NCBI GenBank assembly: GCA_030491005.1
Contig: JAKZMJ010000005.1
Location: forward strand, 1 to 64,000
Length of the DNA: 64,000 nt
From: Sulfurospirillum sp.
GTDB lineage: Bacteria; Campylobacterota; Campylobacteria; Campylobacterales; Arcobacteraceae
Reading direction: 5' to 3'
Under the pieces are notes generated by a model. The model was not told where the DNA came from and ran no database searches. It saw nothing but the letters and a program-made list of their open reading frames with translations. The position numbers and the translations under genes are program-made. The first letter of the stretch is position 1, and every line of letters starts with the position of its first letter. Positions 1 to 64,000 of the stretch are shown here, one piece after another.

Positions 1-95
1 GTAGTTTGTTATTTATGATAGCTAATTTGCTATGGGTTTATTATATGAGGTTTTGTTATCCAATAAGTTTATTTGGTCTTTTTTGTTTTTATATT

Positions 96-551
96 TTAAA
101 CTTTCAAAAAGAATCTTTCTTTTGTCTTTGATTCTGCATTATTATTTTTATAAAATTTGATTGCTTTTGTATTATCAATAGGTGTTTGCCATTGCATTAA
201 AGTACAATTTAATTTTTTTGCTTCATTTTTAATCTCTTTTAAAATTATTTTACCTATGCCATGATTTCTATATTTTTCATCAATAAATAAACAATCCATA
301 TATAAATAAAAATCAGCGTCCCATGTAGAAAATTGTTTCATATAGGTTGCATATGCTATTAAATCATTTTTATATTCAATTATTAAGCAAAAGAAAGGTG
401 CATTTTTTGCAAATAAATATTTTTTAAAATTCTTTTTTTTATTTTTGTAAGAAAAAATTTGTTTTTCATATAGTGCATGTTTTTCACAAAAAAATAATAA
501 TTTGTCTATTTCATCCTTTTTTATGTGTCTAACTATAAGTTTATCTATCAA
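96..551 (-). CDS. GNAT family N-acetyltransferase
   Basis: A 151-residue single-domain acetyltransferase expected to move an acetyl group from acetyl-CoA to an amine. The acetyl-CoA pyrophosphate-binding motif is visible as YRNHGIGKIIL (around residues 93-103, the R/Q-x-x-G-x-G/A pattern), followed by the conserved helix and the C-terminal KFYKNNNA strand typical of GNAT proteins. The substrate cannot be read from sequence. It lies 3 bp downstream of the rhodanese gene on the same strand, so the two are probably one transcript. Family call is secure, function is open. Confidence 0.85.
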   Translation of the reverse strand: MIDKLIVRHIKKDEIDKLLFFCEKHALYEKQIFSYKNKKKNFKKYLFAKNAPFFCLIIEYKNDLIAYATYMKQFSTWDADFYLYMDCLFIDEKYRNHGIGKIILKEIKNEAKKLNCTLMQWQTPIDNTKAIKFYKNNNAESKTKERFFLKV

Positions 552-554
552 TAT

Positions 555-947
555 TTAACACCCACAAGATATTTTATGTTTTGCTTGTGCATTGTTACCA
601 TGAGTTTCATACCCATCTCTTATCCACCAATCTAACCCACCTAATAATTCTTTTACATTAAACTCTAACCTTGACATATTTAAAGCTCCTTTTGTAGAAC
701 CATTACACCCAATACCATCACAATAAGTGATATATAAATATGATTTATCTAAATCTTTTGTGATTTTTTTATCCATAGTTCGATGAGGAATATTTATGGA
801 ATTTGGAATATGTGATATATTATAATACTCTTCTGTTCTGGTATCAATTACAATTATATTTTCATTGTTTATTATCATTTGATATAAATCTGATGAGTCA
901 AGTTCATAGTTTAATTTATCTTCATAATATTTTATTTGTTCATTCAT
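555..947 (-). CDS. Rhodanese-like sulfurtransferase domain protein
   Basis: A 130-residue single rhodanese domain. VIDTRTEEYYNISHIPNSINIP (residues about 33-54) is the usual VIDVR...HIPGA region, and the active-site loop carries cysteine in YCDGIGCNGS (residues about 75-84), which would form the persulfide. Downstream LGGLDWWIRDGYE is the conserved C-terminal strand and helix. The protein ends in SCGC, an extra cysteine pair that is not part of the core domain. It is divergently transcribed from the AraC-type regulator across a 124-bp gap and precedes the GNAT gene, so the regulator may control this pair. The sulfur acceptor is unknown. Confidence 0.85.
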   Translation of the reverse strand: MNEQIKYYEDKLNYELDSSDLYQMIINNENIIVIDTRTEEYYNISHIPNSINIPHRTMDKKITKDLDKSYLYITYCDGIGCNGSTKGALNMSRLEFNVKELLGGLDWWIRDGYETHGNNAQAKHKISCGC

Positions 948-1060
948 TATTTTTTTCCTTTATTTTTTAATCATGCTTATTCTACCAATAATTAAAAATT
1001 TAGTCTACACTTTAATACATAATATTATTTACATCTAGTGACTTTTTTAATCTAATTAGA

Positions 1061-1072
1061 TATAATTAGATA
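1061..1072 (+). promoter_or_regulatory. -10 element abutting the AraC start codon (candidate leaderless start)
   Basis: A perfect TATAAT at 1061-1066 is followed by only five bases before the ATG at 1072, so a normal start of transcription would fall on or next to the A of the start codon. No Shine-Dalgarno sequence is visible. The site sits in a direct repeat (TAATTAGATA twice). This is inference from spacing. Confidence 0.4.
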
Positions 1073-1956
1073 TGCATAATAAATCAAGAAATTTAAAACA
1101 TAGTAAAATAGCAAATAATTTAATGAGCTATATCTATGATAATATTGAAATTGATATAGATATAAATGAATTATCTGATAATCTTGATATAAATAAATTT
1201 CATCTGCATAGAATATTTAAAAAAGAAACTGGTACAAATATTTATGAAACAATTAGAAATATAAGATTACAAAAAGCATCTAATCTCTTAATTTCAAATT
1301 CTAATTCAACAATTACAGAAATAGCTAATATGTGTGGTTATAGCCATCATACATCATTTATAAGAGCTTTTAAAAAGAGATTTTATCAAACTCCAAAATA
1401 TTGGAGAAATGGTGGTTTCTTGGAATATTCAAATACCATATTTAATAATGAGAATAAAATATATAAAACAGATATTGATTTTTCTAAGTTAAAACAAGGT
1501 TTGGTAAAAGTTAATCCACGAATGGCTTATTATAAAAGACAAAATGGTTACAATTCAGATTTCAAACAAATATGGGAAGAAATGACAGCATGGATTTTCA
1601 CTAATAATATAATTGAATATCAAAAAATAGCTATTTATCATGATAACCCAACTATTACGGCATTAAATGAATGTAACTATGTGGCTTGTGTTATTCCAAA
1701 AGATAAAAATATTATTTTAATTAATAATAACTTGCCACAATTAGAAATACAAGAATGTTTATGCATAACATTTGAAATAGAAGGAACAACTGATGATATC
1801 TTAATGTTAATTAAGTGGGTCTATGAGAAATGGTTACCTAATAATTGTTATGAAAAAATTACTATACCACCATATCTAATATTTGATGAAGATTTTATTT
1901 CTAATAAAAAAACATTGATTAAGGGTACTTATCATATTCCTGTAAAATATATATAA
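1072..1956 (+). CDS. AraC family transcriptional regulator with GyrI-like effector domain
   Basis: A 294-residue regulator with the DNA-binding domain first. Residues about 12-115 hold two helix-turn-helix motifs: NKFHLHRIFKKETG and the second at ITEIANMCGYSHHTSFIRAF. The rest (about 140-294) has the length and pattern of the GyrI/SbmC-like ligand-binding domain found in AraC proteins of the Rob/BmrR-like type, which usually sense small organic compounds. The gene is divergent from the rhodanese-GNAT pair and is the last ordinary gene before the repeat-bounded cassette array. Target and ligand are not deducible. Confidence 0.88.
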   Translation: MHNKSRNLKHSKIANNLMSYIYDNIEIDIDINELSDNLDINKFHLHRIFKKETGTNIYETIRNIRLQKASNLLISNSNSTITEIANMCGYSHHTSFIRAFKKRFYQTPKYWRNGGFLEYSNTIFNNENKIYKTDIDFSKLKQGLVKVNPRMAYYKRQNGYNSDFKQIWEEMTAWIFTNNIIEYQKIAIYHDNPTITALNECNYVACVIPKDKNIILINNNLPQLEIQECLCITFEIEGTTDDILMLIKWVYEKWLPNNCYEKITIPPYLIFDEDFISNKKTLIKGTYHIPVKYI

Positions 1957-1997
1957 ATTTAGAAATGATAAGTTGATCGAAAAGAATTGAGTATAAA

Positions 1998-2194
1998 CAC
2001 CCCTGTGATTGAATATCCACCTTTATGATATATTTCGACTTTATGAAACCGATACTAAGATAAAAAGAGATTTATCTATACTAAGTGCTTATAAAGATGG
2101 ATATACTCAAGTCAATATAGCAACACATCTGAAATTATCAACCTCAATGATTAGTAAGATTATCAAGAGTGAATATTCAATCACAGGGGTGTAG
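1998..2194 (+). mobile_element. RAYT-tail element, copy 1
   Basis: First of ten same-orientation copies. It begins CACCCCTGTGATTG and ends CAATCACAGGGGTGTAG. The interior is open from a TTG at 2009 for 61 codons, reading as a C-terminal transposase tail with a helix-turn-helix (GYTQVNIATHLKLSTSMISK). The right inverted repeat has one mismatch (GAATATTC where other copies have GGATATTC). Immediately after its right end lies a gene lacking its 5' part. Confidence 0.85.
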
Positions 2195-2196
2195 TT

Positions 2197-2418
2197 TGAT
2201 GTACAAAGCATAAAGCTCACCCTGGTAAAGTCAATCAAAAAATAGATGAATTAGATATTAATATAGATGATATTGATGACTATCTTAACAAGCAAATAGA
2301 GATTGATAAAAATACACTAGTAATGCTAGATGAAAATATAACAAATAATGATAAATTACAGACAATATTTGAAACAACAATAGCATCGTTAATTTTTTAC
2401 CAAGCAAAACTAAAGTGA
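2197..2418 (+). pseudogene. 5'-truncated copy of the 86-aa cassette protein
   Basis: The sequence from about 2199 is almost identical to that from 6578 and encodes the last 73 or so residues of the small protein encoded intact at 6537-6797 (CTKHKAHP...FYQAKLK). The start codon and first 13 codons are missing because the homology begins directly after the right end of element copy 1. One base differs (Asp to Gly). It is a dead fragment with no ribosome binding site. Confidence 0.8.
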
Positions 2419-2437
2419 AATTCACTTTAGTTTTGCT
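2403..2437 (+). terminator. Perfect hairpin between fragment and antitoxin
   Basis: A 17-base arm (starting AGCAAAACTAAAG) is repeated inverted around a single A. It overlaps the stop codon of the preceding reading frame and precedes the antitoxin. It could terminate upstream transcription. An identical hairpin occurs at 6782-6816. Confidence 0.6.
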
Positions 2438-2469
2438 ACAATAATATATATTAAATATTGGAGTTCATT

Positions 2470-2727
2470 ATGCAAACAATAGCAGTACAAATTCAAGATA
2501 ACTATGTGCAAAATTTTATGAGTTATGTTAATAGTCATAGTGAAAATATTACTATATCTAAAGATAAAAACTTAGAACTTGACCCATATTTTTATGAAAG
2601 AAAAAGAGAATTAGCACGAGTTATTGAAGAGTCTGAAAATGGCACAATGGAAATGTTATCACAAGAACAATACGATGATGAAATGAAAATATTTTTTAAA
2701 GATTTAAAAACTAATGCAAATCTTTAA
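2470..2727 (+). CDS. Type II antitoxin-like protein (duplicate copy)
   Basis: An 85-residue acidic protein starting MQTIAVQIQDNYVQNF. The ATG at 2470 is chosen over an upstream TTG because GGAG lies 7 bases before it. An amphipathic N-terminal half (possible DNA-binding strand-helix) is followed by a charged C-terminal half ending FFKDLKTNANL, the usual layout of RelB/ParD-like antitoxins. It is identical to the protein at 6849-7106, where the partner toxin is intact; here the toxin is cut off after about 30 codons by an IS3-family remnant. Toxin-antitoxin role is inferred from size, overlap and partner. Confidence 0.75.
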   Translation: MQTIAVQIQDNYVQNFMSYVNSHSENITISKDKNLELDPYFYERKRELARVIEESENGTMEMLSQEQYDDEMKIFFKDLKTNANL

Positions 2728-2804
2728 AACTAGGTTATATAAAACTCAATTATTAACTATTTTAAAACATATATCAGTAGATAAAATTAGTGCAAGTGAA
2801 AACT
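2714..2804 (+). pseudogene. 3'-truncated RelE/ParE-like toxin
   Basis: The first 30 codons of the toxin seen intact at 7093-7368 are present in the same 14-bp overlap with the antitoxin. Identity with the intact copy ends at 2804 (AGTGAAAACT), where the left end of an IS3-family element begins. The conserved C-terminal catalytic strand of the toxin is lost, so no active toxin is made. Confidence 0.8.
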
Positions 2805-2807
2805 ATA

Positions 2808-3569
2808 ATGTCCCCAGATAAAACAACCGATTAATAAAATATTTTTATTCCAATAGATACAATATAAAGATAAAAAAAGAGGATATTACATTATGAGTAG
2901 AAAAAGAACAACATACACAGCAAGTTTTAAAGCAAAATTAGTTTTAGAAGTTTTAGAGGGAACAAAGACATTAAATGAGATAGCAACACAATAAGAGTAA
3001 AGGACAACTTGTGATTAATATCACAAGGCAAACTGTCGAATGTATTACCAAAGAATTTATTAAATTGGAAGAAACAGTTTTTAGATAATGCAAGTTTAGC
3101 ATTTGATAAAAGTGCTTTAGTTAAAGAGTATAAAATAGAAATTGAAACACTACAAAAAGATAAAGATAATATGGCAAAGAAAGTTGGTGAATTAACTTTA
3201 GAGAAAGATTTTCTTGAGGGAAAGCTCGTAAGCTTGGTATCATTAAATAAGAGAAAAGAGATGATTGATACTAAGCATAAATTATCATTGAATAAGCAAT
3301 TAGTACTATTAGATATATCTAAAACAGCATATTACTATGAACCTGTAATACCATTTAGTTCTAATGAAGATATGAAGCTTTTAAATACTATAGATTTAAT
3401 ACACACAAAGCACCCATATTATGGAACAAGAAGAATTGTTAAACTATTAGCTAGACTAGGCTTAAATTGTGGTAGAAAGCTAATAAAAACAGCTATGAAA
3501 TTTATAGGTATAAGAGCTTTGTATCCCAAGGCTAGAACTACTATAGCTAATAAAGAACATAAAAATAAA
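2808..3569 (+). mobile_element. IS3-family insertion sequence remnant
   Basis: The left end reads TGTCCCCAGATAAAACAACC and is followed by an OrfA and the start of OrfB. Three kinds of damage are seen: a short palindromic insertion inside OrfA (about 2992-3037), a premature stop there, and loss of the right half at element copy 2 (3570). The IS inserted in the duplicated toxin gene, so it arrived after, or during, the duplication of the toxin-antitoxin unit. Confidence 0.8.
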
Positions 3570-3584
3570 CACCCCTGTGATTGA
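2893..3584 (+). pseudogene. IS3-family transposase OrfA/OrfB, broken
   Basis: OrfA starts at 2893 (MSRKRTTYTASFKAKLVLEV, the Tnp_1 helix-turn-helix) and stops at 2994 because of a roughly 45-bp insertion. The reading resumes after it (NVLPKNLLNWKKQF, then a leucine-zipper-like LEKDFLEGKL). The OrfB part follows in the same frame from about 3258 with SISKTAYYY-like and HPYYGTRRI motifs (the HTH_21 region). It ends in HPCD from the left end of element copy 2, so the DDE catalytic core is missing. Not functional. Confidence 0.85.
3008..3027 (+). repeat. Small perfect hairpin inside IS3 OrfA
   Basis: CTTGTGATTAATATCACAAG is an 8-bp stem with TAAT loop, with additional outer GACA/TGTC pairing. 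It forms the core of the short insertion that breaks OrfA. Origin unknown; it could be a miniature palindromic repeat. Confidence 0.6.
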
Positions 3585-3767
3585 ATATCCACCTTTATGA
3601 TATACTTCGACTTTATGAAACCGATACTAAGATAAAAAGAGATTTAGCTATACTAAGTGCTTATAAAGATGGATATACTCAAGTCAAGATAGCAACACAT
3701 CTGAAATTATCAACCTCAATGATTAGTTAAGATTATCAAGAGTGGATATTCAATCACAGGGGTGTAG
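3570..3767 (+). mobile_element. RAYT-tail element, copy 2
   Basis: Same ends as copy 1. One extra T (GATTAGTTAAG instead of GATTAGTAAG, near 3728) shifts the frame, so the tail peptide is broken; copies 4 and 10 share this insertion. Its left end caps the IS3 transposase with HPCD-stop. Confidence 0.88.
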
Positions 3768-3787
3768 TTTAATAAAAAGGCATAATT

Positions 3788-4738
3788 ATGATAACCACAA
3801 TTTTACCAATATTTTTAGTAATACTAGTAGGTTTTATTTTTGCAAAAAAAGAAAAGTTTACTAATGAAGCAGAACAATTAATCAATAGCTATGTATTAAA
3901 TATAGCATTACCAGCTTTATTATTCTTGTCTATTGCTCAAGCCAATATCAAGGAATTGCTAAGATATGATTTTTTAATTAGTACTTTATCTGGAATATTT
4001 GTTGCATATATTTTAGGTATTATTTTGGCATTTATTATTAAAGTAAAATCACCTCAGTCATCATTGGTGGGAATGGCTTCTTGTTATGGAACTACTGGAT
4101 ACATGGGTATACCTTTGGTAATAATCGCATTTGGTACAATTTCAGCAGTTCCTGCAGCTATCGCAACAATATTACATAATATACCTGCAATAATGACAGT
4201 AATAATTACATATGGAGTGATGAATCAAAAAAATGAAAAGAAAGTAACTACTTTTGATATTATTAAAAGTGCATTTTTAATAACTTTGAAAAATCCACTA
4301 ACTTTATCTGTTCTTGCAGGTATGCTATTTACTATATTTAATATAGCCTTACCAAAAATATTAATAACTTTTTCGAGTTTTTTAGGTTCTGCAGCAGGTC
4401 CAACAGCTCTTTTTGCATTAGGTCTAGGACTTGCAAAATTAAATATATATGAACATTTAAGTGTTAATAAACTATTAAAAATATTTCCTGTTGTATTTAT
4501 AAAAATTATCATACAATCATTAGTTACTTTTTTAGTTGGATACTACATATTCAATATGAGTTTAGATGATGTTTATTTTAAGACAGCAATTATAATGGCA
4601 GCATTACCTGTTGGTGCAGGTGTTTATGTATTTGCTAATAAATATAATTATTATAAAGAAGAAAGTTCAATTGCAATTATTATGTCTTTGATTATTACAC
4701 TTTTAACACTAACTTATATATTAGATATTTTTCAATAG
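3788..4738 (+). CDS. AEC family transporter (auxin efflux carrier / malonate permease type)
   Basis: A 316-residue membrane protein with about ten hydrophobic segments split into two halves by a short charged stretch near residue 150 (NQKNEKKVTTFD). The N-terminus ([20 protein letters not shown]), the GTTGYMGIPLV motif near residue 105 and the ALPVGAGVYVFANKY motif near residue 280 are hallmarks of Mem_trans/AEC proteins, which export or import small carboxylates. It is the intact gene of cassette 2, starts 20 bases after element copy 2 and is followed after 10 bp by a truncated TauE/SafE gene. Substrate unknown. Confidence 0.88.
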   Translation: MITTILPIFLVILVGFIFAKKEKFTNEAEQLINSYVLNIALPALLFLSIAQANIKELLRYDFLISTLSGIFVAYILGIILAFIIKVKSPQSSLVGMASCYGTTGYMGIPLVIIAFGTISAVPAAIATILHNIPAIMTVIITYGVMNQKNEKKVTTFDIIKSAFLITLKNPLTLSVLAGMLFTIFNIALPKILITFSSFLGSAAGPTALFALGLGLAKLNIYEHLSVNKLLKIFPVVFIKIIIQSLVTFLVGYYIFNMSLDDVYFKTAIIMAALPVGAGVYVFANKYNYYKEESSIAIIMSLIITLLTLTYILDIFQ

Positions 4739-4748
4739 GAATTATTGA

Positions 4749-4985
4749 TTGGAATATTTATTATTTTTTATTATACTAGGTATAATTGTAGGTTTTTTTG
4801 CAGGGCTATTAGGTATAGGTGGTGGAGTAATAATGTTCCCTGCTTATATATTCATTTTTACGTATATGCAATTTCCTACTGAAAAAGTTATCTATTTATC
4901 ATTAGGAACATCTATGGCATCTATTATTGTAACATCTGTGATAAGTGCTTATGCTCATAATAAAGATATACACCCCTGTGATTGA
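4749..4985 (+). pseudogene. TauE/SafE (TSUP) family permease, 5' fragment
   Basis: Only the first 74 or so codons remain. FFAGLLGIGGGVIMFP is the glycine-rich motif that starts TSUP family exporters (normally about 240-270 residues), followed by a second membrane segment with SLGTSMASIIVTSV. The reading frame enters the left end of element copy 3 at 4971 and ends in the tail HPCD. The 3' part is not found on the other side of the element, so this is not a simple insertion. Start taken at the TTG 10 bp after the AEC stop. Confidence 0.85.
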
Positions 4986-5167
4986 ATATCCACCTTTATG
5001 ATATACTTCGACTTTATGAAACCGATACTAAGATAAAAAGAGATTTAGCTATACTAAGTGCTTATAAAGATGGATATACTCAAGTCAAGATAGCAACACA
5101 TCTGAAATTATCAACCTCAATGATTAGTAAGATTATCAAGAGTGGATATTCAATCACAGGGGTGTAA
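4971..5167 (+). mobile_element. RAYT-tail element, copy 3
   Basis: Intact 61-codon tail frame from TTG at 4982. The right end reads GGGGTGTAATTC, so the usual GTAG is GTAA here. Truncates the TauE/SafE gene on its left. Confidence 0.88.
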
Positions 5168-5213
5168 TTCTATTTCATTTACTTTAAGATATCATAAATT
5201 ATTGGAGTTCATT

Positions 5214-5459
5214 ATGCAAACAATGGCAGTACAAATTCAAGATAACTATGTTCAAAACTTTATGAGTTATGTTAATAATCATAGTGAAAGCATTAGTATT
5301 ACAAAAGATAAAAATCTAGGGTTAGACCCATATTTTTATGAAAGACAACAACAATTACATCAAATTAGAAATGATGTAAAAAATGGAAATATTAGATTAT
5401 TATCACAAGAAGAATCAGACAATGAAATAGAATTGTTTTTTAAAGAGTTAGAAAAATAA
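5214..5459 (+). CDS. Type II antitoxin-like protein (paralogue)
   Basis: An 81-residue paralogue of the antitoxins at 2470 and 6849: the first 50 residues are nearly identical (MQTMAVQIQDNYVQNFMSYV) while the C-terminal third differs (QQLHQIRNDVKNGNIRL...FFKELEK). The ATG at 5214 is preceded by the same TTGGAGTTCATT ribosome-binding context. The divergent C-terminus, where antitoxins contact their toxins, agrees with a different toxin following it, which is truncated. Cassette 3 holds only this pair. Confidence 0.72.
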   Translation: MQTMAVQIQDNYVQNFMSYVNNHSESISITKDKNLGLDPYFYERQQQLHQIRNDVKNGNIRLLSQEESDNEIELFFKELEK

Positions 5460-5462
5460 TTT

Positions 5463-5533
5463 ATGTTAATCACTAGAACGGAAGAATATCAAAAAAATTA
5501 TTTATAAAAGAAGCTAAGAATGAATTAAATATA
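5463..5533 (+). pseudogene. RelE-like toxin, frameshifted and truncated
   Basis: Begins 3 bases after the antitoxin stop with MLITRTEEYQK, a RelE/ParE-like N-terminus. A run of seven A residues near 5490 shifts the frame; in the neighbouring frame it continues as LFIKEAKNELN and then enters element copy 4 (HPCD-stop). The rest of the toxin is missing. Confidence 0.65.
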
Positions 5534-5731
5534 CACCCCTGTGATTGAATATCCACCTTTATGATATACTTCGACTTTATGAAACCGATACTAAGATAAA
5601 AAGAGATTTAGCTATACTAAGTGCTTATAAAGATGTATATACTCAAGTCAAGATAGCAACACATCTGAAATTATCAACCTCAATGATTAGTTAAAATTAT
5701 CAAGAGTGGATATTCAATCACAGGGGTGTAG
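5534..5731 (+). mobile_element. RAYT-tail element, copy 4
   Basis: Carries the extra T (GATTAGTTAAAATT) that breaks the tail frame and a G-to-T change at GATGTATAT. Ends GGGGTGTAGTTTG. Separates cassette 3 from cassette 4. Confidence 0.88.
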
Positions 5732-5842
5732 TTTGTGTGAATATTTACTTATTAGTGTATTTAAGTGCTTAATGAATATAATGAGTGTTTAATAAATAGT
5801 TGTATCTATAGTTTAGAAATTCCAGCAACTATATAACAGGAA

Positions 5843-6049
5843 TTTAAATTAAAAAATAGTTTATTTACATCAGCTTTTATTTTATTACTCACATCATCTG
5901 TATTGTATGCGAATGAAACAACAATAGCTACAAATATATTTATGGGTATTGTTATGGCAATACAATTTGCTATAGTGTACGCAGTTTGGCTTTTTATTGT
6001 ATTTTTATATAAAAAGTTATTTAAAAACAATAAAAAAGAAGATAATTAA
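5843..6049 (+). pseudogene. Short secreted or membrane protein lacking a start codon
   Basis: A plus-strand frame of 68 codons reads KLKNSLFTSAFILLLTSSVLYA (a signal-peptide pattern) followed by a second hydrophobic segment (IVMAIQFAIVYAVWLFIVFL) and a lysine-rich end. At the expected start position the codon is TTT, preceded by CAGGAA, which looks like a Shine-Dalgarno; an upstream in-frame stop lies three codons earlier. The start codon therefore seems mutated. It ends directly before the next ATG at 6050. Confidence 0.5.
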
Positions 6050-6457
6050 ATGTTTAAGTATTTAGTAATAATTTGCATATTCAGCTTTTTAGAAATACAG
6101 GCAATGCCAATTAAATATTTTGATAAATACTCAATAGAAGAGATTAATAAGTACCATGCTACACAAATTAATAAGAAATGTCCTATCAGAAATGATAAGG
6201 TAACAAGACAATTGAGTTGGATTGCAAATGGCAAGATGATTATTATAACAAAAGAAATGGATATGTATGCATTAAATGCATACGGAGCTGAAGAACAATT
6301 AAAAAATTATATGTACCCATTAGATAAAAAATTAGCATGTAATAATAAGTTATGGTCACCAGTTATTAAAAGAGGTACAATAGCTAAATTTAAATATGTG
6401 GATACAAATAATAAATTTTTATTTAATATTTTTATCGATAAGAAAGATTGTAAATAA
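6050..6457 (+). CDS. Hypothetical secreted protein
   Basis: A 135-residue protein with an N-terminal signal peptide (MFKYLVIICIFSFLEIQAMP, likely cleavage near residue 18-20). The mature part contains two cysteines (KKCPIRND and KLACNNK) plus a third at the end (KKDCK), possibly forming a disulfide. No family recognised. It starts one base after the preceding broken small membrane-protein gene, so the two were probably translated together. Cassette cargo of unknown role. Confidence 0.6.
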   Translation: MFKYLVIICIFSFLEIQAMPIKYFDKYSIEEINKYHATQINKKCPIRNDKVTRQLSWIANGKMIIITKEMDMYALNAYGAEEQLKNYMYPLDKKLACNNKLWSPVIKRGTIAKFKYVDTNNKFLFNIFIDKKDCK

Positions 6458-6536
6458 TTTCATAAAAGGAGAAAAAATGACAAATGAAACAAAAAAAGAA
6501 TACAGAATTATTGATATTTTTAGGAGGTTTTAAATT

Positions 6537-6797
6537 ATGAAATTAAGTGAAAAATTAAAAGAAGAGATGATGGATTTATGTACAAAGCATAAAGCTCACC
6601 CTGATAAAGTCAATCAAAAAATAGATGAATTAGATATTAATATAGATGATATTGATGACTATCTTAACAAGCAAATAGAGATTGATAAAAATACACTAGT
6701 AATGCTAGATGAAAATATAACAAATAATGATAAATTACAGACAATATTTGAAACAACAATAGCATCGTTAATTTTTTACCAAGCAAAACTAAAGTGA
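6537..6797 (+). CDS. Hypothetical small acidic helical protein
   Basis: An 86-residue, strongly charged and mostly helical protein (IDELDINIDDIDDYLNKQI) with no family recognised. It has a strong ribosome binding site (AGGAGG at 6524) inside a short upstream frame of 18 codons (6477-6536, MTNETKKEYRIIDIFRRF). Its stop overlaps a perfect hairpin, then comes the antitoxin-toxin pair. The same gene without its 5' end lies next to element copy 1. The linkage in both copies suggests it travels with the toxin-antitoxin genes. Confidence 0.6.
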   Translation: MKLSEKLKEEMMDLCTKHKAHPDKVNQKIDELDINIDDIDDYLNKQIEIDKNTLVMLDENITNNDKLQTIFETTIASLIFYQAKLK

Positions 6798-6816
6798 AAT
6801 TCACTTTAGTTTTGCT
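6782..6816 (+). terminator. Perfect hairpin before the antitoxin gene
   Basis: Identical to the hairpin at 2403-2437: 17-base arms around a single A. It separates the 86-aa gene from the toxin-antitoxin operon and may act as a terminator or as an mRNA boundary. Confidence 0.6.
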
Positions 6817-6848
6817 ACAATAATATATATTAAATATTGGAGTTCATT

Positions 6849-7106
6849 ATGCAAACAATAGCAGTACAAATTCAAGATAACTATGTGCAAAATTTTATGA
6901 GTTATGTTAATAGTCATAGTGAAAATATTACTATATCTAAAGATAAAAACTTAGAACTTGACCCATATTTTTATGAAAGAAAAAGAGAATTAGCACGAGT
7001 TATTGAAGAGTCTGAAAATGGCACAATGGAAATGTTATCACAAGAACAATACGATGATGAAATGAAAATATTTTTTAAAGATTTAAAAACTAATGCAAAT
7101 CTTTAA
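6849..7106 (+). CDS. Type II antitoxin-like protein
   Basis: An 85-residue protein identical to that at 2470-2727. The ATG at 6849 is preceded by GGAG with good spacing. It overlaps the toxin gene by 14 bp, a typical translational coupling in type II toxin-antitoxin operons, where the antitoxin is made first, neutralises the toxin and represses the operon. The N-terminal 40 residues are shared with the antitoxin of cassette 3; no named family can be assigned with confidence. Confidence 0.78.
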   Translation: MQTIAVQIQDNYVQNFMSYVNSHSENITISKDKNLELDPYFYERKRELARVIEESENGTMEMLSQEQYDDEMKIFFKDLKTNANL

Positions 7107-7368
7107 AACTAGGTTATATAAAACTCAATTATTAACTATTTTAAAACATATATCAGTAGATAAAATTAGTGCAAGTGAAAACTTTCATAATGACTTAAAT
7201 ATGCAAATAGAAAATTTAATACATTCACCACTTAAATGTAGACAATCATTTTATTCTGATGATGAGAATGTTAGAGATATGATATTTAAAAAATATACTA
7301 TTCAATTTAAAATCTATGAACATAAAATAAGTATATTAAAAGTATTTAACAAAAATAAACCGTCATAG
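7093..7368 (+). CDS. RelE/ParE superfamily toxin-like protein
   Basis: A 91-residue protein. Its C-terminal half, VRDMIFKKYTIQFKIYE followed by ILKVFNKNKPS, matches the closing strands of RelE/ParE toxins (I-R-x-x-x-x-K-x-Y-x-I-x-Y then I-x-x-x-x-x-N-x-N-x-P). Such proteins cut ribosome-bound mRNA or poison gyrase. It follows and overlaps the antitoxin. The copy at 2714 is truncated. This is the only intact toxin of this type in the window. Confidence 0.75.
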   Translation: MQIFKTRLYKTQLLTILKHISVDKISASENFHNDLNMQIENLIHSPLKCRQSFYSDDENVRDMIFKKYTIQFKIYEHKISILKVFNKNKPS

Positions 7369-7504
7369 TAATAGCAGATACAACAAATCAGAGGAAAAGA
7401 ACAAGATTACCCTGCAAAAATATCAAGCTTTTATCTTATCAAGTTAGATAGAGTAAAGATAAAATATTTCTTGCATAATTCCATCTTGTCTCTCACTTCA
7501 TAAA

Positions 7505-7683
7505 CACCCCTGTGATTGAATATACACCTTTATGAAACCGATACTAAGATAAAAAGAGATTTAGCTATACTAAGTGCTTATAAAGATGGATATACTCAAG
7601 TCAAGATAGCAACACATCTGAAATTATCAACCTCAATGATTAGTAAGATTATCAAGAGTGGATATTCAATCACAGGGGTGTAG
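7505..7683 (+). mobile_element. RAYT-tail element, copy 5 (internally deleted)
   Basis: Shorter by 18 bp: one of two CTTTATGA repeats and the sequence between them is lost, an in-frame deletion that leaves a 55-codon tail frame. Left inverted repeat has ATACAC in place of ATCCAC. Ends GGGGTGTAGTTTTTT. Confidence 0.87.
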
Positions 7684-7746
7684 TTTTTTAAAAGAGATAA
7701 ACTAGATGCAGATGAAAATTGCTAAAATACAATAAAAGGAATATAA

Positions 7747-8586
7747 ATGAACCAAATAAATAATACAGATAAAATAGAAACTACAGAACAGTATGTATGC
7801 TCATTAGTTGATATACTTGGACAAAAGGAAGAACTATTAAAACTAAATAATATAGATTTTGAAGCTAATGTAGATGAAGTTAAGAAAATATTTCAACAAA
7901 CTTATGGTGCAATAAAGAAACATCAAGAATATGCTAAAAAATCAGAAGAGTTTGTAAATAAAATATCGCAAAAGCACAGCTTAAAGACAGGATATACATC
8001 CAATGATGTGACAACAAAATCATTCTCAGATTTGATAATTAGTTATGTATCTTTAAGGGATGATAAGCATAAATTACAATTTGAAGGTATTTATTTTTTA
8101 TTATTTGCAAATTGTAAAGTATTTTTAGAAATGTTATCTAGCAATATAGCACTTAGAGGTGGTATAGACTTAGGTTTAGCTATCAAGCATAATGATGATG
8201 AACTGTATGGTAATGCTTTATCTAAACCTTATACATTGGAGTCAAAAGAAGCAAGTTGGATTAGAATTGTAATTGGGCAGGAATTATATAAATATATTTA
8301 TGACTGCTCACGAGCAGAAAATTATTCAAATGAAGATATTGATTACAATATAGCTTATGCAAAATTATGTATGAAAATCATCATTAAAGATATAGATGGT
8401 AAATATATATTAGATTATTTATCAGAAGAATTTCACGACTTTGATGACTTTAAAGAATATAGCAAGAAAGCTAAATCATTTCTTGAGCAAAAAGCTAAAA
8501 AATATGAAAATGATGAAAATGAAAAAATATATACCAAGTATGCATTTGCACTGAATTACTTTGAAGATAAATTAAATGAACAATAA
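7747..8586 (+). CDS. Class III nucleotide cyclase-like protein (PycC-like candidate)
   Basis: A 279-residue soluble protein. Several features fit class III nucleotidyl cyclases of the Pycsar PycC type: VDILGQK near residue 22 (first metal-binding Asp), FSDLIISY near residue 95 (second Asp), ALRGGIDLG near residue 137, ELYGNALSKPYTLESKEA near residues 152-169, and RIVIG at 173. In Pycsar such a cyclase makes cCMP or cUMP after phage infection and activates a nearby effector. Here no membrane or TIR effector gene follows; a short frame overlapping the stop is cut by element copy 6. Assignment rests on motif memory, not on a search; it could be a cyclase homologue with another role. Confidence 0.6.
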   Translation: MNQINNTDKIETTEQYVCSLVDILGQKEELLKLNNIDFEANVDEVKKIFQQTYGAIKKHQEYAKKSEEFVNKISQKHSLKTGYTSNDVTTKSFSDLIISYVSLRDDKHKLQFEGIYFLLFANCKVFLEMLSSNIALRGGIDLGLAIKHNDDELYGNALSKPYTLESKEASWIRIVIGQELYKYIYDCSRAENYSNEDIDYNIAYAKLCMKIIIKDIDGKYILDYLSEEFHDFDDFKEYSKKAKSFLEQKAKKYENDENEKIYTKYAFALNYFEDKLNEQ

Positions 8587-8707
8587 ACTAGCAATAAAAC
8601 AAGATAACAAACTAGCATTATCAAAAACAAAAAGTTTGATGAATGTTACAAATAAAATATTAGCGAATAGTAGTAATGCTCTTGAAAATAAACACCCCTG
8701 TGATTGA
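8576..8707 (+). pseudogene. Small gene interrupted by element copy 6
   Basis: Starts at an ATG overlapping the cyclase-like stop (ATGAACAATAA) and reads MNNKLAIKQDNKLALSKTK... for 39 codons before entering element copy 6 (HPCD-stop). On the other side of the element the frame SRSLNFASELVLNKIKSK runs to a stop at about 8949, which has the same helical, Ser/Lys/Leu-rich character and may be its C-terminus. If so, this is one place where an element inserted inside a gene. Function unknown. Confidence 0.45.
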
Positions 8708-8889
8708 ATATCCACCTTTATGATATACTTCGACTTTATGAAACCGATACTAAGATAAAAAGAGATTTAGCTATACTAAGTGCTTATAAAGATGGATATA
8801 CACAAATCAAGATAGCAACACATCTGAAATTATCAACCTCAATGATTAGTAAGATTATCAAGAGTGGATATTCAATCACAGGGGTGTAG
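8693..8889 (+). mobile_element. RAYT-tail element, copy 6
   Basis: Intact 61-codon tail frame with the variant TQIKIATHL (CACAAATCAAG), shared only with copy 9. It begins the unit 8693-10013 that is repeated at 12670-13992. Confidence 0.88.
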
Positions 8890-8992
8890 TTCTAGAAGCT
8901 TAAATTTTGCTAGTGAATTAGTTCTTAATAAAATAAAAAGTAAATAATAGATAGAATAGGTGTAGTAAATATAAAGTAAAGAAAGGCATAAC

Positions 8993-9163
8993 ATGACAAA
9001 AGCATTTTTAGAACCAATGATTATAAAAACTGAAAGTGAAAAGTTAATAATGAATGCATTTTCACAAAAAAGTTTAAAAAAAATACAAATACATAACAGT
9101 ACAAAAAGAACTAATTTAAAACAAGTTCATAAAAGAGTATTATCTGTAAATGATATTTTTTAA
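8993..9163 (+). CDS. Small antitoxin-like protein, first copy
   Basis: A 56-residue basic protein (MTKAFLEPMIIKTESEKLIM...) just upstream of a GNAT gene. A short regulatory protein preceding a GNAT is the arrangement of GNAT-toxin operons (TacA-TacT type), where the first gene is the antitoxin, although this one is shorter than the usual 80-100-residue DUF1778 antitoxin. GAAAGG precedes the ATG. An identical copy is at 12970-13140. Confidence 0.5.
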   Translation: MTKAFLEPMIIKTESEKLIMNAFSQKSLKKIQIHNSTKRTNLKQVHKRVLSVNDIF

Positions 9164-9177
9164 TAAAATTATCATCA

Positions 9178-9761
9178 ATGAATAGAAATAAATTTGATGA
9201 TGAATTCTCTTGTTTCCCTTTATCTGAAATTATAGAAAATTCAACTTCCAACAATAGAATAAAAAACTCTTACAAACATTTGAATGTAGTAAAAATATAG
9301 ATTTACAAGATTTTTTATACAATAAAGCTTTAGTATTTGAAAAAAATCTAAGGTCAAGAACATATCTGTATATTGATAACAATACAAAAAATGTAGTAGC
9401 TTATTTTACAATAGCTATAAATACACTTTATACAGATAATATCTCATCAGAAGTTATAAAACTTTTAGATGGATATAGAGATGATACAAAATCAATACCA
9501 TGTTTTTTAATTGGTCAATTAGGAAAATCAGATTTATACAAAGATATTAAAATAGGTCAATTTATAATAGAAGATGCTATTGAAATAATAGATAATTCTC
9601 AAATGTCAGTAGGTGGTAGATTTATCCTTTTGGATTCTATAAATATAAAAGAAGTAATATCATTTTATGAAAATAATTTATTTTTTGCTATAGAAAATAA
9701 TCAAGAATTAGATAATATCAAAATGATAAAACCGTATTTTATAAATAAAGAAAAAGACTAA
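9178..9761 (+). pseudogene. GNAT toxin-like acetyltransferase, frameshifted copy
   Basis: Near-identical to the intact gene at 13155-13739, but a run of A residues at about 9264-9269 has six A instead of seven, which shifts the frame after some 29 codons. The remainder of the coding sequence is preserved with a few substitutions. It could be a recently inactivated copy or a homopolymer assembly error. Confidence 0.8.
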
Positions 9762-9817
9762 AAAAGTTTACTGTATGCCGTCATTAGTTGGCGATTGCCT
9801 AACAAATCGTAGGGAAA

Positions 9818-10027
9818 CACCCCTGTGATTGAATATCCACCTTTATGATATACTTCGACTTTATGAAACCGATACTAAGATAAAAAGAGATTTAGCTATA
9901 CTAAGTGCTTATACAGATGGATATACACAAGTCAAGATAGCAACACATCTGAAATTATCAACCTCAATGATTAGTAAGATTATCAAGAGTGGATATTCAA
10001 TCACAGGGTGTAGTTCCAGGGGTGTAG
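9818..10027 (+). mobile_element. RAYT-tail element, copy 7 with duplicated right end
   Basis: The right end occurs twice in a row: CACAGGGTGTAGTTC then CAGGGGTGTAGTTC. The first lacks one G, so the tail frame continues to 78 codons. Interior has the variant TACAGATGG shared with copy 10. The double end resembles a second end being joined next to an existing one. Confidence 0.87.
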
Positions 10028-10108
10028 TTCTTAAGATGGTTAAAATTATATTGATTTTAGGGTAAATTTGATAGAATATTTTATATAAATTGAGATTGAG
10101 TTCTTTCA

Positions 10109-10220
10109 CAGTCTGCTAGAAAGAAAACAAGTGACCCATCAAATTTTTAAGCATAAATTAACTAAAATAGTATAGTTATAAAAAGAAATTAGCAAACAGA
10201 CTGAGGGTCACTCGTTCTTT
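10109..10220 (+). promoter_or_regulatory. Two interleaved inverted repeats upstream of the LysE gene
   Basis: Left side: CAGTCTGCTA (10109-10118) then AAAGAAAACAAGTGACCC (10120-10137). Right side: TTAGCAAACAGACTG (10189-10203) then GGGTCACTCGTTCTTT (10205-10220). Each left part is complementary to its right counterpart, but the order is A-B...A'-B', so the pairs interlock instead of nesting. It lies just before the LysE ribosome binding site. Could be a pseudoknot-forming leader, an operator pair, or the trace of another recombination site. Confidence 0.5.
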
Positions 10221-10251
10221 GCTTCAACCGTTATACAAAAGGAGTTTTAAA

Positions 10252-10876
10252 ATGGAAATAGTTACATTAGTTTTTTTACTAACATCAGCAGTAATTATTT
10301 TGACACCAGGTCAAGATATGATTTTAGTTATGTCTCGTTCAATTGCACAAGGACAAAAAGCTGGAATAATGACTGCTTTTGGAGTGAGTGTTGGATTATT
10401 AGGACATACATTACTAGCTACATTAGGTTTAGGTGCTCTTTTGTTAGCATCTGAATTTTTATTTAGTATTGTAAAATTTATTGGTGCAGGATATTTAATT
10501 TATATTGGATATCAACTTTTAAGAAGTAAAGACCATACTATGGATATGAAAGATTTACCAAAAGTATCTTACAAAAAAATGTTTGTGCAAGGTGCATTAT
10601 CAAACGTAATGAATCCAAAAGTTGCAATATTTTATTTTTCTTATTTACCACAATTTGTAATACCAAATAGTGGAAATGAAGCAATGCAACTTTTTATATT
10701 AGGATTTACATTTGCTACTTTAACTTTTTTTATTAAAGCACCAATTGGATTTATATCTGGACTATTATCTTTTTTGGATAAAAACAAGACCAATTATCTT
10801 AAAATATATTCATAGAACAAGTGGTATTATTTTAATTGGATTAGGTTTAAAACTTGCATTGGAAGAAAGAAACTAA
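10252..10876 (+). pseudogene. LysE/RhtB family amino-acid exporter, frameshifted near the end
   Basis: Start ATG at 10252 follows AAAAGGAGTTTTAAA. The N-terminus has the family signature: ILTPGQDMILVMSRS, then QGQKAGIMTAFGVSVGLLGH, with about six membrane segments and NVMNPKVAIFYFSYLPQF in the middle. Around 10785 one base is missing or extra: the frame ends as NYLKIYS, while the next frame gives the normal end (YIHRTSGIILIGLGLKLALE...) up to a stop at 10876. About 90 percent of the protein is intact; whether it still exports amino acids is doubtful. Confidence 0.82.
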
Positions 10877-10902
10877 GAATAAAGAATAAACACCTCAATA
10901 AA

Positions 10903-11099
10903 CACCTCTGTGATTGAATATCCACCTTTATGATATACTTCGACTTTATGAAACCGATACTAAGATAAAAAAAGATTTAGCTATACTAAGTGCTTATAAA
11001 GATGGATATACTCAAGTCAAGATAGCAACACATCTGAAATTATCAACCTCAATGATTAGTAAGATTATCAAGAGTGGATATTCAATCACAGGGGTGTAG
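10903..11099 (+). mobile_element. RAYT-tail element, copy 8
   Basis: Left end is CACCTCTGTG (one C-to-T change) and is preceded by a near repeat of itself (AAACACCTCAATAAACACCTC). Tail frame intact, one Arg-to-Lys change (KIKKDL). Confidence 0.87.
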
Positions 11100-11100
11100 T

Positions 11101-11229
11101 TTTTTTAATGAAATAGAAATATATGAAAAAATATCAGCTTTGAGGTATGCCTTTGAAAGTAATACTGGCAGAGATGATTATGAGTGTCCAGTAAAAGCTA
11201 TGAATAAGATGAAGAGAAAAGGGAAATAA
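11101..11229 (+). pseudogene. 3' tail of an unidentified gene after element copy 8
   Basis: An open frame of 42 codons (EIEIYEKISALRYAFESNTG...) without a start runs from the element's right edge to a stop at 11229. It reads like the end of a soluble protein whose 5' part is missing. It ends 4 bases before the DUF4238 gene. No family recognised. Confidence 0.4.
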
Positions 11230-11233
11230 GAAA

Positions 11234-12115
11234 ATGAATAATGTTCAGCATCACATCATACCTAAGTCTTATTTACAAGCTTGGTGCGATGAAAATACAC
11301 CAGATAAGCAAGAGCCATATATTTGGATATTTGATAATACCACTCATACATTTAAGAGGAAAGCACCATCAAGTAATTTTTTTTGTGAGAATAATTTTTA
11401 TACAGTCTTAAAAGATGATGGGTCAAGAGATTTGTCGATAGAACATGAGTTTGGAAGAATTGAAGGTGCATTTGTAAAAATCAGAGATAATAAGCTTTTA
11501 CAACACAAAACATTATCCTTTGAAGAGAGATTTCAAGTTTGTTTATTTGTTGCTGCTTTACATTCAAGAACAAAAAAAAGCACAAACAATATGTCTAATG
11601 TTTTTCAGCCAATGCTATTAAAATTAGAAGAGATGATTGAGACAAAAAGCAACTATCAAATAATGAAGTTGTATTAATTTCAAATGGCAGTAAAGAAACT
11701 ATACCTATTGAAAAATTAGAGGAAATTGTGGCTAATCCAATAGAACATTTGATGCCAACATTTATTGATACATACTGCAAGTAAATCATTATTAGAATTT
11801 GAATTAGCTATTTTTTATACAGAGACAAATAAAGTTTTCATAACAACAGACAATCCTTGTGTTTGGTTTGATTCACAAGCACATACAAGACAGCCTATGT
11901 ATCAATCGGTAGGGTTGAAATATGAATCAACTGAGATTATTTTACCAATTACACCAACCCATTGTATAGTATTAAAACGAAAAGGTATCAATGGGTATGT
12001 TAATATAGATACAAACCCACCAAGTATTGATATTATTAACACATTGCTATATGAAAGCTCAGATGAACATTATTATTCAAATAGTAAGGAAAAAATACTT
12101 TTCTTAGATAGTTGA
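11234..12115 (+). pseudogene. DUF4238 family protein with two compensating frameshifts
   Basis: Begins QHHIIPKSYLQAWCD, the family signature of DUF4238. The frame breaks near 11640 in a run of A residues; a middle frame then encodes NNEVVLISNGSKETIPIEKLEEIVANP to about 11785, and the original frame resumes as LLEFELAIFYTETNKVF...TTDNPCVWFD, again typical of the family (the T-S-D-N-P motif). In total it would be about 294 residues, the usual length. The two changes cancel, so only some 40 residues would be altered. Function of the family is unknown; it is common among accessory genes. Confidence 0.78.
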
Positions 12116-12194
12116 TTTAATAAAATTTATATGTAAATCAAAACACCTACTTTTGAAAAAATATTGGAGTTTCCAGCTTATTTTTCGCCAACTA

Positions 12195-12209
12195 ACAGGG
12201 GTGTTTATT
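12195..12209 (-). repeat. Solo left end of a RAYT-tail element, inverted
   Basis: ACAGGGGTGTTTATT is the exact reverse complement of AATAAACACCCCTGT, the left end with its usual AATAA flank (as at copy 9; copies 2 and 6 differ by one flank base). No element body follows, and this is the only end in reverse orientation in the array. It lies in the gap between the DUF4238 gene and the 119-aa gene. Confidence 0.55.
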
Positions 12210-12340
12210 GTTTATTAAACTTACATAAAATTTTAATATTATGTATGCTAAAATGTTGCTTAACTAAGAGTTAGCTTCAAAGTGAAAACTAGCTAAAATG
12301 AAAAGTAACTATTTATAAAATAAGATTTAGGGATAAGCAA

Positions 12341-12700
12341 ATGACAGATTATTTTAACAAAAAAGAAATATCACAACGAACAGAAGATGAATTACTGTAT
12401 GAATATGTAATGGAAGAGATGGAACAAGAACCAAATTATATTAAAGGTTTATGGGCAAAAGCCATGGCATATTCAGAAGGAAATAATGATAAAGCTAAAT
12501 CATTATATATGCAATATAGAGTTCAATCTATAAAAGATGATTTTAAATTATTGGAAATAGCCTATAATGAACTTTCAAAAGATAAGTTATGGGATACTAT
12601 AAAAAATAGTTTTGGGAATGATGAAGAAAAGCAAAAAATCAAACAAGAGCAAAAACTAAAACAAATAAACACCCCTGTGATTGAATATCCACCTTTATGA
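12341..12700 (+). CDS. Hypothetical protein whose C-terminus runs into element copy 9
   Basis: A 119-residue acidic, helical protein (MTDYFNKKEISQRTEDELLY...) with a preceding AGGGATAAG ribosome-binding context. Residues 36-60 (YIKGLWAKAMAYSEGNNDKAKSLYMQYR) resemble a short conserved segment seen in small bacterial proteins of unknown role. The last nine residues, TPVIEYPPL, come from the left end of element copy 9, so the natural C-terminus has been replaced or the gene ends close to here. No function can be given. Confidence 0.6.
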   Translation: MTDYFNKKEISQRTEDELLYEYVMEEMEQEPNYIKGLWAKAMAYSEGNNDKAKSLYMQYRVQSIKDDFKLLEIAYNELSKDKLWDTIKNSFGNDEEKQKIKQEQKLKQINTPVIEYPPL

Positions 12701-12866
12701 TATACTTCGACTTTATGAAACCGATACTAAGATAAAAAGAGATTTAGCTATACTAAGTGCTTATAAAGATGGATATACACAAATCAAGATAGCAACACAT
12801 CTGAAATTATCAACCTCAATGATTAGTAAGATTATCAAGAGTGGATATTCAATCACAGGGGTGTAG
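12670..12866 (+). mobile_element. RAYT-tail element, copy 9
   Basis: Identical in diagnostic positions to copy 6 (CACAAATCAAG). Starts the second copy of the GNAT cassette unit. Provides the final residues of the 119-aa gene. Confidence 0.88.
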
Positions 12867-12969
12867 TTCTAGAAGCTTAAATTTTGCTAGTGAATTAGTT
12901 CTTAATAAAATAAAAAGTAAATAATAGATAGAATAGGTGTAGTAAATATAAAGTAAAGAAAGGCATAAC

Positions 12970-13140
12970 ATGACAAAAGCATTTTTAGAACCAATGATTA
13001 TAAAAACTGAAAGTGAAAAGTTAATAATGAATGCATTTTCACAAAAAAGTTTAAAAAAAATACAAATACATAACAGTACAAAAAGAACTAATTTAAAACA
13101 AGTTCATAAAAGAGTATTATCTGTAAATGATATTTTTTAA
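12970..13140 (+). CDS. Small antitoxin-like protein, second copy
   Basis: A 56-residue protein identical to that at 8993-9163, 14 bases upstream of an intact GNAT gene. The pair has the layout of a GNAT toxin-antitoxin operon. A basic, helical sequence (SQKSLKKIQIHNSTKRTNLK) could bind DNA, but no antitoxin family can be named with certainty. Confidence 0.55.
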   Translation: MTKAFLEPMIIKTESEKLIMNAFSQKSLKKIQIHNSTKRTNLKQVHKRVLSVNDIF

Positions 13141-13154
13141 TAAAATTATCATCA

Positions 13155-13739
13155 ATGAATAGAAATAAATTTGATGATGAATTCTCTTGTTTCCCTTTAT
13201 CTGAAATTATAGAAAATTCAACTTCCAACAATAGAATAAAAAAACTCTTACAAACATTTGAATGTAGTAAAAATATAGATTTACAAGATTTTTTATACAA
13301 TAAAGCTTTAGTATTTGAAAAAAATCTAAGGTCAAGAACATATCTGTATATTGATAACAATACAAAAAATGTAGTAGCTTATTTTACAATAGCTATAAAT
13401 ACACTTTATACAGATAATATCTCATCAGAAGTTATAAAACTTTTAGATGGCTATAGAAATGATACAAAATCAATACCATGTTTTTTAATTGGACAATTAG
13501 GTAAATCAGATTTATACAAAGATATTAAAATAGGTCAATTTATAATAGAAGATGCTATTGAAATAATAGATAATTCCCAAATGTCAGTAGGTGGTAGATT
13601 TATCCTTTTAGATTCTATAAATATAAAAGAAGTAATATTATTTTATGAAAATAATTTATTTTTTGCTATAGAAGATAATCAAAAATTAGATAGTATCAAA
13701 ATGATAAAACCATATTTTATAAATAAAGAAAAAGACTAA
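13155..13739 (+). CDS. GNAT toxin-like acetyltransferase
   Basis: A 194-residue GNAT protein. The core has VVAYFTIAINTLY (strand beta-4 region), IGQLGKSDLYKDIKIGQFII (residues about 116-135, acetyl-CoA loop region), then GGRFILLDSINIKEVILFYE, a pattern typical of GNAT toxins that acetylate aminoacyl-tRNA. Preceded by a 56-residue putative antitoxin. This copy is intact; the one at 9178 is frameshifted. The toxin role is inferred from the operon layout and from presence in a cassette array. Confidence 0.72.
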   Translation: MNRNKFDDEFSCFPLSEIIENSTSNNRIKKLLQTFECSKNIDLQDFLYNKALVFEKNLRSRTYLYIDNNTKNVVAYFTIAINTLYTDNISSEVIKLLDGYRNDTKSIPCFLIGQLGKSDLYKDIKIGQFIIEDAIEIIDNSQMSVGGRFILLDSINIKEVILFYENNLFFAIEDNQKLDSIKMIKPYFINKEKD

Positions 13740-13795
13740 AAAAGTTTACTGTAAGCCGTCATTAGTTGGCGATTGTCTAACAAATCATAGGGAAA

Positions 13796-13992
13796 CACCC
13801 CTGTGATTGAATATCCACCTTTATGATATACTTCGGCTTTATGAAACCGATACTAAGATAAAAGAGATTTAGCTATACTTAGTGCTTATACAGATGGATA
13901 TACTCAAGTCAAGATAGCAACACATCTGAAATTATCAACCTCAATGATTAGTTAAGATTATCAAGAGTAGATATTCAATCACAGGGGTGTAG
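13796..13992 (+). mobile_element. RAYT-tail element, copy 10
   Basis: Last copy. Shares TACAGATGG with copy 7 but the extra T with copies 2 and 4, plus one A deletion (ATAAAAGAG), so its frame is broken twice. It looks like a recombinant of two sub-lineages. Ends the array. Confidence 0.87.
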
Positions 13993-14044
13993 TTAATAAG
14001 TTTTCTACTTCTACAAGATTGTAAAATAGTCTGGATAAATAAAG

Positions 14045-14073
14045 GTTAAAATGCACCACTGGTGCATTTTAAC
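14045..14073 (-). terminator. Perfect hairpin closing the RidA operon
   Basis: GTTAAAATGCACCA is repeated inverted around a single C, giving 14-base arms. It lies 35 bp downstream of the RidA stop and just past the cassette array, and can act in both directions. Confidence 0.65.
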
Positions 14074-14108
14074 ACTCACATCTTTTCGCACTTAATACAT
14101 AAATCTAA

Positions 14109-14450
14109 TTATAATCCTGCAATAACTGATATTTCTACTAACATATCTTCACTACACATTTTAGCTTCGACACAAGCACGTGCTGGTTGTAAACCATCTA
14201 CTATCCACTTATTCCAAACATCATTCATTGCAGCAAAATCTTTCATATTTTTTAAATATATAGTTGCTGATAATACTTTTGTTTTATCTAAATTAATTTC
14301 GCTCAATAAATCATCAACTTTTTTTAACATAACTTGTGTTTGTTCTGTAATATCTATTCCCACAGCAGTTTGACCACATAAATATGCTACATTTCCATGA
14401 ATTACTGCCTTACTCATCTTCCCTGCTGGTTTGTGTCTTTTTATTTCCAT
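14109..14450 (-). CDS. RidA family enamine/imine deaminase
   Basis: A 113-residue member of the YjgF/YER057c/UK114 (RidA) family, trimeric enzymes that hydrolyse reactive 2-aminoacrylate and other imines. Seen: KMSKAVIHGNVAYLCGQTA at the N-terminus and LQPARACVEAKMCSEDMLVEI with the substrate-binding Arg at about residue 92. It lacks the longer C-terminus of RidA proper, which suits the Rid6/Rid7-like subgroups often beside amino-acid oxidases. Last gene of the operon, 27 bp after a second RidA paralogue. Likely clears the imine made by the flavoenzymes upstream. Confidence 0.85.
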   Translation of the reverse strand: MEIKRHKPAGKMSKAVIHGNVAYLCGQTAVGIDITEQTQVMLKKVDDLLSEINLDKTKVLSATIYLKNMKDFAAMNDVWNKWIVDGLQPARACVEAKMCSEDMLVEISVIAGL

Positions 14451-14477
14451 TTTCTCACCTTTTTTTAATTTGATATA

Positions 14478-14831
14478 TTATATCTTTTTAACTGCAATTA
14501 GAGTGATTTCAATTTTAATATTACCTTCTAATGCAACACCTAAACAAGCCCTTTGTGGCCATTTGTCTTTATTCTTGCCAATCCACTTGCACCATATTTT
14601 ATCCATTTTTTGCTTATTGGTCATATCTGAAATATAGACTTGTGCAGATAAAATATTTTTTTTAGAAGATTGCATTTCTTTTAAATTTAAATCTAAAGTT
14701 TTAAGGGTTTGTTTCATTTGTTTTTTAAAACTAAGACTATTTTCCTTAGCCGTAGCAACCGTAAAGACTAAATCTTTATATCCACTTGTCTTATTCCTTC
14801 CTTTAAATATACCCCGTATTCTTTTAATCAA
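14478..14831 (-). CDS. RidA family protein, divergent paralogue
   Basis: A 117-residue RidA-fold protein. KDLVFTVATAKE replaces the usual G-x-Q-x-A strand, and WPQRACLGVAL keeps the conserved Arg-Ala-C/V region. It overlaps the stop of the FAD enzyme gene upstream by 4 bp, so it is translationally coupled to it. Two different RidA proteins in one operon suggest either two imine products or division of labour. Sequence is more divergent than the following gene, so activity is less certain. Confidence 0.75.
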   Translation of the reverse strand: MIKRIRGIFKGRNKTSGYKDLVFTVATAKENSLSFKKQMKQTLKTLDLNLKEMQSSKKNILSAQVYISDMTNKQKMDKIWCKWIGKNKDKWPQRACLGVALEGNIKIEITLIAVKKI

Positions 14832-16234
14832 ATTTTACTTCCATCTAAAAAAGTTATTTCACTTGCTAAAATATTAATATTTGTAGGTTTAAGTGGAGCT
14901 CTTGCTTTGATATGACTAGTATCATTATGACCCTTACTTTGTAAAATAGCACGAACAAGTTCGGAGCAAGTCTTACCTTGACAGTTTCCCATTCCAGAGC
15001 GTGTTTTTTTCTTAATTGAATTGATACTTGTTAAGCCAAATTCAATTGCATTAGTAATATCTTTTATTTTAATATTCTCACATCTACAAATTGTGGTATT
15101 TTTATCAAGGTTTCTTATCTCATTTAAATTAAAACTTTGCATATTGCTTAAAGTCTTAGCAAAAATAACAGCTTTTTTTCTATAAATAAATAATTTTTCT
15201 GTTAATTTACTATATAAATTAAAATCTATAAGTTTAAGTTTAAATAAAACTGAGTACGCACAAATTTCTCCATCAATTTGAGCTTTATCTGCTCCCCCAA
15301 TGCAATTAGATGCTCCTGCTGAAAATATATTATCTTGAGTAGTTTCTAGTAGCTTATTAGTTTTTAAAACTAAACCACCTAGTTTGTCATCATATATTGT
15401 TTGGCAACCTGCAGCTGTTGCTACATCAAGATTAGCAATTAAGCCATTGCCAATTGCAAGAAGAGAAGTTTTTTCTTCAAATTCAGTTCCTTTTATTATA
15501 TTTCCTTTACTATCAATTTTTGCTAATATTATACTTTCAAGTTTGTTATTACCCTTTGCTTCTATAACTTTTATATTATTTTTAGCATTCATCTGAATTT
15601 TAATCATATTTAATGACATTGCAAATAAATCTGCTCTTTTATCGCTTGAACTTAAAGCTGAACTAAGCATTTTAAATTTATTAGAAAGACTATTTCCATC
15701 ATAAAAAGACTTAATCTTCCCACCTTTCTCTAGCCAAGTAACAGCTGCTGCATAATGTAAGATGCCACTTCCTGCTATTGTTATTTCATTAGCAAATACT
15801 TTTCCACTTGTTTTTAATAAAATTTGCATAGCCCCAGTTGTAATGATACCTGGTAAATCCCAACCTTTAAATGGTTCTACTATTTCGCGTGCGCCCATTG
15901 CAAATATAATAGTTTTTGGTTTAATCATCTTTAAACTATCATCTTTGAGTTTTACCAAAATTTCTTTTTCTTTATTAATAAAAATTAGTTCAGATTTATT
16001 CAGATATGTGATTGAACTTTCATTGAATTTTTTTACTAAACTTAATCCTTTGTTGTATGTAGGGATTTTGGAACTATTTTGTGTTCCATCTTTATACCTA
16101 ATAAATTGCCCACCTGCTTGAATTCCTTCATCAATGACACAAATATTGAGATTATAATTTTCTAATAATAATGAAGCTTTTATACCAGCAAATCCAGCAC
16201 CTACAATTACAACATCATAATCTTTATTCATCAT
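14828..16234 (-). CDS. FAD/NAD(P)-binding oxidoreductase with BFD-like [2Fe-2S] domain (HcnB-like)
   Basis: A 468-residue flavoprotein. The N-terminal dinucleotide site is VIVGAGFAGIKASLLL (residues about 8-23), and a second nucleotide fold lies at FANEITIAGSGI near residue 148. The C-terminal 90 residues carry the cysteines of a BFD-like cluster: CRCE near residue 388 and GNCQGKTC near 422. This is the architecture of the HcnB subunit of cyanide synthase and of the alpha subunit of D-hydroxyproline or octopine/nopaline dehydrogenases. It overlaps its partner [2Fe-2S] gene by 11 bp. In this context a role in oxidising an imported amino acid is favoured. Confidence 0.85.
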   Translation of the reverse strand: MMNKDYDVVIVGAGFAGIKASLLLENYNLNICVIDEGIQAGGQFIRYKDGTQNSSKIPTYNKGLSLVKKFNESSITYLNKSELIFINKEKEILVKLKDDSLKMIKPKTIIFAMGAREIVEPFKGWDLPGIITTGAMQILLKTSGKVFANEITIAGSGILHYAAAVTWLEKGGKIKSFYDGNSLSNKFKMLSSALSSSDKRADLFAMSLNMIKIQMNAKNNIKVIEAKGNNKLESIILAKIDSKGNIIKGTEFEEKTSLLAIGNGLIANLDVATAAGCQTIYDDKLGGLVLKTNKLLETTQDNIFSAGASNCIGGADKAQIDGEICAYSVLFKLKLIDFNLYSKLTEKLFIYRKKAVIFAKTLSNMQSFNLNEIRNLDKNTTICRCENIKIKDITNAIEFGLTSINSIKKKTRSGMGNCQGKTCSELVRAILQSKGHNDTSHIKARAPLKPTNINILASEITFLDGSKI

Positions 16235-16472
16235 GATTAATCACCATATTCTTATTTACCAATGTTTGACAAGCAAGCACTGTTTTGCCTCCTTTTAACT
16301 CTATTAAGCATTCGTGGCAAACACCCATGCCACAAAATCCTCCTCTATTTCTTCCTTGTGCTTTACCTAAAGAATAAATAGATTCTTTCATTAAAAAAAA
16401 GAGTAATAATTCATTTTCTTCTACTTCAAACTGCACTTTTCCTATTGTAATTTTATAGAAAGTATTATTCAT
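16224..16472 (-). CDS. Small [2Fe-2S] ferredoxin-type subunit (HcnA-like)
   Basis: An 82-residue protein with a plant-ferredoxin-type cluster motif: FCGMGVCHECLI (C-x4-C-x2-C) near residues 46-57 and a fourth cysteine in TVLACQTL near residue 68. It corresponds to HcnA or the gamma subunit of three-part amino-acid dehydrogenases, passing electrons between the two flavoproteins and the membrane chain. It sits between the two flavin genes with a 1-bp overlap upstream and 11-bp overlap downstream, which supports a single complex. Confidence 0.87.
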   Translation of the reverse strand: MNNTFYKITIGKVQFEVEENELLLFFLMKESIYSLGKAQGRNRGGFCGMGVCHECLIELKGGKTVLACQTLVNKNMVINHDE

Positions 16473-17632
16473 TATGTCTCTCCTTTATTATCAAATCTTG
16501 AAGGATTAAAGTTCTCCATATCAAATTGGGGTTCTATGTCATCTATCATTTCACTGACCATTTGTCCAGTAATTGCACAAAGTGTAATACCATCCCCTTC
16601 ATGACCACAGGCAAAAAAGAAACCTTTTACTTTTTTATGTTCACCAATAAATGGTAAGCCATCAGGCGTATATGGTCTAAATCCTACAAAGTCTCTAATT
16701 ATTTTTAGTTTTCCTAAACCTGGAAGTGTTTTTTTTATTCCTCTTGCGATACTTTGAATTGCTTTTATTGTACTTGTATCATCAAAATCTACAAATTCTC
16801 TTGTTGAACCTATTAAAATATTTCCATTTTTCACTTGCTCAACGGCAAATCCAGTTCCTTCTTTTGCAATTTCAGGATCATATTTAGCTGCTATATATGT
16901 TGCTGACATTAAAGGGTATTTTAATACTTTTTTCATAGGTGCCGTTACCATAATCTCACCTTTTCTAGGTTTCAATGGAATATCTAAACCTACCATAGCA
17001 GCTATTTTAGCTCCATATGAACCAGCTGCATTTATTACTAAATCAGCTTCAAAGTTGCCTTTATTTGTAATTACTTTTGTAACAGTTTTATTCTCAAGAA
17101 TGATATCTTCAACATTTGTATTTTGGTGAATAATTACACCTTTTTTAACAGCATTTGCTAATAAACCATGAGTTAATTTTAATGGGTTTATAACAGAATC
17201 ATCTCTTGAAAAGCTACCTCCTAAAACATCTTTTGCAACTTGTGGAACCATTTCTTTAATTGTTTTGGCATCAATCATTTCAATATTTGCCCCACTTTGA
17301 TTTTGTTTTATTACATAGTCTTTTAATATATCCATTTCCCTTTTTGAATGAATAATAATTACACCACCTCTTCTTTCTAGTTCTAAATCTACACCTAGCT
17401 CTTTTTGTAAATCTTCATATAACTTGATACTAGCTATTGCCATATTTAAATGAATGCCAGGTTTTTTTGATTGTAAGAACATCAAGCCTTCACACGCACT
17501 AGAACTTGCTGTTTCTAGTAAATTTTCTTTTTCAAGAATTATTGGTTTATAACCTCTTTTAGCTAAATTCCAAGCAATTGATGCACCAATAATGCCAGCT
17601 CCTATAATGACTATTTTTTTTGTTTTTGGCAT
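16472..17632 (-). CDS. FAD-dependent amino-acid oxidoreductase (DAO family, HcnC-like)
   Basis: A 386-residue DAO-family flavoprotein. The FAD-binding site VIIGAGIIGASIAWNLAKRG opens the protein; ADLVINAAGSYGAKIA near residue 200 and the C-terminal FRPYTPDGLPFIGEHKKVKG with GHEGDGITLC (residues about 320-365) are diagnostic for glycine/D-amino-acid/hydroxyproline oxidases. It would be the catalytic beta subunit that takes two electrons from an amine to give an imine. First of five tightly packed genes, 51 bp after the TRAP permease stop. Confidence 0.88.
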   Translation of the reverse strand: MPKTKKIVIIGAGIIGASIAWNLAKRGYKPIILEKENLLETASSSACEGLMFLQSKKPGIHLNMAIASIKLYEDLQKELGVDLELERRGGVIIIHSKREMDILKDYVIKQNQSGANIEMIDAKTIKEMVPQVAKDVLGGSFSRDDSVINPLKLTHGLLANAVKKGVIIHQNTNVEDIILENKTVTKVITNKGNFEADLVINAAGSYGAKIAAMVGLDIPLKPRKGEIMVTAPMKKVLKYPLMSATYIAAKYDPEIAKEGTGFAVEQVKNGNILIGSTREFVDFDDTSTIKAIQSIARGIKKTLPGLGKLKIIRDFVGFRPYTPDGLPFIGEHKKVKGFFFACGHEGDGITLCAITGQMVSEMIDDIEPQFDMENFNPSRFDNKGET

Positions 17633-17683
17633 ATTATTTCCTTTAATGTATAAAGTATCTCAATAAAAATTGAGATACTAAAG

Positions 17684-19591
17684 TTACAAGTCAATAGCTG
17701 TTTTATTTATTGCAAATTTTGTATTAATAACATACAAAGTTAGCATTGCTAATAAACTTCCTGCTATCCTCATCTCAAGTGCTAAATCTACATTTAAAGC
17801 CAAAAATAATCCAAGTGGAGCTAGAACAAGTCTTACTGGTAATCTCATTGTATTTATAAAATACCCAGTAATGGACACTGAAAATAAGGTAAGCCCTAAT
17901 AGTATTGCTGATGTATTTAATATAATCGATACAAAGGTACCTTGCATTAATAACTCAGGAACAAAAAGATATGAGAACCCAACAACATAGCCTCCAATAG
18001 CTAATCTTGTTGCTTGGAAAGCAGTGACTATTGGATCTGCTTTTGATATGGCGGCGGCAGAGTAGGCAGCTATAGATACAGGCGGTGTGGCATCAGCTAA
18101 AATTGCGAAGTAAAAAACAAAAAAGTGTGCAGCCAACATTGGAACATCAAAATTTCCAACTAATGTAGGCACGCCAACTGCTGCAACGACAATATATGCA
18201 GGAGTAGTAGGAATACCCATTCCAAGAACTAAGGTCATAAGAGCAAGTAATAATCCACCTAAAAATAAATTATCTCCTACAACAGATGTTACAACTGCTC
18301 CAATAGAGACTATAAGACCTGTTTTGGTTAAAATTAAAACTAACATATTCGCCCCAACACAAGCAATAGCAATTAGTACAGCATTTCTACCTGCATTAAT
18401 TAAAATTTCAATAGCTTTTTTAAAACCAATTCTAGTATGTTTTCGTAACCAAGAAGCTAAAAATGTTGCACCTATTGAAAGTAATGCCGCGTATGTTGGC
18501 GAAAATCTTAACAATAATAAAGTAAGTAAAATACCTATTGGAATTAAAAGGTGTATATCTTTTATAACTTCTTTCCATGTAGGTAATTCACTTGGTTCTA
18601 AACCTTTTAATCCAAGTTTTCTAGCTTCAAAGTGTACCGTAACAAAAATCATTATAAAGTAGCATAATGAGCCAATTACCGCGGCAACAATAATTTCTGT
18701 ATAAGGTATACCAGTTATTTCAGCCATCACAAATGCACCTGCTCCCATAATAGGTGGAGCACTTTGCCCTCCAACAGAAGCTGCGGTTTCAACTCCACCA
18801 GCAAAAGAAGCCTTGTAGCCTCTTTTCTTCATCATGGGAATTGTAAAGGAGCCAGTTGTAAAAACATTTGAAGAAGAAGAACCAGACATTGAGCCAAATA
18901 AGGCAGAAGTTAATACAGCAATTTTAGCAGGACCTCCTGTATATTTTCCAGCAACTTTTTTACCCAAATTCATAAATAATCGTCCTGTACCACTTCCTTC
19001 AATTACTGAACCAAAGATTAAAAATATCGCAATTAGCGTTGCAGAAATTCCAGTAATCGTTCCAAAAATTCCATTTCCATTAGATAAATACATTGCTTCA
19101 ATAATTTCTTCAAGAGGAATATCTCTAAAATGAAAAATACCTGAGGTATATTCGCTTAAAAATAAATACATAAAACCAATTAGGACTAGACCAAACATCA
19201 CAACTGATACACCTCTTCTAATTGCTTCTAAAACTAGGACTATCATAATTCCACCAAGCATTAGCTCTATTGGTAAAACTTCTGTTACATCTTCGAGCCT
19301 CATATTAATTCTAAAGGCTTCAAAATAAGAATACAAAGCTGGTACGGCAATTAAGACTGCCATTAAATAATCTACAAATCCTGGTTTTGCACTTTCCCTT
19401 CTTTTGGACTTTTCAAAAAATCCTGGTTTCATTAGAAATACTAATGGTAGCAATAAAAATAAGTGAAGTGAGCGTTGCTCTCTTGGCTCAAAAAAGCCTA
19501 TACTTGCTGTATATAAATGAAAGATACTGGATATTAAAGCAATAATCGCAATAACAGTACCAATGTGTATTTTTTTCATATTTTCAATCAT
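17684..19591 (-). CDS. TRAP transporter fused permease (TAXI type, DctQM)
   Basis: About 635 residues with some 17 hydrophobic segments: an N-terminal small-subunit-like part, then the large DctM part. FGSMSGSSSSNVFTTGSF, GGQSAPPIMGAGAF and GMGIPTTPAYIVVAAVGVP are conserved in TAXI-TRAP permeases. Start placed at the ATG at 19591, which has GGGAGAA eight bases before it; the longer frame (from 19630) starts upstream of that site. Drives sodium- or proton-linked uptake of the ligand captured by the TAXI receptor encoded upstream. Confidence 0.9.
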   Translation of the reverse strand: MIENMKKIHIGTVIAIIALISSIFHLYTASIGFFEPREQRSLHLFLLLPLVFLMKPGFFEKSKRRESAKPGFVDYLMAVLIAVPALYSYFEAFRINMRLEDVTEVLPIELMLGGIMIVLVLEAIRRGVSVVMFGLVLIGFMYLFLSEYTSGIFHFRDIPLEEIIEAMYLSNGNGIFGTITGISATLIAIFLIFGSVIEGSGTGRLFMNLGKKVAGKYTGGPAKIAVLTSALFGSMSGSSSSNVFTTGSFTIPMMKKRGYKASFAGGVETAASVGGQSAPPIMGAGAFVMAEITGIPYTEIIVAAVIGSLCYFIMIFVTVHFEARKLGLKGLEPSELPTWKEVIKDIHLLIPIGILLTLLLLRFSPTYAALLSIGATFLASWLRKHTRIGFKKAIEILINAGRNAVLIAIACVGANMLVLILTKTGLIVSIGAVVTSVVGDNLFLGGLLLALMTLVLGMGIPTTPAYIVVAAVGVPTLVGNFDVPMLAAHFFVFYFAILADATPPVSIAAYSAAAISKADPIVTAFQATRLAIGGYVVGFSYLFVPELLMQGTFVSIILNTSAILLGLTLFSVSITGYFINTMRLPVRLVLAPLGLFLALNVDLALEMRIAGSLLAMLTLYVINTKFAINKTAIDL

Positions 19592-19656
19592 AATTTCTCC
19601 CAATGAAAATATATAAAAATATAAAAACAAAATATTTTTATATATTTTATATAGTA

Positions 19657-19687
19657 TTTTAGGCTTTTGCAGAATAAAAGCCTAAAA
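19657..19687 (-). terminator. Hairpin between TAXI receptor and permease genes
   Basis: TTTTAGGCTTTT (19657-19668) pairs perfectly with AAAAGCCTAAAA (19676-19687). In the minus-strand operon it lies after the receptor gene and before the permease, where a partial terminator or mRNA-stabilising hairpin commonly keeps receptor levels above permease levels. Confidence 0.65.
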
Positions 19688-19711
19688 CAAAAAAACTTTC
19701 TTAAATATTAA

Positions 19712-20671
19712 TTACTTAATGTAACCCATTTCTTTATAGTACTTAATAGCTCCTGGATGAACAGGAATTGACGCATTTTTAATTGCAGTCTTACAAGAGA
19801 AAAACTTCATGCTTGAATGAATACTTTCAAGTTTTGATTGATTTTCACAAATTGATTTTGTAATTTTATACACTGTATTAGTAGAAAGGTCAGTACTTAC
19901 AATTAAAGCAGTTGACATATTGCCTGTTGTTGCATTTTTATTTTGTCCTTTATAAGTTCCTTTTTTAATTACTCCTGTGTTATAACCCCAATTTTTCTTT
20001 AAACTAGCCATTAAATTAGCTGGTAAAGTTGTAACTTCTCCATCTCTACTTAATAGCATATCAATTACCGCAGCACCAGGAACACCCAATTTTACAACTG
20101 CATAATTAACTAATCCATCTTTAAATTGACTAGCTACTTCTGAGTATGAACCATGAACAACTCTAAATCCTCTTTTCTTTAAATCTTGGTAAGAAGTTTT
20201 GTAATATGCCATAATCCATCTAAATACTAATTCATCTGAAGAACCAACTTTATTAATAGCAATTTTTTCATTTTTACCTTTTGTTAATAAATTAGCAATA
20301 TTTGTATACTTTGAATTTTTTGATCGTACAACATGAAGAATTTGATCAGAAAGTCCTTGTCCAATTAATGCAACTTTGTTATGTTTTTTAGTATACATAC
20401 CTTTTGCATTAACAGCTAGGTAAGAAACTGTATCAAGACCCATTGCAATTTGGCTTCTATTTTTTTGTATTTTAGAAGGATTTGCTGTTCCACCACCTGG
20501 AACTACTTTTATATTCATATCTGGATTTTCACTAGTAATAATTTTAGCAATTCCAGCTGACATTGTATACCAACCACCACCTAATGAACCTGCTGACCAC
20601 TCTATAGTCTCTGCTATTGATAAAGACGCACTTAAACAAACTCCTGCTATAATACAATTTAACTTTTTCAT
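19712..20671 (-). CDS. TAXI family TRAP transporter solute-binding protein
   Basis: A 319-residue periplasmic receptor with a signal peptide (cleavage after SLSIAE, about residue 20). EWSAGSLGGGWYTMSAGIAK is the TAXI N-terminal motif and VVPGGGTANPSKIQ follows; such receptors bind glutamate, glutamine, 2-oxoglutarate or related acids. KVGSSDELVFRWIM lies mid-protein. It pairs with the permease downstream. The bound compound cannot be read directly, but an amino acid fits the oxidase, racemase and RidA genes of the locus. Confidence 0.9.
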   Translation of the reverse strand: MKKLNCIIAGVCLSASLSIAETIEWSAGSLGGGWYTMSAGIAKIITSENPDMNIKVVPGGGTANPSKIQKNRSQIAMGLDTVSYLAVNAKGMYTKKHNKVALIGQGLSDQILHVVRSKNSKYTNIANLLTKGKNEKIAINKVGSSDELVFRWIMAYYKTSYQDLKKRGFRVVHGSYSEVASQFKDGLVNYAVVKLGVPGAAVIDMLLSRDGEVTTLPANLMASLKKNWGYNTGVIKKGTYKGQNKNATTGNMSTALIVSTDLSTNTVYKITKSICENQSKLESIHSSMKFFSCKTAIKNASIPVHPGAIKYYKEMGYIK

Positions 20672-20722
20672 GATTTTTCCTTAATAATACAATTTATTTT
20701 GAATAATAAATTTGTGAAAATT

Positions 20723-20753
20723 ATTATCCCTATGTTAGAGCATAAGGGATAAT
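20723..20753 (-). terminator. Hairpin between racemase-family and TAXI genes
   Basis: ATTATCCCTATG pairs with CATAAGGGATAAT (one bulged A) around a TTAGAG loop. It lies in the 129-bp gap after the racemase-family gene, so it may partly terminate the gntR-racemase transcript; the TAXI gene then needs its own promoter in the remaining gap. Confidence 0.5.
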
Positions 20754-20800
20754 GACTATATTCCATTAACCTTTTAAAAATTCTTCATTGACTCCTTATT

Positions 20801-21532
20801 TTAGAATTCCTCAATATTACATCGCTTAGGTTGTACTGACTGTTGGAACCACGTAATTCCTGTATAAATATTATAAATAGGTAGTCCTGTTGCTTTATAA
20901 ATATCACTTGCATATGGAGGCATATTTGTACATTCGCATAAAATAGCACCAACTTGTGGATTTTCTCTTTGTAATTTTAATGCAGCTTCAATCATTTCTT
21001 TACGACACAAATCAAAGTCTATTTCTGTTTTATCTTCTAAAATTCCATTATAAAACTCTCTTGTTCCAATATTTTCCATTCCTACAATAGGAACATCAAG
21101 TGGAATTTGTGCAGCATCTAAATATTCAGAAGTTAAACTCTCTTTTGAAAAAGTTAAAAGTCCAGGAACTTTATTCTTTCCTAATGTTTGTTGAATTAAA
21201 TTATATTGAATTAAAGAAGATGAAAACACTGGGACACCAAGTGCCTCTATTAATTCTTCTTGAAAAATAATTAAAAAACCACAGTTTGTAGCAATAGCAT
21301 CAACTCCCTTGTCAATTAATCTCTTTCCCATTTTAATAAACTCATCTAAAGTACCTTTTGCTTTTAACTTAACAACTTTGCTTACACTAGAACCTAAAAC
21401 TGGCTCAAAATGTATATGAAATGGCCATGTGTTGGCATTTCCTATATCTCCTATAATTCTTGGAAATTTAGTCTCAAGCATAAGCATTCCTATACTTGCA
21501 CCATAAATATTTTTACCGCCTTTTAATTTCAT
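20801..21532 (-). CDS. Aspartate/glutamate racemase superfamily protein
   Basis: A 243-residue protein of the Asp/Glu/hydantoin racemase fold. Both catalytic cysteines of the family are present in the expected settings: ATNCGFL near residue 84 and CECTNMPPYA near residue 200. The fold covers racemases, maleate isomerase and arylmalonate decarboxylase, so the exact reaction is open. Next to a D-amino-acid-type dehydrogenase the simplest reading is conversion of the imported compound to the enantiomer that the dehydrogenase accepts. Follows gntR by 22 bp. Confidence 0.8.
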   Translation of the reverse strand: MKLKGGKNIYGASIGMLMLETKFPRIIGDIGNANTWPFHIHFEPVLGSSVSKVVKLKAKGTLDEFIKMGKRLIDKGVDAIATNCGFLIIFQEELIEALGVPVFSSSLIQYNLIQQTLGKNKVPGLLTFSKESLTSEYLDAAQIPLDVPIVGMENIGTREFYNGILEDKTEIDFDLCRKEMIEAALKLQRENPQVGAILCECTNMPPYASDIYKATGLPIYNIYTGITWFQQSVQPKRCNIEEF

Positions 21533-21554
21533 ATTATTCCTTATTTATTTATTT

Positions 21555-22196
21555 TTAATTAAAAACATCTTCTAGTCCAATTAACTTGGCAAACTTATGG
21601 ATATGACTCTTAACTTCTTTTTGTAATTTAGTAATCTCTTGATTTTCTACCATTTTTATTCTTTTTTCCCAATCATTAATCGTATCTTGCATTGACCTCA
21701 TCTTATGTCTCTTTGCAAACCAAGTCCTTGCAGAAATATTATGTAATTGTTTTAAAGTTATTTCTAGTTTTTTATTTCCTACAGATTCATAATAAATGCT
21801 ATGAATTTTATTTGTTTCATTTTTAAATTCACTTATAGTTAGGCTATTTATATTTTTTTGTAGATTAAATAAAATGTAATGGATTTTATTTAACTGTTCT
21901 TTTGTTATACGCAAAGGCACAAAACTAGCTGCTAATATCTCTAGTGGAATTCTCATTTCAAGAGTTTCTTTTATCTCTGTTTGATCTAATTTTTTTATAA
22001 AAGTACCTGATTGAGGAATGGTTTCAATTAAAGAATCTAATTGTAATTTCATAAAAACTTCTCTTAGTGGAGTTCTTCCAATAGTATATTGATCCATTAA
22101 TTCTTTTTCGTTTAGTCTTGTTCCGCAAAGTAATTTTTGTGTAATAATTTTTGCTTGTAAATCTTTATATACAATTTCTTTTTTATTCATCAACAA
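21555..22196 (-). CDS. GntR family transcriptional regulator (FadR/FCD subgroup)
   Basis: A 213-residue regulator. The N-terminal winged helix has GTRLNEKELMDQYTIGRTPLREVFMKLQ (residues about 25-52), the GntR signature, and the C-terminal all-helical FCD domain follows. It heads the operon and probably represses it until the substrate binds. Start: TTG at 22196 has AAAGGA seven bases upstream; the ATG at 22190 is an alternative six bases later. The ribosome-binding region is inside a perfect 30-bp inverted repeat. Confidence 0.88.
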   Translation of the reverse strand: MLMNKKEIVYKDLQAKIITQKLLCGTRLNEKELMDQYTIGRTPLREVFMKLQLDSLIETIPQSGTFIKKLDQTEIKETLEMRIPLEILAASFVPLRITKEQLNKIHYILFNLQKNINSLTISEFKNETNKIHSIYYESVGNKKLEITLKQLHNISARTWFAKRHKMRSMQDTINDWEKRIKMVENQEITKLQKEVKSHIHKFAKLIGLEDVFN

Positions 22197-22260
22197 AAGA
22201 ATATCCTTTCATACTGATATATTAGTATATTAATATATCAGTATGAAAGGATATTCTTTT
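22195..22260 (-). promoter_or_regulatory. Perfect 30-bp inverted repeat over the gntR translation start
   Basis: Left arm 22195-22224 and right arm 22231-22260 are perfectly complementary around a 6-base GTATAT spacer; the arms run AAAAGAATATCC... to ...TGATATATTA. The arm nearer the gene contains the AAAGGA ribosome binding site and first start codon of gntR. The core (ATATTAGTATATTAAT) also has the dyad expected of a GntR operator. It could act as operator, as a hairpin that hides the ribosome binding site, or as a terminator for transcripts arriving from upstream. Confidence 0.7.
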
Positions 22261-22589
22261 TATATAGCATTAACATAGCAATATTAGAATATGTATATAT
22301 TCTTTTTTGAAATATTCATTGAGACTTGTTTTTATGGATTATGAGCAGATGTCAAAAAATTGTTTAAGAGAAGTAGTATTTTATAATTATAGACTATATA
22401 TTGTTTATCCGATTCTTAATTCACTTAAATATATAGAATTACAAGGTTAAAAAATTTTAGGAAAGACTTAACATTTGTTTTACAATCTCCCACTTAGCTA
22501 TATTGTTTGAAGGGAGATTGGACGATTATTTAGATATGTAACTTTGATATATGTGGTGATAGATGCAAAATTTATAAGACTTTGCTTTA
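22261..22589. other. Intergenic region without a recognised gene
   Basis: No plausible reading frame was seen. The only structure is a 9-base inverted repeat, CAATCTCCC (22483-22491) and GGGAGATTG (22512-22520), with a 20-base loop, 70 bp downstream of the DUF1097 gene on the minus strand. It may be that gene's terminator. The promoter of the gntR operon should also lie in this stretch. Confidence 0.5.
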
Positions 22590-23111
22590 TTATTTTGTTT
22601 TTATCATATCTCCTAATTTTGCAGATGCAAATCCAAATAAAGCTCCTAAAATAATAGATAAGGACATAATAACTATTGCATTACTTGAATTAAAAGTACT
22701 CAAAGCTTCTATTGTTAATTGATTTTGTGTTTGTAAGATATAAGCAAAAGTACTTGCATAGCCAAAAACAGTTGCAGGAATGGCACTTAAAAGTGGTAAA
22801 TGTGCTGCTAAACAAAATATTAGTACAGAAATTGATACAGCTATACCTGCCCAAACTGGAAGTGTTAATACAGCTGCTAAAGGTATAGTTAAAATTGCAA
22901 GTGCTGTAAGCCAAGCACAAATAATTCCAAATATTCCACATACTATTATATTTTTAATAGCATCACTATTAGCACCAAGAGCAAAAAAAGCACCCCAAGA
23001 AATAAATATTCCCCATATTAAAACTATCCCACCTAATGGTCCAAGAGCTAACCATGTTGCTATTCCTCCAAGTATCGAAATACTAATTGATAATCCTACT
23101 AAAGCTGTCAT
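22590..23111 (-). CDS. DUF1097 family integral membrane protein
   Basis: A 173-residue, highly hydrophobic protein with about five membrane segments, glycine- and alanine-rich (GGIATWLALGPLGG..., WGIFISWGAFFALG). The pattern and length match DUF1097 proteins such as YcdZ of enterobacteria. Function of the family is not established. It stands alone, with large gaps on both sides. Confidence 0.75.
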   Translation of the reverse strand: MTALVGLSISISILGGIATWLALGPLGGIVLIWGIFISWGAFFALGANSDAIKNIIVCGIFGIICAWLTALAILTIPLAAVLTLPVWAGIAVSISVLIFCLAAHLPLLSAIPATVFGYASTFAYILQTQNQLTIEALSTFNSSNAIVIMSLSIILGALFGFASAKLGDMIKTK

Positions 23112-23530
23112 AATAATTCCTTTTATTCAATTTTAAATAAAAAATCATTTCATAATATATGTTTAAAAAATAATCTCATATTCATTTATTAAGCAAATAA
23201 TAACAAATTTTTATAGCCTATATATAGCCTGTATATTATGATCTAAGATAATTAAAATTCATTGGGTAAAAGATTTAAAATGCCTTATATACTGACATCA
23301 AGATATAAAAATAATTATTTTTTATCAAAAACTAAAAGTAATATTGTTAATAAAGACTTATAAAAGTGAAAAACTAAGATTTTTTAATGAATTTATGGAT
23401 TAAATAGCATTTAAATAGCATTTGACTAACAAAAACTTGCTTAACGGAAATTTAAATGTAAAATGTATATAGGGAAGTTTTGTAGTAAATAGCCCACCAA
23501 GTAGGCTACTTAAAGGCTTAAATGAAGTTT
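23112..23530. other. Intergenic region without a recognised gene
   Basis: AT-rich and without a convincing reading frame on either strand. It contains short direct repeats (TATAGCCTATATATAGCCTG near 23212; ATAGCATTT twice near 23405) and a weak AGCC...GGCT hairpin near 23490-23510 that could assist termination after groEL. It must also contain the promoter of the DUF1097 gene. Confidence 0.4.
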
Positions 23531-23555
23531 GTAATCTGAACTTATGTCAGATTAC
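23531..23555 (-). terminator. Hairpin overlapping the groEL stop codon
   Basis: GTAATCTGA and TCAGATTAC form a perfect 9-bp stem with a 7-base loop; the stem includes the groEL stop codon. There is no strong T run, so it may be an mRNA 3'-end stabiliser or a weak terminator. Confidence 0.5.
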
Positions 23556-25195
23556 ATTCCCATACCTCCCATGCCTCCCATACCACCCATATCTGGCATA
23601 GCAGGAGCTGCTGGAGTACCATTTTCTTTTATATCTGTAACAGTTGCTTCTGTTGTTAATAATAATGAAGCAACAGAAATAGCATTTTGCATAGCAACTC
23701 TCTCAACTTTTGCAGGATCAACAATACCAGCTTCAAACATATCTACATATTGTCCATTTGCAGCATTAAAACCTAAATTTTCATTTGTAGATTTTGAAAC
23801 TTCATTTGCTACAACACCAGCATCAAAACCAGCATTAAGTGCAATTTGCTTAAGTGGCGCAGAAATTGCTCTTAATACAATATCAGCACCAATTTGCTCA
23901 TCACCATCAAGCTCTAAAGATACTTTTGCAGCTGCCCTAATTAATGCAGCCCCACCACCAATAACGATACCTTCTTCAACAGCGGCTCTTGTAGCACTTA
24001 GGGCATCATCAACTCTATCTTTTTTCTCTTTCATTTCAGTCTCACTTGCAGCGCCTACTTTAATAACGGCAACTCCTCCACTTAATTTTGCCAATCTTTC
24101 TTGTAATTTTTCCTTATCATAATCAGAGCTTGTACTCTCAATCTCTGCTTTTATTTGATTTACTCTTGATTTAACAGCCGTTGGTGTACCTGCACCATTT
24201 ACAATTGTTGTATTGTCTTTATCTATTACAACTCTTGCAGCCGTTCCTAAAGATGATATATCAGCCGTTTCTAGTTTCATTCCCATTTCTTCAGCAATAA
24301 CAGTACCACCTGTTAAAATAGCAATATCTTCAAGCATAGCTTTTCTTCTATCACCAAATCCTGGAGCTTTAACTGCTGCAATATTTAAAGAACCTCTTAA
24401 TCTATTTACAACTAAAGTTGCTAATGCTTCACCATCTACATCTTCAGAAATGATTAATAAAGGACGACCTGCTTTATTAACTGCTTCTAAAATAGGTAAC
24501 ATTTCTTTTAAATTTGATATTTTTTTATCATATAATAAAATAAATGGATTTTCCATCTCTGTTGTCATTTTTTCTGTATTTGTTACAAAATAAGGAGATA
24601 AATACCCTCTATCAAATTGCATACCTTCAACAACATCTAGCTCATCAGAAATTCCTTTAGCTTCTTCAACAGTAATAACACCATCTTTTCCAACTTTTTC
24701 CATAGCTTTTGCTATCATTGAACCAATAGCTTTATCGCTATTAGCTGATATGGTTGCGACTTGTTCTATTTCTGTTTGATTTGCTACAACTCTTGAAGCA
24801 GCTTTTAAGTGAGCTAAAATACACTCACTTGCTTTATCCATTCCTCTTTTTAATGAAATCGGATTAGCTCCTGCTGTCACATTTCTTAGACCTTCTTTAA
24901 AAACACTATATGCTAAAATAGTTGCAGTAGTAGTACCATCACCTGCTTCATCGGCAGTTTTTGATGCTACTTCTTTTACTAGTTGTGCACCCATATTCTC
25001 TAAAGTATCAGATAGTTCAATTTCTCTTGCAACTGATACACCATCTTTAGTAATAGTGGGAGCTCCGAATGATTTTTGTAAAAGTACATTTCTTCCTCTT
25101 GGACCCATTGTAACTTTTACAGCATCTGTTAATTTCTCAACACCTAAAAATAATTTATTTCTTGCTTCATCACTGAATAGTACTTCTTTTGCCAT
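23552..25195 (-). CDS. groL: Chaperonin GroEL (60 kDa)
   Basis: A 547-residue full-length Gro[16 protein letters not shown] at the start, [13 protein letters not shown] (nucleotide site) near residue 86, [17 protein letters not shown] near 280, [10 protein letters not shown] near 413, and the terminal [11 protein letters not shown] repeat. It forms the double-ring folding chamber with GroES, which is encoded 43 bp upstream. Transcribed from the CIRCE-controlled promoter before groES. Nothing unusual. Confidence 0.99.
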
Positions 25196-25238
25196 ATAAC
25201 TTTCCTTTTATATTATCTTTTTTATAGAAATGATAGTT

Positions 25239-25496
25239 TTACATAATTCCTATAACATTTTCTAAATCTAGCACTAAATAATCAACACCATCAAGTGTTA
25301 GATCTGTGCCTCTAAAGTTTTCAAAAACTACAGTATCGCCTACTTTTATATCTTTAACCTTTGTACCAATTGCTAATACTTTTGCTGTATTTGGTTTTTC
25401 TTTGGCTGAATCTACTAAGATAATCCCACTTGCTGTTTTATTTTCAACTTCACTTAATTCAACTAATATTTTTTCACCTAATGGTTTAAAATTCAT
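25239..25496 (-). CDS. groS: Co-chaperonin GroES (10 kDa)
   Basis: An 85-residue GroES (MNFKPLGEKILVELSEVENKTASGIIL): the mobile loop is at residues about 17-32, with the dome loop near residue 50. Caps the GroEL cavity. First gene of the groESL operon, with CIRCE about 24 bp upstream of the start codon, indicating control by HrcA. Confidence 0.98.
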   Translation of the reverse strand: MNFKPLGEKILVELSEVENKTASGIILVDSAKEKPNTAKVLAIGTKVKDIKVGDTVVFENFRGTDLTLDGVDYLVLDLENVIGIM

Positions 25497-25519
25497 TATA
25501 TTTTCTCCCTATGTGTGTT

Positions 25520-25546
25520 TTAGCACTCTTAATTTTTGAGTGCTAG
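25520..25546 (-). promoter_or_regulatory. CIRCE operator (HrcA binding site)
   Basis: TTAGCACTC, nine bases, GAGTGCTAG: this is the consensus CIRCE inverted repeat (TTAGCACTC-N9-GAGTGCTAA) with one mismatch at the last base. Placed directly upstream of groES, where HrcA represses the operon at normal temperature. Confidence 0.93.
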
Positions 25547-25626
25547 AATTGTATATAATTTTTGATTAATTGTCAAGCTATTTGAGTGAAGAAGACTAAA
25601 GTTACACAATATATATGAGTACTACA

Positions 25627-26139
25627 CTAATGAGTAGAATGTAGTTTATTATATATGCTATAAGTCCATGCTAAAGTTTTAACTTTTTCATTTTGCATAA
25701 CTTCTTTATGAAATTCTTTTTTTTCACAAAGCCAAGATTTAAAGTTGATTTTTTGTAAATATGTGTCTGCAATTCCATCATAATTTACTTGTGTTAAATA
25801 TAATTTATTTATATAAGGAAAACTTAATTCATAGATTTCTGCTCCACCTATTATAAATACTTCTCTTTCTTTATTTTTTTTACAAAAATCTAAGGCTTCT
25901 TTGATTGAATTACAAGTGTGAATATCTTCATGATAAAAGTTTGTTTTTGATAAAACAATATTTGTTCTTTTATTAAGAACTTTATTTATGGATAAAAAAG
26001 TTTTTCGCCCCATTATTATATGGTGACCTTGTGTTAAATCCTTAAATTTTTTTAAATCTTCTTTTATATACCACAAAAGTTTGTTATTTAAACCTATTTG
26101 CCAATTATTACCATATGCTACAATCATTGAAATTAACAT
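25627..26139 (-). CDS. folA: Dihydrofolate reductase
   Basis: A 170-residue enzyme reducing dihydrofolate to tetrahydrofolate with NADPH. Seen: ISMIVAYGNNWQIGLNNKLLWYIKED (start strand, Met20-type loop and the W-x-x-x-x-D of the active site), IIMGRKTFLSI and VFIIGGAEIYELSFP, the NADPH-binding motif. LWYIKED replaces the common LPWHLPED, but the acidic residue is kept. Stands alone downstream of the groESL control region, transcribed in the same direction. Confidence 0.95.
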   Translation of the reverse strand: MLISMIVAYGNNWQIGLNNKLLWYIKEDLKKFKDLTQGHHIIMGRKTFLSINKVLNKRTNIVLSKTNFYHEDIHTCNSIKEALDFCKKNKEREVFIIGGAEIYELSFPYINKLYLTQVNYDGIADTYLQKINFKSWLCEKKEFHKEVMQNEKVKTLAWTYSIYNKLHSTH

Positions 26140-26242
26140 TTATTATTTTACCTTTTTATATGTAAAAGAACTATTTTTTCACATATATTTATATTCTACA
26201 AAAAAAACCATAAAATATTATATATTTTTATGAAAGCTAAAG

Positions 26243-26248
26243 TATAAT
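26243..26248 (+). promoter_or_regulatory. -10 element for the glycosyltransferase gene
   Basis: TATAAT at 26243-26248, 32 bases before the ATG at 26281, with a good ribosome binding site (AGGAG near 26269). No clear -35 is needed in Campylobacterota promoters. Confidence 0.5.
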
Positions 26249-26280
26249 ACTTACAAATAATAAGAAGTAGGAGATATAGT

Positions 26281-27387
26281 ATGAAAAAATTTTTATATAT
26301 AACAGACCAAGATGAATATACAGATCATAGTTTCATAGGTCCTTTGTTTAAGAAGTATTTAAGAGAATATTATGAAGTTGATGTAGTATATTTTTCTGAT
26401 TTTAAAACAGATACTCAATTTAAAGATGAAAGATTTGTAATTCCAAGTATAAATAAAGATGATGTATTAGGTGAACTAGAAAGATATGGTGTTGATGTTA
26501 ATACTTATTCTTATGTAGTTATACGAAATACGGGAAGTATTTTAAAAGCAATATTAAAAGTTAAAGATAATTATAAATTTAAAATAGGTTATAGATTTTC
26601 TTTTCCAAAAAAGAGAGCTAAATTAGAATTTGCATCAAAGGCTACTTTTCTTAGTAAATTTACAAGTAAATTAGAAACATTTTCTGAAACCAAATTAATT
26701 AATAAATGTGATTTATTTATGCCATCATCTCAAAAATTACATGAAACTTATTTTGCAGATGTTAATATTAAATCATTTATTATACCACCTGCTATTGATC
26801 CTGAGGTTCTTCATGATAATATCCAGCATGATGGTGAAGAAAAAAGATTTTTCTTTTGTGGGGCTTTAGATAAAATTAGAGAATTCAATATTGTATTAGA
26901 AGCTTTTGCAAATACAAAAGGAAATTTCACTTTAATGTTAGCAACTGAAGAAGAAGATTATGCAAAAGAGTTAATTTCAAAGTATCCAAGTTTAAAATTA
27001 GGTGAAAATGTTAAGTTTTTTGTAGCTACAACTAAAGAAGAACTTTTAGCCTTAATAGCACAAGCGGATATTGGCGTTTCAATACTACCTGATATTTCAC
27101 TTTTTAATACTTCTACTCCTGTAAAAGTTTTAAACTATTATTCTTCAGCAGTTCCTTCTATAATGACAGCAAATGCAGATACTTTAAATATTTTTACAGA
27201 TGATTTTGATGCTTGGTTTTGTAAATTTGATGCCGCATCTATTACTAGCAAGTTAGAAACAATCATTAATTTATCAAAAGATGAAGTAAGCGAAGTAGGA
27301 ATTAAAGGACAAAAAAGATTGCTTGATATTAGAAATAATAAATTAATAGCACAAAATATGCATAAAGTATTTGAATCTATTGAATAA
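26281..27387 (+). CDS. Glycosyltransferase, GT4-like (GT-B fold)
   Basis: A 368-residue protein with two Rossmann-like halves. The C-terminal half carries FFCGALDKIREFNIVLEAF (nucleotide-sugar domain start, near residue 196), EELLALIAQADIGVSILPD (near 258) and FNTSTPVKVLNYYSSAVPSI (near 280), the pattern of family GT4 enzymes with the E/P-x-K-x-x-E/N-Y element. The donor and acceptor are unknown. A single-gene unit with its own promoter. A role in surface polysaccharide or protein glycosylation is plausible only by analogy. Confidence 0.8.
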   Translation: MKKFLYITDQDEYTDHSFIGPLFKKYLREYYEVDVVYFSDFKTDTQFKDERFVIPSINKDDVLGELERYGVDVNTYSYVVIRNTGSILKAILKVKDNYKFKIGYRFSFPKKRAKLEFASKATFLSKFTSKLETFSETKLINKCDLFMPSSQKLHETYFADVNIKSFIIPPAIDPEVLHDNIQHDGEEKRFFFCGALDKIREFNIVLEAFANTKGNFTLMLATEEEDYAKELISKYPSLKLGENVKFFVATTKEELLALIAQADIGVSILPDISLFNTSTPVKVLNYYSSAVPSIMTANADTLNIFTDDFDAWFCKFDAASITSKLETIINLSKDEVSEVGIKGQKRLLDIRNNKLIAQNMHKVFESIE

Positions 27388-27456
27388 AGTATATATTTTT
27401 AACATAAAATTAACTTTTATTTTTTATAATTATTTAATTTAAAAAAAGGTTAACAA

Positions 27457-27948
27457 ATGTTAAAAAAGATTATTTTAGTTAGTTTAGTATGTATATCAAG
27501 TGTTTTAGCTTCATCTATTGAAGTTATAAATGCCTATGTAAGAGAAACACCTCCAAGTGTTCCTAATTCGGCATTGTTTTTGACTATTGTAAATAATACT
27601 TCTAAAAATGTATCTTTACTTGAAGTTAAATCAAATATAGCAAAAAATATTGAATTACATACTCATGAGATGAAAAATCATATTATGAAAATGTATCAAA
27701 TTGATAAAATAGATATAAAAGCTTTGTCAAAAACTATTTTAAAACCAGGCAGTTTTCATATTATGTTATTTGGTTTAAAAAAACGATTAAAAGTTGGTGA
27801 AGATTTTAATTTTGAATTAATTTTTTCAAATGGTCAAAAAATACTTGTGAATGCTCCTGTAAAAAAAGTAATAAATGGAATGCAAGAAATGGGAATGAAC
27901 AAGGTGGATATGAAAAAAATGAAAAGAATTAAAATAAAAACACATTAG
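27457..27948 (+). CDS. Copper chaperone PCu(A)C family protein
   Basis: A 163-residue periplasmic protein with signal peptide (cleavage after SSVLA, residue about 19). It shows the copper-binding H/M pattern of the family: ELHTHEMKNHIMKM (residues 67-80) and GSFHIMLFGL (residues 102-111), plus the YVRETPPSVPNSALFLTI opening. Delivers Cu(I) to cytochrome oxidase. Followed by a small membrane-anchored protein and Sco, forming a copper-delivery cluster. Confidence 0.88.
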   Translation: MLKKIILVSLVCISSVLASSIEVINAYVRETPPSVPNSALFLTIVNNTSKNVSLLEVKSNIAKNIELHTHEMKNHIMKMYQIDKIDIKALSKTILKPGSFHIMLFGLKKRLKVGEDFNFELIFSNGQKILVNAPVKKVINGMQEMGMNKVDMKKMKRIKIKTH

Positions 27949-27963
27949 GAATAGTAATATTTT

Positions 27964-28419
27964 ATGATTAAAAATATTTTTTTCCAAAGTTTAGCAATTC
28001 TTTTAATAGTATTTACATATTTTTTTATAGACTTTAAAGAATTATTAAATATTTTTGAAACAAAAACTAACTTTGTTTTACAAGAAAATTGTAATTTGCA
28101 TAAAAAGCCTTGTATTATTATGCTAGAAGATGGTACATCTTTGACTTTAGAAGTTTTTCCAAAAAGTATTCCTGTTTTTAAACCATTAGTGTTTAAAGTT
28201 AAAAGTTCAAATCACTTTTTAGAAGATACTAGTTTAAATATTTATTCTACTAGTATGTTTATGGGATATTTTAATTTTAAACTTAAAAATTTAGGAAAAG
28301 GAGTATATGAAGCAAAAGGTGTTTTACCTCTTTGTCCAAGAGGAACAATGAAATGGAATATAGATCTAGAAATTAAAAATAAAACTATTGGTGCAAGATA
28401 CCAATTCGAAACGGAATGA
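27964..28419 (+). CDS. Hypothetical membrane-anchored protein of the copper cluster
   Basis: A 151-residue protein with one N-terminal membrane segment (IFFQSLAILLIVFTYFFIDF) and a periplasmic domain of beta type. It holds two cysteine spots (CNLHKKPC near residue 40 and LPLCPRGTMKW near 123) and a methionine (TSMFMGYF). The fold resembles FixH/YtkA-like domains by pattern only. It lies between PCuAC and Sco with tight spacing, so it probably helps copper insertion into an oxidase. Not assignable to a named family from memory. Confidence 0.6.
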   Translation: MIKNIFFQSLAILLIVFTYFFIDFKELLNIFETKTNFVLQENCNLHKKPCIIMLEDGTSLTLEVFPKSIPVFKPLVFKVKSSNHFLEDTSLNIYSTSMFMGYFNFKLKNLGKGVYEAKGVLPLCPRGTMKWNIDLEIKNKTIGARYQFETE

Positions 28420-28420
28420 A

Positions 28421-28984
28421 ATGAAAAAAAATATTTTAATAGTGTTGGTTGTTGCATCAGCTTTCATAATCTTATTAAGTCCTTTTATAAAAGAATATAA
28501 AGAAAATATGAAATATGATTTTACTGTTAATACAATTGATGGAAAAGTTACAAAAGACGACTTTGATGGAAAGGTATTAGCAATATATTTTGGATATTCA
28601 TATTGTCCAGATGTTTGTCCTACAAGTTTAAGTACACTTTCTGCTGCACTTAATACTTTTTCTCAAGAAAAGATTGATAAGTTTAAAGGATTATTTATCT
28701 CAGTTGATCCAAAAAGAGATAAATTGAAAAATTTAAAAGAATATGCTGCATATTTTCATAAAAATTTTATAGGCTCAACATCTACTAAAGAAAATATAGA
28801 TAAAATTGTAAATAATTATGGTGCATATTATAAAATACTTGACCTAGAAGGCTCAGCAATGGATTATAGTGTTAGCCATACTTCTTATATTTATATTTTT
28901 GATAAAAAAGGGAAGTTTTTTACAAAAATAACTGATTTTTCAAATGTAAATGAAGTAAAAAATATCTTAAAGAAAGTATTATAA
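28421..28984 (+). CDS. SCO1/SenC family copper-binding protein
   Basis: About 187 residues; start taken at the ATG at 28421, one base after the previous stop, since the longer frame would overlap it. N-terminal membrane anchor (ILIVLVVASAFIILLSPF), then a thioredoxin-like fold with SYCPDVCPTSLSTL (the C-x3-C copper site), ISVDPKRDK, and the ligand histidine in YSVSHTSYIYIF. Assembles the copper centre of cytochrome oxidase together with PCuAC. Confidence 0.93.
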   Translation: MKKNILIVLVVASAFIILLSPFIKEYKENMKYDFTVNTIDGKVTKDDFDGKVLAIYFGYSYCPDVCPTSLSTLSAALNTFSQEKIDKFKGLFISVDPKRDKLKNLKEYAAYFHKNFIGSTSTKENIDKIVNNYGAYYKILDLEGSAMDYSVSHTSYIYIFDKKGKFFTKITDFSNVNEVKNILKKVL

Positions 28985-28987
28985 CTT

Positions 28988-29827
28988 ATGATGAATAAAC
29001 ATATTGAATTAGGAATAATTAATAGCCTTAAAGTTAATAGAATAACTGAACCAGGTGCATATCTGATGAGTTGCGATGAGGAAGAAATACTTCTACCAAA
29101 TGCTTATCTTACAGATGACATTAAATTAGATTGTATTATTGATGTTTTTGTTTATAAAGATTCAGAAGATAGGCTAGTTTCTACAACACTTATACCTCAT
29201 GCTATGAAAAATGAATTTGCATTTTTAAAAGTTGTTGATATTGCAAGCTTTGGGGCTTTTGTTGATTTTGGTTTAGTAAAAGACTTGCTTATACCTAAAA
29301 ATAAACAAAGGTCTATTTTTCGTGTTGGAAATTATAAAATCATTAAAATTATTGAGGATACAAAAACAAATAGACTAATAGGAAGTGAAAAATTTATATT
29401 AAATCATAAAGTTAGTGGATTTACTCAAAATGATGAAATAGATATCTTGGTTTTTTTTAAAACACCTTTAGGTTTTAAAGTGATTGTTAATAATGAATAT
29501 GAGGGTTTAATTTATCATAATGAAATTTTTCAAAATGTTGAAGTTGGATTTAAAACAAAGGCTTATGTTAAACTTTTAAGAGAAGATGGAAAATTTGATG
29601 TATCTTTGCAAAAAATTGCTACACAAGATAATCAAGTGAATGAAGATAAGGTTTTAGAGATATTAAAACAAAACGATGGTTTACTTTATTTTACTTATAA
29701 AAGTGATGCTCTTGATATTAAAAATACTTTTGGAATTAGTAAAAAAATGTACAAAGCTACACTTACTAAATTAATTAATTCTAAAAAAATCATTTTAGAA
29801 AAAGACCATATTCTAATAAATAGTTAA
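28988..29827 (+). CDS. CvfB-like S1 RNA-binding protein
   Basis: A 279-residue protein of the CvfB/YitL family: N-terminal OB-like domain, an S1 domain near residues 75-135 (FLKVVDIASFGAFVDFGLVKDLLIP), another near 145-215 (EGLIYHNEIF) and a C-terminal winged-helix domain (FGISKKMYKATLTKLINSKKI). CvfB affects virulence factor expression in Staphylococcus and binds RNA; the role in Campylobacterota is not defined. Four bases after sco. Confidence 0.82.
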   Translation: MMNKHIELGIINSLKVNRITEPGAYLMSCDEEEILLPNAYLTDDIKLDCIIDVFVYKDSEDRLVSTTLIPHAMKNEFAFLKVVDIASFGAFVDFGLVKDLLIPKNKQRSIFRVGNYKIIKIIEDTKTNRLIGSEKFILNHKVSGFTQNDEIDILVFFKTPLGFKVIVNNEYEGLIYHNEIFQNVEVGFKTKAYVKLLREDGKFDVSLQKIATQDNQVNEDKVLEILKQNDGLLYFTYKSDALDIKNTFGISKKMYKATLTKLINSKKIILEKDHILINS

Positions 29828-29870
29828 ACTTAATCTATAAAGTAAAAAGTATAAAGTAATTGGTGAATTC

Positions 29871-29907
29871 ATAAGAAACTTCAAAGTTCTACCTTTGAGT
29901 TTCTTAT
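29871..29907. terminator. Bidirectional terminator between cvfB-like gene and rplT
   Basis: ATAAGAAACTTCAAAG and CTTTGAGTTTCTTAT pair with one bulged T around a TTCTAC loop. It lies between two convergent genes. Confidence 0.7.
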
Positions 29908-29911
29908 AGTA

Positions 29912-30268
29912 CTAGTTTAAAGCAGTTTTAGCAGCTTGTGCAACTTTTGCAAAAGCATCTGAGTCATTCATAGCCATATCAGCTAATATCTTTCTATCTA
30001 AGGTAATGTTCGCTAAATTTAAACCATTGATAAATCTTGAATAAGAAATATCATTTAGTCTACAAGCGGCATTAATTCTTATAATCCATAGTTTTCTAAT
30101 ATCTCTTTTCTTTTGTCTTCTATCTCTGTAAGCATATACTAAAGCATGTTCTACTTGTTCTTTCGCTTTTCTGAAGTGTTTACTTCTTCCACTATAAAAA
30201 CCTTTAGCTGCTTTTAATATCTTTTTATGTCTTTTTCTTCTAACTACACCAGTTTTAACTCTAGGCAT
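29912..30268 (-). CDS. rplT: 50S ribosomal protein L20
   Basis: A 118-residue full-length L20 with the basic N-terminal extension ([18 protein letters not shown]) that enters 23S rRNA and the conserved [14 protein letters not shown] near residues 72-86. Needed early in 50S assembly and usually autoregulates its operon. Encoded 89 bp downstream of rpmI; infC is not found upstream here, unlike the classic infC-rpmI-rplT order. Confidence 0.98.
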
Positions 30269-30357
30269 ATTATTCCTTTCTTTACCATTATATGTTTATA
30301 AGGTGTCGATTATTAAATCGAACTTATCCACTTAAATTTTTGTGGAGGGACTTAAAA

Positions 30358-30555
30358 TTATGCTTTACAAAGCATTCTTTTTACTCTTGTTGAATCTACT
30401 TTATCAACACTTTTTTCACTTCTGAGATTTCTTTTTCTTTTTTGTGACTTTTTAGTCAGAATATGACTTCTAAAAGCTGATCCTCTTTTGATGGAACCAT
30501 TTTTTTTCACTTTAAATCTTTTTAAAGCTCCACTATTAGATTTCATTTTTGGCAT
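30358..30555 (-). CDS. rpmI: 50S ribosomal protein L35
   Basis: A 65-residue basic protein, full length for L35 ([19 protein letters not shown]...RSHILTKKS). Partner of rplT in the usual order. Confidence 0.97.
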
Positions 30556-30658
30556 GATAACTCCTTTCTAATAAACTTGCATTTTCACTAAAACTGAAAA
30601 GTCAATGATTTTACTTAAATAATCATTAATATATCTTGAATTAATAAGAAAAATATTT

Positions 30659-31468
30659 TTATTCTATATAAGAAGCAATTTTTTGACCATATTTTACTTC
30701 GTCATTTATTAAGTCGTCTAAAACAACACAATCTTTTTCCCAAATTAAAACAACAGTAGAACCCATTTTAAAGTATCCTAAACAATCAGCTTTTTTAATT
30801 TCTAAGTTATCGTATTCATAAATTTTAATTTCATTTGATTTTTTATTTGTTTCAACTCTTGTTTCAAAATTAAATACCATTTGTCCAACATTTAAAGCTC
30901 CTACAAAGACCATATAAAAATATTTTCCATTTTTTTCACATTCTAAAATAACTCTTTCATTTTGTACAAATAAATCTAACTCTTTATTTAGATATCGCAT
31001 ATTTACAGGATATAATTTACCTGGAACATGAATTAGCTTTTTAATTTTACAGTCTGTTATAGCATGATATCTATGATAATCTTTTGGTGATAAATAAAAG
31101 TTCATATAATTACCGTCTTTAATTTTAGGAAAATTATCTTTACAAAAATATGTTAATAACTCTTCTACATTATATTCCATACCTTTAATTTGTAATAATG
31201 TTTCATTAGCTATATTTCCACATTGTGAGACAAGGCTATCTGCTGGAGATATGATATTTTTACTATTTTCATCATATTGTCGTATGACTTCTAATTGTCT
31301 TGTAAAAAGCATATTTAATGTTTTATATTCTTTTGGATTTTTAAACTCACTCATATCTAATTTTAAGAATTTAACATATCCTATATTTATAATATTTTGA
31401 ATAAAAGGTGGAAATTCTTTTTTTGCAAATTTTCCAAAAGTTCTTGAAATTAAATTTGTTATGTGCAT
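30659..31468 (-). CDS. psd: Phosphatidylserine decarboxylase
   Basis: A 269-residue membrane-associated enzyme converting phosphatidylserine to phosphatidylethanolamine. Seen: SPADSLVSQCG (residues about 72-82), YMNFYLSPKDYHRYHAITD near 130, and the self-cleavage site GST within FKMGSTVVLIW near residue 243, where the pyruvoyl group forms on the serine. Met replaces the more common Leu of LGST, a conservative change. Upstream of rpmI on the same strand, separated by 103 bp. Confidence 0.95.
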   Translation of the reverse strand: MHITNLISRTFGKFAKKEFPPFIQNIINIGYVKFLKLDMSEFKNPKEYKTLNMLFTRQLEVIRQYDENSKNIISPADSLVSQCGNIANETLLQIKGMEYNVEELLTYFCKDNFPKIKDGNYMNFYLSPKDYHRYHAITDCKIKKLIHVPGKLYPVNMRYLNKELDLFVQNERVILECEKNGKYFYMVFVGALNVGQMVFNFETRVETNKKSNEIKIYEYDNLEIKKADCLGYFKMGSTVVLIWEKDCVVLDDLINDEVKYGQKIASYIE

Positions 31469-31584
31469 TATCTTCCTTAATTTTTTACAAATTTTATCAA
31501 AAAATAACTTTACTTTTCAATATTTTGTTTTTAAAAAGAAGTTAATACACATAATTTCTATGTATAATTTTAATATATTATGTT

Positions 31585-33009
31585 TTATTTTAAATTTTCT
31601 ATAAAACTTAAAATCAATCGAACACCTGCACCACTAGCCCCATAAGGATTATATCCCCATGATTTCTCTTTATATGCGGGACCAGCTATATCAAAATGTA
31701 ACCATTTTTTCTTATTTTCTTTTTTAATAAATTTATCTAAAAACATACTAGCCGTTATAGTTCCACCAGCTCTTGAAGAAGATGTATTGGAAATATCAGC
31801 TACTTGACTTCTAATTAAATCAAAAAGATATCTATTGTAAGGTAAAAAAGCCACTAACTCACCAGATTTTTCACCAGCTTTTGCAATTTTAGTTTTTAGC
31901 TTTTCACTATGTCCCATAACTCCAGTTGTATACTCACCTAAAGCAATTAAACAAGCACCTGTTAATGTAGCAATATCAAAGATATAGTCAATATTTTTAA
32001 TCTCATCTTGTGCATAACATAAACAATCAGCTAATACAAGACGACCCTCTGCATCAGTATTTCTAACTTCTATTGTTGTACCATTTTTAGCTTTTAATAC
32101 ATCATCTGGTTTATAAGCATCTCCACCTATCATATTTTCAACAGCACCAACAATACCATGGACTTCATAAGGGCAGTTTAAATCTTTTAAAGTATTCATA
32201 ACACCTAAAACCGTGCTACCTCCACTTTTATCACATTTCATAGACAACATACCCTCAGAACTTTTTAAGCTTAAACCTCCTGAATCGTATGTTAAACCTT
32301 TTCCTACAATTACTATTTTTCTTTTTGTATCTTTTTTTGGCTTATATATTATATGGATTAATTGACTTTCATGTCTTGATGCTCGACCAACACTTAACAT
32401 AGCATTCATTCCATTCTTAAGCAAATAATCTTCGCCAAAAACTTTACATTCTAAAGAATTATTTTTAGATATTTTTCTTGCATCATTAGCCATTATCTTA
32501 GGATAATAATCTTCAGGTGTGGTATTTACAATATCTCTTGCTAGATTAACGCTAGAACAAATACTAACAGCCTGTCTTAAACTTTTTTCTAATTCTTGAA
32601 GGGTTTTTGAAGAATTTTTTATATCAATAAGAATATCAAGTTTTTTTTCTTTTTTCTTAGATTTATATTTATTAAATTCATAAGAACCTAAAAGTAAACC
32701 TTCTACTAATTCTTCAAGTTTATATTCTTTATTGTCTATGTTTAAAGAAATTTTGATAATTGTTGCATTAAATTGTTTTAAGCTTTTAATAGCATTTGAA
32801 AAAGCTATTTTTAAATCTTCACCTTTTAAACTAGAAGCTCCAACATAATATTTTTTATTACAGCTAAGAAAAGAAGATTTATTTTCTTGTGCTGTAAAAC
32901 CAGATAACTTTAAAAGATTTTTGTCTTTTTTATTAACTTTCTTTAAACTATTTAAAACTATTAACTCAAGATCAAACTTTTGACAATCTTTAACTAATTT
33001 TATATTCAT
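31585..33009 (-). CDS. pepA: Leucyl aminopeptidase (M17)
   Basis: A 474-residue M17 metallopeptidase. The two-zinc active site is visible: VGKGLTYDSGGLSLKSSEGM with the catalytic Lys and Asp near residue 240, SMKCDKSGG near 262, and the signature NTDAEGRLVLADCL near 315-328 with its catalytic Arg. N-terminal domain is divergent as usual. Lies 27 bp downstream of the giant adhesin stop codon on the same strand, probably by chance. Confidence 0.96.
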   Translation of the reverse strand: MNIKLVKDCQKFDLELIVLNSLKKVNKKDKNLLKLSGFTAQENKSSFLSCNKKYYVGASSLKGEDLKIAFSNAIKSLKQFNATIIKISLNIDNKEYKLEELVEGLLLGSYEFNKYKSKKKEKKLDILIDIKNSSKTLQELEKSLRQAVSICSSVNLARDIVNTTPEDYYPKIMANDARKISKNNSLECKVFGEDYLLKNGMNAMLSVGRASRHESQLIHIIYKPKKDTKRKIVIVGKGLTYDSGGLSLKSSEGMLSMKCDKSGGSTVLGVMNTLKDLNCPYEVHGIVGAVENMIGGDAYKPDDVLKAKNGTTIEVRNTDAEGRLVLADCLCYAQDEIKNIDYIFDIATLTGACLIALGEYTTGVMGHSEKLKTKIAKAGEKSGELVAFLPYNRYLFDLIRSQVADISNTSSSRAGGTITASMFLDKFIKKENKKKWLHFDIAGPAYKEKSWGYNPYGASGAGVRLILSFIENLK

Positions 33010-33036
33010 ATTTTTTATCCTTTAAATGTTTTTATA

Positions 33037-36000
33037 TTATACATCAGGTTCTATTGAAACATCTTCATCAATTAATATTTTAATATTTGATGAACCATTA
33101 ATCCCTTTATACACGTCAAATGTTTCTCCATCTATATTTTCTTTACCTTCTTTTGTCCAGTTTTTTGAACCACCTTCAAGACTAACTTTATCTCCACTAT
33201 CATCACCAAATATTTTTAATTCGTATTCTTTTGTTGATAAGTCAAGAATATCATCTAAACTAATATTAATATTATCAGAAGTATTATTTTTTAAATCAAT
33301 TGAGCCATTATTAATTTTTGATAATAAATCAATATCAATTGTATCATTAGAATTTAAATCTGCTGAGACACTAGATGCATTACTCGTATAATTAATATTA
33401 ACTTTAACATTAGAGCTTGAACTATCTCCATCTGCATCTGTTATCGTATAAGGTACTTTTAGAGTACTAATTTTTAAATCACTATCTAAGTATACAAGTT
33501 CAAATGTAGGATTATCTCCTAATATATCATTAGCTTTTATTTTTATAACTTCGTTATTACCTTCTTTTGCAATTAGTTCTAAGCCATCATCTGAAATAGA
33601 CCATTTTATGTTATTCATTACATTTCCATTTGTATCTTTAACTATTATATCATTTTTGTCCCATGTAAAAGGTAATGCCCCTCCATCTTCTTTAGCTCCA
33701 TTGCCATCAGCTGGTCCATCTTCTCCAAAGTCAATACCTAATTTGCCACTTGCTATTGCTGCATGATTTTCTAATACTGATTGTAAATCTTTTGATGTAA
33801 GAACGTGAATAACTTCAGAGGTGATTTTTGCTAAATGATGTACGATAGCTTCTCCTCCAACTGCTACTCCATAAGATTTTATATTATTATCATTAAGAAA
33901 TTTATTCCAAGCATTAAGCTTATTAGAGCTAACAGCATCTTCGTTGGCTAAAAAATCTCTTCCCTCTTTGTTTGTAGGTACACCATCTGATATAAAGTAT
34001 GAATATGTTGTACCTCCATTATTAGGGTTTGTAAAATTATTCATAGTTCCTTCTATACCTGCTTCATAATTTGTTTTATTATGATCATCATTAGTTGTCT
34101 GTACTAAATTTACATTTTTAAAATCATCTGCACTCATCCAAGTTTTATCATTTCTAAAATTAATAGTTCCAAATAAATTAAGTTGTATTAATACTTCATG
34201 TCCTTGTTTTTCATAAGTATTTATTAAATTAATCATGGCTTCTTTTGCTAAGCTTAATTTTTTATCACTCATGCTTCCTGAATTATCCAAGGTAAATATT
34301 AAATTAATAGGCGCTTTTGTAATAGAAATATCAATTTGTGTATTTAAATCATCACTAATATTTGGAGTGTCATCACTAATATTAATTTTAATTGAGCTTT
34401 CTTCTATACTTCCATTGGCATCTGAAATTTGAACCTTAAAGTTTAAGTTGTTAATAATTTTAGCATTAGAACCAGTATGATCTATGCTATTTAATAAAGT
34501 AAATGTATAGCTTTTACTACTTAAATCTAATTTTACAGTAAATACTTCTGTTCCATCATCTCTTATTCCTGTTAAAGTTTGTCCATTTGAAGATGTACTA
34601 ATTCTAATGTCTTGACCTTGAGATGTTAAATTTATATCTTGAACCGAAGAAAATTCAACTGTTCCACCTTTTTGCCCATCTCCTCCAAAATCATAATTTA
34701 TATAATCTGTAATTGTATTAGTACCCGCACTATTTATATCTGCTTCATTAATAGTTTTAGCCCCACCAACTATGTCAATACTTGGTTTATCATCTACAGA
34801 ATTAACTTTTAAGATAACGGTTGCTGTTGAAGTATCTCCATCTTTATCTGTTAGTTTATAAGTAAACGAATCTGTTCCATAATAATTAGCATTTGGAGTA
34901 TAAGTAAATGTTCCATCATTATTTAAAACTAATATTCCATTACTTACATTTGTATTTAAACTTACAGTATTAGTTCCCTCTCCTAATGTATCATTTAAAA
35001 TAACATTACTAGTAATACTTGAATCTTCATTTAAGGACCTTGTATCATCAACAGCAATAGGATTATCATTAACGGAATTAACTTTTAAGATAACGGTTGC
35101 TGTTGAAGTATCTCCATCTTTATCTGTTAGTTTATAAGTAAACGAATCTGTTCCATAATAATTAGCATTTGGAGTATAAGTAAATGTTCCATCATTGTTT
35201 AAAACTAATATTCCATTACTTACATTTGTATTTAAACTTACAGTATTGGTTCCATCTCCTAATGTATCATTTAAAATAACATTACTAGTAATACTTGAAT
35301 CTTCATTTAAAGACCTTGTATCATCAACAGCAATAGGATTATCATTAACGGAATTAACTTTTAAGATAACGGTTGCTGTTGAAGTATCCCCATCTTTATC
35401 TGTTAGTTTATAAGTAAACGAATCTGTTCCATAATAATTAGCATTTGGAGTATAAGTAAATGTTCCATCATTATTTAAAACTAATATTCCATTACTTACA
35501 TTTGTATTTAAACTTACAGTATTAGTTCCCTCTCCTAATGTATCATTTAAAATAACATTACTAGTAATACTTGAATCTTCATTTAAAGACCTTGTATCAT
35601 CAACAGCAATAGGATTATCATTAACGGAATTAACTTTTAAGGTAACGGTTGCTGTTGAAGTATCTCCATCTTCATCTGTTAGTTTATAAGTAAACGAATC
35701 TGTTCCATAATAATTAGCATTTGGAGTATAAGTAAATGTTCCATCATTATTTAAAACTAATATTCCATTACTTACATTTGTATTTAAACTTACAGTATGA
35801 GTTCCATTTCCTAATCTATCATTTAAAATAACATTACTAGTAATACTTGAATCTTCATTAAGAACATAACTATCAGAATTAGCTATTGTATTTGTATCAA
35901 GTGTATATGTTTCTGTATCTGTAGCAGTTACTGTATTTCCAGCATCATCATTTGCTGTTACACTAGCTTCTATAGTTCTATTACTATCTGCTTGTAGGTC

Positions 36001-36635
36001 TGAACCTTTAACATTTATTGAAAAAGTTAAATCTAAGGCAACTGTACCTGTATAAGTAGTACCATTAACTAGTATTGTTACAGTATCTCCTTGCTTAGCA
36101 TCTCCACTTACTTTTCCTGTAATTGCTATTGAATCATTTTGTGATTCAGCCTCATTTATTACATCATCACTTGTAATATTTGCATCTAAGGTTATGCTTG
36201 CATTTGCACTTGTATCAACTGTATATGTTTCTGTATCTGTAGCAGTTACTGTATTTCCAGCATCATCATTTGCTGTTACACTAGCTTCTATAGTTCTATT
36301 ACTATCTGCTTGTAAGTCTGAACCTTTAACATCTATTGAAAAAGTTAAATCTAAAGCAACTGTACCTGTATAAGTAGTACCATTAACTAGTATTGTTACA
36401 ATATCTCCTTGTTTAGCATCTCCACTTACTTTTCCTGTAATTGCTATTGAATCATTTTGTGATTCAGCCTCATTTATTACATCATCACTTGTAATATTTG
36501 CATCTAAGGTTATGCTTGCATTTGCACTTGTATCAACTGTATATGTTTCTGTATCTGTAGCAGTTACTGTATTTCCAGCATCATCATTTGCTGTTACACT
36601 AGCTTCTATAGTTCTATTACTATCTGCTTGTAGTC
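33037..36635 (-). CDS. Giant T1SS adhesin, C-terminal part (VCBS-like repeats, VWA domain)
   Basis: Continuation, in the neighbouring frame, of the adhesin beginning at 38111. In order: the last 2.2 Ig-like repeats, four roughly 92-residue VCBS/tandem-95-like repeats (SITSNVILNDTLG, NGTFTYTPNANYYGTDSFTY) at about 35870-34790, a beta domain, and a von Willebrand A domain from about 34300 with MIDAS motif TLDNSGSMS and ISDGVPT. The end (SLDDILDLSTKEYELKIFGDDSGD...) is the C-terminal block found before the type I secretion signal in BapA/LapA-like proteins. With the frameshift repaired the protein would be about 1,690 residues. No ATG/GTG/TTG appears in frame upstream of the TTG at 34290, so this part would not be made alone in full. 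Confidence 0.85.
34790..35870 (-). repeat. Four tandem repeats of about 276 bp (VCBS/cadherin-like)
   Basis: Near-identical units recognised by the recurrent string TTAACTTTTAAGATAACGG and its variants at about 34800, 35080, 35355 and 35630. Each encodes about 92 residues. Identity is high at the DNA level, so copy number can change by recombination. Confidence 0.85.
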
Positions 36636-37500
36636 TGAACCTTTAACATTTATTGAAAAAGTTAAATCTAAGGCAACTGTACCTGTATAAGTAGTACCAT
36701 TAACTAGTATTGTTACAATATCTCCTTGTTTAGCATCTCCACTTACTGTTCCTGTAATTGCTATTGAATCATTTTGTGATTCAGTAGAATTTATTACATC
36801 ATCACTTGTAATATTTGTGTCTAAAGTTATGTTTGCACTTATGTCTGTATCAACTGTATATGTTTCTGTATCTGTAGCAGTTACTGTATTTCCAGCATCA
36901 TCATTTGCTGTTACACTAGCTTCTATAGTTCTATTACTATCTGCTTGTAGGTCTGAACCTTTAACATTTATTGAAAAAGTTAAATCTAAGGCAACTGTAC
37001 CTGTATAAGTAGTACCATTAACTAGTATTGTTACAGTATCTCCTTGCTTAGCATCTCCACTTACTTTTCCTGTAATTGCTATTGAATCATTTTGTGATTC
37101 AGCCTCATTTATTACATCATCACTTGTAATATTTGCATCTAAGGTTATGCTTGCATTTGCACTTGTATCAACTGTATATGTTTCTGTATCTGTAGCAGTT
37201 ACTGTATTTCCAGCATCATCATTTGCTGTTACACTAGCTTCTATAGTTCTATTACTATCTGCTTGTAGGTCTGAACCTTTAACATTTATTGAAAAAGTTA
37301 AATCTAAGGCAACTGTACCTGTATAAGTAGTACCATTAACTAGTATTGTTACAGTATCTCCTTGCTTAGCATCTCCACTTACTTTTCCTGTAATTGCTAT
37401 TGAATCATTTTGTGATTCAGCCTCATTTATTACATCATCACTTGTAATATTTGCATCTAAGGTTATGCTTGCATTTGCACTTGTATCAAGTGTATTTGTA
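35905..37500 (-). repeat. Five tandem repeats of about 317 bp (Ig-like domains)
   Basis: Recurrent string AGCTTCTATAGTTCTATTAC at about 35967, 36284, 36601, 36917 and 37234. Each unit encodes about 105 residues (SVTANDDAGNTVTATDTETY..., GTTYTGTVALDLTFSINVKG). The middle unit is most divergent and carries the one-base deletion that breaks the frame. Confidence 0.88.
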
Positions 37501-38111
37501 TTAAGTAGTTCTTGGGCTGTTGAATTACCAAAACTACGCTCATCGCCAAAATTACTGCCTCTACCTCTTCCTGGTATATTATTATTTAAAGAGAATGGAT
37601 CAACTTGATCCCCTAAAAAAAACGAACCATCACCTGCTCCATCTCCTCCAGCAGCTGATGCACCTAAGTTTTCAAGTAATGCTCCAAAACTATCAATAAT
37701 TACACCATTATTAGTGTCTTCTCCTTGTGGACTCTCATCTAATAATTCTTTTAATGCTCTAATAACATTATCACCCTTAAAATCATTATTTAAAGCTGTG
37801 CTATTTAATTCACTTAAGCCTTCTTGATCATTGATAATTCCCAGAATACTTTTTGATTTTTCTAAAGGGAGTTGTTCTGATGTTTTAATCAAATCGGTCA
37901 TATTATGTATTAGAATCTTTTGCTCTATTCCATTTTTATTAAAGACTAATTCAATTGATTTTTCATCTTCAACTAAATTTATATTATATTCCAAACCATC
38001 TAAATTAATAAAATAGAGTTCTTGTCCTAAACTTGTGTTTATTGATATATCTTTAGAAATATCTTGTGTAGACTGACTACCATCAATGTTTTTTAGTATT
38101 AACTTAATCAT
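36606..38111 (-). CDS. Giant T1SS adhesin, N-terminal part (retention module, Ig-like repeats), frameshifted
   Basis: Residues 1-100 form a LapA-type N-terminal region (MIKLILKNIDGSQSTQDISK...), expected to hold the secreted protein in the outer-membrane TolC pore. A low-complexity linker with ASAAGGDGAGDGSFFLG follows, then Ig-like repeats from about residue 205. The frame ends early as GSDYKQIVIEL because one G is missing near 36634 (GTAGTCTGAAC where other repeats have GTAGGTCTGAAC). All downstream sequence is open in the shifted frame, so there is a single lesion. Encoded beside its own T1SS genes; role in attachment or biofilm is inferred. Confidence 0.85.
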   Translation of the reverse strand: MIKLILKNIDGSQSTQDISKDISINTSLGQELYFINLDGLEYNINLVEDEKSIELVFNKNGIEQKILIHNMTDLIKTSEQLPLEKSKSILGIINDQEGLSELNSTALNNDFKGDNVIRALKELLDESPQGEDTNNGVIIDSFGALLENLGASAAGGDGAGDGSFFLGDQVDPFSLNNNIPGRGRGSNFGDERSFGNSTAQELLNTNTLDTSANASITLDANITSDDVINEAESQNDSIAITGKVSGDAKQGDTVTILVNGTTYTGTVALDLTFSINVKGSDLQADSNRTIEASVTANDDAGNTVTATDTETYTVDTSANASITLDANITSDDVINEAESQNDSIAITGKVSGDAKQGDTVTILVNGTTYTGTVALDLTFSINVKGSDLQADSNRTIEASVTANDDAGNTVTATDTETYTVDTDISANITLDTNITSDDVINSTESQNDSIAITGTVSGDAKQGDIVTILVNGTTYTGTVALDLTFSINVKGSDYKQIVIEL

Positions 38112-38222
38112 TATAAATCTCCTATATAAAATTATTACTACAATTGTATATAAAAAAAGTATCTAAAAAGTATCTAAAGTAAAAAACTTCATAAAAATAA
38201 TTTTTATGAAATAAAAAATAAA

Positions 38223-39032
38223 TTAATTTTTTGGAGTACTAATTATAAAACTTGCACCTTCTTTATCATTATTTACAAGTAGTTTTCCATTCATATTATT
38301 CTCAATGATTAATTTAGACATAAATAAGCCAACACCAGAACCATTAGTTTTTTCATAAGTAAAGAATGGATTAAAAATATCATTGATAGCCTTTATTTTT
38401 ATGCCTCCAGCATTATCACTTATAGTAACTATTGCGTTATTCTCATCTTCATTTATAACAATTTTGATTTTTGATTTTTTAGTATTTCTTTGTATTAATA
38501 TATCTTTTGCATTATTAATAATATTAATTAATACTTGAGTATATTCATTTTCATATCCATAAATTACTGGGTTTTTCTTTACAATTATTTCTAATAATAT
38601 TTTGTTAGCATAAAGACCTGAACTAATAATATTTACTGAAGAGTTTATCTGATCTGATAATTTAAATTTAGTTTTTTCTTTATTCTTTGAAAAAAAGTTT
38701 TTAAAATCATCAATTGTATTTGACATATATTTAGTAATTTCATTTAATTTTACAATGGCTTCTCTAACTTCTTGTTTCTCAAGTTTGTTATTCAAACTTA
38801 GTTTGGCTTCTATTGGAATAAACAAAGAAGATATTTCCATCAATGGTTGTCTCCATTGATGTGTAATATTCGTTATCATCTCTCCCATAGAAACTAACTT
38901 ATTTTGTTTAAAAATTATTTGATCTTTTTTCTTATTTTTTTTAATCTCTAAATTAATTAATTTTTCAAGAACTTTATTCTTTTTTTCTAATGTTGAAAAA
39001 TTATCATCCAATTTTTTTTTCATAATATACAC
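38223..39032 (-). CDS. Sensor histidine kinase without membrane or sensor domain
   Basis: A 269-residue cytoplasmic kinase. Residues 1-40 are a charged coiled coil, then KLVSMGEMITNITHQWRQPL with the phosphorylated His at about residue 58 (the type common in Campylobacterota), and the ATPase domain with NIINNAKDILIQR (N box), ISDNAGGI (G1) and GSGVGLFMSKLII (G2). With no sensor domain it probably depends on a partner protein. Likely partner of the response regulator at 46642. Located between the adhesin and its secretion genes. Confidence 0.88.
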   Translation of the reverse strand: MYIMKKKLDDNFSTLEKKNKVLEKLINLEIKKNKKKDQIIFKQNKLVSMGEMITNITHQWRQPLMEISSLFIPIEAKLSLNNKLEKQEVREAIVKLNEITKYMSNTIDDFKNFFSKNKEKTKFKLSDQINSSVNIISSGLYANKILLEIIVKKNPVIYGYENEYTQVLINIINNAKDILIQRNTKKSKIKIVINEDENNAIVTISDNAGGIKIKAINDIFNPFFTYEKTNGSGVGLFMSKLIIENNMNGKLLVNNDKEGASFIISTPKN

Positions 39033-39043
39033 ACTAATTTAAA

Positions 39044-39805
39044 TTAAAAATTTTCACCATTGCTTAAAAATGGTTTTATGATTTTATTTCCTTTCTCATC
39101 TATATATCCTATTTTACCATTCTTGATGACTTTAGCATAGGAATTAGAAAAATCATAAACGTAATCATATATAGGTTTTGAGATTACCTCACATTTGTCA
39201 TTAATATATCCCCATTTATTTCCTAACTTTGTTCTTGCATAAGTATTTACAAAATTAAATATTTCATCATATTTTCCATTGATTTTTAAATCCATATCTT
39301 GTGTTATACATCCTAATTTACTATTAGAAGAAGAACCAACAAATGCAGCATTACCTATAAATTCACTAGCTGATGAGAAAATAGGCTTTTGCACAAGTTT
39401 AAACTTGTCATTTAAATATCCAAATTTACCATCAATTTGAACAATAAAAAAACCATTAAAAGCTTTAGAGATACTATCATATATTGGTTTTACTAACATT
39501 ATATTTTTATTATTAACAATTCCATATTTATTGTTGTACTTACTAATTGAATAATCATTTCCATAATAATTATGAATCCAATGTAAATTAAACACATTAG
39601 GATGTTGTGTTTTTATATTTTTATTTTCAATATCGTCAAACTTTGATAACTTATCATATATTGCTTTTACCCTTATATCGTTCTTACTAGATAGTACACC
39701 ATATTTATTATTTTCTTTTATAATAGTGACTTTTTCTTTTGAAGAGCAAGCACTAAAGAGAAAAATAATAAATGCACAACTTATTAATATAATATTTTTA
39801 GACAT
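39044..39805 (-). CDS. WG-repeat lipoprotein
   Basis: A 253-residue protein with a lipoprotein signal (FIIFLFSACSSKEK; lipidated Cys at about residue 20). Several WG/KWGYIN-type repeats follow: NKYGVLSSKND, NKYGIVNNKN, GKFGYLNDKF, NKWGYINDKC and GKIGYIDEKG, each with a following KPIYD. WG repeats are thought to mediate protein binding; no catalytic residue is seen. Tightly placed between the kinase and the ankyrin-OmpA gene, so probably part of the adhesin export locus. Confidence 0.82.
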   Translation of the reverse strand: MSKNIILISCAFIIFLFSACSSKEKVTIIKENNKYGVLSSKNDIRVKAIYDKLSKFDDIENKNIKTQHPNVFNLHWIHNYYGNDYSISKYNNKYGIVNNKNIMLVKPIYDSISKAFNGFFIVQIDGKFGYLNDKFKLVQKPIFSSASEFIGNAAFVGSSSNSKLGCITQDMDLKINGKYDEIFNFVNTYARTKLGNKWGYINDKCEVISKPIYDYVYDFSNSYAKVIKNGKIGYIDEKGNKIIKPFLSNGENF

Positions 39806-39814
39806 CTAAATTCC

Positions 39815-41164
39815 TTATTTATTTGGATTTGCTTTTATTCTAAACTCAACTCTTCTTGATAATTCAACATTTTCACTACCATCTTCGTTATAAATAAGAT
39901 TTGATGAGGATTTTCCTTTTGCTTTAAAAGAATTATCTAAAAAATCTTTATTATTTGTAATATAATCATTTTTTAAACTTGATAAGTATCTTAATACAGA
40001 ACTTGCTCTATTTTGTGATAATGTTTTATTTTTAATAAATTTTTCTTCTATTGTTTTAGCTGTTCTGTATCTTGATGAAGTATGTCCTTCAATATACACA
40101 TCAATAATTTGATCTTTATATTCTTTTAAAATATTTATGTATCTTGGGAAAAAGTTTTTTAATATATTTTTATAGGCATTTCTCATTTTATTACTACCTC
40201 TTGTGAACATAAGATTAGGTTTTTTGAATCTTAATGTAAGTGTACTTTTATCCAATACTGCATCCCATTTTTTAAAATCACTTTCAAATTCATTATTTAA
40301 TGCATTATATAAGTCATCTATAATATGTACACTAAACTTATCTTTTTTCATTTGAAGATTGCCTTTTGTATCTTTAGCTTTTGCAAAAGCAGTATACTCT
40401 GCATTATTCAACTCATCTTCTATGTTAACACACCATCTCTTTTTATCTTGCAATATCTTAGCTTCATATGAATTTGGAATATTTTCAAAAGATAAATTTA
40501 CATTTTTTACATCTTCTGATAAAATATCACCACAAATTCTTGGAGTATTATCATTAATAATATCATAATCATCTATGGTAATTAGGTTTATTTCTGGACG
40601 TTTAATTTTTACAATAGTAGGTGTCTTAACAACTTTCTGCACACTGATTTCTTTTTTATTACACAAAGTTGTTAAGTTCTTTGATCTCAAAAGTTTTGCG
40701 ATTTTTACATCATTTGTTTTTGCTGCATAGTGTAAAGGAGACATATCATATTTATCTACAACATTACGATTTGCCCCACTACAAATTAATAACTCAGACA
40801 TCTTTGTATAAGCATTTCTTGATGAATCAATTAAAGGAGTATCTTTATATTTATCTAAGCTATTAACTTTTGCACCACTTTTAATTAGTGTTTTCGCAAT
40901 ATCTAAGTGATTAAACCTTGCAGCTAGATGCAAAGGTGTATATCCAAACCTATCTTTATGATTTAAATTACTTTTTTCTTGAATAAAAAATTCAATTAGC
41001 TTTAAATCGTTAATTCTCACTGCATCATGAATTGATGTTTCTAGTAATATATCTTGATAGCTGAGATTTGTAAGTGCTGTTTTATTATTTTTAGTATATT
41101 CTTTTGTAGAACAACCAGTTATTATAATCATAATAACACCTAAACCTAAAATATATTTATTCAT
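39815..41164 (-). CDS. Ankyrin-repeat and OmpA-domain lipoprotein
   Basis: A 449-residue lipoprotein (lipobox IMIITGC, Cys at about residue 18). Residues about 45-165 hold four ankyrin repeats (RFGYTPLHLAARFNHLDIAK, KYKDTPLIDSSRNAYTKM, KYDMSPLHYAAKTNDVKIAK). A beta domain with two cysteines follows (ICGDILSEDVKNVNL), then a C-terminal OmpA-like peptidoglycan-binding domain with VYIEGHTSSRYR near residue 350 and SQNRASSVLRYL. The combination is unusual. It may link the T1SS or adhesin to the cell wall. Ten bases from the WG gene. Confidence 0.85.
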   Translation of the reverse strand: MNKYILGLGVIMIIITGCSTKEYTKNNKTALTNLSYQDILLETSIHDAVRINDLKLIEFFIQEKSNLNHKDRFGYTPLHLAARFNHLDIAKTLIKSGAKVNSLDKYKDTPLIDSSRNAYTKMSELLICSGANRNVVDKYDMSPLHYAAKTNDVKIAKLLRSKNLTTLCNKKEISVQKVVKTPTIVKIKRPEINLITIDDYDIINDNTPRICGDILSEDVKNVNLSFENIPNSYEAKILQDKKRWCVNIEDELNNAEYTAFAKAKDTKGNLQMKKDKFSVHIIDDLYNALNNEFESDFKKWDAVLDKSTLTLRFKKPNLMFTRGSNKMRNAYKNILKNFFPRYINILKEYKDQIIDVYIEGHTSSRYRTAKTIEEKFIKNKTLSQNRASSVLRYLSSLKNDYITNNKDFLDNSFKAKGKSSSNLIYNEDGSENVELSRRVEFRIKANPNK

Positions 41165-41188
41165 TCTTTTTTCCTTTGTTTTAATAAT

Positions 41189-42595
41189 TTATCTTTCGTG
41201 TAAAGAATTTTGTTTTACTTTTAAAATTGGTTTTAAAATAAAATCCAAAATTGATTTCTTACCTGTAACGATATCAACACTAGCTATCATTCCTGGGATA
41301 ATAGGTAGTTTTTTGCCATGTCTTTCCAAATAATTTTTATTAGTTTTGACAATGACTCTATAATAACTCAAGCCTTCTTTTGAATCTTTATCTATAATAC
41401 TATCAGCTGATATTTCAACTATCTTGCCATCAAGTCCTCCGTAAATAGAAAAATCATAAGCAGTTAATTTAATTATTGCTTTTTGACTTGGATTAATAAA
41501 AGCAATATCTTTAGGAGCTATTTTTGCTTCAACTAATAGTATATCACTTGTTGGAACAATTTCTGCTAAAGTCATACCAGGTTGAACTACTCCACCAATT
41601 GTATTTATATTTAGATTTTTTATTATTCCATTAACAGGTGATTTAATAGTTGTTTTTGCTACCTTATCTTCATTTCCTATTAACTTTGCCTCAAATTTAT
41701 TTATTAAACCTACCGTTTTTTGTAGTTCCATTGATGCTTTTGATTTAAAAAAATAAATCTTTTCTGAAATTTTATTTTTTGACTCCAATATCGCTAATTT
41801 TGATTTTTTTATAGATATAATAGCTGATTCTAATTTTCCTTTTGTAATTGTATATTCTTTTTCAATATTTAGCAAATCATATTTTGATTTAATTCTTCTT
41901 CTTACAAGTTTTTTGATTGTTTTTTTTTGTTCTTCTATTAATTTATAAGTTTTTTTCAAATTTTTTATTTTAGTTTTGATTTCTTTTAGCTCTTCCTTAT
42001 TTTGGTCATGTTGATTACTCAATACCCTTAAGCTTGCTTTTAATTCGTTAAATCTACTTTTAAGAAGAGAAGTTTCTACTTTGTTATATTGTGATTTATC
42101 TTCAAGTACTTTTTTGGGAAATTTTAATTTTTTTAAACGTCTATTAACATTTATATTAACTTCTGTATTCAACCGTACCTTAACAGCTAATAGGCTTAAA
42201 TATTCTTGTTTTATTTCTTCTAGTGTAGCTTTAAATCTTGTTGTGTCAATTTTCATTAAAGATTGACCTTGTATTACTATTTCACCTTCTTTTATTAAGA
42301 TTTCTGAAATAATTCCACCATCAAGTGATTGAACTGTTTGAATTTTATTAGAAGGTATGATTTTGCCATTACCACGAGCCAATTCATCTATTTGTGCCAA
42401 AGATGCCCATACAATAGCTGATACAAATATACTTATGATTACAAAAAATACTAAAGTTGATAATCTACTTGGTTTTTCATTAGCATGTAAGTAATTTGAA
42501 TCTATAAAAGATATATCTTCTCTTTCTTCTTTGGACAATATCTTTGTATTGTGTACATCTTGTTTTGAATTTAAAGCTAATTCGTTATTTTCCAT
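41189..42595 (-). CDS. T1SS membrane fusion protein (HlyD family)
   Basis: A 468-residue periplasmic adaptor. One membrane segment near residues 47-68 (TLVFFVIISIFVSAIVWASL), a biotinyl-lipoyl-like domain (NKIQTVQSLDGGIISEILIKEGEIV), a long coiled coil at about 130-290, and the closing lipoyl half with KSPVNGIIKNLNINTIGGVVQPG and beta-barrel region (YRVIVKTNKNYL). Links the ABC exporter and TolC. Overlaps the ABC gene by 11 bp. Confidence 0.95.
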   Translation of the reverse strand: MENNELALNSKQDVHNTKILSKEEREDISFIDSNYLHANEKPSRLSTLVFFVIISIFVSAIVWASLAQIDELARGNGKIIPSNKIQTVQSLDGGIISEILIKEGEIVIQGQSLMKIDTTRFKATLEEIKQEYLSLLAVKVRLNTEVNINVNRRLKKLKFPKKVLEDKSQYNKVETSLLKSRFNELKASLRVLSNQHDQNKEELKEIKTKIKNLKKTYKLIEEQKKTIKKLVRRRIKSKYDLLNIEKEYTITKGKLESAIISIKKSKLAILESKNKISEKIYFFKSKASMELQKTVGLINKFEAKLIGNEDKVAKTTIKSPVNGIIKNLNINTIGGVVQPGMTLAEIVPTSDILLVEAKIAPKDIAFINPSQKAIIKLTAYDFSIYGGLDGKIVEISADSIIDKDSKEGLSYYRVIVKTNKNYLERHGKKLPIIPGMIASVDIVTGKKSILDFILKPILKVKQNSLHER

Positions 42596-44744
42596 CTGGA
42601 AGAACCTCTTTAACTTTTAAAACATCATTCTTCAAACCATCAACAATAATTTTACCATTTTCAATTATAATAATTCTATCAACTAATTCTAAGATAGAGG
42701 TTTTATGAGTTACAATAATAAGAGTTTTATTTGCAATAATCTTTTGCATTTTTTTAATAAATAGTTTTTCAGTTTGTTTATCCATAGCATTTGTTGGTTC
42801 ATCAAGCATTAAAATTTGTGGATTTGAAATCAATGCTCTTGCTAATGTAACTGCTTGCCTCTCACCCCCACTTAATCCTTCACCTCTCTCTCCTACAAGT
42901 AAATCATAACCAGCTTCATGTTTACCTAAAAAATCATCTAATCCAGCTATTTTAGAAACTTTTAGAACTTCTTGATCTGAAACATACTGTTCCCCAATTG
43001 TAATATTATCTTTAATCGTTCCCATAAATAAAAATGGTTCTTGAGGGACACATCCAATTGCATGTCTTAAATCAAGAGGGTCTATTTGTCTTGTATCAAC
43101 ATCATCTACTAAAATAGAGCCATTTGTTGGTTCATATAAGTTCATTATCAATTTTAATAATGTAGATTTTCCAGAACCAATTTTTCCTAAAATTGCTATT
43201 TTTTCACCTTCTTTAATGTTTAAGTTAATATCACTTAATGTTTTATGGTTTTGTTCCTTATATGAAAAGTCTACATTTTTTAATTCAATTTTACCATTTA
43301 AATGTGGTCTACTAATATATGATTTATTTTCTTTTTCAACTGGCATATTCATAATCTCATTAAGATTATCTAAAGAAAGCATGGTTTTGTCATATTTAAT
43401 AATTAACCCTACTAACTGTGATACAGGAGCAATGACTCTACCGTTTAAAATCATAGCCGCAATAATAGCACCCATAGTCATCTCACCAGCACTTGCTAAA
43501 TATACTCCTCCTGCAACTATTGCTATATTTGAAAACTGTGAAATAAATGCAGTAAAATAAGTAATACTTTGAGATAAGAAATGCCCCTTATCTGTATAAT
43601 GTATAGTTTTACTTATAGATTTTTCCCAATGAGATCTCATTCTATTTTGTGCTCTAACACTTTTTATTATTTCTAAACCAGCAACTGTTTCAATCAATGT
43701 TGTATGCTTAATCTGCTCTTCTTTAACTGCCTTTTCTATTAGTTTTTTAAGTGGTCTTTGCATATACCAAGATGTAATAAGTGATATTAAAACAGTAATA
43801 ATAGTAATATAAGCTAATGCTCCACCTATATAAAAAATAACAAATATAAAGATAAGAACAAAAGGAAAATCAACAAATGTTGCAACAGTGGCACTTGTAA
43901 AAAACTCTCTTACACTTTCATAAGATTGTAATCTACTAACAAATTGACCAGTTGATGCTGGCTTTGAGTCTAGTTTGATATTTAGTACTTGATTAAATAT
44001 TTTATTTGAAATAATAGTATCTGTTCTTTTACTTGCAATTCCTAAAAAATATGACCTAAGGACTTTTAATATAAAATCAAAACACATAACAATGCTAATA
44101 CCAATAAATAAAGCCCACATAGTATCAATTGCATTATTTGGAAGTACTCTATCATATACATTCATAGTAAATAAAGGAGTTGCTAGTATAAAAATATTAA
44201 TAAATATTGATACTATAATAACTTGCTTATAAATATTTTTATTTTTATATAAAGTGCTCACGAACCATTTTTTTGGCTCTTCTACTAAAATATCTCTTTC
44301 AATTCTATTATTAAAATTATATTCTGGTTTTATGATAATTAATCTATTTGTGTATTCTGATTTTAATTTATCTATTGAAACAATAATCTCACCATTGCTA
44401 ACTCCTGGGAAAATTACTTTTGCCGTACCTTCTTTTAAATCATAATCTAATAAAATACAAGATCTATCTTTTTCTAATAAAAGCACTGAAGGCAAGGCTA
44501 ATTTTGTAATTTTATCTATATTTCTATTTACTATTTTACTGAGTAGTCCAATATTTTGTGCCGATTGAATAAACATATCAATAGTAAATGATGTATTATG
44601 AACAGGTAAGCCAAATCTTAAAGACTCAGCAGATGTTTCTCTTTCATGATACTTTGATAGAAAAAGTAGAGATTCTAATAGAGTATCTACTTCTCTTCTA
44701 TCTTTTAAAGTATTTAATGTTTCTTTTGCCCCTGTATTATTCAA
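42585..44744 (-). CDS. T1SS ABC transporter permease/ATPase (LapB type)
   Basis: A 719-residue exporter. N-terminal C39-peptidase-like domain (about 1-140) lacks the catalytic cysteine and so only recognises substrate; a six-helix membrane domain follows (150-450), then the ATPase with Walker A GKIGSGKSTLLKL near 520, signature LSGGERQAVTLARAL near 625, and Walker B ILMLDEPTNAMD. This is the LapB/RTX exporter type that secretes giant adhesins in one step. Confidence 0.95.
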   Translation of the reverse strand: MNNTGAKETLNTLKDRREVDTLLESLLFLSKYHERETSAESLRFGLPVHNTSFTIDMFIQSAQNIGLLSKIVNRNIDKITKLALPSVLLLEKDRSCILLDYDLKEGTAKVIFPGVSNGEIIVSIDKLKSEYTNRLIIIKPEYNFNNRIERDILVEEPKKWFVSTLYKNKNIYKQVIIVSIFINIFILATPLFTMNVYDRVLPNNAIDTMWALFIGISIVMCFDFILKVLRSYFLGIASKRTDTIISNKIFNQVLNIKLDSKPASTGQFVSRLQSYESVREFFTSATVATFVDFPFVLIFIFVIFYIGGALAYITIITVLISLITSWYMQRPLKKLIEKAVKEEQIKHTTLIETVAGLEIIKSVRAQNRMRSHWEKSISKTIHYTDKGHFLSQSITYFTAFISQFSNIAIVAGGVYLASAGEMTMGAIIAAMILNGRVIAPVSQLVGLIIKYDKTMLSLDNLNEIMNMPVEKENKSYISRPHLNGKIELKNVDFSYKEQNHKTLSDINLNIKEGEKIAILGKIGSGKSTLLKLIMNLYEPTNGSILVDDVDTRQIDPLDLRHAIGCVPQEPFLFMGTIKDNITIGEQYVSDQEVLKVSKIAGLDDFLGKHEAGYDLLVGERGEGLSGGERQAVTLARALISNPQILMLDEPTNAMDKQTEKLFIKKMQKIIANKTLIIVTHKTSILELVDRIIIIENGKIIVDGLKNDVLKVKEVLPDGK

Positions 44745-44767
44745 TGATTATTTCCAAAATATAATCA

Positions 44768-46555
44768 TTAGTGGTATTTTGCATATAATAATTGATGCTT
44801 ATTAATAAAATCAACATAAGGTTTGTTTGATAAGATTTCATAATTAAAAGATTTTATTGCTTTTCTAGCTTCTTTTACTGTATTAAATACACCATATAAA
44901 ACTTTTGAACTTTGTAATTTTGAACCAAATGCAAAGGTATACGCATTTTTGCCTAAGTTATTTCTTTTTATATATTTTTTTGCATTACTCAAACCTTTTA
45001 TCGTCGCTATATTAATAGTATAAGTATTCTTAGCCGCTTGTAAAAAAGGAAGTAATAGCTTTCCTTGTTCTTTATTATCTCCATTTAAAAGTGTCTTAGA
45101 TGAAGCTAAAGTATTATTAATTTGTTTAATTTGATCTTGTAAATCTTCTGATATATTATCAGAAGTTACAGGTTCGTCTAAAAGTTCAGATAATTCTTCA
45201 TCTATATCTTTATCTTTTATGTCACTTTTTATGCTTATTACTCTTGGTTTAATATCATCACATAATTGATTTTCTTGCTTTACTATTGAATGGGTTAAAA
45301 TTGATAAGTTATACAATAAGTCATAATAATTATTCATAGCATTATATTCCATGTTAATTAAACTTTTACTTGATTGAAACAATTCCCCTTGAGCATTTAG
45401 AATATCCACAAAGGTTCTAGTTCCTGCTTCAAATTCATTTTTATATACTTCTACTATATTTACATTTGCCTCAACATATTTTTTTAAAATCTCTATTCTT
45501 TGTTTATTTTTATCAAGTCTTTTATACTGTGATGTTACATCACTAATAATGCTATTGGTGATATCTTCTAGTGTTTTTGTTTGTTCTTGTAAGAATAGTG
45601 CTTCAGTTTTTGATTTTATATAATCTCGACCTCCATTAAAAAGATTCCACGAAAAATTTAACTTTGCATAAGATTTATCACTTGTACCATTATTCCCTAG
45701 TTCTAAATCTTTGTCTTTTGTAATTTTTAATTCTAAGCTTAATCTTGGTAAAAATGTAGAATTATTTTGTGATATTTTTTCTCTTTGAGTTTTAATTTTC
45801 TCTATTTGCTCAATTATTTGATAATTTCTCAAAACAGCCATTTGTAAAGTTTCTTCTAAATTAGAAGGTAAAACTTTTTCATCAATAATTGGACGACAAG
45901 TTTTACTACTAAGAACTTCGCCTACAAGTTTTTTGTATAAAGCTTGATTTGTTTCTTGCTTATCTTGTTCTTCAATGTACTGATCACTTACATAGTTTAA
46001 TTTTGAGCTAACTTGATATGTTTCTAATACTTCTCCACTGATTTCTTCTTTATCTTTTGCTATGATTAAATTTTCTTCATTGATTTTTATCATATCACTA
46101 GTTAGTGCCAATATTTCATTTGATTGAACTAAAGATGTATACATTTTAGATGTTTGTAAAACAGTATCTTCTATGGCATTAAAACTTCTATATTGATTGC
46201 CTAAACTTTCATGCTTTACTTGTTCAACTTGACTTGGAGTTAATCCACCATCATATATTAACTGCTGTATTACAATAGAAGCATTATAACCTTTTTTTTC
46301 ACTTTTTTCTTGCTTTGTTTTCAGTGGTTTTAATGTTGCTTTTGATTTTTCAAGATAAGAAACGATATCTAAAGTTGGTAAATATTTTCCTTTTCGTTCG
46401 TCTATGTATGTTTTAAAAGCATCTTGGTTTTTTCGCTCTGCAATAACATTCGGATTTGTACTTAAAACTTTTTGTACACTGCTTCTTAAACTAGATGCAT
46501 TACTTACATAATGAAATATTAATAAGAAAATACAAATAAACTTCATTCTAAACAT
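44768..46555 (-). CDS. TolC family outer membrane protein with C-terminal SPOR-like domain
   Basis: A 595-residue outer membrane channel with signal peptide (cleavage after VSNA, about residue 19). Residues about 25-420 form the two-fold TolC repeat (RSSVQKVLSTNPNVIAERKN opening; SWNLFNGGRDYIKSKTEA; YEAGTRTFVDILNAQGELF-like stretch near 385). A linker rich in Asp and Glu leads to a SPOR-type domain in the last 75 residues (TINIATIKGLSNAKKYIK, FNTVKEARKAIKSF), as in LapE proteins. First gene of the minus-strand T1SS operon. Confidence 0.92.
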   Translation of the reverse strand: MFRMKFICIFLLIFHYVSNASSLRSSVQKVLSTNPNVIAERKNQDAFKTYIDERKGKYLPTLDIVSYLEKSKATLKPLKTKQEKSEKKGYNASIVIQQLIYDGGLTPSQVEQVKHESLGNQYRSFNAIEDTVLQTSKMYTSLVQSNEILALTSDMIKINEENLIIAKDKEEISGEVLETYQVSSKLNYVSDQYIEEQDKQETNQALYKKLVGEVLSSKTCRPIIDEKVLPSNLEETLQMAVLRNYQIIEQIEKIKTQREKISQNNSTFLPRLSLELKITKDKDLELGNNGTSDKSYAKLNFSWNLFNGGRDYIKSKTEALFLQEQTKTLEDITNSIISDVTSQYKRLDKNKQRIEILKKYVEANVNIVEVYKNEFEAGTRTFVDILNAQGELFQSSKSLINMEYNAMNNYYDLLYNLSILTHSIVKQENQLCDDIKPRVISIKSDIKDKDIDEELSELLDEPVTSDNISEDLQDQIKQINNTLASSKTLLNGDNKEQGKLLLPFLQAAKNTYTINIATIKGLSNAKKYIKRNNLGKNAYTFAFGSKLQSSKVLYGVFNTVKEARKAIKSFNYEILSNKPYVDFINKHQLLYAKYH

Positions 46556-46641
46556 ATTTTTCCTTTGATTTACTGTTTATATCAATTTTTTGTTATAATT
46601 TAACAATATTAAATTGATAATAACATATAAAAAGGTAAAAG

Positions 46642-47367
46642 ATGATTAATTATAGTACAAATAATAATCAAAATTACGAAAATATTCTAAAACACTTAAA
46701 TATCTTATACATAGAAGATGAAAAAAATATAAGAAATAATATAAGTAAAACATTAGAAATGTTCGTAAATAATGTTTTTTCTTTTGAAGACACAAGGAAT
46801 ATAGATGTAATATTTAAGAATAAAAGAATTGATATCATTATTACTGATATTAATTTACCATATAAAGATGGCATAACATTTGCACAAGAGATAAGACAAT
46901 TTGATTCAAATATACCAATTATATTGTTAACTGCATACACAGATACAAAATATCTACTTGAAGCTACCAAGTTAAAATTAATAGATTATCTAACAAAACC
47001 TATTGATTTTAAAACTCTTCAAAAAGCATTGCATAATTGTGTAAAAGATATAATAAAAAATGCAAGATATATAATAGAATTTTCTAATAATATTTCTTAT
47101 AATGTTTTAAACAAAGAATTGTTTAATGCAAAAAATCAAGAAGAATTATCTTTAAGCACTAAAGAATTATCTTTATTAGAGTATTTTATTAAACATCATA
47201 ATAGAGTAATAAGCCACGAAGAAATTAAAAACAATATATGGAGTGATGATATAGATTATGCTAGTGATGCTGCTTTAAAAAATATTTTAACTAAACTTAG
47301 AAAAAAAATTGGCAAAAATACGATTACAAATATTTCAGGTATTGGCTTTAAAATACATATTTTATAA
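46642..47367 (+). CDS. Response regulator (receiver plus winged-helix DNA-binding domain)
   Basis: A 241-residue regulator. Receiver domain: LNILYIEDEKN (acidic pair), IIITDINLPYKDGIT with the phosphorylated Asp near residue 74, ILLTAYTD and LTKPID (Lys). The C-terminal domain (about 165-241) is of the OmpR winged-helix type (LSTKELSLLEYFIKHHNRVISHEEI). Divergent from tolC, with 86 bp between, so it is well placed to control the T1SS-adhesin operon with the kinase at 38223. An insertion sequence lies 18 bp after its stop. Confidence 0.93.
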   Translation: MINYSTNNNQNYENILKHLNILYIEDEKNIRNNISKTLEMFVNNVFSFEDTRNIDVIFKNKRIDIIITDINLPYKDGITFAQEIRQFDSNIPIILLTAYTDTKYLLEATKLKLIDYLTKPIDFKTLQKALHNCVKDIIKNARYIIEFSNNISYNVLNKELFNAKNQEELSLSTKELSLLEYFIKHHNRVISHEEIKNNIWSDDIDYASDAALKNILTKLRKKIGKNTITNISGIGFKIHIL

Positions 47368-47393
47368 AAAACTCATATATTTACTCACTCTTC

Positions 47394-48941
47394 CAGCAAT
47401 TCTAAGTGAAAATTTATATAGCTAAAATCTTCCAAAATAATATCAAAAATCACTACTAAGCAAATTCACTAAAACCCTTTATTTAAAGGCTTTATCAAGC
47501 TTTTTAATACCTAATTTTAGCTATAATATATCCTATAAAAGCCCATAAACAGGAGTGTTTAAACAAATGAGACAGACAAATATTTTCGATTTTTTAATAG
47601 AATCATTTACAGATAATATATCAAATATAGAAGATACTAGAAAACAAAGAACAAATCTAGTTTATAGTTTAAAAGATATTATATTATCAGCATTTAGTGT
47701 ATTTTATTTTCAAAATAAATCTTGCTTAAGTTTTCAAAGGGATATTGATACAAGAAAAGGTATCAGTAATGCACAAACTATGTTTGGAATATCTGATATA
47801 CCAAGTGATAATCATATACGAAACATGTTGGATAAAATAACACCCAATAGTTTTAAAAAAGTATATGAAATAATACTTGATAAGTTAAGAGATATAGGAA
47901 TATTAGATAAATTTTATTTTAAAGATGATTATATGCTTGTAGCATTAGATGGTACTCATTATCATTCAAGTAAAAATATATCTTGTAAATGTTGTCAAAG
48001 TAAAACTAATAGTGATACAGGTGAAGTACATTACTATCATAGTGTTATAACTCCAACAATAGTACATCCTGATATAAAAAAAGTTATACCATTGATGCAA
48101 GAGTTTATATCAAATAATGATGGTAAAGATAAACAAGATTGTGAAGTAAATGCTTCTAAAAGATGGCTAGATAGTTTTAATAATCCAACTAATAAAAAAC
48201 TTATTATTTTAGGTGATGATTTATATTCAAGAGAACCTATGATAAAAAAAGTATTAGATAAGAGCCATTCATATATATTTGTAGCTAAACCAACATCACA
48301 TAAATACTTATATGAACAAATAGAAATGATAAAAAATCTAAATACTATTGATACAAAAATAATATCCAAAATGATTAATGGTAAAAAGCAAATTTTTACA
48401 TATAACTATATTAATAATTTAGCAATTAAAAATCCACAAGGAGATACACAACATCCACCACAAGAAGTAAACTGGTGTGAAGTTATAGTTACTAATGCTA
48501 CGGGTAAGAAACTATATCATAATAGCTTTGTTACTGATATATCTTTGAATGTAAATAATGTTATAGATATAGCAACAGCAGGACGAAGTAGATGGAAAAT
48601 CGAAAATGAAAATAACAATACTTTAAAAACTAAAGGCTATCATTTAGATCACAACTTTGGTCATGGAAAAGAAAATCTATCTAAAACACTTTGTAGCCTT
48701 AATATATTAGCTTTCTTATTTCATACAGTACAAGAACTTGATGATGATTTATATATGGAACTTCGTGATAATATTGGTAACAGAGAAGAGTTCTTTGTAG
48801 GTATTAATTTTTTAACAACAATGTTTAATTTTAAAAGCTTTAATAAAATGTTGGAATATATACTTATTGCTCGCCAGACCGAAGAGAATGTAGATATGAA
48901 AGGATATATTATGTAGTTTTATTTTTGGGTTAGAATTGCTG
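47394..48941 (+). mobile_element. Intact insertion sequence with 9-bp target duplication
   Basis: Ends are inverted repeats: CAGCAATTCTAA at 47394-47405 and TTAGAATTGCTG at 48930-48941. The flanks are a direct repeat, TCACTCTTC (47385-47393 and 48942-48950), which is the target duplication. The element is 1,548 bp and has one transposase gene. The intact duplication and gene point to a recent insertion between the response regulator and rimO. Confidence 0.92.
47567..48916 (+). CDS. DDE transposase (IS4-superfamily-like, family not assigned)
   Basis: About 449 residues. Start taken at the ATG at 47567, preceded by CAGGAG; a GTG at 47555 lies on top of that site. The acidic triad is plausible as ALDGTHYHSSKN near residue 130 (first Asp), IILGDDLYSREPM near 218 (second Asp), and RWKIENENNNTLKTKGYHLDHNFGHG near 345 (Glu, Y-R-E-K-like region). 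N-terminal DUF4372-like helix region. Catalyses cut-and-paste movement of its own IS. Exact IS family would need an ISfinder comparison. Confidence 0.85.
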   Translation: MRQTNIFDFLIESFTDNISNIEDTRKQRTNLVYSLKDIILSAFSVFYFQNKSCLSFQRDIDTRKGISNAQTMFGISDIPSDNHIRNMLDKITPNSFKKVYEIILDKLRDIGILDKFYFKDDYMLVALDGTHYHSSKNISCKCCQSKTNSDTGEVHYYHSVITPTIVHPDIKKVIPLMQEFISNNDGKDKQDCEVNASKRWLDSFNNPTNKKLIILGDDLYSREPMIKKVLDKSHSYIFVAKPTSHKYLYEQIEMIKNLNTIDTKIISKMINGKKQIFTYNYINNLAIKNPQGDTQHPPQEVNWCEVIVTNATGKKLYHNSFVTDISLNVNNVIDIATAGRSRWKIENENNNTLKTKGYHLDHNFGHGKENLSKTLCSLNILAFLFHTVQELDDDLYMELRDNIGNREEFFVGINFLTTMFNFKSFNKMLEYILIARQTEENVDMKGYIM

Positions 48942-49009
48942 TCACTCTTCATATTGTATTGCTTTTCACTATAGTATTATGTTAAAATTTCAAAAATATT
49001 AGGTTATAG

Positions 49010-50347
49010 ATGAAATTATTTACACAACACAAGAAAACTTTACATTTAGTATCTTTAGGCTGTACGAAAAACTTAGTTGATTCAGAAGTAATGTTAAATA
49101 AATTACAAGATTACAAATTAATAGATGATGCAAATATTGCTGATGTAATTATTGTAAATACTTGTGGATTTATTTCTAGTGCTAAAGAAGAAAGTATAAA
49201 TACAATTCTTGATTTACACAGCCTTAGAAAAAAAGATTCCATCTTAGTAATGGCAGGGTGCTTGAGCCAAAGGTATCAAGAAGAGCTTCAAAGTGAGTTA
49301 AGTGAAGTTGATATTTTTACAGGTGTGGGTGATTATTCACAAATAGATAAACTTTTAGAAGAAAAAAAATCAAAGTTTTCAAATAAGGTTTTTTTAGCAT
49401 CGCACAATAACAATAGAGTTATAACATCATCAAATTATCATGCTTATATAAAGATAAGTGAAGGCTGTAATCAAACTTGCTCCTTTTGTGCAATTCCTAG
49501 TTTTAAAGGAAAGCTTTATTCAAGAACATTATCTTCTATAGTAAAAGAAATTAAGATTTTAATTTCTAAAGGATATGTTGATTTTACCTTTGTATCACAA
49601 GATTCTTCATCTTTTTTAAAAGATTTAAATATAAAAGATGGTTTAGAAAAGTTAATAGATGAAGTTGATTTAATAAAAGGCATTAAAAGTGCAAGAATTT
49701 TATACCTCTATCCAACAACAACAAAACTGTCTTTAATCTCTAAGATTGCAGACTCTTTAATTTTTGAAAACTATTTTGATATGCCTTTACAGCATATATC
49801 TCCTAAAATGTTAAAACTTATGAAAAGAGGCAAGGGAGTTGAAAAATTAAATGAATTAATGCAAAGTATGAAAAATGTTGAAAATTCTTTTGTACGAACA
49901 ACATTTATTGTAGGGCATCCCCAAGAGAGCCAAGAAGATTTTGAAACTTTGTGCAAATATGTACAAGATTTTAAATTTGATAGAGCAAATGTATTTTCTT
50001 ATTCAGATGAAGAAGATACAGATGCTTTTTTAAATAAAAATAAAATACCACAAAATATAATAGATAAAAGAGCTGATATTTTAGGTGAAATAATCAAAAG
50101 AAATACTCTTTTATCTTTAGAAAATGAACTAAATAAAGAATGTAAGGTATATATAGACAAACCAAGTGATGAGCATGAATATTTATTAAGTGCAAGAAAA
50201 ACACTTTGGGCTCCTGATATTGATGGAGAAATTTATATAAATGATAATAGCACAGGAGCTACACTAAAATTTGGGCAAAGATATAAAGTAAAAATAACAC
50301 AAGTATTAGGAGATAAGCTTTTAGCTACTGCTCTTGAGTTATGCTAA
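49010..50347 (+). CDS. rimO: Ribosomal protein uS12 methylthiotransferase RimO
   Basis: A 445-residue radical-SAM enzyme adding a methylthio group to an aspartate of ribosomal protein S12. N-terminal UPF0004 domain: HLVSLGCTKNLVDSEVM and NTCGFISSAKEESI (two of three cluster Cys), MAGCLSQRY (third). Radical SAM site: SEGCNQTCSFCAIPSFKGK near residue 150. C-terminal TRAM domain from about 375. CTKNLVDSE distinguishes RimO from MiaB. First gene of an overlapping operon with tilS and uvrB. Confidence 0.95.
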   Translation: MKLFTQHKKTLHLVSLGCTKNLVDSEVMLNKLQDYKLIDDANIADVIIVNTCGFISSAKEESINTILDLHSLRKKDSILVMAGCLSQRYQEELQSELSEVDIFTGVGDYSQIDKLLEEKKSKFSNKVFLASHNNNRVITSSNYHAYIKISEGCNQTCSFCAIPSFKGKLYSRTLSSIVKEIKILISKGYVDFTFVSQDSSSFLKDLNIKDGLEKLIDEVDLIKGIKSARILYLYPTTTKLSLISKIADSLIFENYFDMPLQHISPKMLKLMKRGKGVEKLNELMQSMKNVENSFVRTTFIVGHPQESQEDFETLCKYVQDFKFDRANVFSYSDEEDTDAFLNKNKIPQNIIDKRADILGEIIKRNTLLSLENELNKECKVYIDKPSDEHEYLLSARKTLWAPDIDGEIYINDNSTGATLKFGQRYKVKITQVLGDKLLATALELC

Positions 50348-51369
50348 AAAATTTAAACAATCTTAGAGAGTCCAAAAACCTTTTAGCTTTTTCAGCAGGT
50401 ATTGATTCAACTGCACTTTTTTTTCTTCTTTTAAAAGAAGATATTTCTTTTGATATAGCACTTGTTAATTATAATATAAGAACACAAGCAAAAGAAGAAG
50501 TAAAATATGCCCAAGAATTAGCTATAAAATATAATAAAAAATGTTTTATAAAAGATGTATATTTAAAAGATTCTAATTTTGAAAAAAATGCAAGAGATAT
50601 ACGATATAGTTTTTTTGAAGAACTTATTTCACAATATTCTTATACTTCTTTACTAACAGCCCATCAATTAGATGATAGTTTTGAATGGTTTTTAATGCAG
50701 TTAAGCAAAGGGGCAGGCTTGGCTGAGCTTCTAGGTTTTCAAGCTTTATCTTCAAGAAAAAATTATACCTTATATAAACCATTATTACATAAATCAAAAC
50801 AAGAATTAAAATCTTTCCTAGATAAAAATAAAATAAAATATTTTATTGATAGTTCAAACTTCGATACAAAATTTACAAGAAATAAAATGCGACATAATTT
50901 TTCAAATAAGTTTTTAAAAGAATATAAAAATGGAATATTAAAATCTTTTGAATACCTAAATAATGATTTGAATTCTTTAAATATTAATACAAATCATATT
51001 ATAAAAGAAAAAAAACTAGAACTTTTTAAAACAAACGAAGATGATAATTTAAATATTAGAGTCATTGATAAAAATTTAAAACAAAGAGGTTTTTTAATAT
51101 CAAAAAAACAAAGAGATGAAATCCTTAAACAAAGAAAAGTAGTAATCTCTCATAAAATAGCCATTTGTATAACAAAAACTTATATTTGGATTTGTCCATA
51201 TACAAATCAAATAATGAATAAAGAATTTAAAGAAAAATGCAGACTTCTTAAAATACCTTCAAATATAAGAGCATATATATACAAAAAAGATATTTTAGAT
51301 AAACTTATAGTCTTAGAGAAACAAGCAATATTAGTAAATAAATCAGTAAATAAAGATGAGATTTTATGA
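50341..51369 (+). CDS. tilS: tRNA(Ile)-lysidine synthetase TilS
   Basis: A 342-residue ATP pyrophosphatase that changes C34 of the CAU-anticodon tRNA-Ile to lysidine. P-loop [17 protein letters not shown] near residues 15-31 (SAGIDS in place of SGGxDS), [26 protein letters not shown] near 105 and the RNKMRHNF motif near 180 are present. Overlaps rimO by 7 bp and uvrB by 4 bp. Confidence 0.95.
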
Positions 51370-53339
51370 CAAAATTTAAAATTGTAAGTGACTATTCACC
51401 AGCTGGTGATCAGCCAGAGGCTATAAAAAAGTTAAGTGATTCAATATTAAGTGGTAATCAATACAATACTCTAAAAGGTGTAACAGGTTCTGGTAAAACT
51501 TATACTATGGCTAAAGTTATTGAAAAAACACAAAAACCAACTTTGATTATGACTCATAATAAAACACTAGCAGCTCAGTTATATTCAGAGTTTAAGCAGT
51601 TTTTTCCAAATAACCATGTTGAATATTTTATCTCTTATTATGATTATTATCAACCAGAAGCTTATATACCAAGAAGTGATTTGTTTATTGAAAAAGACAG
51701 CTCAATTAATGAAGAATTAGAAAGATTAAGACTTTCAACAACATCTTCACTTTTATCTTTTGATGATGTTATTGTTGTAGCTTCTGTATCTGCAAATTAT
51801 GGTTTAGGAAATCCAGAAGAATATAAAAAAATGGTTCAAAAACTTGAAGTAGGTTTTGAATACTCCCAAAGAACTCTTTTACTTAAACTTGTAGAAATGG
51901 GTTATAAAAGAAATGATAAATTTTTTGATAGAAGTGATTTTAGGGTAAATGGTGATGTGATTGATATTTATCCAGCTTACTATGAAGATGAATATATAAG
52001 AGTTGAGTTTTTTACTGATGAGGTTGAGTCAATTACAAAACATCAATATTTGACAAATAGTAAAAATCAAAGTTTACAAGAAGTTACTATTTATTCAGTT
52101 AATCCTTTTGTTGTATCAAATGATAAATTAGCAATTGCTGTTAAATTAATAGAAGAAGAATTAGCTCTTCGCTTGGCTTTTTTAAAAAAAGAAGAAAGGT
52201 TGGTTGAGCATCAACGATTAAAACAAAGAGTTGAATTTGATTTGGAGATGATTGAGGGTACTGGTATGTGTAAAGGTATTGAGAATTATGCACGATATTT
52301 AACAGGACAAGCAGCAGGGGAAACACCATACTCTTTGATGAATTACTTTGAACAAATAGGAAGAGACTTTTTATTAATTGTTGATGAATCTCATGTATCC
52401 TTGCCTCAATTTAGAGGAATGCACGCAGCTGATCGAAGTAGAAAAGAAACTTTAGTAGAATATGGGTTTAGACTTCCATCTGCTTTAGATAATAGACCTT
52501 TAAAATTTGAAGAGTTTATAAAAAAAGCTCCAAGCTTTTTATTCGTAAGTGCAACTCCAAATGAACTTGAACTTGATTTAAGCTCCCAAATAGCTGAACA
52601 AGTTATACGACCAACTGGACTTTTAGATCCCACAATTGAAATAACGGATTCAGAATTTCAAGTTGAAAAACTGCATGATGAGATAAAAAAAGTAGCTTTA
52701 AAAAATGAAAGAATATTAGTAACTGTATTAACTAAAAAGATGGCAGAAGAGTTAACTTCTTATTATGCTGATTTAGGAATTAAAATTCGATATATGCACA
52801 GTGATATAGATGCTATTCAGAGAAATCAAATTATTAGAGAGCTAAGGCTAGGTGAGTTTGATGTACTTGTTGGCATTAACTTATTAAGAGAAGGCTTAGA
52901 TATTCCAGAAACTTCACTTGTAGCCATTTTAGATGCAGATAAAGAAGGATTTTTAAGAAGTAAAACTTCACTAATTCAAACCATGGGAAGAGCAGCAAGA
53001 CATGAAAATGGAAGAGTTATATTGTTTGCAAAAAGAATTACAGCTTCCATGCAATTTGCAATTGATGAAACAAATAGAAAAAGAAAGATACAAGAAGCTC
53101 ATAATAAAAAACATGGAATTACTCCAAGAAGTACAAAAAGAAAGTTAGATGGTAGCTTGAAACTAGAAGAATATGATGACTTAGCATGGAAAAAAGTAAA
53201 AATAGAAAAAATGCCAGCAAGTGAGAGAAAGAAAATTTTAATTGAATTAAATATAAAAATGAAAAAAGCAGCCCATGATTTACAATTTGAAGAGGCTATA
53301 AGATTAAGAGATGAAATAGAAAAGATTAAAAAAATATAG
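51366..53339 (+). CDS. uvrB: Excinuclease ABC subunit UvrB
   Basis: A 657-residue DNA repair helicase, full length. Walker [16 protein letters not shown] near residue 38; beta-hairpin region [21 protein letters not shown] near 93; [13 protein letters not shown] near 338 (Walker B-like); [15 protein letters not shown] near 540 (motif VI); UVR domain at the C-terminus ([19 protein letters not shown]). Acts with UvrA and UvrC in nucleotide excision repair. Last of the rimO-tilS-uvrB operon. Confidence 0.98.
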
Positions 53340-53400
53340 TTTTATATTTAGCAGATATTGCTTTACATATATGGAAATGGAATAAATAGGAGCAAATAAT

Positions 53401-53670
53401 ATGGCAATAATTTCAATGTTTTACGGAATAATAGTATCAATGTTCTATTTTGACAACAAACAACACAAAACTCCACATATACATGTAAAATATCAAGGTG
53501 AAGAAGTAGTATTTTCAATACCTGATGGAAAAATATTAAATGGTACAATGAAAACGAATAAAAGAAAATTAGTTGAAGCATGAATTTTAATTCATGAAGA
53601 TGAATTAATGGCAGATTGGGAATTAGCAATTAGTGGTGAAGAAATATTTAAAATTGACCCTTTAAAATAG
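53401..53670 (+). pseudogene. DUF4160 protein with in-frame stop
   Basis: Begins MAIISMFYGIIVSMFYFDN and has TPHIHVKYQGEEVVFSIPDG, the DUF4160 signature. At 53581-53583 the frame has TGA where family members have a tryptophan codon (VEA-stop-ILIHEDEL), after which the same frame continues ELMADWELAISGEEIFKIDPLK to the stop at 53668-53670. A single G-to-A change of TGG explains it. Normal length would be 89 residues. Followed 11 bp later by DUF2442, the usual partner. Confidence 0.85.
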
Positions 53671-53680
53671 GAGGTATAAA

Positions 53681-53917
53681 ATGTATCCAAGAGTTAAAAA
53701 TGTAAAAGCACAAGATGATTATAAAATCTTACTTACCTTTACAAATGATGAATTAAAAATATTTGACATGAAACCATATATAAATAAAGGTTTCTTTAAA
53801 CAACTTCAAGAAAGAAGTTATTTTAATACAGTAAAACCTTTTATGGATTCTATTCAATGGCACAATGGACAAGATTTATGTCCTGATACATTGTATTTGG
53901 ATAGCCAGACTGTCTAA
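53681..53917 (+). CDS. DUF2442 domain protein
   Basis: A 78-residue protein (PRVKNVKAQDDYKILLTFTNDELKIFDMKPY...) matching DUF2442, with NTVKPFMDSIQWHNGQDLCPDTLYL at the C-terminus. DUF4160 and DUF2442 genes commonly lie side by side and have been proposed as toxin-antitoxin-like pairs. It has a good ribosome binding site (GGAGG). Intact, although its DUF4160 partner carries a stop. Confidence 0.85.
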   Translation: MYPRVKNVKAQDDYKILLTFTNDELKIFDMKPYINKGFFKQLQERSYFNTVKPFMDSIQWHNGQDLCPDTLYLDSQTV

Positions 53918-54147
53918 TAAACATATCAGACTGTGAAACTAATCCTAAATAAGCTAATTTTGTAATCATTTTAAAAGTTAGTTTTCCAAATATCTTAACT
54001 TTTCAGAAGAAATTTGGAAGTAAAATATATAGCTTAAGAAACAAGCTAAATAATTTAATGGACTTAAAAATCAAGAGATGAAATAGAAAATATAAATATC
54101 TTTTTAATCCCTAAATATTGAAATATCTTGAATTAATTTTAATAAGA

Positions 54148-54160
54148 TATAATCCTTTTA
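54148..54160 (+). promoter_or_regulatory. -10 element abutting the start of the COG3400 gene
   Basis: TATAAT at 54148-54153 followed by six bases and ATG at 54160. Transcription would start at or very near the start codon, and no Shine-Dalgarno is seen, so the mRNA may be leaderless. Confidence 0.4.
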
Positions 54161-55584
54161 TGAAAAAAATATTAGTTATTCTTGATGGTATTGTTGCTAA
54201 AAAGTTAATGCAAAGAATTATTGAGTCCAATACGGGTGAAAATTCTTATGATGTTATTTATATGAATGATGCAATAATCCCTGAGCAAAACTTATCAAAT
54301 ATTACATTTTATAAATTTGACCCTACTTCTGAATCTAAGTTAAAAATGGTGCTAGAAAAGAATATTCATTCAGAAGTTTTTATAGCACTAAATTCAAAAG
54401 AAGAATTATTAAATGTTATTAAAAACATACAATTAATAAAAAGAAATCTACAAATTACTGCACTTGATTATTGGGGCATTGATATTGATGACCCTTATAT
54501 TAGTATTTATAAAGGAATTGAAGTTTTAGCTAATGGAATGGTTGAAAGACTTCCAAATGTCCCTGTCCTAGCACAAAATATAGGTATGAAAGAAGGGGAG
54601 ATAATGGAAGTAAAAATTCCATTTGGAAGCTCTTATGCTTATAGATACATAGGTTCTATTGAACAAAAAGATTGGAGAATCTTCGGATTATACAGACATC
54701 AACAGCTAGTTAATATAAAAGCCTCTTTAATTCTAAAACCAAATGATACTATACTAATAATTGGAAAACCAAAAGTTTTAATGCAAATTTACAGTGTGAT
54801 TATTAGAAGTGAAGGACAATTTCCCATGCCCTTTGGTGTAAATGCTTATTTGTATTTAGATTTATATGTACAAAATAAATATAGAGTAATGCAAGTTGTG
54901 AAAGAAGCAAAATACTTAAATCAACAACTAAAAAATAAAAACTTAATAGTAAGAATTACACGACCCACAACAGCTACACTTATGAATTTAATTAAAAGTG
55001 AGTTAAAAGGAATAAGTAGTATAATCATACAAATAGATTATCATAATATTGGAATGCAAAAACTAATCAAAGATGATATCAGTGAATTTGATATTGGTTT
55101 ATTAATATTAAGTTATGAAATTTTTAAAAATAAAAATAAAAGTAAAGTTCTAATTGATTATAGAGTGCCTATTTTTAAATTAGGGCATGAGTTATTAATG
55201 AAGACAAAATTTACTAGTATCATTGTAAATGATGTCAAATCATATGAACAGATATCTCCTATAGTTTTTGATATTTCTAGCCAACTAAAAACAAAAACAA
55301 AAATCTTTGATATGCACCCTTTAGAAAAAGACGAGGATATATATAAATTATTAGATCATTTTGAGAATTTAGCAAAAATTTTTAATCAAAAAATTGAAAT
55401 ACTTTCTAATCAAAAAAATCCTATTCGCTATTTAAATAAACAAAAAAATATATTACAGATTATGCCTTTAAAAAAAGATATGTTTAAAAAAAGATTTTTT
55501 CTTAAATTCTTTTATACAAATTCTGACCTTATATCTTTTGATATGTCAAAATATAATCAACTTTTAATACCAATTGTAGAATAA
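54160..55584 (+). CDS. TrkA-C domain protein (COG3400 type)
   Basis: About 474 residues. Two nucleotide-binding-like halves with a central TrkA-C (RCK-C) domain at about residues 135-225 (GMKEGEIMEVKIPFGSSYAYRYIGSI..., LILKPNDTILIIGKP). The N-terminal half (KKILVILDGIVAKKLMQRIIESN) resembles a divergent RCK fold. Found widely in Campylobacterota as COG3400; presumed role in potassium or ion regulation, not proven. Start at 54160 chosen over a TTG at 54118 because the family begins MKKILVI. Precedes the dapC-like gene by 16 bp. Confidence 0.8.
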   Translation: MKKILVILDGIVAKKLMQRIIESNTGENSYDVIYMNDAIIPEQNLSNITFYKFDPTSESKLKMVLEKNIHSEVFIALNSKEELLNVIKNIQLIKRNLQITALDYWGIDIDDPYISIYKGIEVLANGMVERLPNVPVLAQNIGMKEGEIMEVKIPFGSSYAYRYIGSIEQKDWRIFGLYRHQQLVNIKASLILKPNDTILIIGKPKVLMQIYSVIIRSEGQFPMPFGVNAYLYLDLYVQNKYRVMQVVKEAKYLNQQLKNKNLIVRITRPTTATLMNLIKSELKGISSIIIQIDYHNIGMQKLIKDDISEFDIGLLILSYEIFKNKNKSKVLIDYRVPIFKLGHELLMKTKFTSIIVNDVKSYEQISPIVFDISSQLKTKTKIFDMHPLEKDEDIYKLLDHFENLAKIFNQKIEILSNQKNPIRYLNKQKNILQIMPLKKDMFKKRFFLKFFYTNSDLISFDMSKYNQLLIPIVE

Positions 55585-55600
55585 AACTAAAGGAAAATTT

Positions 55601-56734
55601 ATGAAATTTGAAGCTTATCCCTTTGAAAAGTTAAATACATTATTAGAAGATATTATTCCAAATGATTCTTATGAATTATCTGTATTAACAATAGGTGAAC
55701 CAAAATTTGAAACACCTACTTTTATACAAAATGAATTAAAAAATTCTATTTCATTATTGAAAAAGTATCCTCCACTTTCAGCTTTACCAGAACTTCAAAA
55801 TTCAATTATAAATTTCTTTGAAAAAAGATTTCAAGTAACATTAAATGATAATCAAATTATTCCAACATTTGGTACAAAAGAAGCACTGTTTAATTTTCCA
55901 CAATTCTTACTCTTTGATAAAAAAAATCCAGTTATGGCTTATCCAAATCCTTGTTATCAGATATATGAAGGTGCTGCTATTGCTTCAAAAGCACAAATCA
56001 TTTATATGAATTTAACTAAAGAGAATTCTTATCAATCAAGCTTATCAAGTCAAGAGATGGAAAAATGTGATTTTGTGATTTTAAACTATCCAAACAATCC
56101 AACTTCTTCTAGTATTAGTAGTAAAGCACTTGAAACTTGGGTGCTAAATGCTTTAAAATATGATTTTGTTTTATTAAATGATGAATGTTATTCAGAAATT
56201 TATTTTGATGATGATAACAAACCTATGTCTTTATTAGAAGCTAGTAGGAATGTTAATAATCATGAGTTTAAAAATATTTTAATAGTAAATTCTCTTTCAA
56301 AAAGAAGTTCAGCTCCTGGTCTACGCTCTGGTTTTATTGCAGGTGATAGTACAATTTTAAAAGACTATGCGGTTTATAGAACATATCTTGGATGTTTAGC
56401 TCCTATTCCTTTACAAAAAGCTGCTTGTGCAGCTTGGAGTGATGAAATTCATGTGCAGGAATTTAGAGAAAATTATTATAATAATTTTAAAATAGCAAAA
56501 GAGATTTTAGGTGTTGAAATACCCAAGGCTACTTTTTATCTTTGGATTAAAGTAAAAGATGATATAGAATTAACAAAAAAATTATATAAAGAAAAAAATG
56601 TTAAAGTTTTACCAGGTAGTTTTTTAGGTCGTAATGATATTGGGAAAAACTTTATTAGAATTGCACTTGTAGAAAATGAAGCAAAAACAAGAGAAGTGTT
56701 ACTGCGAATAAAAGATTTATTGGGACAAATGTGA
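55601..56734 (+). CDS. dapC: Succinyldiaminopimelate transaminase-like aminotransferase
   Basis: A 377-residue PLP enzyme of class I/II. Seen: LSVLTIGEPKFETP (N-terminal family motif), NYPNNPTSSSIS near residue 163, NDECYSEIYFDD near 200 with the PLP-contacting residues, and Schiff-base lysine in VNSLSKRSSAPGLRSGF near 238. In Campylobacterota genes of this length beside murC are the DapC of lysine and peptidoglycan biosynthesis. Overlaps murC by 4 bp (GTGA), agreeing with a cell-wall role. Confidence 0.85.
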   Translation: MKFEAYPFEKLNTLLEDIIPNDSYELSVLTIGEPKFETPTFIQNELKNSISLLKKYPPLSALPELQNSIINFFEKRFQVTLNDNQIIPTFGTKEALFNFPQFLLFDKKNPVMAYPNPCYQIYEGAAIASKAQIIYMNLTKENSYQSSLSSQEMEKCDFVILNYPNNPTSSSISSKALETWVLNALKYDFVLLNDECYSEIYFDDDNKPMSLLEASRNVNNHEFKNILIVNSLSKRSSAPGLRSGFIAGDSTILKDYAVYRTYLGCLAPIPLQKAACAAWSDEIHVQEFRENYYNNFKIAKEILGVEIPKATFYLWIKVKDDIELTKKLYKEKNVKVLPGSFLGRNDIGKNFIRIALVENEAKTREVLLRIKDLLGQM

Positions 56735-58038
56735 AAATACATTTTATAGGCATAGGTGGCATTGGCTTATCTGCAATAGCTAGGTTTTTAAAACATAATA
56801 AACATGAAATAAGTGGATCTGATATTAAGCAAACATCAATAACCTCACAGTTAATAAAAGAAGGGATAAATGTCACTTGTCCACAAAGTGCAAATAATAT
56901 AAAAGATGATTTTGATATCGTTATTTATTCAGCAGCACTAACAGATGATAATCCTGAATTAATACAATCAAGAGTAAAGCAAATAAGAACATTATCAAGA
57001 AAAGAAGCACTTCCTTTAATCCTTGGAGATAAAAAAAATTATTGTGTAGCAGGTGCTCATGGTAAGTCAACAACAACAGCGATACTAGCTTCCATTTTAA
57101 ACTCAACTGCACTAATAGGTGCTATATCAAAGGACTTTGGGTCAAATTTTAGATATGTTAATGATATAGTAGCTTTTGAAGCCGATGAAAGCGATGCTAG
57201 TTTTTTACTCTCAAACCCTTATTGTGCAATAGTAACAAATGCAGAGCCTGAACATATGGAATATTATCATTATGATTATGAAAAGTTTTTTGATTCTTAT
57301 AAAAAATTCATTAATTTAGCCAAAAAAAAAGTGTTGAATGCAGAAGATAAAGATATACAAAAATTAGATATAAAAGATGCTACATTGTTATATCCAAGTA
57401 AAGATATCTCAAATTTGTGTTTTTTCTTAAAAGATGGTGAACCTTATACTGGATTTGACTTACAAGATTTAGGTTCTTTTGAAGTTTGGGGTTTTGCTTA
57501 TCATATAGTAATTGATGCCTCTTTAGCTATTTTGGCTTCATTAAATGAATTAAGTGTTGAAGAAATTAGAAAAAATATTTTAAATTATAAGGGTATTAAA
57601 AAAAGATTTGATATCTTACAAAAGTATTCTGATTTTGTTTTAATAGATGATTATGCACATCATCCAACTGAGATTGAAGCTACTATGAAGTCTATAGAGA
57701 TATATGATAATCTAACAAATATTAATAAAAGAATAGTCATTTGGCAACCTCATAAATACACAAGAACATATGACAATTTAGAAGGTTTTGTGAAGTGCTT
57801 TAAAAGATGTGATGAATTAATAATTCTTCCTATTTGGACAGTTGCAGGTGAGCAAGAGATTTATATAGACTTTGAAAAAGAATTTGTAAGATATAATCCA
57901 ATTTACGCAGATAGGATACAAACAAGTGATAAAAAAATAGAATTAATAAAAGATAATAAAGTTATCAAATGTATAAACGAAGGTATTGTTTTAGGTGTGG
58001 GTGCTGGAGATATTACTTATCAATTACGACATAAATAA
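56731..58038 (+). CDS. murC: UDP-N-acetylmuramate--L-alanine ligase
   Basis: A 435-residue Mur ligase joining L-Ala to UDP-MurNAc. Starts with GTG at 56731, overlapping the dapC-like stop. HFIGIGGIGLSAIARFLKH (nucleotide fold for UDP-MurNAc), CVAGAHGKSTTTAIL (ATP P-loop) near residue 105, FEADESDASFL near 148, DDYAHHPTEI near 305 with catalytic His. Slightly shorter than average for MurC but all motifs are present. Confidence 0.97.
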   Translation: MKIHFIGIGGIGLSAIARFLKHNKHEISGSDIKQTSITSQLIKEGINVTCPQSANNIKDDFDIVIYSAALTDDNPELIQSRVKQIRTLSRKEALPLILGDKKNYCVAGAHGKSTTTAILASILNSTALIGAISKDFGSNFRYVNDIVAFEADESDASFLLSNPYCAIVTNAEPEHMEYYHYDYEKFFDSYKKFINLAKKKVLNAEDKDIQKLDIKDATLLYPSKDISNLCFFLKDGEPYTGFDLQDLGSFEVWGFAYHIVIDASLAILASLNELSVEEIRKNILNYKGIKKRFDILQKYSDFVLIDDYAHHPTEIEATMKSIEIYDNLTNINKRIVIWQPHKYTRTYDNLEGFVKCFKRCDELIILPIWTVAGEQEIYIDFEKEFVRYNPIYADRIQTSDKKIELIKDNKVIKCINEGIVLGVGAGDITYQLRHK

Positions 58039-58070
58039 ATTCTAATTTACATTTTACATTTTATTAAAAT

Positions 58071-59261
58071 TTATTTTTTTAACAAAATCACAAGATATTT
58101 TGAAGACCATAATACTAATCCAATTATTAGTGAAATAGAAGATAAGTTAATAAAAAATATATAATCAAAATCAAAATTCAAACTAAAAGATGCAAATATT
58201 CTTAGCAATACTACAAATTGAATGAAAATAAATAAAAATATAGTGAAGTTATTCGCATAAGGCATACGACCTGAGTGTCCTAATACTACTCTTGTACCAA
58301 AACCCATTAAAACACCTACGAATAAACCAAGAGCAATAGTATGAATAACAACTTTTTGAAAAATAAAATTTAATTCAAAGATACCATTAAGAGATTCTAA
58401 AATAGACATAAAAAAAGCAAAAGGAATCCAATATAAAGAAATATATAATATCCACATAATGGCAGTTACTTTAAATATAGGCATTTTCCATTTTATAAAT
58501 TCTCTTGTAAAAAGAATAAACAAAGGAATATCGGCTATTAAATTAAACTCAATTTGAAAAAAACTTAATATAATAACTTTTAAAAACAATAAAGCAAAGA
58601 TGATTTCAAGTAAATATTTACTTTTATTTATCATATATCCTTGCACTTTAGCTGATGTGAAAAATGGTACCATTCTTTGTGCTATAACGAAAATAATAGA
58701 AAAAATAAATAAATAAAATCCTATATTTATTGATAAATATTTTAATAAGAAAGAATTAGTAAACTCCATTAATGATAATAAATATAAAAAATGAGCAAAA
58801 ATACCACTTGCAAATGCTATTAAAACCCATTTTGTATCTTTTTTCATGGGTACTATACTTATTTTATGAATATTATATAAAATATTAAAACTAAAAATTT
58901 GCCCTATAAATGCGATAATCATAAATAATATATATAAATCCAAAGAAAATATCAGTGAGAATAAAAAACCAAAAGAAGATATAAAATAAAATAAAAAATT
59001 CTTCATATATATTTCTTGTTTTATTTCTGCTTGACTTAAGAATTTTGGAAAAACTACGTATAAAAAACCCAAGAAGAATTGAATAAAAATAATAAATATC
59101 ATACTATAGGCGTGATAGGTGAGAATTGAAGTATCTAATATTAGAAGATTTGAATATGATAATAAAAACAATAAAATAAATGAGATGAATAAAACAATAC
59201 CATTTACAAAAAATGGCTGATGAGGCTGAGATGAAAAACTTTTATACCAAGAAAGAAACAT
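58071..59261 (-). CDS. NnrS family membrane protein
   Basis: A 396-residue protein with about 12 membrane segments. YHAYSMIFIIFIQFFLGFLYVVFPKF opens the family region and MGFGTRVVLGHSGR near residue 330 is the NnrS signature. NnrS is a heme- and copper-containing protein that relieves nitric-oxide stress by protecting iron-sulfur metabolism. A nitric-oxide-related role is likely; no denitrification gene lies nearby. Convergent with murC. Confidence 0.88.
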   Translation of the reverse strand: MFLSWYKSFSSQPHQPFFVNGIVLFISFILLFLLSYSNLLILDTSILTYHAYSMIFIIFIQFFLGFLYVVFPKFLSQAEIKQEIYMKNFLFYFISSFGFLFSLIFSLDLYILFMIIAFIGQIFSFNILYNIHKISIVPMKKDTKWVLIAFASGIFAHFLYLLSLMEFTNSFLLKYLSINIGFYLFIFSIIFVIAQRMVPFFTSAKVQGYMINKSKYLLEIIFALLFLKVIILSFFQIEFNLIADIPLFILFTREFIKWKMPIFKVTAIMWILYISLYWIPFAFFMSILESLNGIFELNFIFQKVVIHTIALGLFVGVLMGFGTRVVLGHSGRMPYANNFTIFLFIFIQFVVLLRIFASFSLNFDFDYIFFINLSSISLIIGLVLWSSKYLVILLKK

Positions 59262-59284
59262 ATTATCTCCAAATAATAAAATAT

Positions 59285-59314
59285 AACAAGATACTATAAA
59301 AATAATATCTTGTT
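59285..59314 (-). terminator. Hairpin after tpx
   Basis: AACAAGATA and TATCTTGTT form a 9-bp stem with an A/T loop, 60 bp downstream of the tpx stop and before the nnrS-type gene on the same strand. Confidence 0.5.
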
Positions 59315-59374
59315 TATTAATTTGGATATTTTATCAAAATGTATTAATCAAAACCTTGATTATTGACAAGTTCC

Positions 59375-59896
59375 TCAACAAGAAGTAGATGAAGCTTTTT
59401 TACAAGCCTCTAATGCAGCTTCATAGTTTGGTTCTTCTGTTATTTCTTCACATATATCTTTATATGTAATTATTCCAGATGGATTAATTACAAATATTGC
59501 TCTACAAGTAACGCCAGCTAATGCACCATCGGCAATAAGAACTCCATAAGCATTTGCTAAATCTTTATTTCTAAAATCAGATCCTATTGTTAAGTTTTCT
59601 ATACTTTCAGTAGTACAAAATCTTCCCATAGCAAATGGTAAATCCATAGAAACAATAGTGATTTTACAATTTTCAACTTTTGCAGCTTCTTCATTAAATC
59701 TTCTAGTTTCAGCGGCACAAACAGGAGTGTCTAATGATGGTACTATAACTAAAAGTTGAGTACAACCTGTCTGTCCTCCAACTTGTATATCTGATAAATC
59801 TTTTCCTACAACAATTACGATAGGTGCCACATCTCCCACATTAAGCTGTGTTCCATCTAAATTAACTGTATTTCCTTTAAGCATTGTTGTTGCCAT
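59375..59896 (-). CDS. tpx: Thiol peroxidase (atypical 2-Cys peroxiredoxin)
   Basis: A 173-residue Tpx. VTLKGNTVNLDGTQLNVGD-like opening, then VIVPSLDTPVCAAETRRFNEEA with the peroxidatic Cys (around residue 61), and FCTTESIENLTIGSDFRN with the resolving Cys (around 95). An extra C-terminal STSC is present. Reduces hydroperoxides with thioredoxin. Single gene. Confidence 0.96.
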   Translation of the reverse strand: MATTMLKGNTVNLDGTQLNVGDVAPIVIVVGKDLSDIQVGGQTGCTQLLVIVPSLDTPVCAAETRRFNEEAAKVENCKITIVSMDLPFAMGRFCTTESIENLTIGSDFRNKDLANAYGVLIADGALAGVTCRAIFVINPSGIITYKDICEEITEEPNYEAALEACKKASSTSC

Positions 59897-59970
59897 ATTT
59901 TTCCTTTTTGTAAATTTCTTTATTATATTAGAATATAATAATATATATCTTAAAATATAGAATTTTAATA

Positions 59971-62181
59971 CTAATCTACATAATCAATATAAGTATTTCT
60001 TATTTTTAAGAAGACTGGAAGATTATTTATAAATAAATCAATAAGATTTGGATCAAAATGCTTACCTTTTTGCTTAGCAAATAAGGAAACGATATCCTCA
60101 TTCTCCCAAGCTTTTTTATAAACTCTTTCGTTTCCTAAGGCATCAAAAACATCAGCTATTGCAGTTATTCTTCCAAAAATATGTATATCCTCACCTTTTA
60201 AAGCTTTTGGATAACCACTTCCATCCCATTTTTCATGATGAGTTAAAGCTACAAGAGCGGCAGCTTGAAGTATTGGTTTATTTGAATCTTTTAAAATATC
60301 AAAACCAATTTGTGCATGGGTTTTCATGATTGTACTCTCTTCTTTTGTTAGCTTGTCTGGTTTATTAAGAATTTCATCTGCAATTCCTACTTTTCCAATA
60401 TCATGCATGGGAGAAGCTGTAAATAAAAGATGTGCATCGTCTTTACTAAGACCAGCAAGTAGTGCAAGTTCTTTTGAATAAGTTGCAACTCTTTTTACAT
60501 GATTGCCTGTTTCTTTACTTCTTGATTCAGCAACTACTCCCATTTTATAAATTATTTCTCTTTGAGTTTCTTCTATTTCTTTATGAAGTTCAAATAATTC
60601 TGTTATATCTTGTCTTATAATAAGATATTCAATAGTTTCCTTTTTCTCATTTTCTATAGGAAGAGCTGTTGTATTAAGCCAATAGGACTTACCATTTTTA
60701 GATTTATTATGAACAATTCCTTTCCAAACTTTACCAGCTTTTACTGTTTCTTGAAGCTCTTTAACATATAAAATATCAAAATCTTTATGAAGTACAATAC
60801 TTTGTGATTTTCCTAATAATTCATTTCTATTAAAACCAGTTAAGAGACAGAATTTATCATTTACATAAGTATAATTAAAATTTAAATCTAATCTTGAAAG
60901 TATATTACTTTCATTAATCGCATTTTCATACTCTTTTGATAAATGAATAGCATCTTTTAAATTATGCACAGTAGTATCAAGTTTATTTTTAAAATAATCA
61001 TTTATTTGAATATCTTCTGTTATATCTGTTCTTAGCCCAATATATTCAAGAACTTCATTGTTTTTATTTAAAATAGGTTTTATAAGTGCTTTTACCCAAT
61101 AAAAAGTTCCATCTTTCCTTTTATTTTTAATATTACCTTGCCATGCTTTTTTTAAAATACTAATTGTGTGCCATACATCTTTAAATGTTGAAGATAAAAT
61201 ATCTTCATGTCTAACGATATTGTGATTTTTGCCCAAAAGTTCTTCTCTTTTATAGCCAGATATTTCACAAAAATTATCATTAACATAAGTTATGATTCCC
61301 CTAGAATTTGTTTTTGAAACAATAGAAATTTTATCAACACTATCTTTATATTCTTGTAATATTTGTCTTGAGTGAACTAATTCTTCATCTTTTCTTTTAT
61401 AATCAATCCATAAGTCAACTTTTAAAATAAGTTCTTCAATAATATAAGGCTTTTTTATAATATCAACAGCTCCGTTTCTTAAAGCTTCTCTTGTTACAGA
61501 CGAAGTAATATTTCCAGAAATTATCATAACTGGAATTTTTCTTATACTAATTATTTCTGTTTTATGCTTTTTTAAAAAATCTATGCCGTTATCATATTTT
61601 AGTTCTAAATCTAAAAGAATTAAATCAATGTTTTGTTTTTTCAATATACTCAAAGCTTCTTTTCCATCACAAGCTATTTGTATTTTAAATAATCTATTTT
61701 CAAAAATATCTTTTATCTGTTCTTGCACTACAAATGAATCATCTATTATTAAGATAGTTATAAGTCTATTTTTTTCTAGTTTTTCTATAGTTTTTGAAAT
61801 TTCAAGAATCTTATGAAGGAATTCCTTACCTTTTACAATAAAATCAATCACACCTTTTTGATAAGCTAAATCTCTAAATTGCGTATCTGATTCTGTGGTT
61901 AGTACAAATATTTTCTCTGAAGAGTTTTCAAGTTTTTTAATTAGTTCATAGCTGTTGCCATCTGGCAAGTGTATATCTAACATAATAAAATCTATTTTTT
62001 TATTTTGTAAAATATGATAGGCATCTTTTAGGCAAAAAGAGCTAAAACAATTATAATTTAAATCGCTAAAGGTACGTACTAATATCTTATTAACTGATTT
62101 TGAATCTTCAACAATAAGAATGTTATAATCAGATGTATTGAAAATAAAATTGCTTTTTACTGTTTTTATAAAAGAAGACAT
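59971..62181 (-). CDS. Two-receiver, PAS-PAS, HD-GYP domain phosphodiesterase
   Basis: A 736-residue signalling protein. Domain order: receiver 1 (NILIVEDSKSVNK; IMLDIHLPDG; about 18-130), receiver 2 (ILIIDDSFVVQ; ILLDLELKYDNGID; about 140-260), PAS-PAC 1 (about 285-390), PAS-PAC 2 (about 415-520), HD-GYP (about 530-736) with HVKRVATYS, MHDIGKVGI, THHEKWDGSGYP and ADVFDALG. All metal ligands of a c-di-GMP phosphodiesterase are there. PAS domains (VRHEDILSSTFKDVW) suggest redox or energy sensing. Two receivers allow input from separate kinases. Confidence 0.93.
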   Translation of the reverse strand: MSSFIKTVKSNFIFNTSDYNILIVEDSKSVNKILVRTFSDLNYNCFSSFCLKDAYHILQNKKIDFIMLDIHLPDGNSYELIKKLENSSEKIFVLTTESDTQFRDLAYQKGVIDFIVKGKEFLHKILEISKTIEKLEKNRLITILIIDDSFVVQEQIKDIFENRLFKIQIACDGKEALSILKKQNIDLILLDLELKYDNGIDFLKKHKTEIISIRKIPVMIISGNITSSVTREALRNGAVDIIKKPYIIEELILKVDLWIDYKRKDEELVHSRQILQEYKDSVDKISIVSKTNSRGIITYVNDNFCEISGYKREELLGKNHNIVRHEDILSSTFKDVWHTISILKKAWQGNIKNKRKDGTFYWVKALIKPILNKNNEVLEYIGLRTDITEDIQINDYFKNKLDTTVHNLKDAIHLSKEYENAINESNILSRLDLNFNYTYVNDKFCLLTGFNRNELLGKSQSIVLHKDFDILYVKELQETVKAGKVWKGIVHNKSKNGKSYWLNTTALPIENEKKETIEYLIIRQDITELFELHKEIEETQREIIYKMGVVAESRSKETGNHVKRVATYSKELALLAGLSKDDAHLLFTASPMHDIGKVGIADEILNKPDKLTKEESTIMKTHAQIGFDILKDSNKPILQAAALVALTHHEKWDGSGYPKALKGEDIHIFGRITAIADVFDALGNERVYKKAWENEDIVSLFAKQKGKHFDPNLIDLFINNLPVFLKIRNTYIDYVD

Positions 62182-62347
62182 TTTTTTCCTATTTATAGCT
62201 TAAAAATTTTATCTAAATATTTAGCTTAAGATTGTATCTAAATTTTTAGAAAATTCCACTTAAGATTTAAATTATAACAAAAAATAACTTCATAAGTTTT
62301 ATTTAGCTAAACTGTTTTACTAATTTTAAACATCAAAGGTACAAAAT

Positions 62348-63712
62348 ATGAATAATTGGAATCCTGATAGTTGGAGAGACTTTCCAATAAAACAACAACC
62401 ACAATATCCAGATTTAGATAAATTAATAAAAGTTGAAGAAGAATTAAAATCATATCCTCCTTTAATCTTTGCAGGTGAAGCTTTGAAATTAAAAGAAAAC
62501 TTAGCAGATGTAGTAAATGGTAAAGCTTTTTTATTACAAGGTGGAGATTGTGCTGAATCATTTTCACAATTTAATGCAAATAATATTAAAGATTTATTCA
62601 AAGTTATGATGCAAATGGCAGTTGTTCTAACCTTTGCAGGTTCTTGTCCAGTTGTAAAAGTAGGTCGAATTGCTGGACAATTTGCAAAACCAAGGTCTGC
62701 TGATTTTGAAGAAATAAATGGAATTTCTCTACCTTCTTATAGAGGTGATATAATTAATGATATTGAATTTACACAAAAAGGAAGAATTCCTAAAGCAAAA
62801 AGATTATTAAAAGCATATAATCAAAGTGCGGCTACATTAAATCTTTTACGAGCATTTGCAAGAGGAGGAATGGCTAATTTAAATCAAGTTCATTCTTGGA
62901 ATCTTGATTTTGTTAAAGACAATACTTTAGGCTCAAAATATGATGATTTGGCAACAAAAATATCAGATACTTTGTCATTTATGAAGTCCTGTGGCATTAC
63001 AACTGAAAATACTATACAACTAACACAAACAACACTATTTACTTCTCATGAAGCTTTATTATTAAACTATGAAGAAGCATTAACAAGAAAAGATTCAATT
63101 ACAGGTGATTGGTTTAATTGTGCTGCTCATATGCTTTGGATTGGTGATCGAACAAGAGATTTAAGCCAAGCACATATAGAATACTTTAGAGGTATTAAAA
63201 ATCCAATTGGATGTAAAGTTGGACCTTCTATGAAAGAAGATGAATTAATTAGATTAATAGATGCTCTAAACCCTGATAATGAAGCAGGAAGGCTTAATCT
63301 AATAGTAAGAATGGGAAATGAAAAAATTGCAGATTTATTTCCAAAGTTACTTAAAAAAGTAAGCCAAGAAGGTAAAAATATATTATGGTCTTGCGATCCA
63401 ATGCACGGAAATACTATAAAAGCAAGTAATTCTTATAAAACAAGAGATTTTGATGCTATTTTAGGTGAAGTTAAACAATTCTTTCAAATTCATAAAACAC
63501 AAGGTACATATGCAGGTGGAATTCACTTAGAAATGACAGGGCAAAATGTGACTGAATGTACAGGTTCAACATCATCAGCAATCACACAAGAAGCTTTAGC
63601 TAAAAGATATCATACTCAATGTGACCCTCGTTTAAATGCAGATCAAGCGTTAGAGTTATCTTTTATGATAGCTCAAACATTAAAAGACGCTAGAAAAGAT
63701 TTAGTACTTTAA
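62348..63712 (+). CDS. 3-deoxy-7-phosphoheptulonate synthase, class II
   Basis: A 454-residue class II (plant-type) DAHP synthase, condensing phosphoenolpyruvate and erythrose-4-phosphate at the start of the shikimate pathway. Seen: [12 protein letters not shown] near residue 62 (metal Cys), [13 protein letters not shown] near 98, [15 protein letters not shown] near 175, [28 protein letters not shown] near 255-285, and [18 protein letters not shown] near 390 with the metal-binding Glu/His. Single gene with a strong terminator after it. Confidence 0.96.
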
Positions 63713-63724
63713 TTTACTTTATAA

Positions 63725-63754
63725 ACAGCTATAAAAAAGTATTTTTATAGCTGT
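63725..63754. terminator. Bidirectional terminator after the DAHP synthase gene
   Basis: ACAGCTATAAAAA and TTTTTATAGCTGT form a perfect 13-bp stem with a short loop, between convergent genes; A and T runs on both sides of the stem suit rho-independent termination both ways. It overlaps the stop codon of the ArsC-like gene. Confidence 0.85.
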
Positions 63755-64000
63755 CTTCATTAAATCCTAATAAAATTTTACTATCAAAAGATATAAGAGG
63801 TCTTTTAAAAAGCATTGGTTCATCGTGTAAATGTTGTATTTTTTGCTCTAAATTTAAATTCAACTCTTTTAAATTTAAGTTTTTATACTTTGCTCCTTTT
63901 GAATTTAAGAGTAAATCAATATCAATTTGTTTTGTCCAGTCTTGTATTAGTGCTAAAGTTGGAGATTCTTTTTTAAAATCTATAAAATCAACTTCTAAAT
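63729..64000 (-). CDS. ArsC/Spx-like family protein, C-terminal part (runs off the window)
   Basis: An open minus-strand frame enters from beyond 64000 and stops at 63729. The 89 visible codons include LLLNSKGAKYKNLNL and DEPMLFKRPLISFDSKILLGFN, the C-terminal pattern of ArsC-family reductases and Spx/YffB-like proteins (the P-x-L-x-x-R-P-L/I and GF motifs). The N-terminal part with the possible active-site cysteine is outside the window, so a true arsenate reductase cannot be told apart from Spx-like relatives. Confidence 0.75.
   Translation of the reverse strand, partial: LEVDFIDFKKESPTLALIQDWTKQIDIDLLLNSKGAKYKNLNLKELNLNLEQKIQHLHDEPMLFKRPLISFDSKILLGFNEDSYKNTFL

Follow-up and report, generated by a model that had tools for sequence, protein, structure and literature searches.

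The closest known design to the site described here appears to be the three-repeat operator of the Escherichia coli GntR-family regulator NanR. The available text of the NanR study describes three dimers packing on the three short repeats of a (GGTATA)3-repeat operator, with at least two repeats needed for tight binding, and attributes this packing to an N-terminal extension of the protein (PMC8012715). For the FadR subfamily, the accessible part of a published account places extra half-sites often 7-12 nt from the operator centre (PMC4494728). In addition, excerpts of two papers on inverted repeats report that template switching makes imperfect repeats more perfect in E. coli (PMC7202029) and propose it as a maker of hairpins (PMC8794818). 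Literature searches on GntR palindromes, leader hairpins, template-switched operators and Arcobacter GntR regulators returned no account of a site such as the one below, as judged from the result listings.

The DNA analysed here is a 64,000-nucleotide stretch from a Sulfurospirillum sp. (contig JAKZMJ010000005.1, positions 1 to 64,000; hereafter the window), in which a long palindrome covers the upstream region of a gntR gene (Table 1). The initial annotation had described it as a perfect inverted repeat with two 30-base arms and a 6-base spacer, and this anatomy was confirmed by a repeat finder and by an exact scan of the window. The repeat finder drew the arms as 22195-22227 and 22228-22260, at 97% complementarity. 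On the gntR strand the site reads AAAAGAATATCCTTTCATACTGATATATTA-ATATAC-TAATATATCAGTATGAAAGGATATTCTTTT, then GTTGATG, and two of the three central pairs within the spacer are complementary too. The arm next to the gene had been said to include both AAAGGA and the TTG start; it contains AAAGGA and, of the TTG, the first two bases.

Perfect arms of this length are rare. The runner-up in the window reaches 17 pairs; in five first-order Markov sequences of window length the longest arm was 12. Twenty 20-kb samples of the same genome (400 kb out of its 2.69 Mb) gave a maximum of 20, a sample of 20 stretches (400 kb) from a relative, G111, gave 18, and one 400-kb Markov control gave 12. The palindrome is genuine and unusual, and a chance origin is excluded.

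Table 1. The palindrome, its component parts and the neighbouring genes, with positions in the window
Feature	Coordinates	Strand	Basis or remark
Whole inverted repeat, 30+6+30	22195..22260	.	Repeat finder and exact scan
Inner operator-like core, 30 bp, ACTGATATATTAATATACTAATATATCAGT	22213..22242	-	Counterpart of 22-bp ACTAATATATTAGTATACCAGT in G111/G114
Box 1, TGATATATTA	22231..22240	-	TGnTATATT could double as extended -10
Box 2, TAATATACTA	22223..22232	-	Palindrome centre
Box 3, TAATATATCA	22215..22224	-	Candidate promoter (TAATAT; TTCATA 17 nt upstream)
Gene-side outer arm, 18 bp, with ribosome-binding site	22195..22212	-	Likely original
Far outer arm, 18 bp, exact reverse complement of gene-side arm	22243..22260	-	Likely copy
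Shine-Dalgarno AAAGGA	22204..22209	-	7 nt before TTG
Conserved tandem box ATAGCATTAACATAGCA (GCTATGTTAATGCTAT on gntR strand)	22264..22280	+	Identical in G111, G114
gntR, GntR + FCD regulator, likely TTG start	21555..22196	-	Domain matches, G111 alignment
Asp/Glu racemase-like protein, PRK07475 subfamily	20801..21532	-	Domain/model matches
TAXI-type TRAP solute-binding protein	19712..20671	-	Domain/model matches
Fused TRAP permease	17684..19591	-	Domain/model matches
FAD amino-acid oxidase-like, sarcosine-oxidase-alpha-like flavoprotein, two Rid-family proteins	14109..17632	-	Rest of gene run

The gntR product matches PF00392 (E 1.4e-13) and PF07729 (E 2.2e-9), both above the gathering cut-off, and with its N-terminal GntR wHTH and C-terminal FCD domains it belongs to the FadR (FCD) subfamily. 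The TTG codon at 22194-22196 is the likely start of the gene, because the N terminus it gives, MLMNKK.., lines up with the MPVSKK.. of the ATG-started G111 ortholog, and because AAAGGA lies 7 nt ahead of the start in both. The GntR domain begins at residue 5 in the ATG form and at about residue 7 when counted from the TTG. We infer that the run of genes from gntR to the oxidase forms one operon, and its substrate is likewise a deduction. Upstream of gntR, on the same strand, lies a DUF1097 gene. Like NanR, as described in the available text (PMC8012715), the window protein is an FCD-type GntR regulator, here a presumed repressor, with a putative operator of three short repeats ending in TATA in the promoter region. 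In contrast to the NanR system, the boxes read RATATA and form a palindrome, the N-terminal extension of about 32 residues before the DNA-binding domain is absent, and the protein scores only 22 bits on the NanR model of NCBIfam (NF003011) against a cut-off of 260.

Two relatives have orthologs of gntR in the same gene order, G111 with 70% protein identity and G114 with 75% over the part that can be read; the upstream neighbour there differs from the DUF1097 gene. The two relatives are close to each other and their orthologous loci are nearly identical. Neither locus contains such a long inverted repeat. The three upstream regions align from the shared tandem box GCTATGTTAATGCTAT through to the start codon: from the tandem box to the operator the distance is 21 nt in the window versus 23 nt in G111, the operator (bounded by ACT...AGT) spans 30 bp versus 22 bp, and from the operator to the start codon there are about 16 nt versus 20 nt. 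These near-equal spacings on both sides, together with the longer operator, mean that the window has about 8 bp more operator and no inserted element. Within the core 14 of 15 pairs are complementary in the window, compared with 8 of 11 in G111; outside it the figures are 18 of 18 compared with 7 of 18, and the outer-arm pairing of the window stops abruptly. The initial annotation had called the palindrome much longer than an ordinary GntR operator, which holds for its length; the operator-like portion is only the inner 30 bp.

These comparisons are based on two near-identical orthologous loci, the only ones among the sequences searched, so that the direction of change rests on a single outgroup. 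A GntR scan of genome contigs added no wider orthologs, and a scan by racemase alignment returned one locus, L094, which is probably the same record as contig C250 of G114. The racemase-like gene occurs in 1 of 397 phylum-wide genomes, namely the window's own, in a sample evidently without G111 and G114, which have the gene; the other genome of the same genus gave no match to the region.

The aligned spacings bear directly on the proposal that a small mobile palindrome or repeat element was inserted before gntR, an idea that the initial annotation had raised and that the exceptional length of the repeat for this genome might encourage. The recommended search of the genome for the same palindrome returned the site itself and nothing else. 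A REP- or MITE-type element requires multiple copies, and a contig (C30) with an 87% match to the near arm over 31 bp proved to be ordinary sequence without a palindrome. Moreover, the operator of the relatives occupies the same place, and the difference from them amounts to a replacement plus a gain of about 8 bp, not an insertion of at least 60 bp. We therefore regard an inserted element as highly improbable.

Instead, with a probability of roughly 0.55, we read the palindrome as an enlarged operator, with flanks mirrored by a template switch, through which an FCD-type GntR repressor would control its own gene. The suggestion of a DNA operator in the initial annotation thus gains support from the comparison with relatives. 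The operator would lie across the -10 region and leader sequence of the operon that it controls, which comprises gntR and the racemase-like, TAXI/TRAP and amino-acid oxidase-like genes. Its working part would be the inner 30 bp with three overlapping boxes, one beyond those of the relatives. Repressor dimers would sit on these boxes, probably cooperatively, and block RNA polymerase until the substrate of the operon released them; cooperativity is unsupported by the NanR precedent, because the window protein lacks the extension of that regulator. The 18-bp outer arms most likely arose as by-products, when a template switch seeded at the operator palindrome mirror-copied the leader with its ribosome-binding site to the far side. 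The far arm would be the copy and the near arm the original, because in the near arm the ribosome-binding site still has the ancestral spacing. As in the template-switch mutations of quasipalindromes, at least as the excerpted reports describe them (PMC7202029, PMC8794818), an imperfect repeat would have become perfect by copying of the nascent strand; unlike those mutations, the event here is deduced from a single comparison and was not seen as a mutation. In a MAFFT alignment the far arm retains some resemblance to the far flank of G111, which a pure overwrite would not predict. We rejected a comparable sequence lying further upstream in G111 (CAATATGAAAGCCTATTC) as the source of the near arm, because its score of 14 was reached by 32 of 500 shuffles and is not significant.

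The boxes themselves follow the pattern T.RTATAY.A at 8-bp steps, with three overlapping copies in the window versus two in G111 and G114. Without mismatch, ACTRATATATYAGTAT occurs only before this gntR in each of the three genomes searched, the pattern having been drawn from these very sites. The G111 core TAGTATACCA fits the FadR-subfamily consensus NyGTM-N0-1-KACNy given in the accessible part of the published account (PMC4494728). A GT(N)nAC core near the regulator's own gene is thus present by sequence in G111 and G114 (TAGTATACCA), whereas the window centre, TAATATACTA, differs by one G->A change, so that its central box reads AT/AC versus GT/AC. The site resembles FadR-subfamily operators, as that account describes them (PMC4494728), in being an AT-rich palindrome, in the GT(N)nAC core of the G111 ortholog and in having additional boxes 7-12 nt out; it differs from them in its three overlapping boxes, exact 8-bp steps and perfect mirror flanks over the ribosome-binding site.

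The double-box arrangement extends beyond these orthologs. We tested the upstream regions of 30 of the 38 GntR loci L004-L041 (omitting L011, L013, L015, L020-L023 and L039, the last being the second fragment of the G114 gene). Boxes spaced by 8 bp were found in five of the 30, including a separate group represented by G014 and G084; the remaining 25 had none, and among these L012 carries two boxes 11 bp apart. Of 104 family genomes, 10 contain a strict 18-bp version of the double-box pattern, and in only 5 of the 10 does it precede a gntR. The remaining sites adjoin unrelated genes, and in G119 they are 8-bp simple repeats. Because half of the genomes with the pattern have it near unrelated genes, in G119 as 8-bp repeats, the link of the double box to GntR, while it looks good, is not exclusive, and an origin of the third box by 8-bp slippage is plausible. 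The G119 sites (L147 on contig C26 and L150 on contig C57; genus g2) consist of TAATATAC 8-bp simple repeats just upstream of unrelated genes, adjoined at L147 by TAATTGG 7-bp repeats, and are possibly variable-length promoter repeats. Separately, the gntR upstream regions of L018 and L041 (G015 and G107) and of L012 (G017) carry either paired copies of TTGTCGACAA or a perfect palindrome of 32 bp, probably the operators of other GntR groups.

The G014/G084 group bears on whether the entire 66-bp palindrome could be one selected extended operator, on which several repressor dimers would also cover the outer arms. In G014 and G084 the double boxes lie inside 48-bp imperfect palindromes (21 of 24 and 19 of 24 pairs; 0 of 20000 shuffles in each case), the outer parts of which are alike in both. 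The two GntR proteins are 81% identical to each other, while that of G014 shares 29% identity with the window protein across 147 residues; GntRs of this type occur in 2 of 104 family genomes. Such a precedent favours extended binding, but in the window the outer arms coincide with the ribosome-binding segment, only 7 of the 18 corresponding pairs exist in G111, and binding needs less than perfect identity. Selection on the whole palindrome as an operator is accordingly, in our estimate, distinctly unlikely, and the enlarged operator with by-product arms is the reading we retain.

At the RNA level, everything turns on where transcription starts. RNA containing both arms is predicted to fold at -40.7 kcal/mol (z -10.45) with the ribosome-binding site hidden, and a transcript from 22252 at -33 kcal/mol with AAAGGA fully paired. 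A transcript from 22246, with 16 nt of the far arm, would form a 16-bp hairpin (-22.8 kcal/mol) that leaves most of the Shine-Dalgarno outside, and those from 22225 or 22212 have no special structure; the G111 leader folds no better than shuffles. Pairing of the whole AAAGGA requires a start at 22251 or beyond. The initial annotation had proposed that this hairpin would block translation of gntR and that the site may combine such control with a DNA operator. If transcription began upstream of the palindrome, as a TATAAA at 22259-22264 picked out by eye could in principle allow with a start near 22252, the hairpin would indeed hide the ribosome-binding site and keep gntR translation low or conditional. 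Against this dual control, the starts predicted for nine sigma-70-like promoter candidates scored in 22190-22300 fall at 22191-22246, none at 22251 or beyond; the hairpin is absent from the G111 and G114 orthologs, so the design is not conserved; and nothing evident would open a perfect 30-bp stem, although the repressor should be produced. The promoter evidence is weak in every direction, because a stricter scan recovered none of the nine candidates and found sites no more often than in shuffles. Dual control is thus weakened without being refuted, and we consider it doubtful. Rfam at the gathering score had no match in 22000-23600, and its sub-threshold hits on the palindrome were microRNA hairpin models; a known cis-regulatory RNA family was rejected as an explanation.

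On the preferred operator reading, the normal mRNA would probably start in the loop or near arm, and the hairpin would form only in read-through transcripts. An RNA role is therefore possible, mainly in such transcripts, but it is not favoured, because all predicted starts lie below 22251 and the relatives lack the hairpin. Striking as this control site beside an apparent nutrient-uptake operon is, it is probably an ordinary DNA switch and not an RNA switch. One form of RNA role would be an insulator, in which the hairpin stops translation or transcription of RNA entering from the DUF1097 gene and leaves gntR to its own promoter. The orientation of DUF1097 fits, and the palindrome with its T-rich tail was flagged on both strands as resembling a terminator (5 hits versus a shuffle mean of 0.0); but the terminator consensus that it matches is crude, the stem has little G+C, the palindrome lies over the gntR leader itself, and the relatives have another upstream gene and no palindrome. 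We think this quite unlikely. A combined reading, in which one template switch fused operator and ribosome-binding site so that the 66 bp serve both as a DNA operator on which several dimers control initiation and, in RNA, as a hairpin silencing transcripts that enter from upstream, strikes us as unlikely too; if true, one mutation would have made a two-level switch.

The site offers a readable example of an operator perhaps growing by one repeat unit, and extended 8-bp-periodic operators are indicated for two separate FCD-type GntR groups in the family. Template switching may mirror a functional leader onto a promoter, which would couple DNA- and RNA-level effects in one step. Should the RNA-switch reading fail, the locus would caution once more against reading much into a hairpin over a ribosome-binding site before the start site is known.

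The tandem box between the palindrome and the DUF1097 gene is a possible activator site. Its motif ATAGCATTNANATAGCA, at 22264-22280 before gntR, recurs at 23404-23420, 293 bp before the DUF1097 gene, and has only three perfect matches in the window's genome (G000), the third lying 89 bp before an amino-acid binding-protein gene (L081). A reversed-pattern control with one mismatch allowed gave one match in G000 and none in G111 or G114. ATAGCATTNANATAGCA looks like a candidate activator site for uptake genes. Also between DUF1097 and gntR, at 22480-22545, the stem-like sequences CAATCTCCC and GGGAGATTG were noticed by eye about 20 bases apart, without a T-run. Elsewhere in the window, two inverted repeats each have an identical second copy about 4.4 kb further on (2403-2437 and 6782-6816; 2694-2729 and 7073-7108), which suggests a duplicated segment in its first 7 kb.
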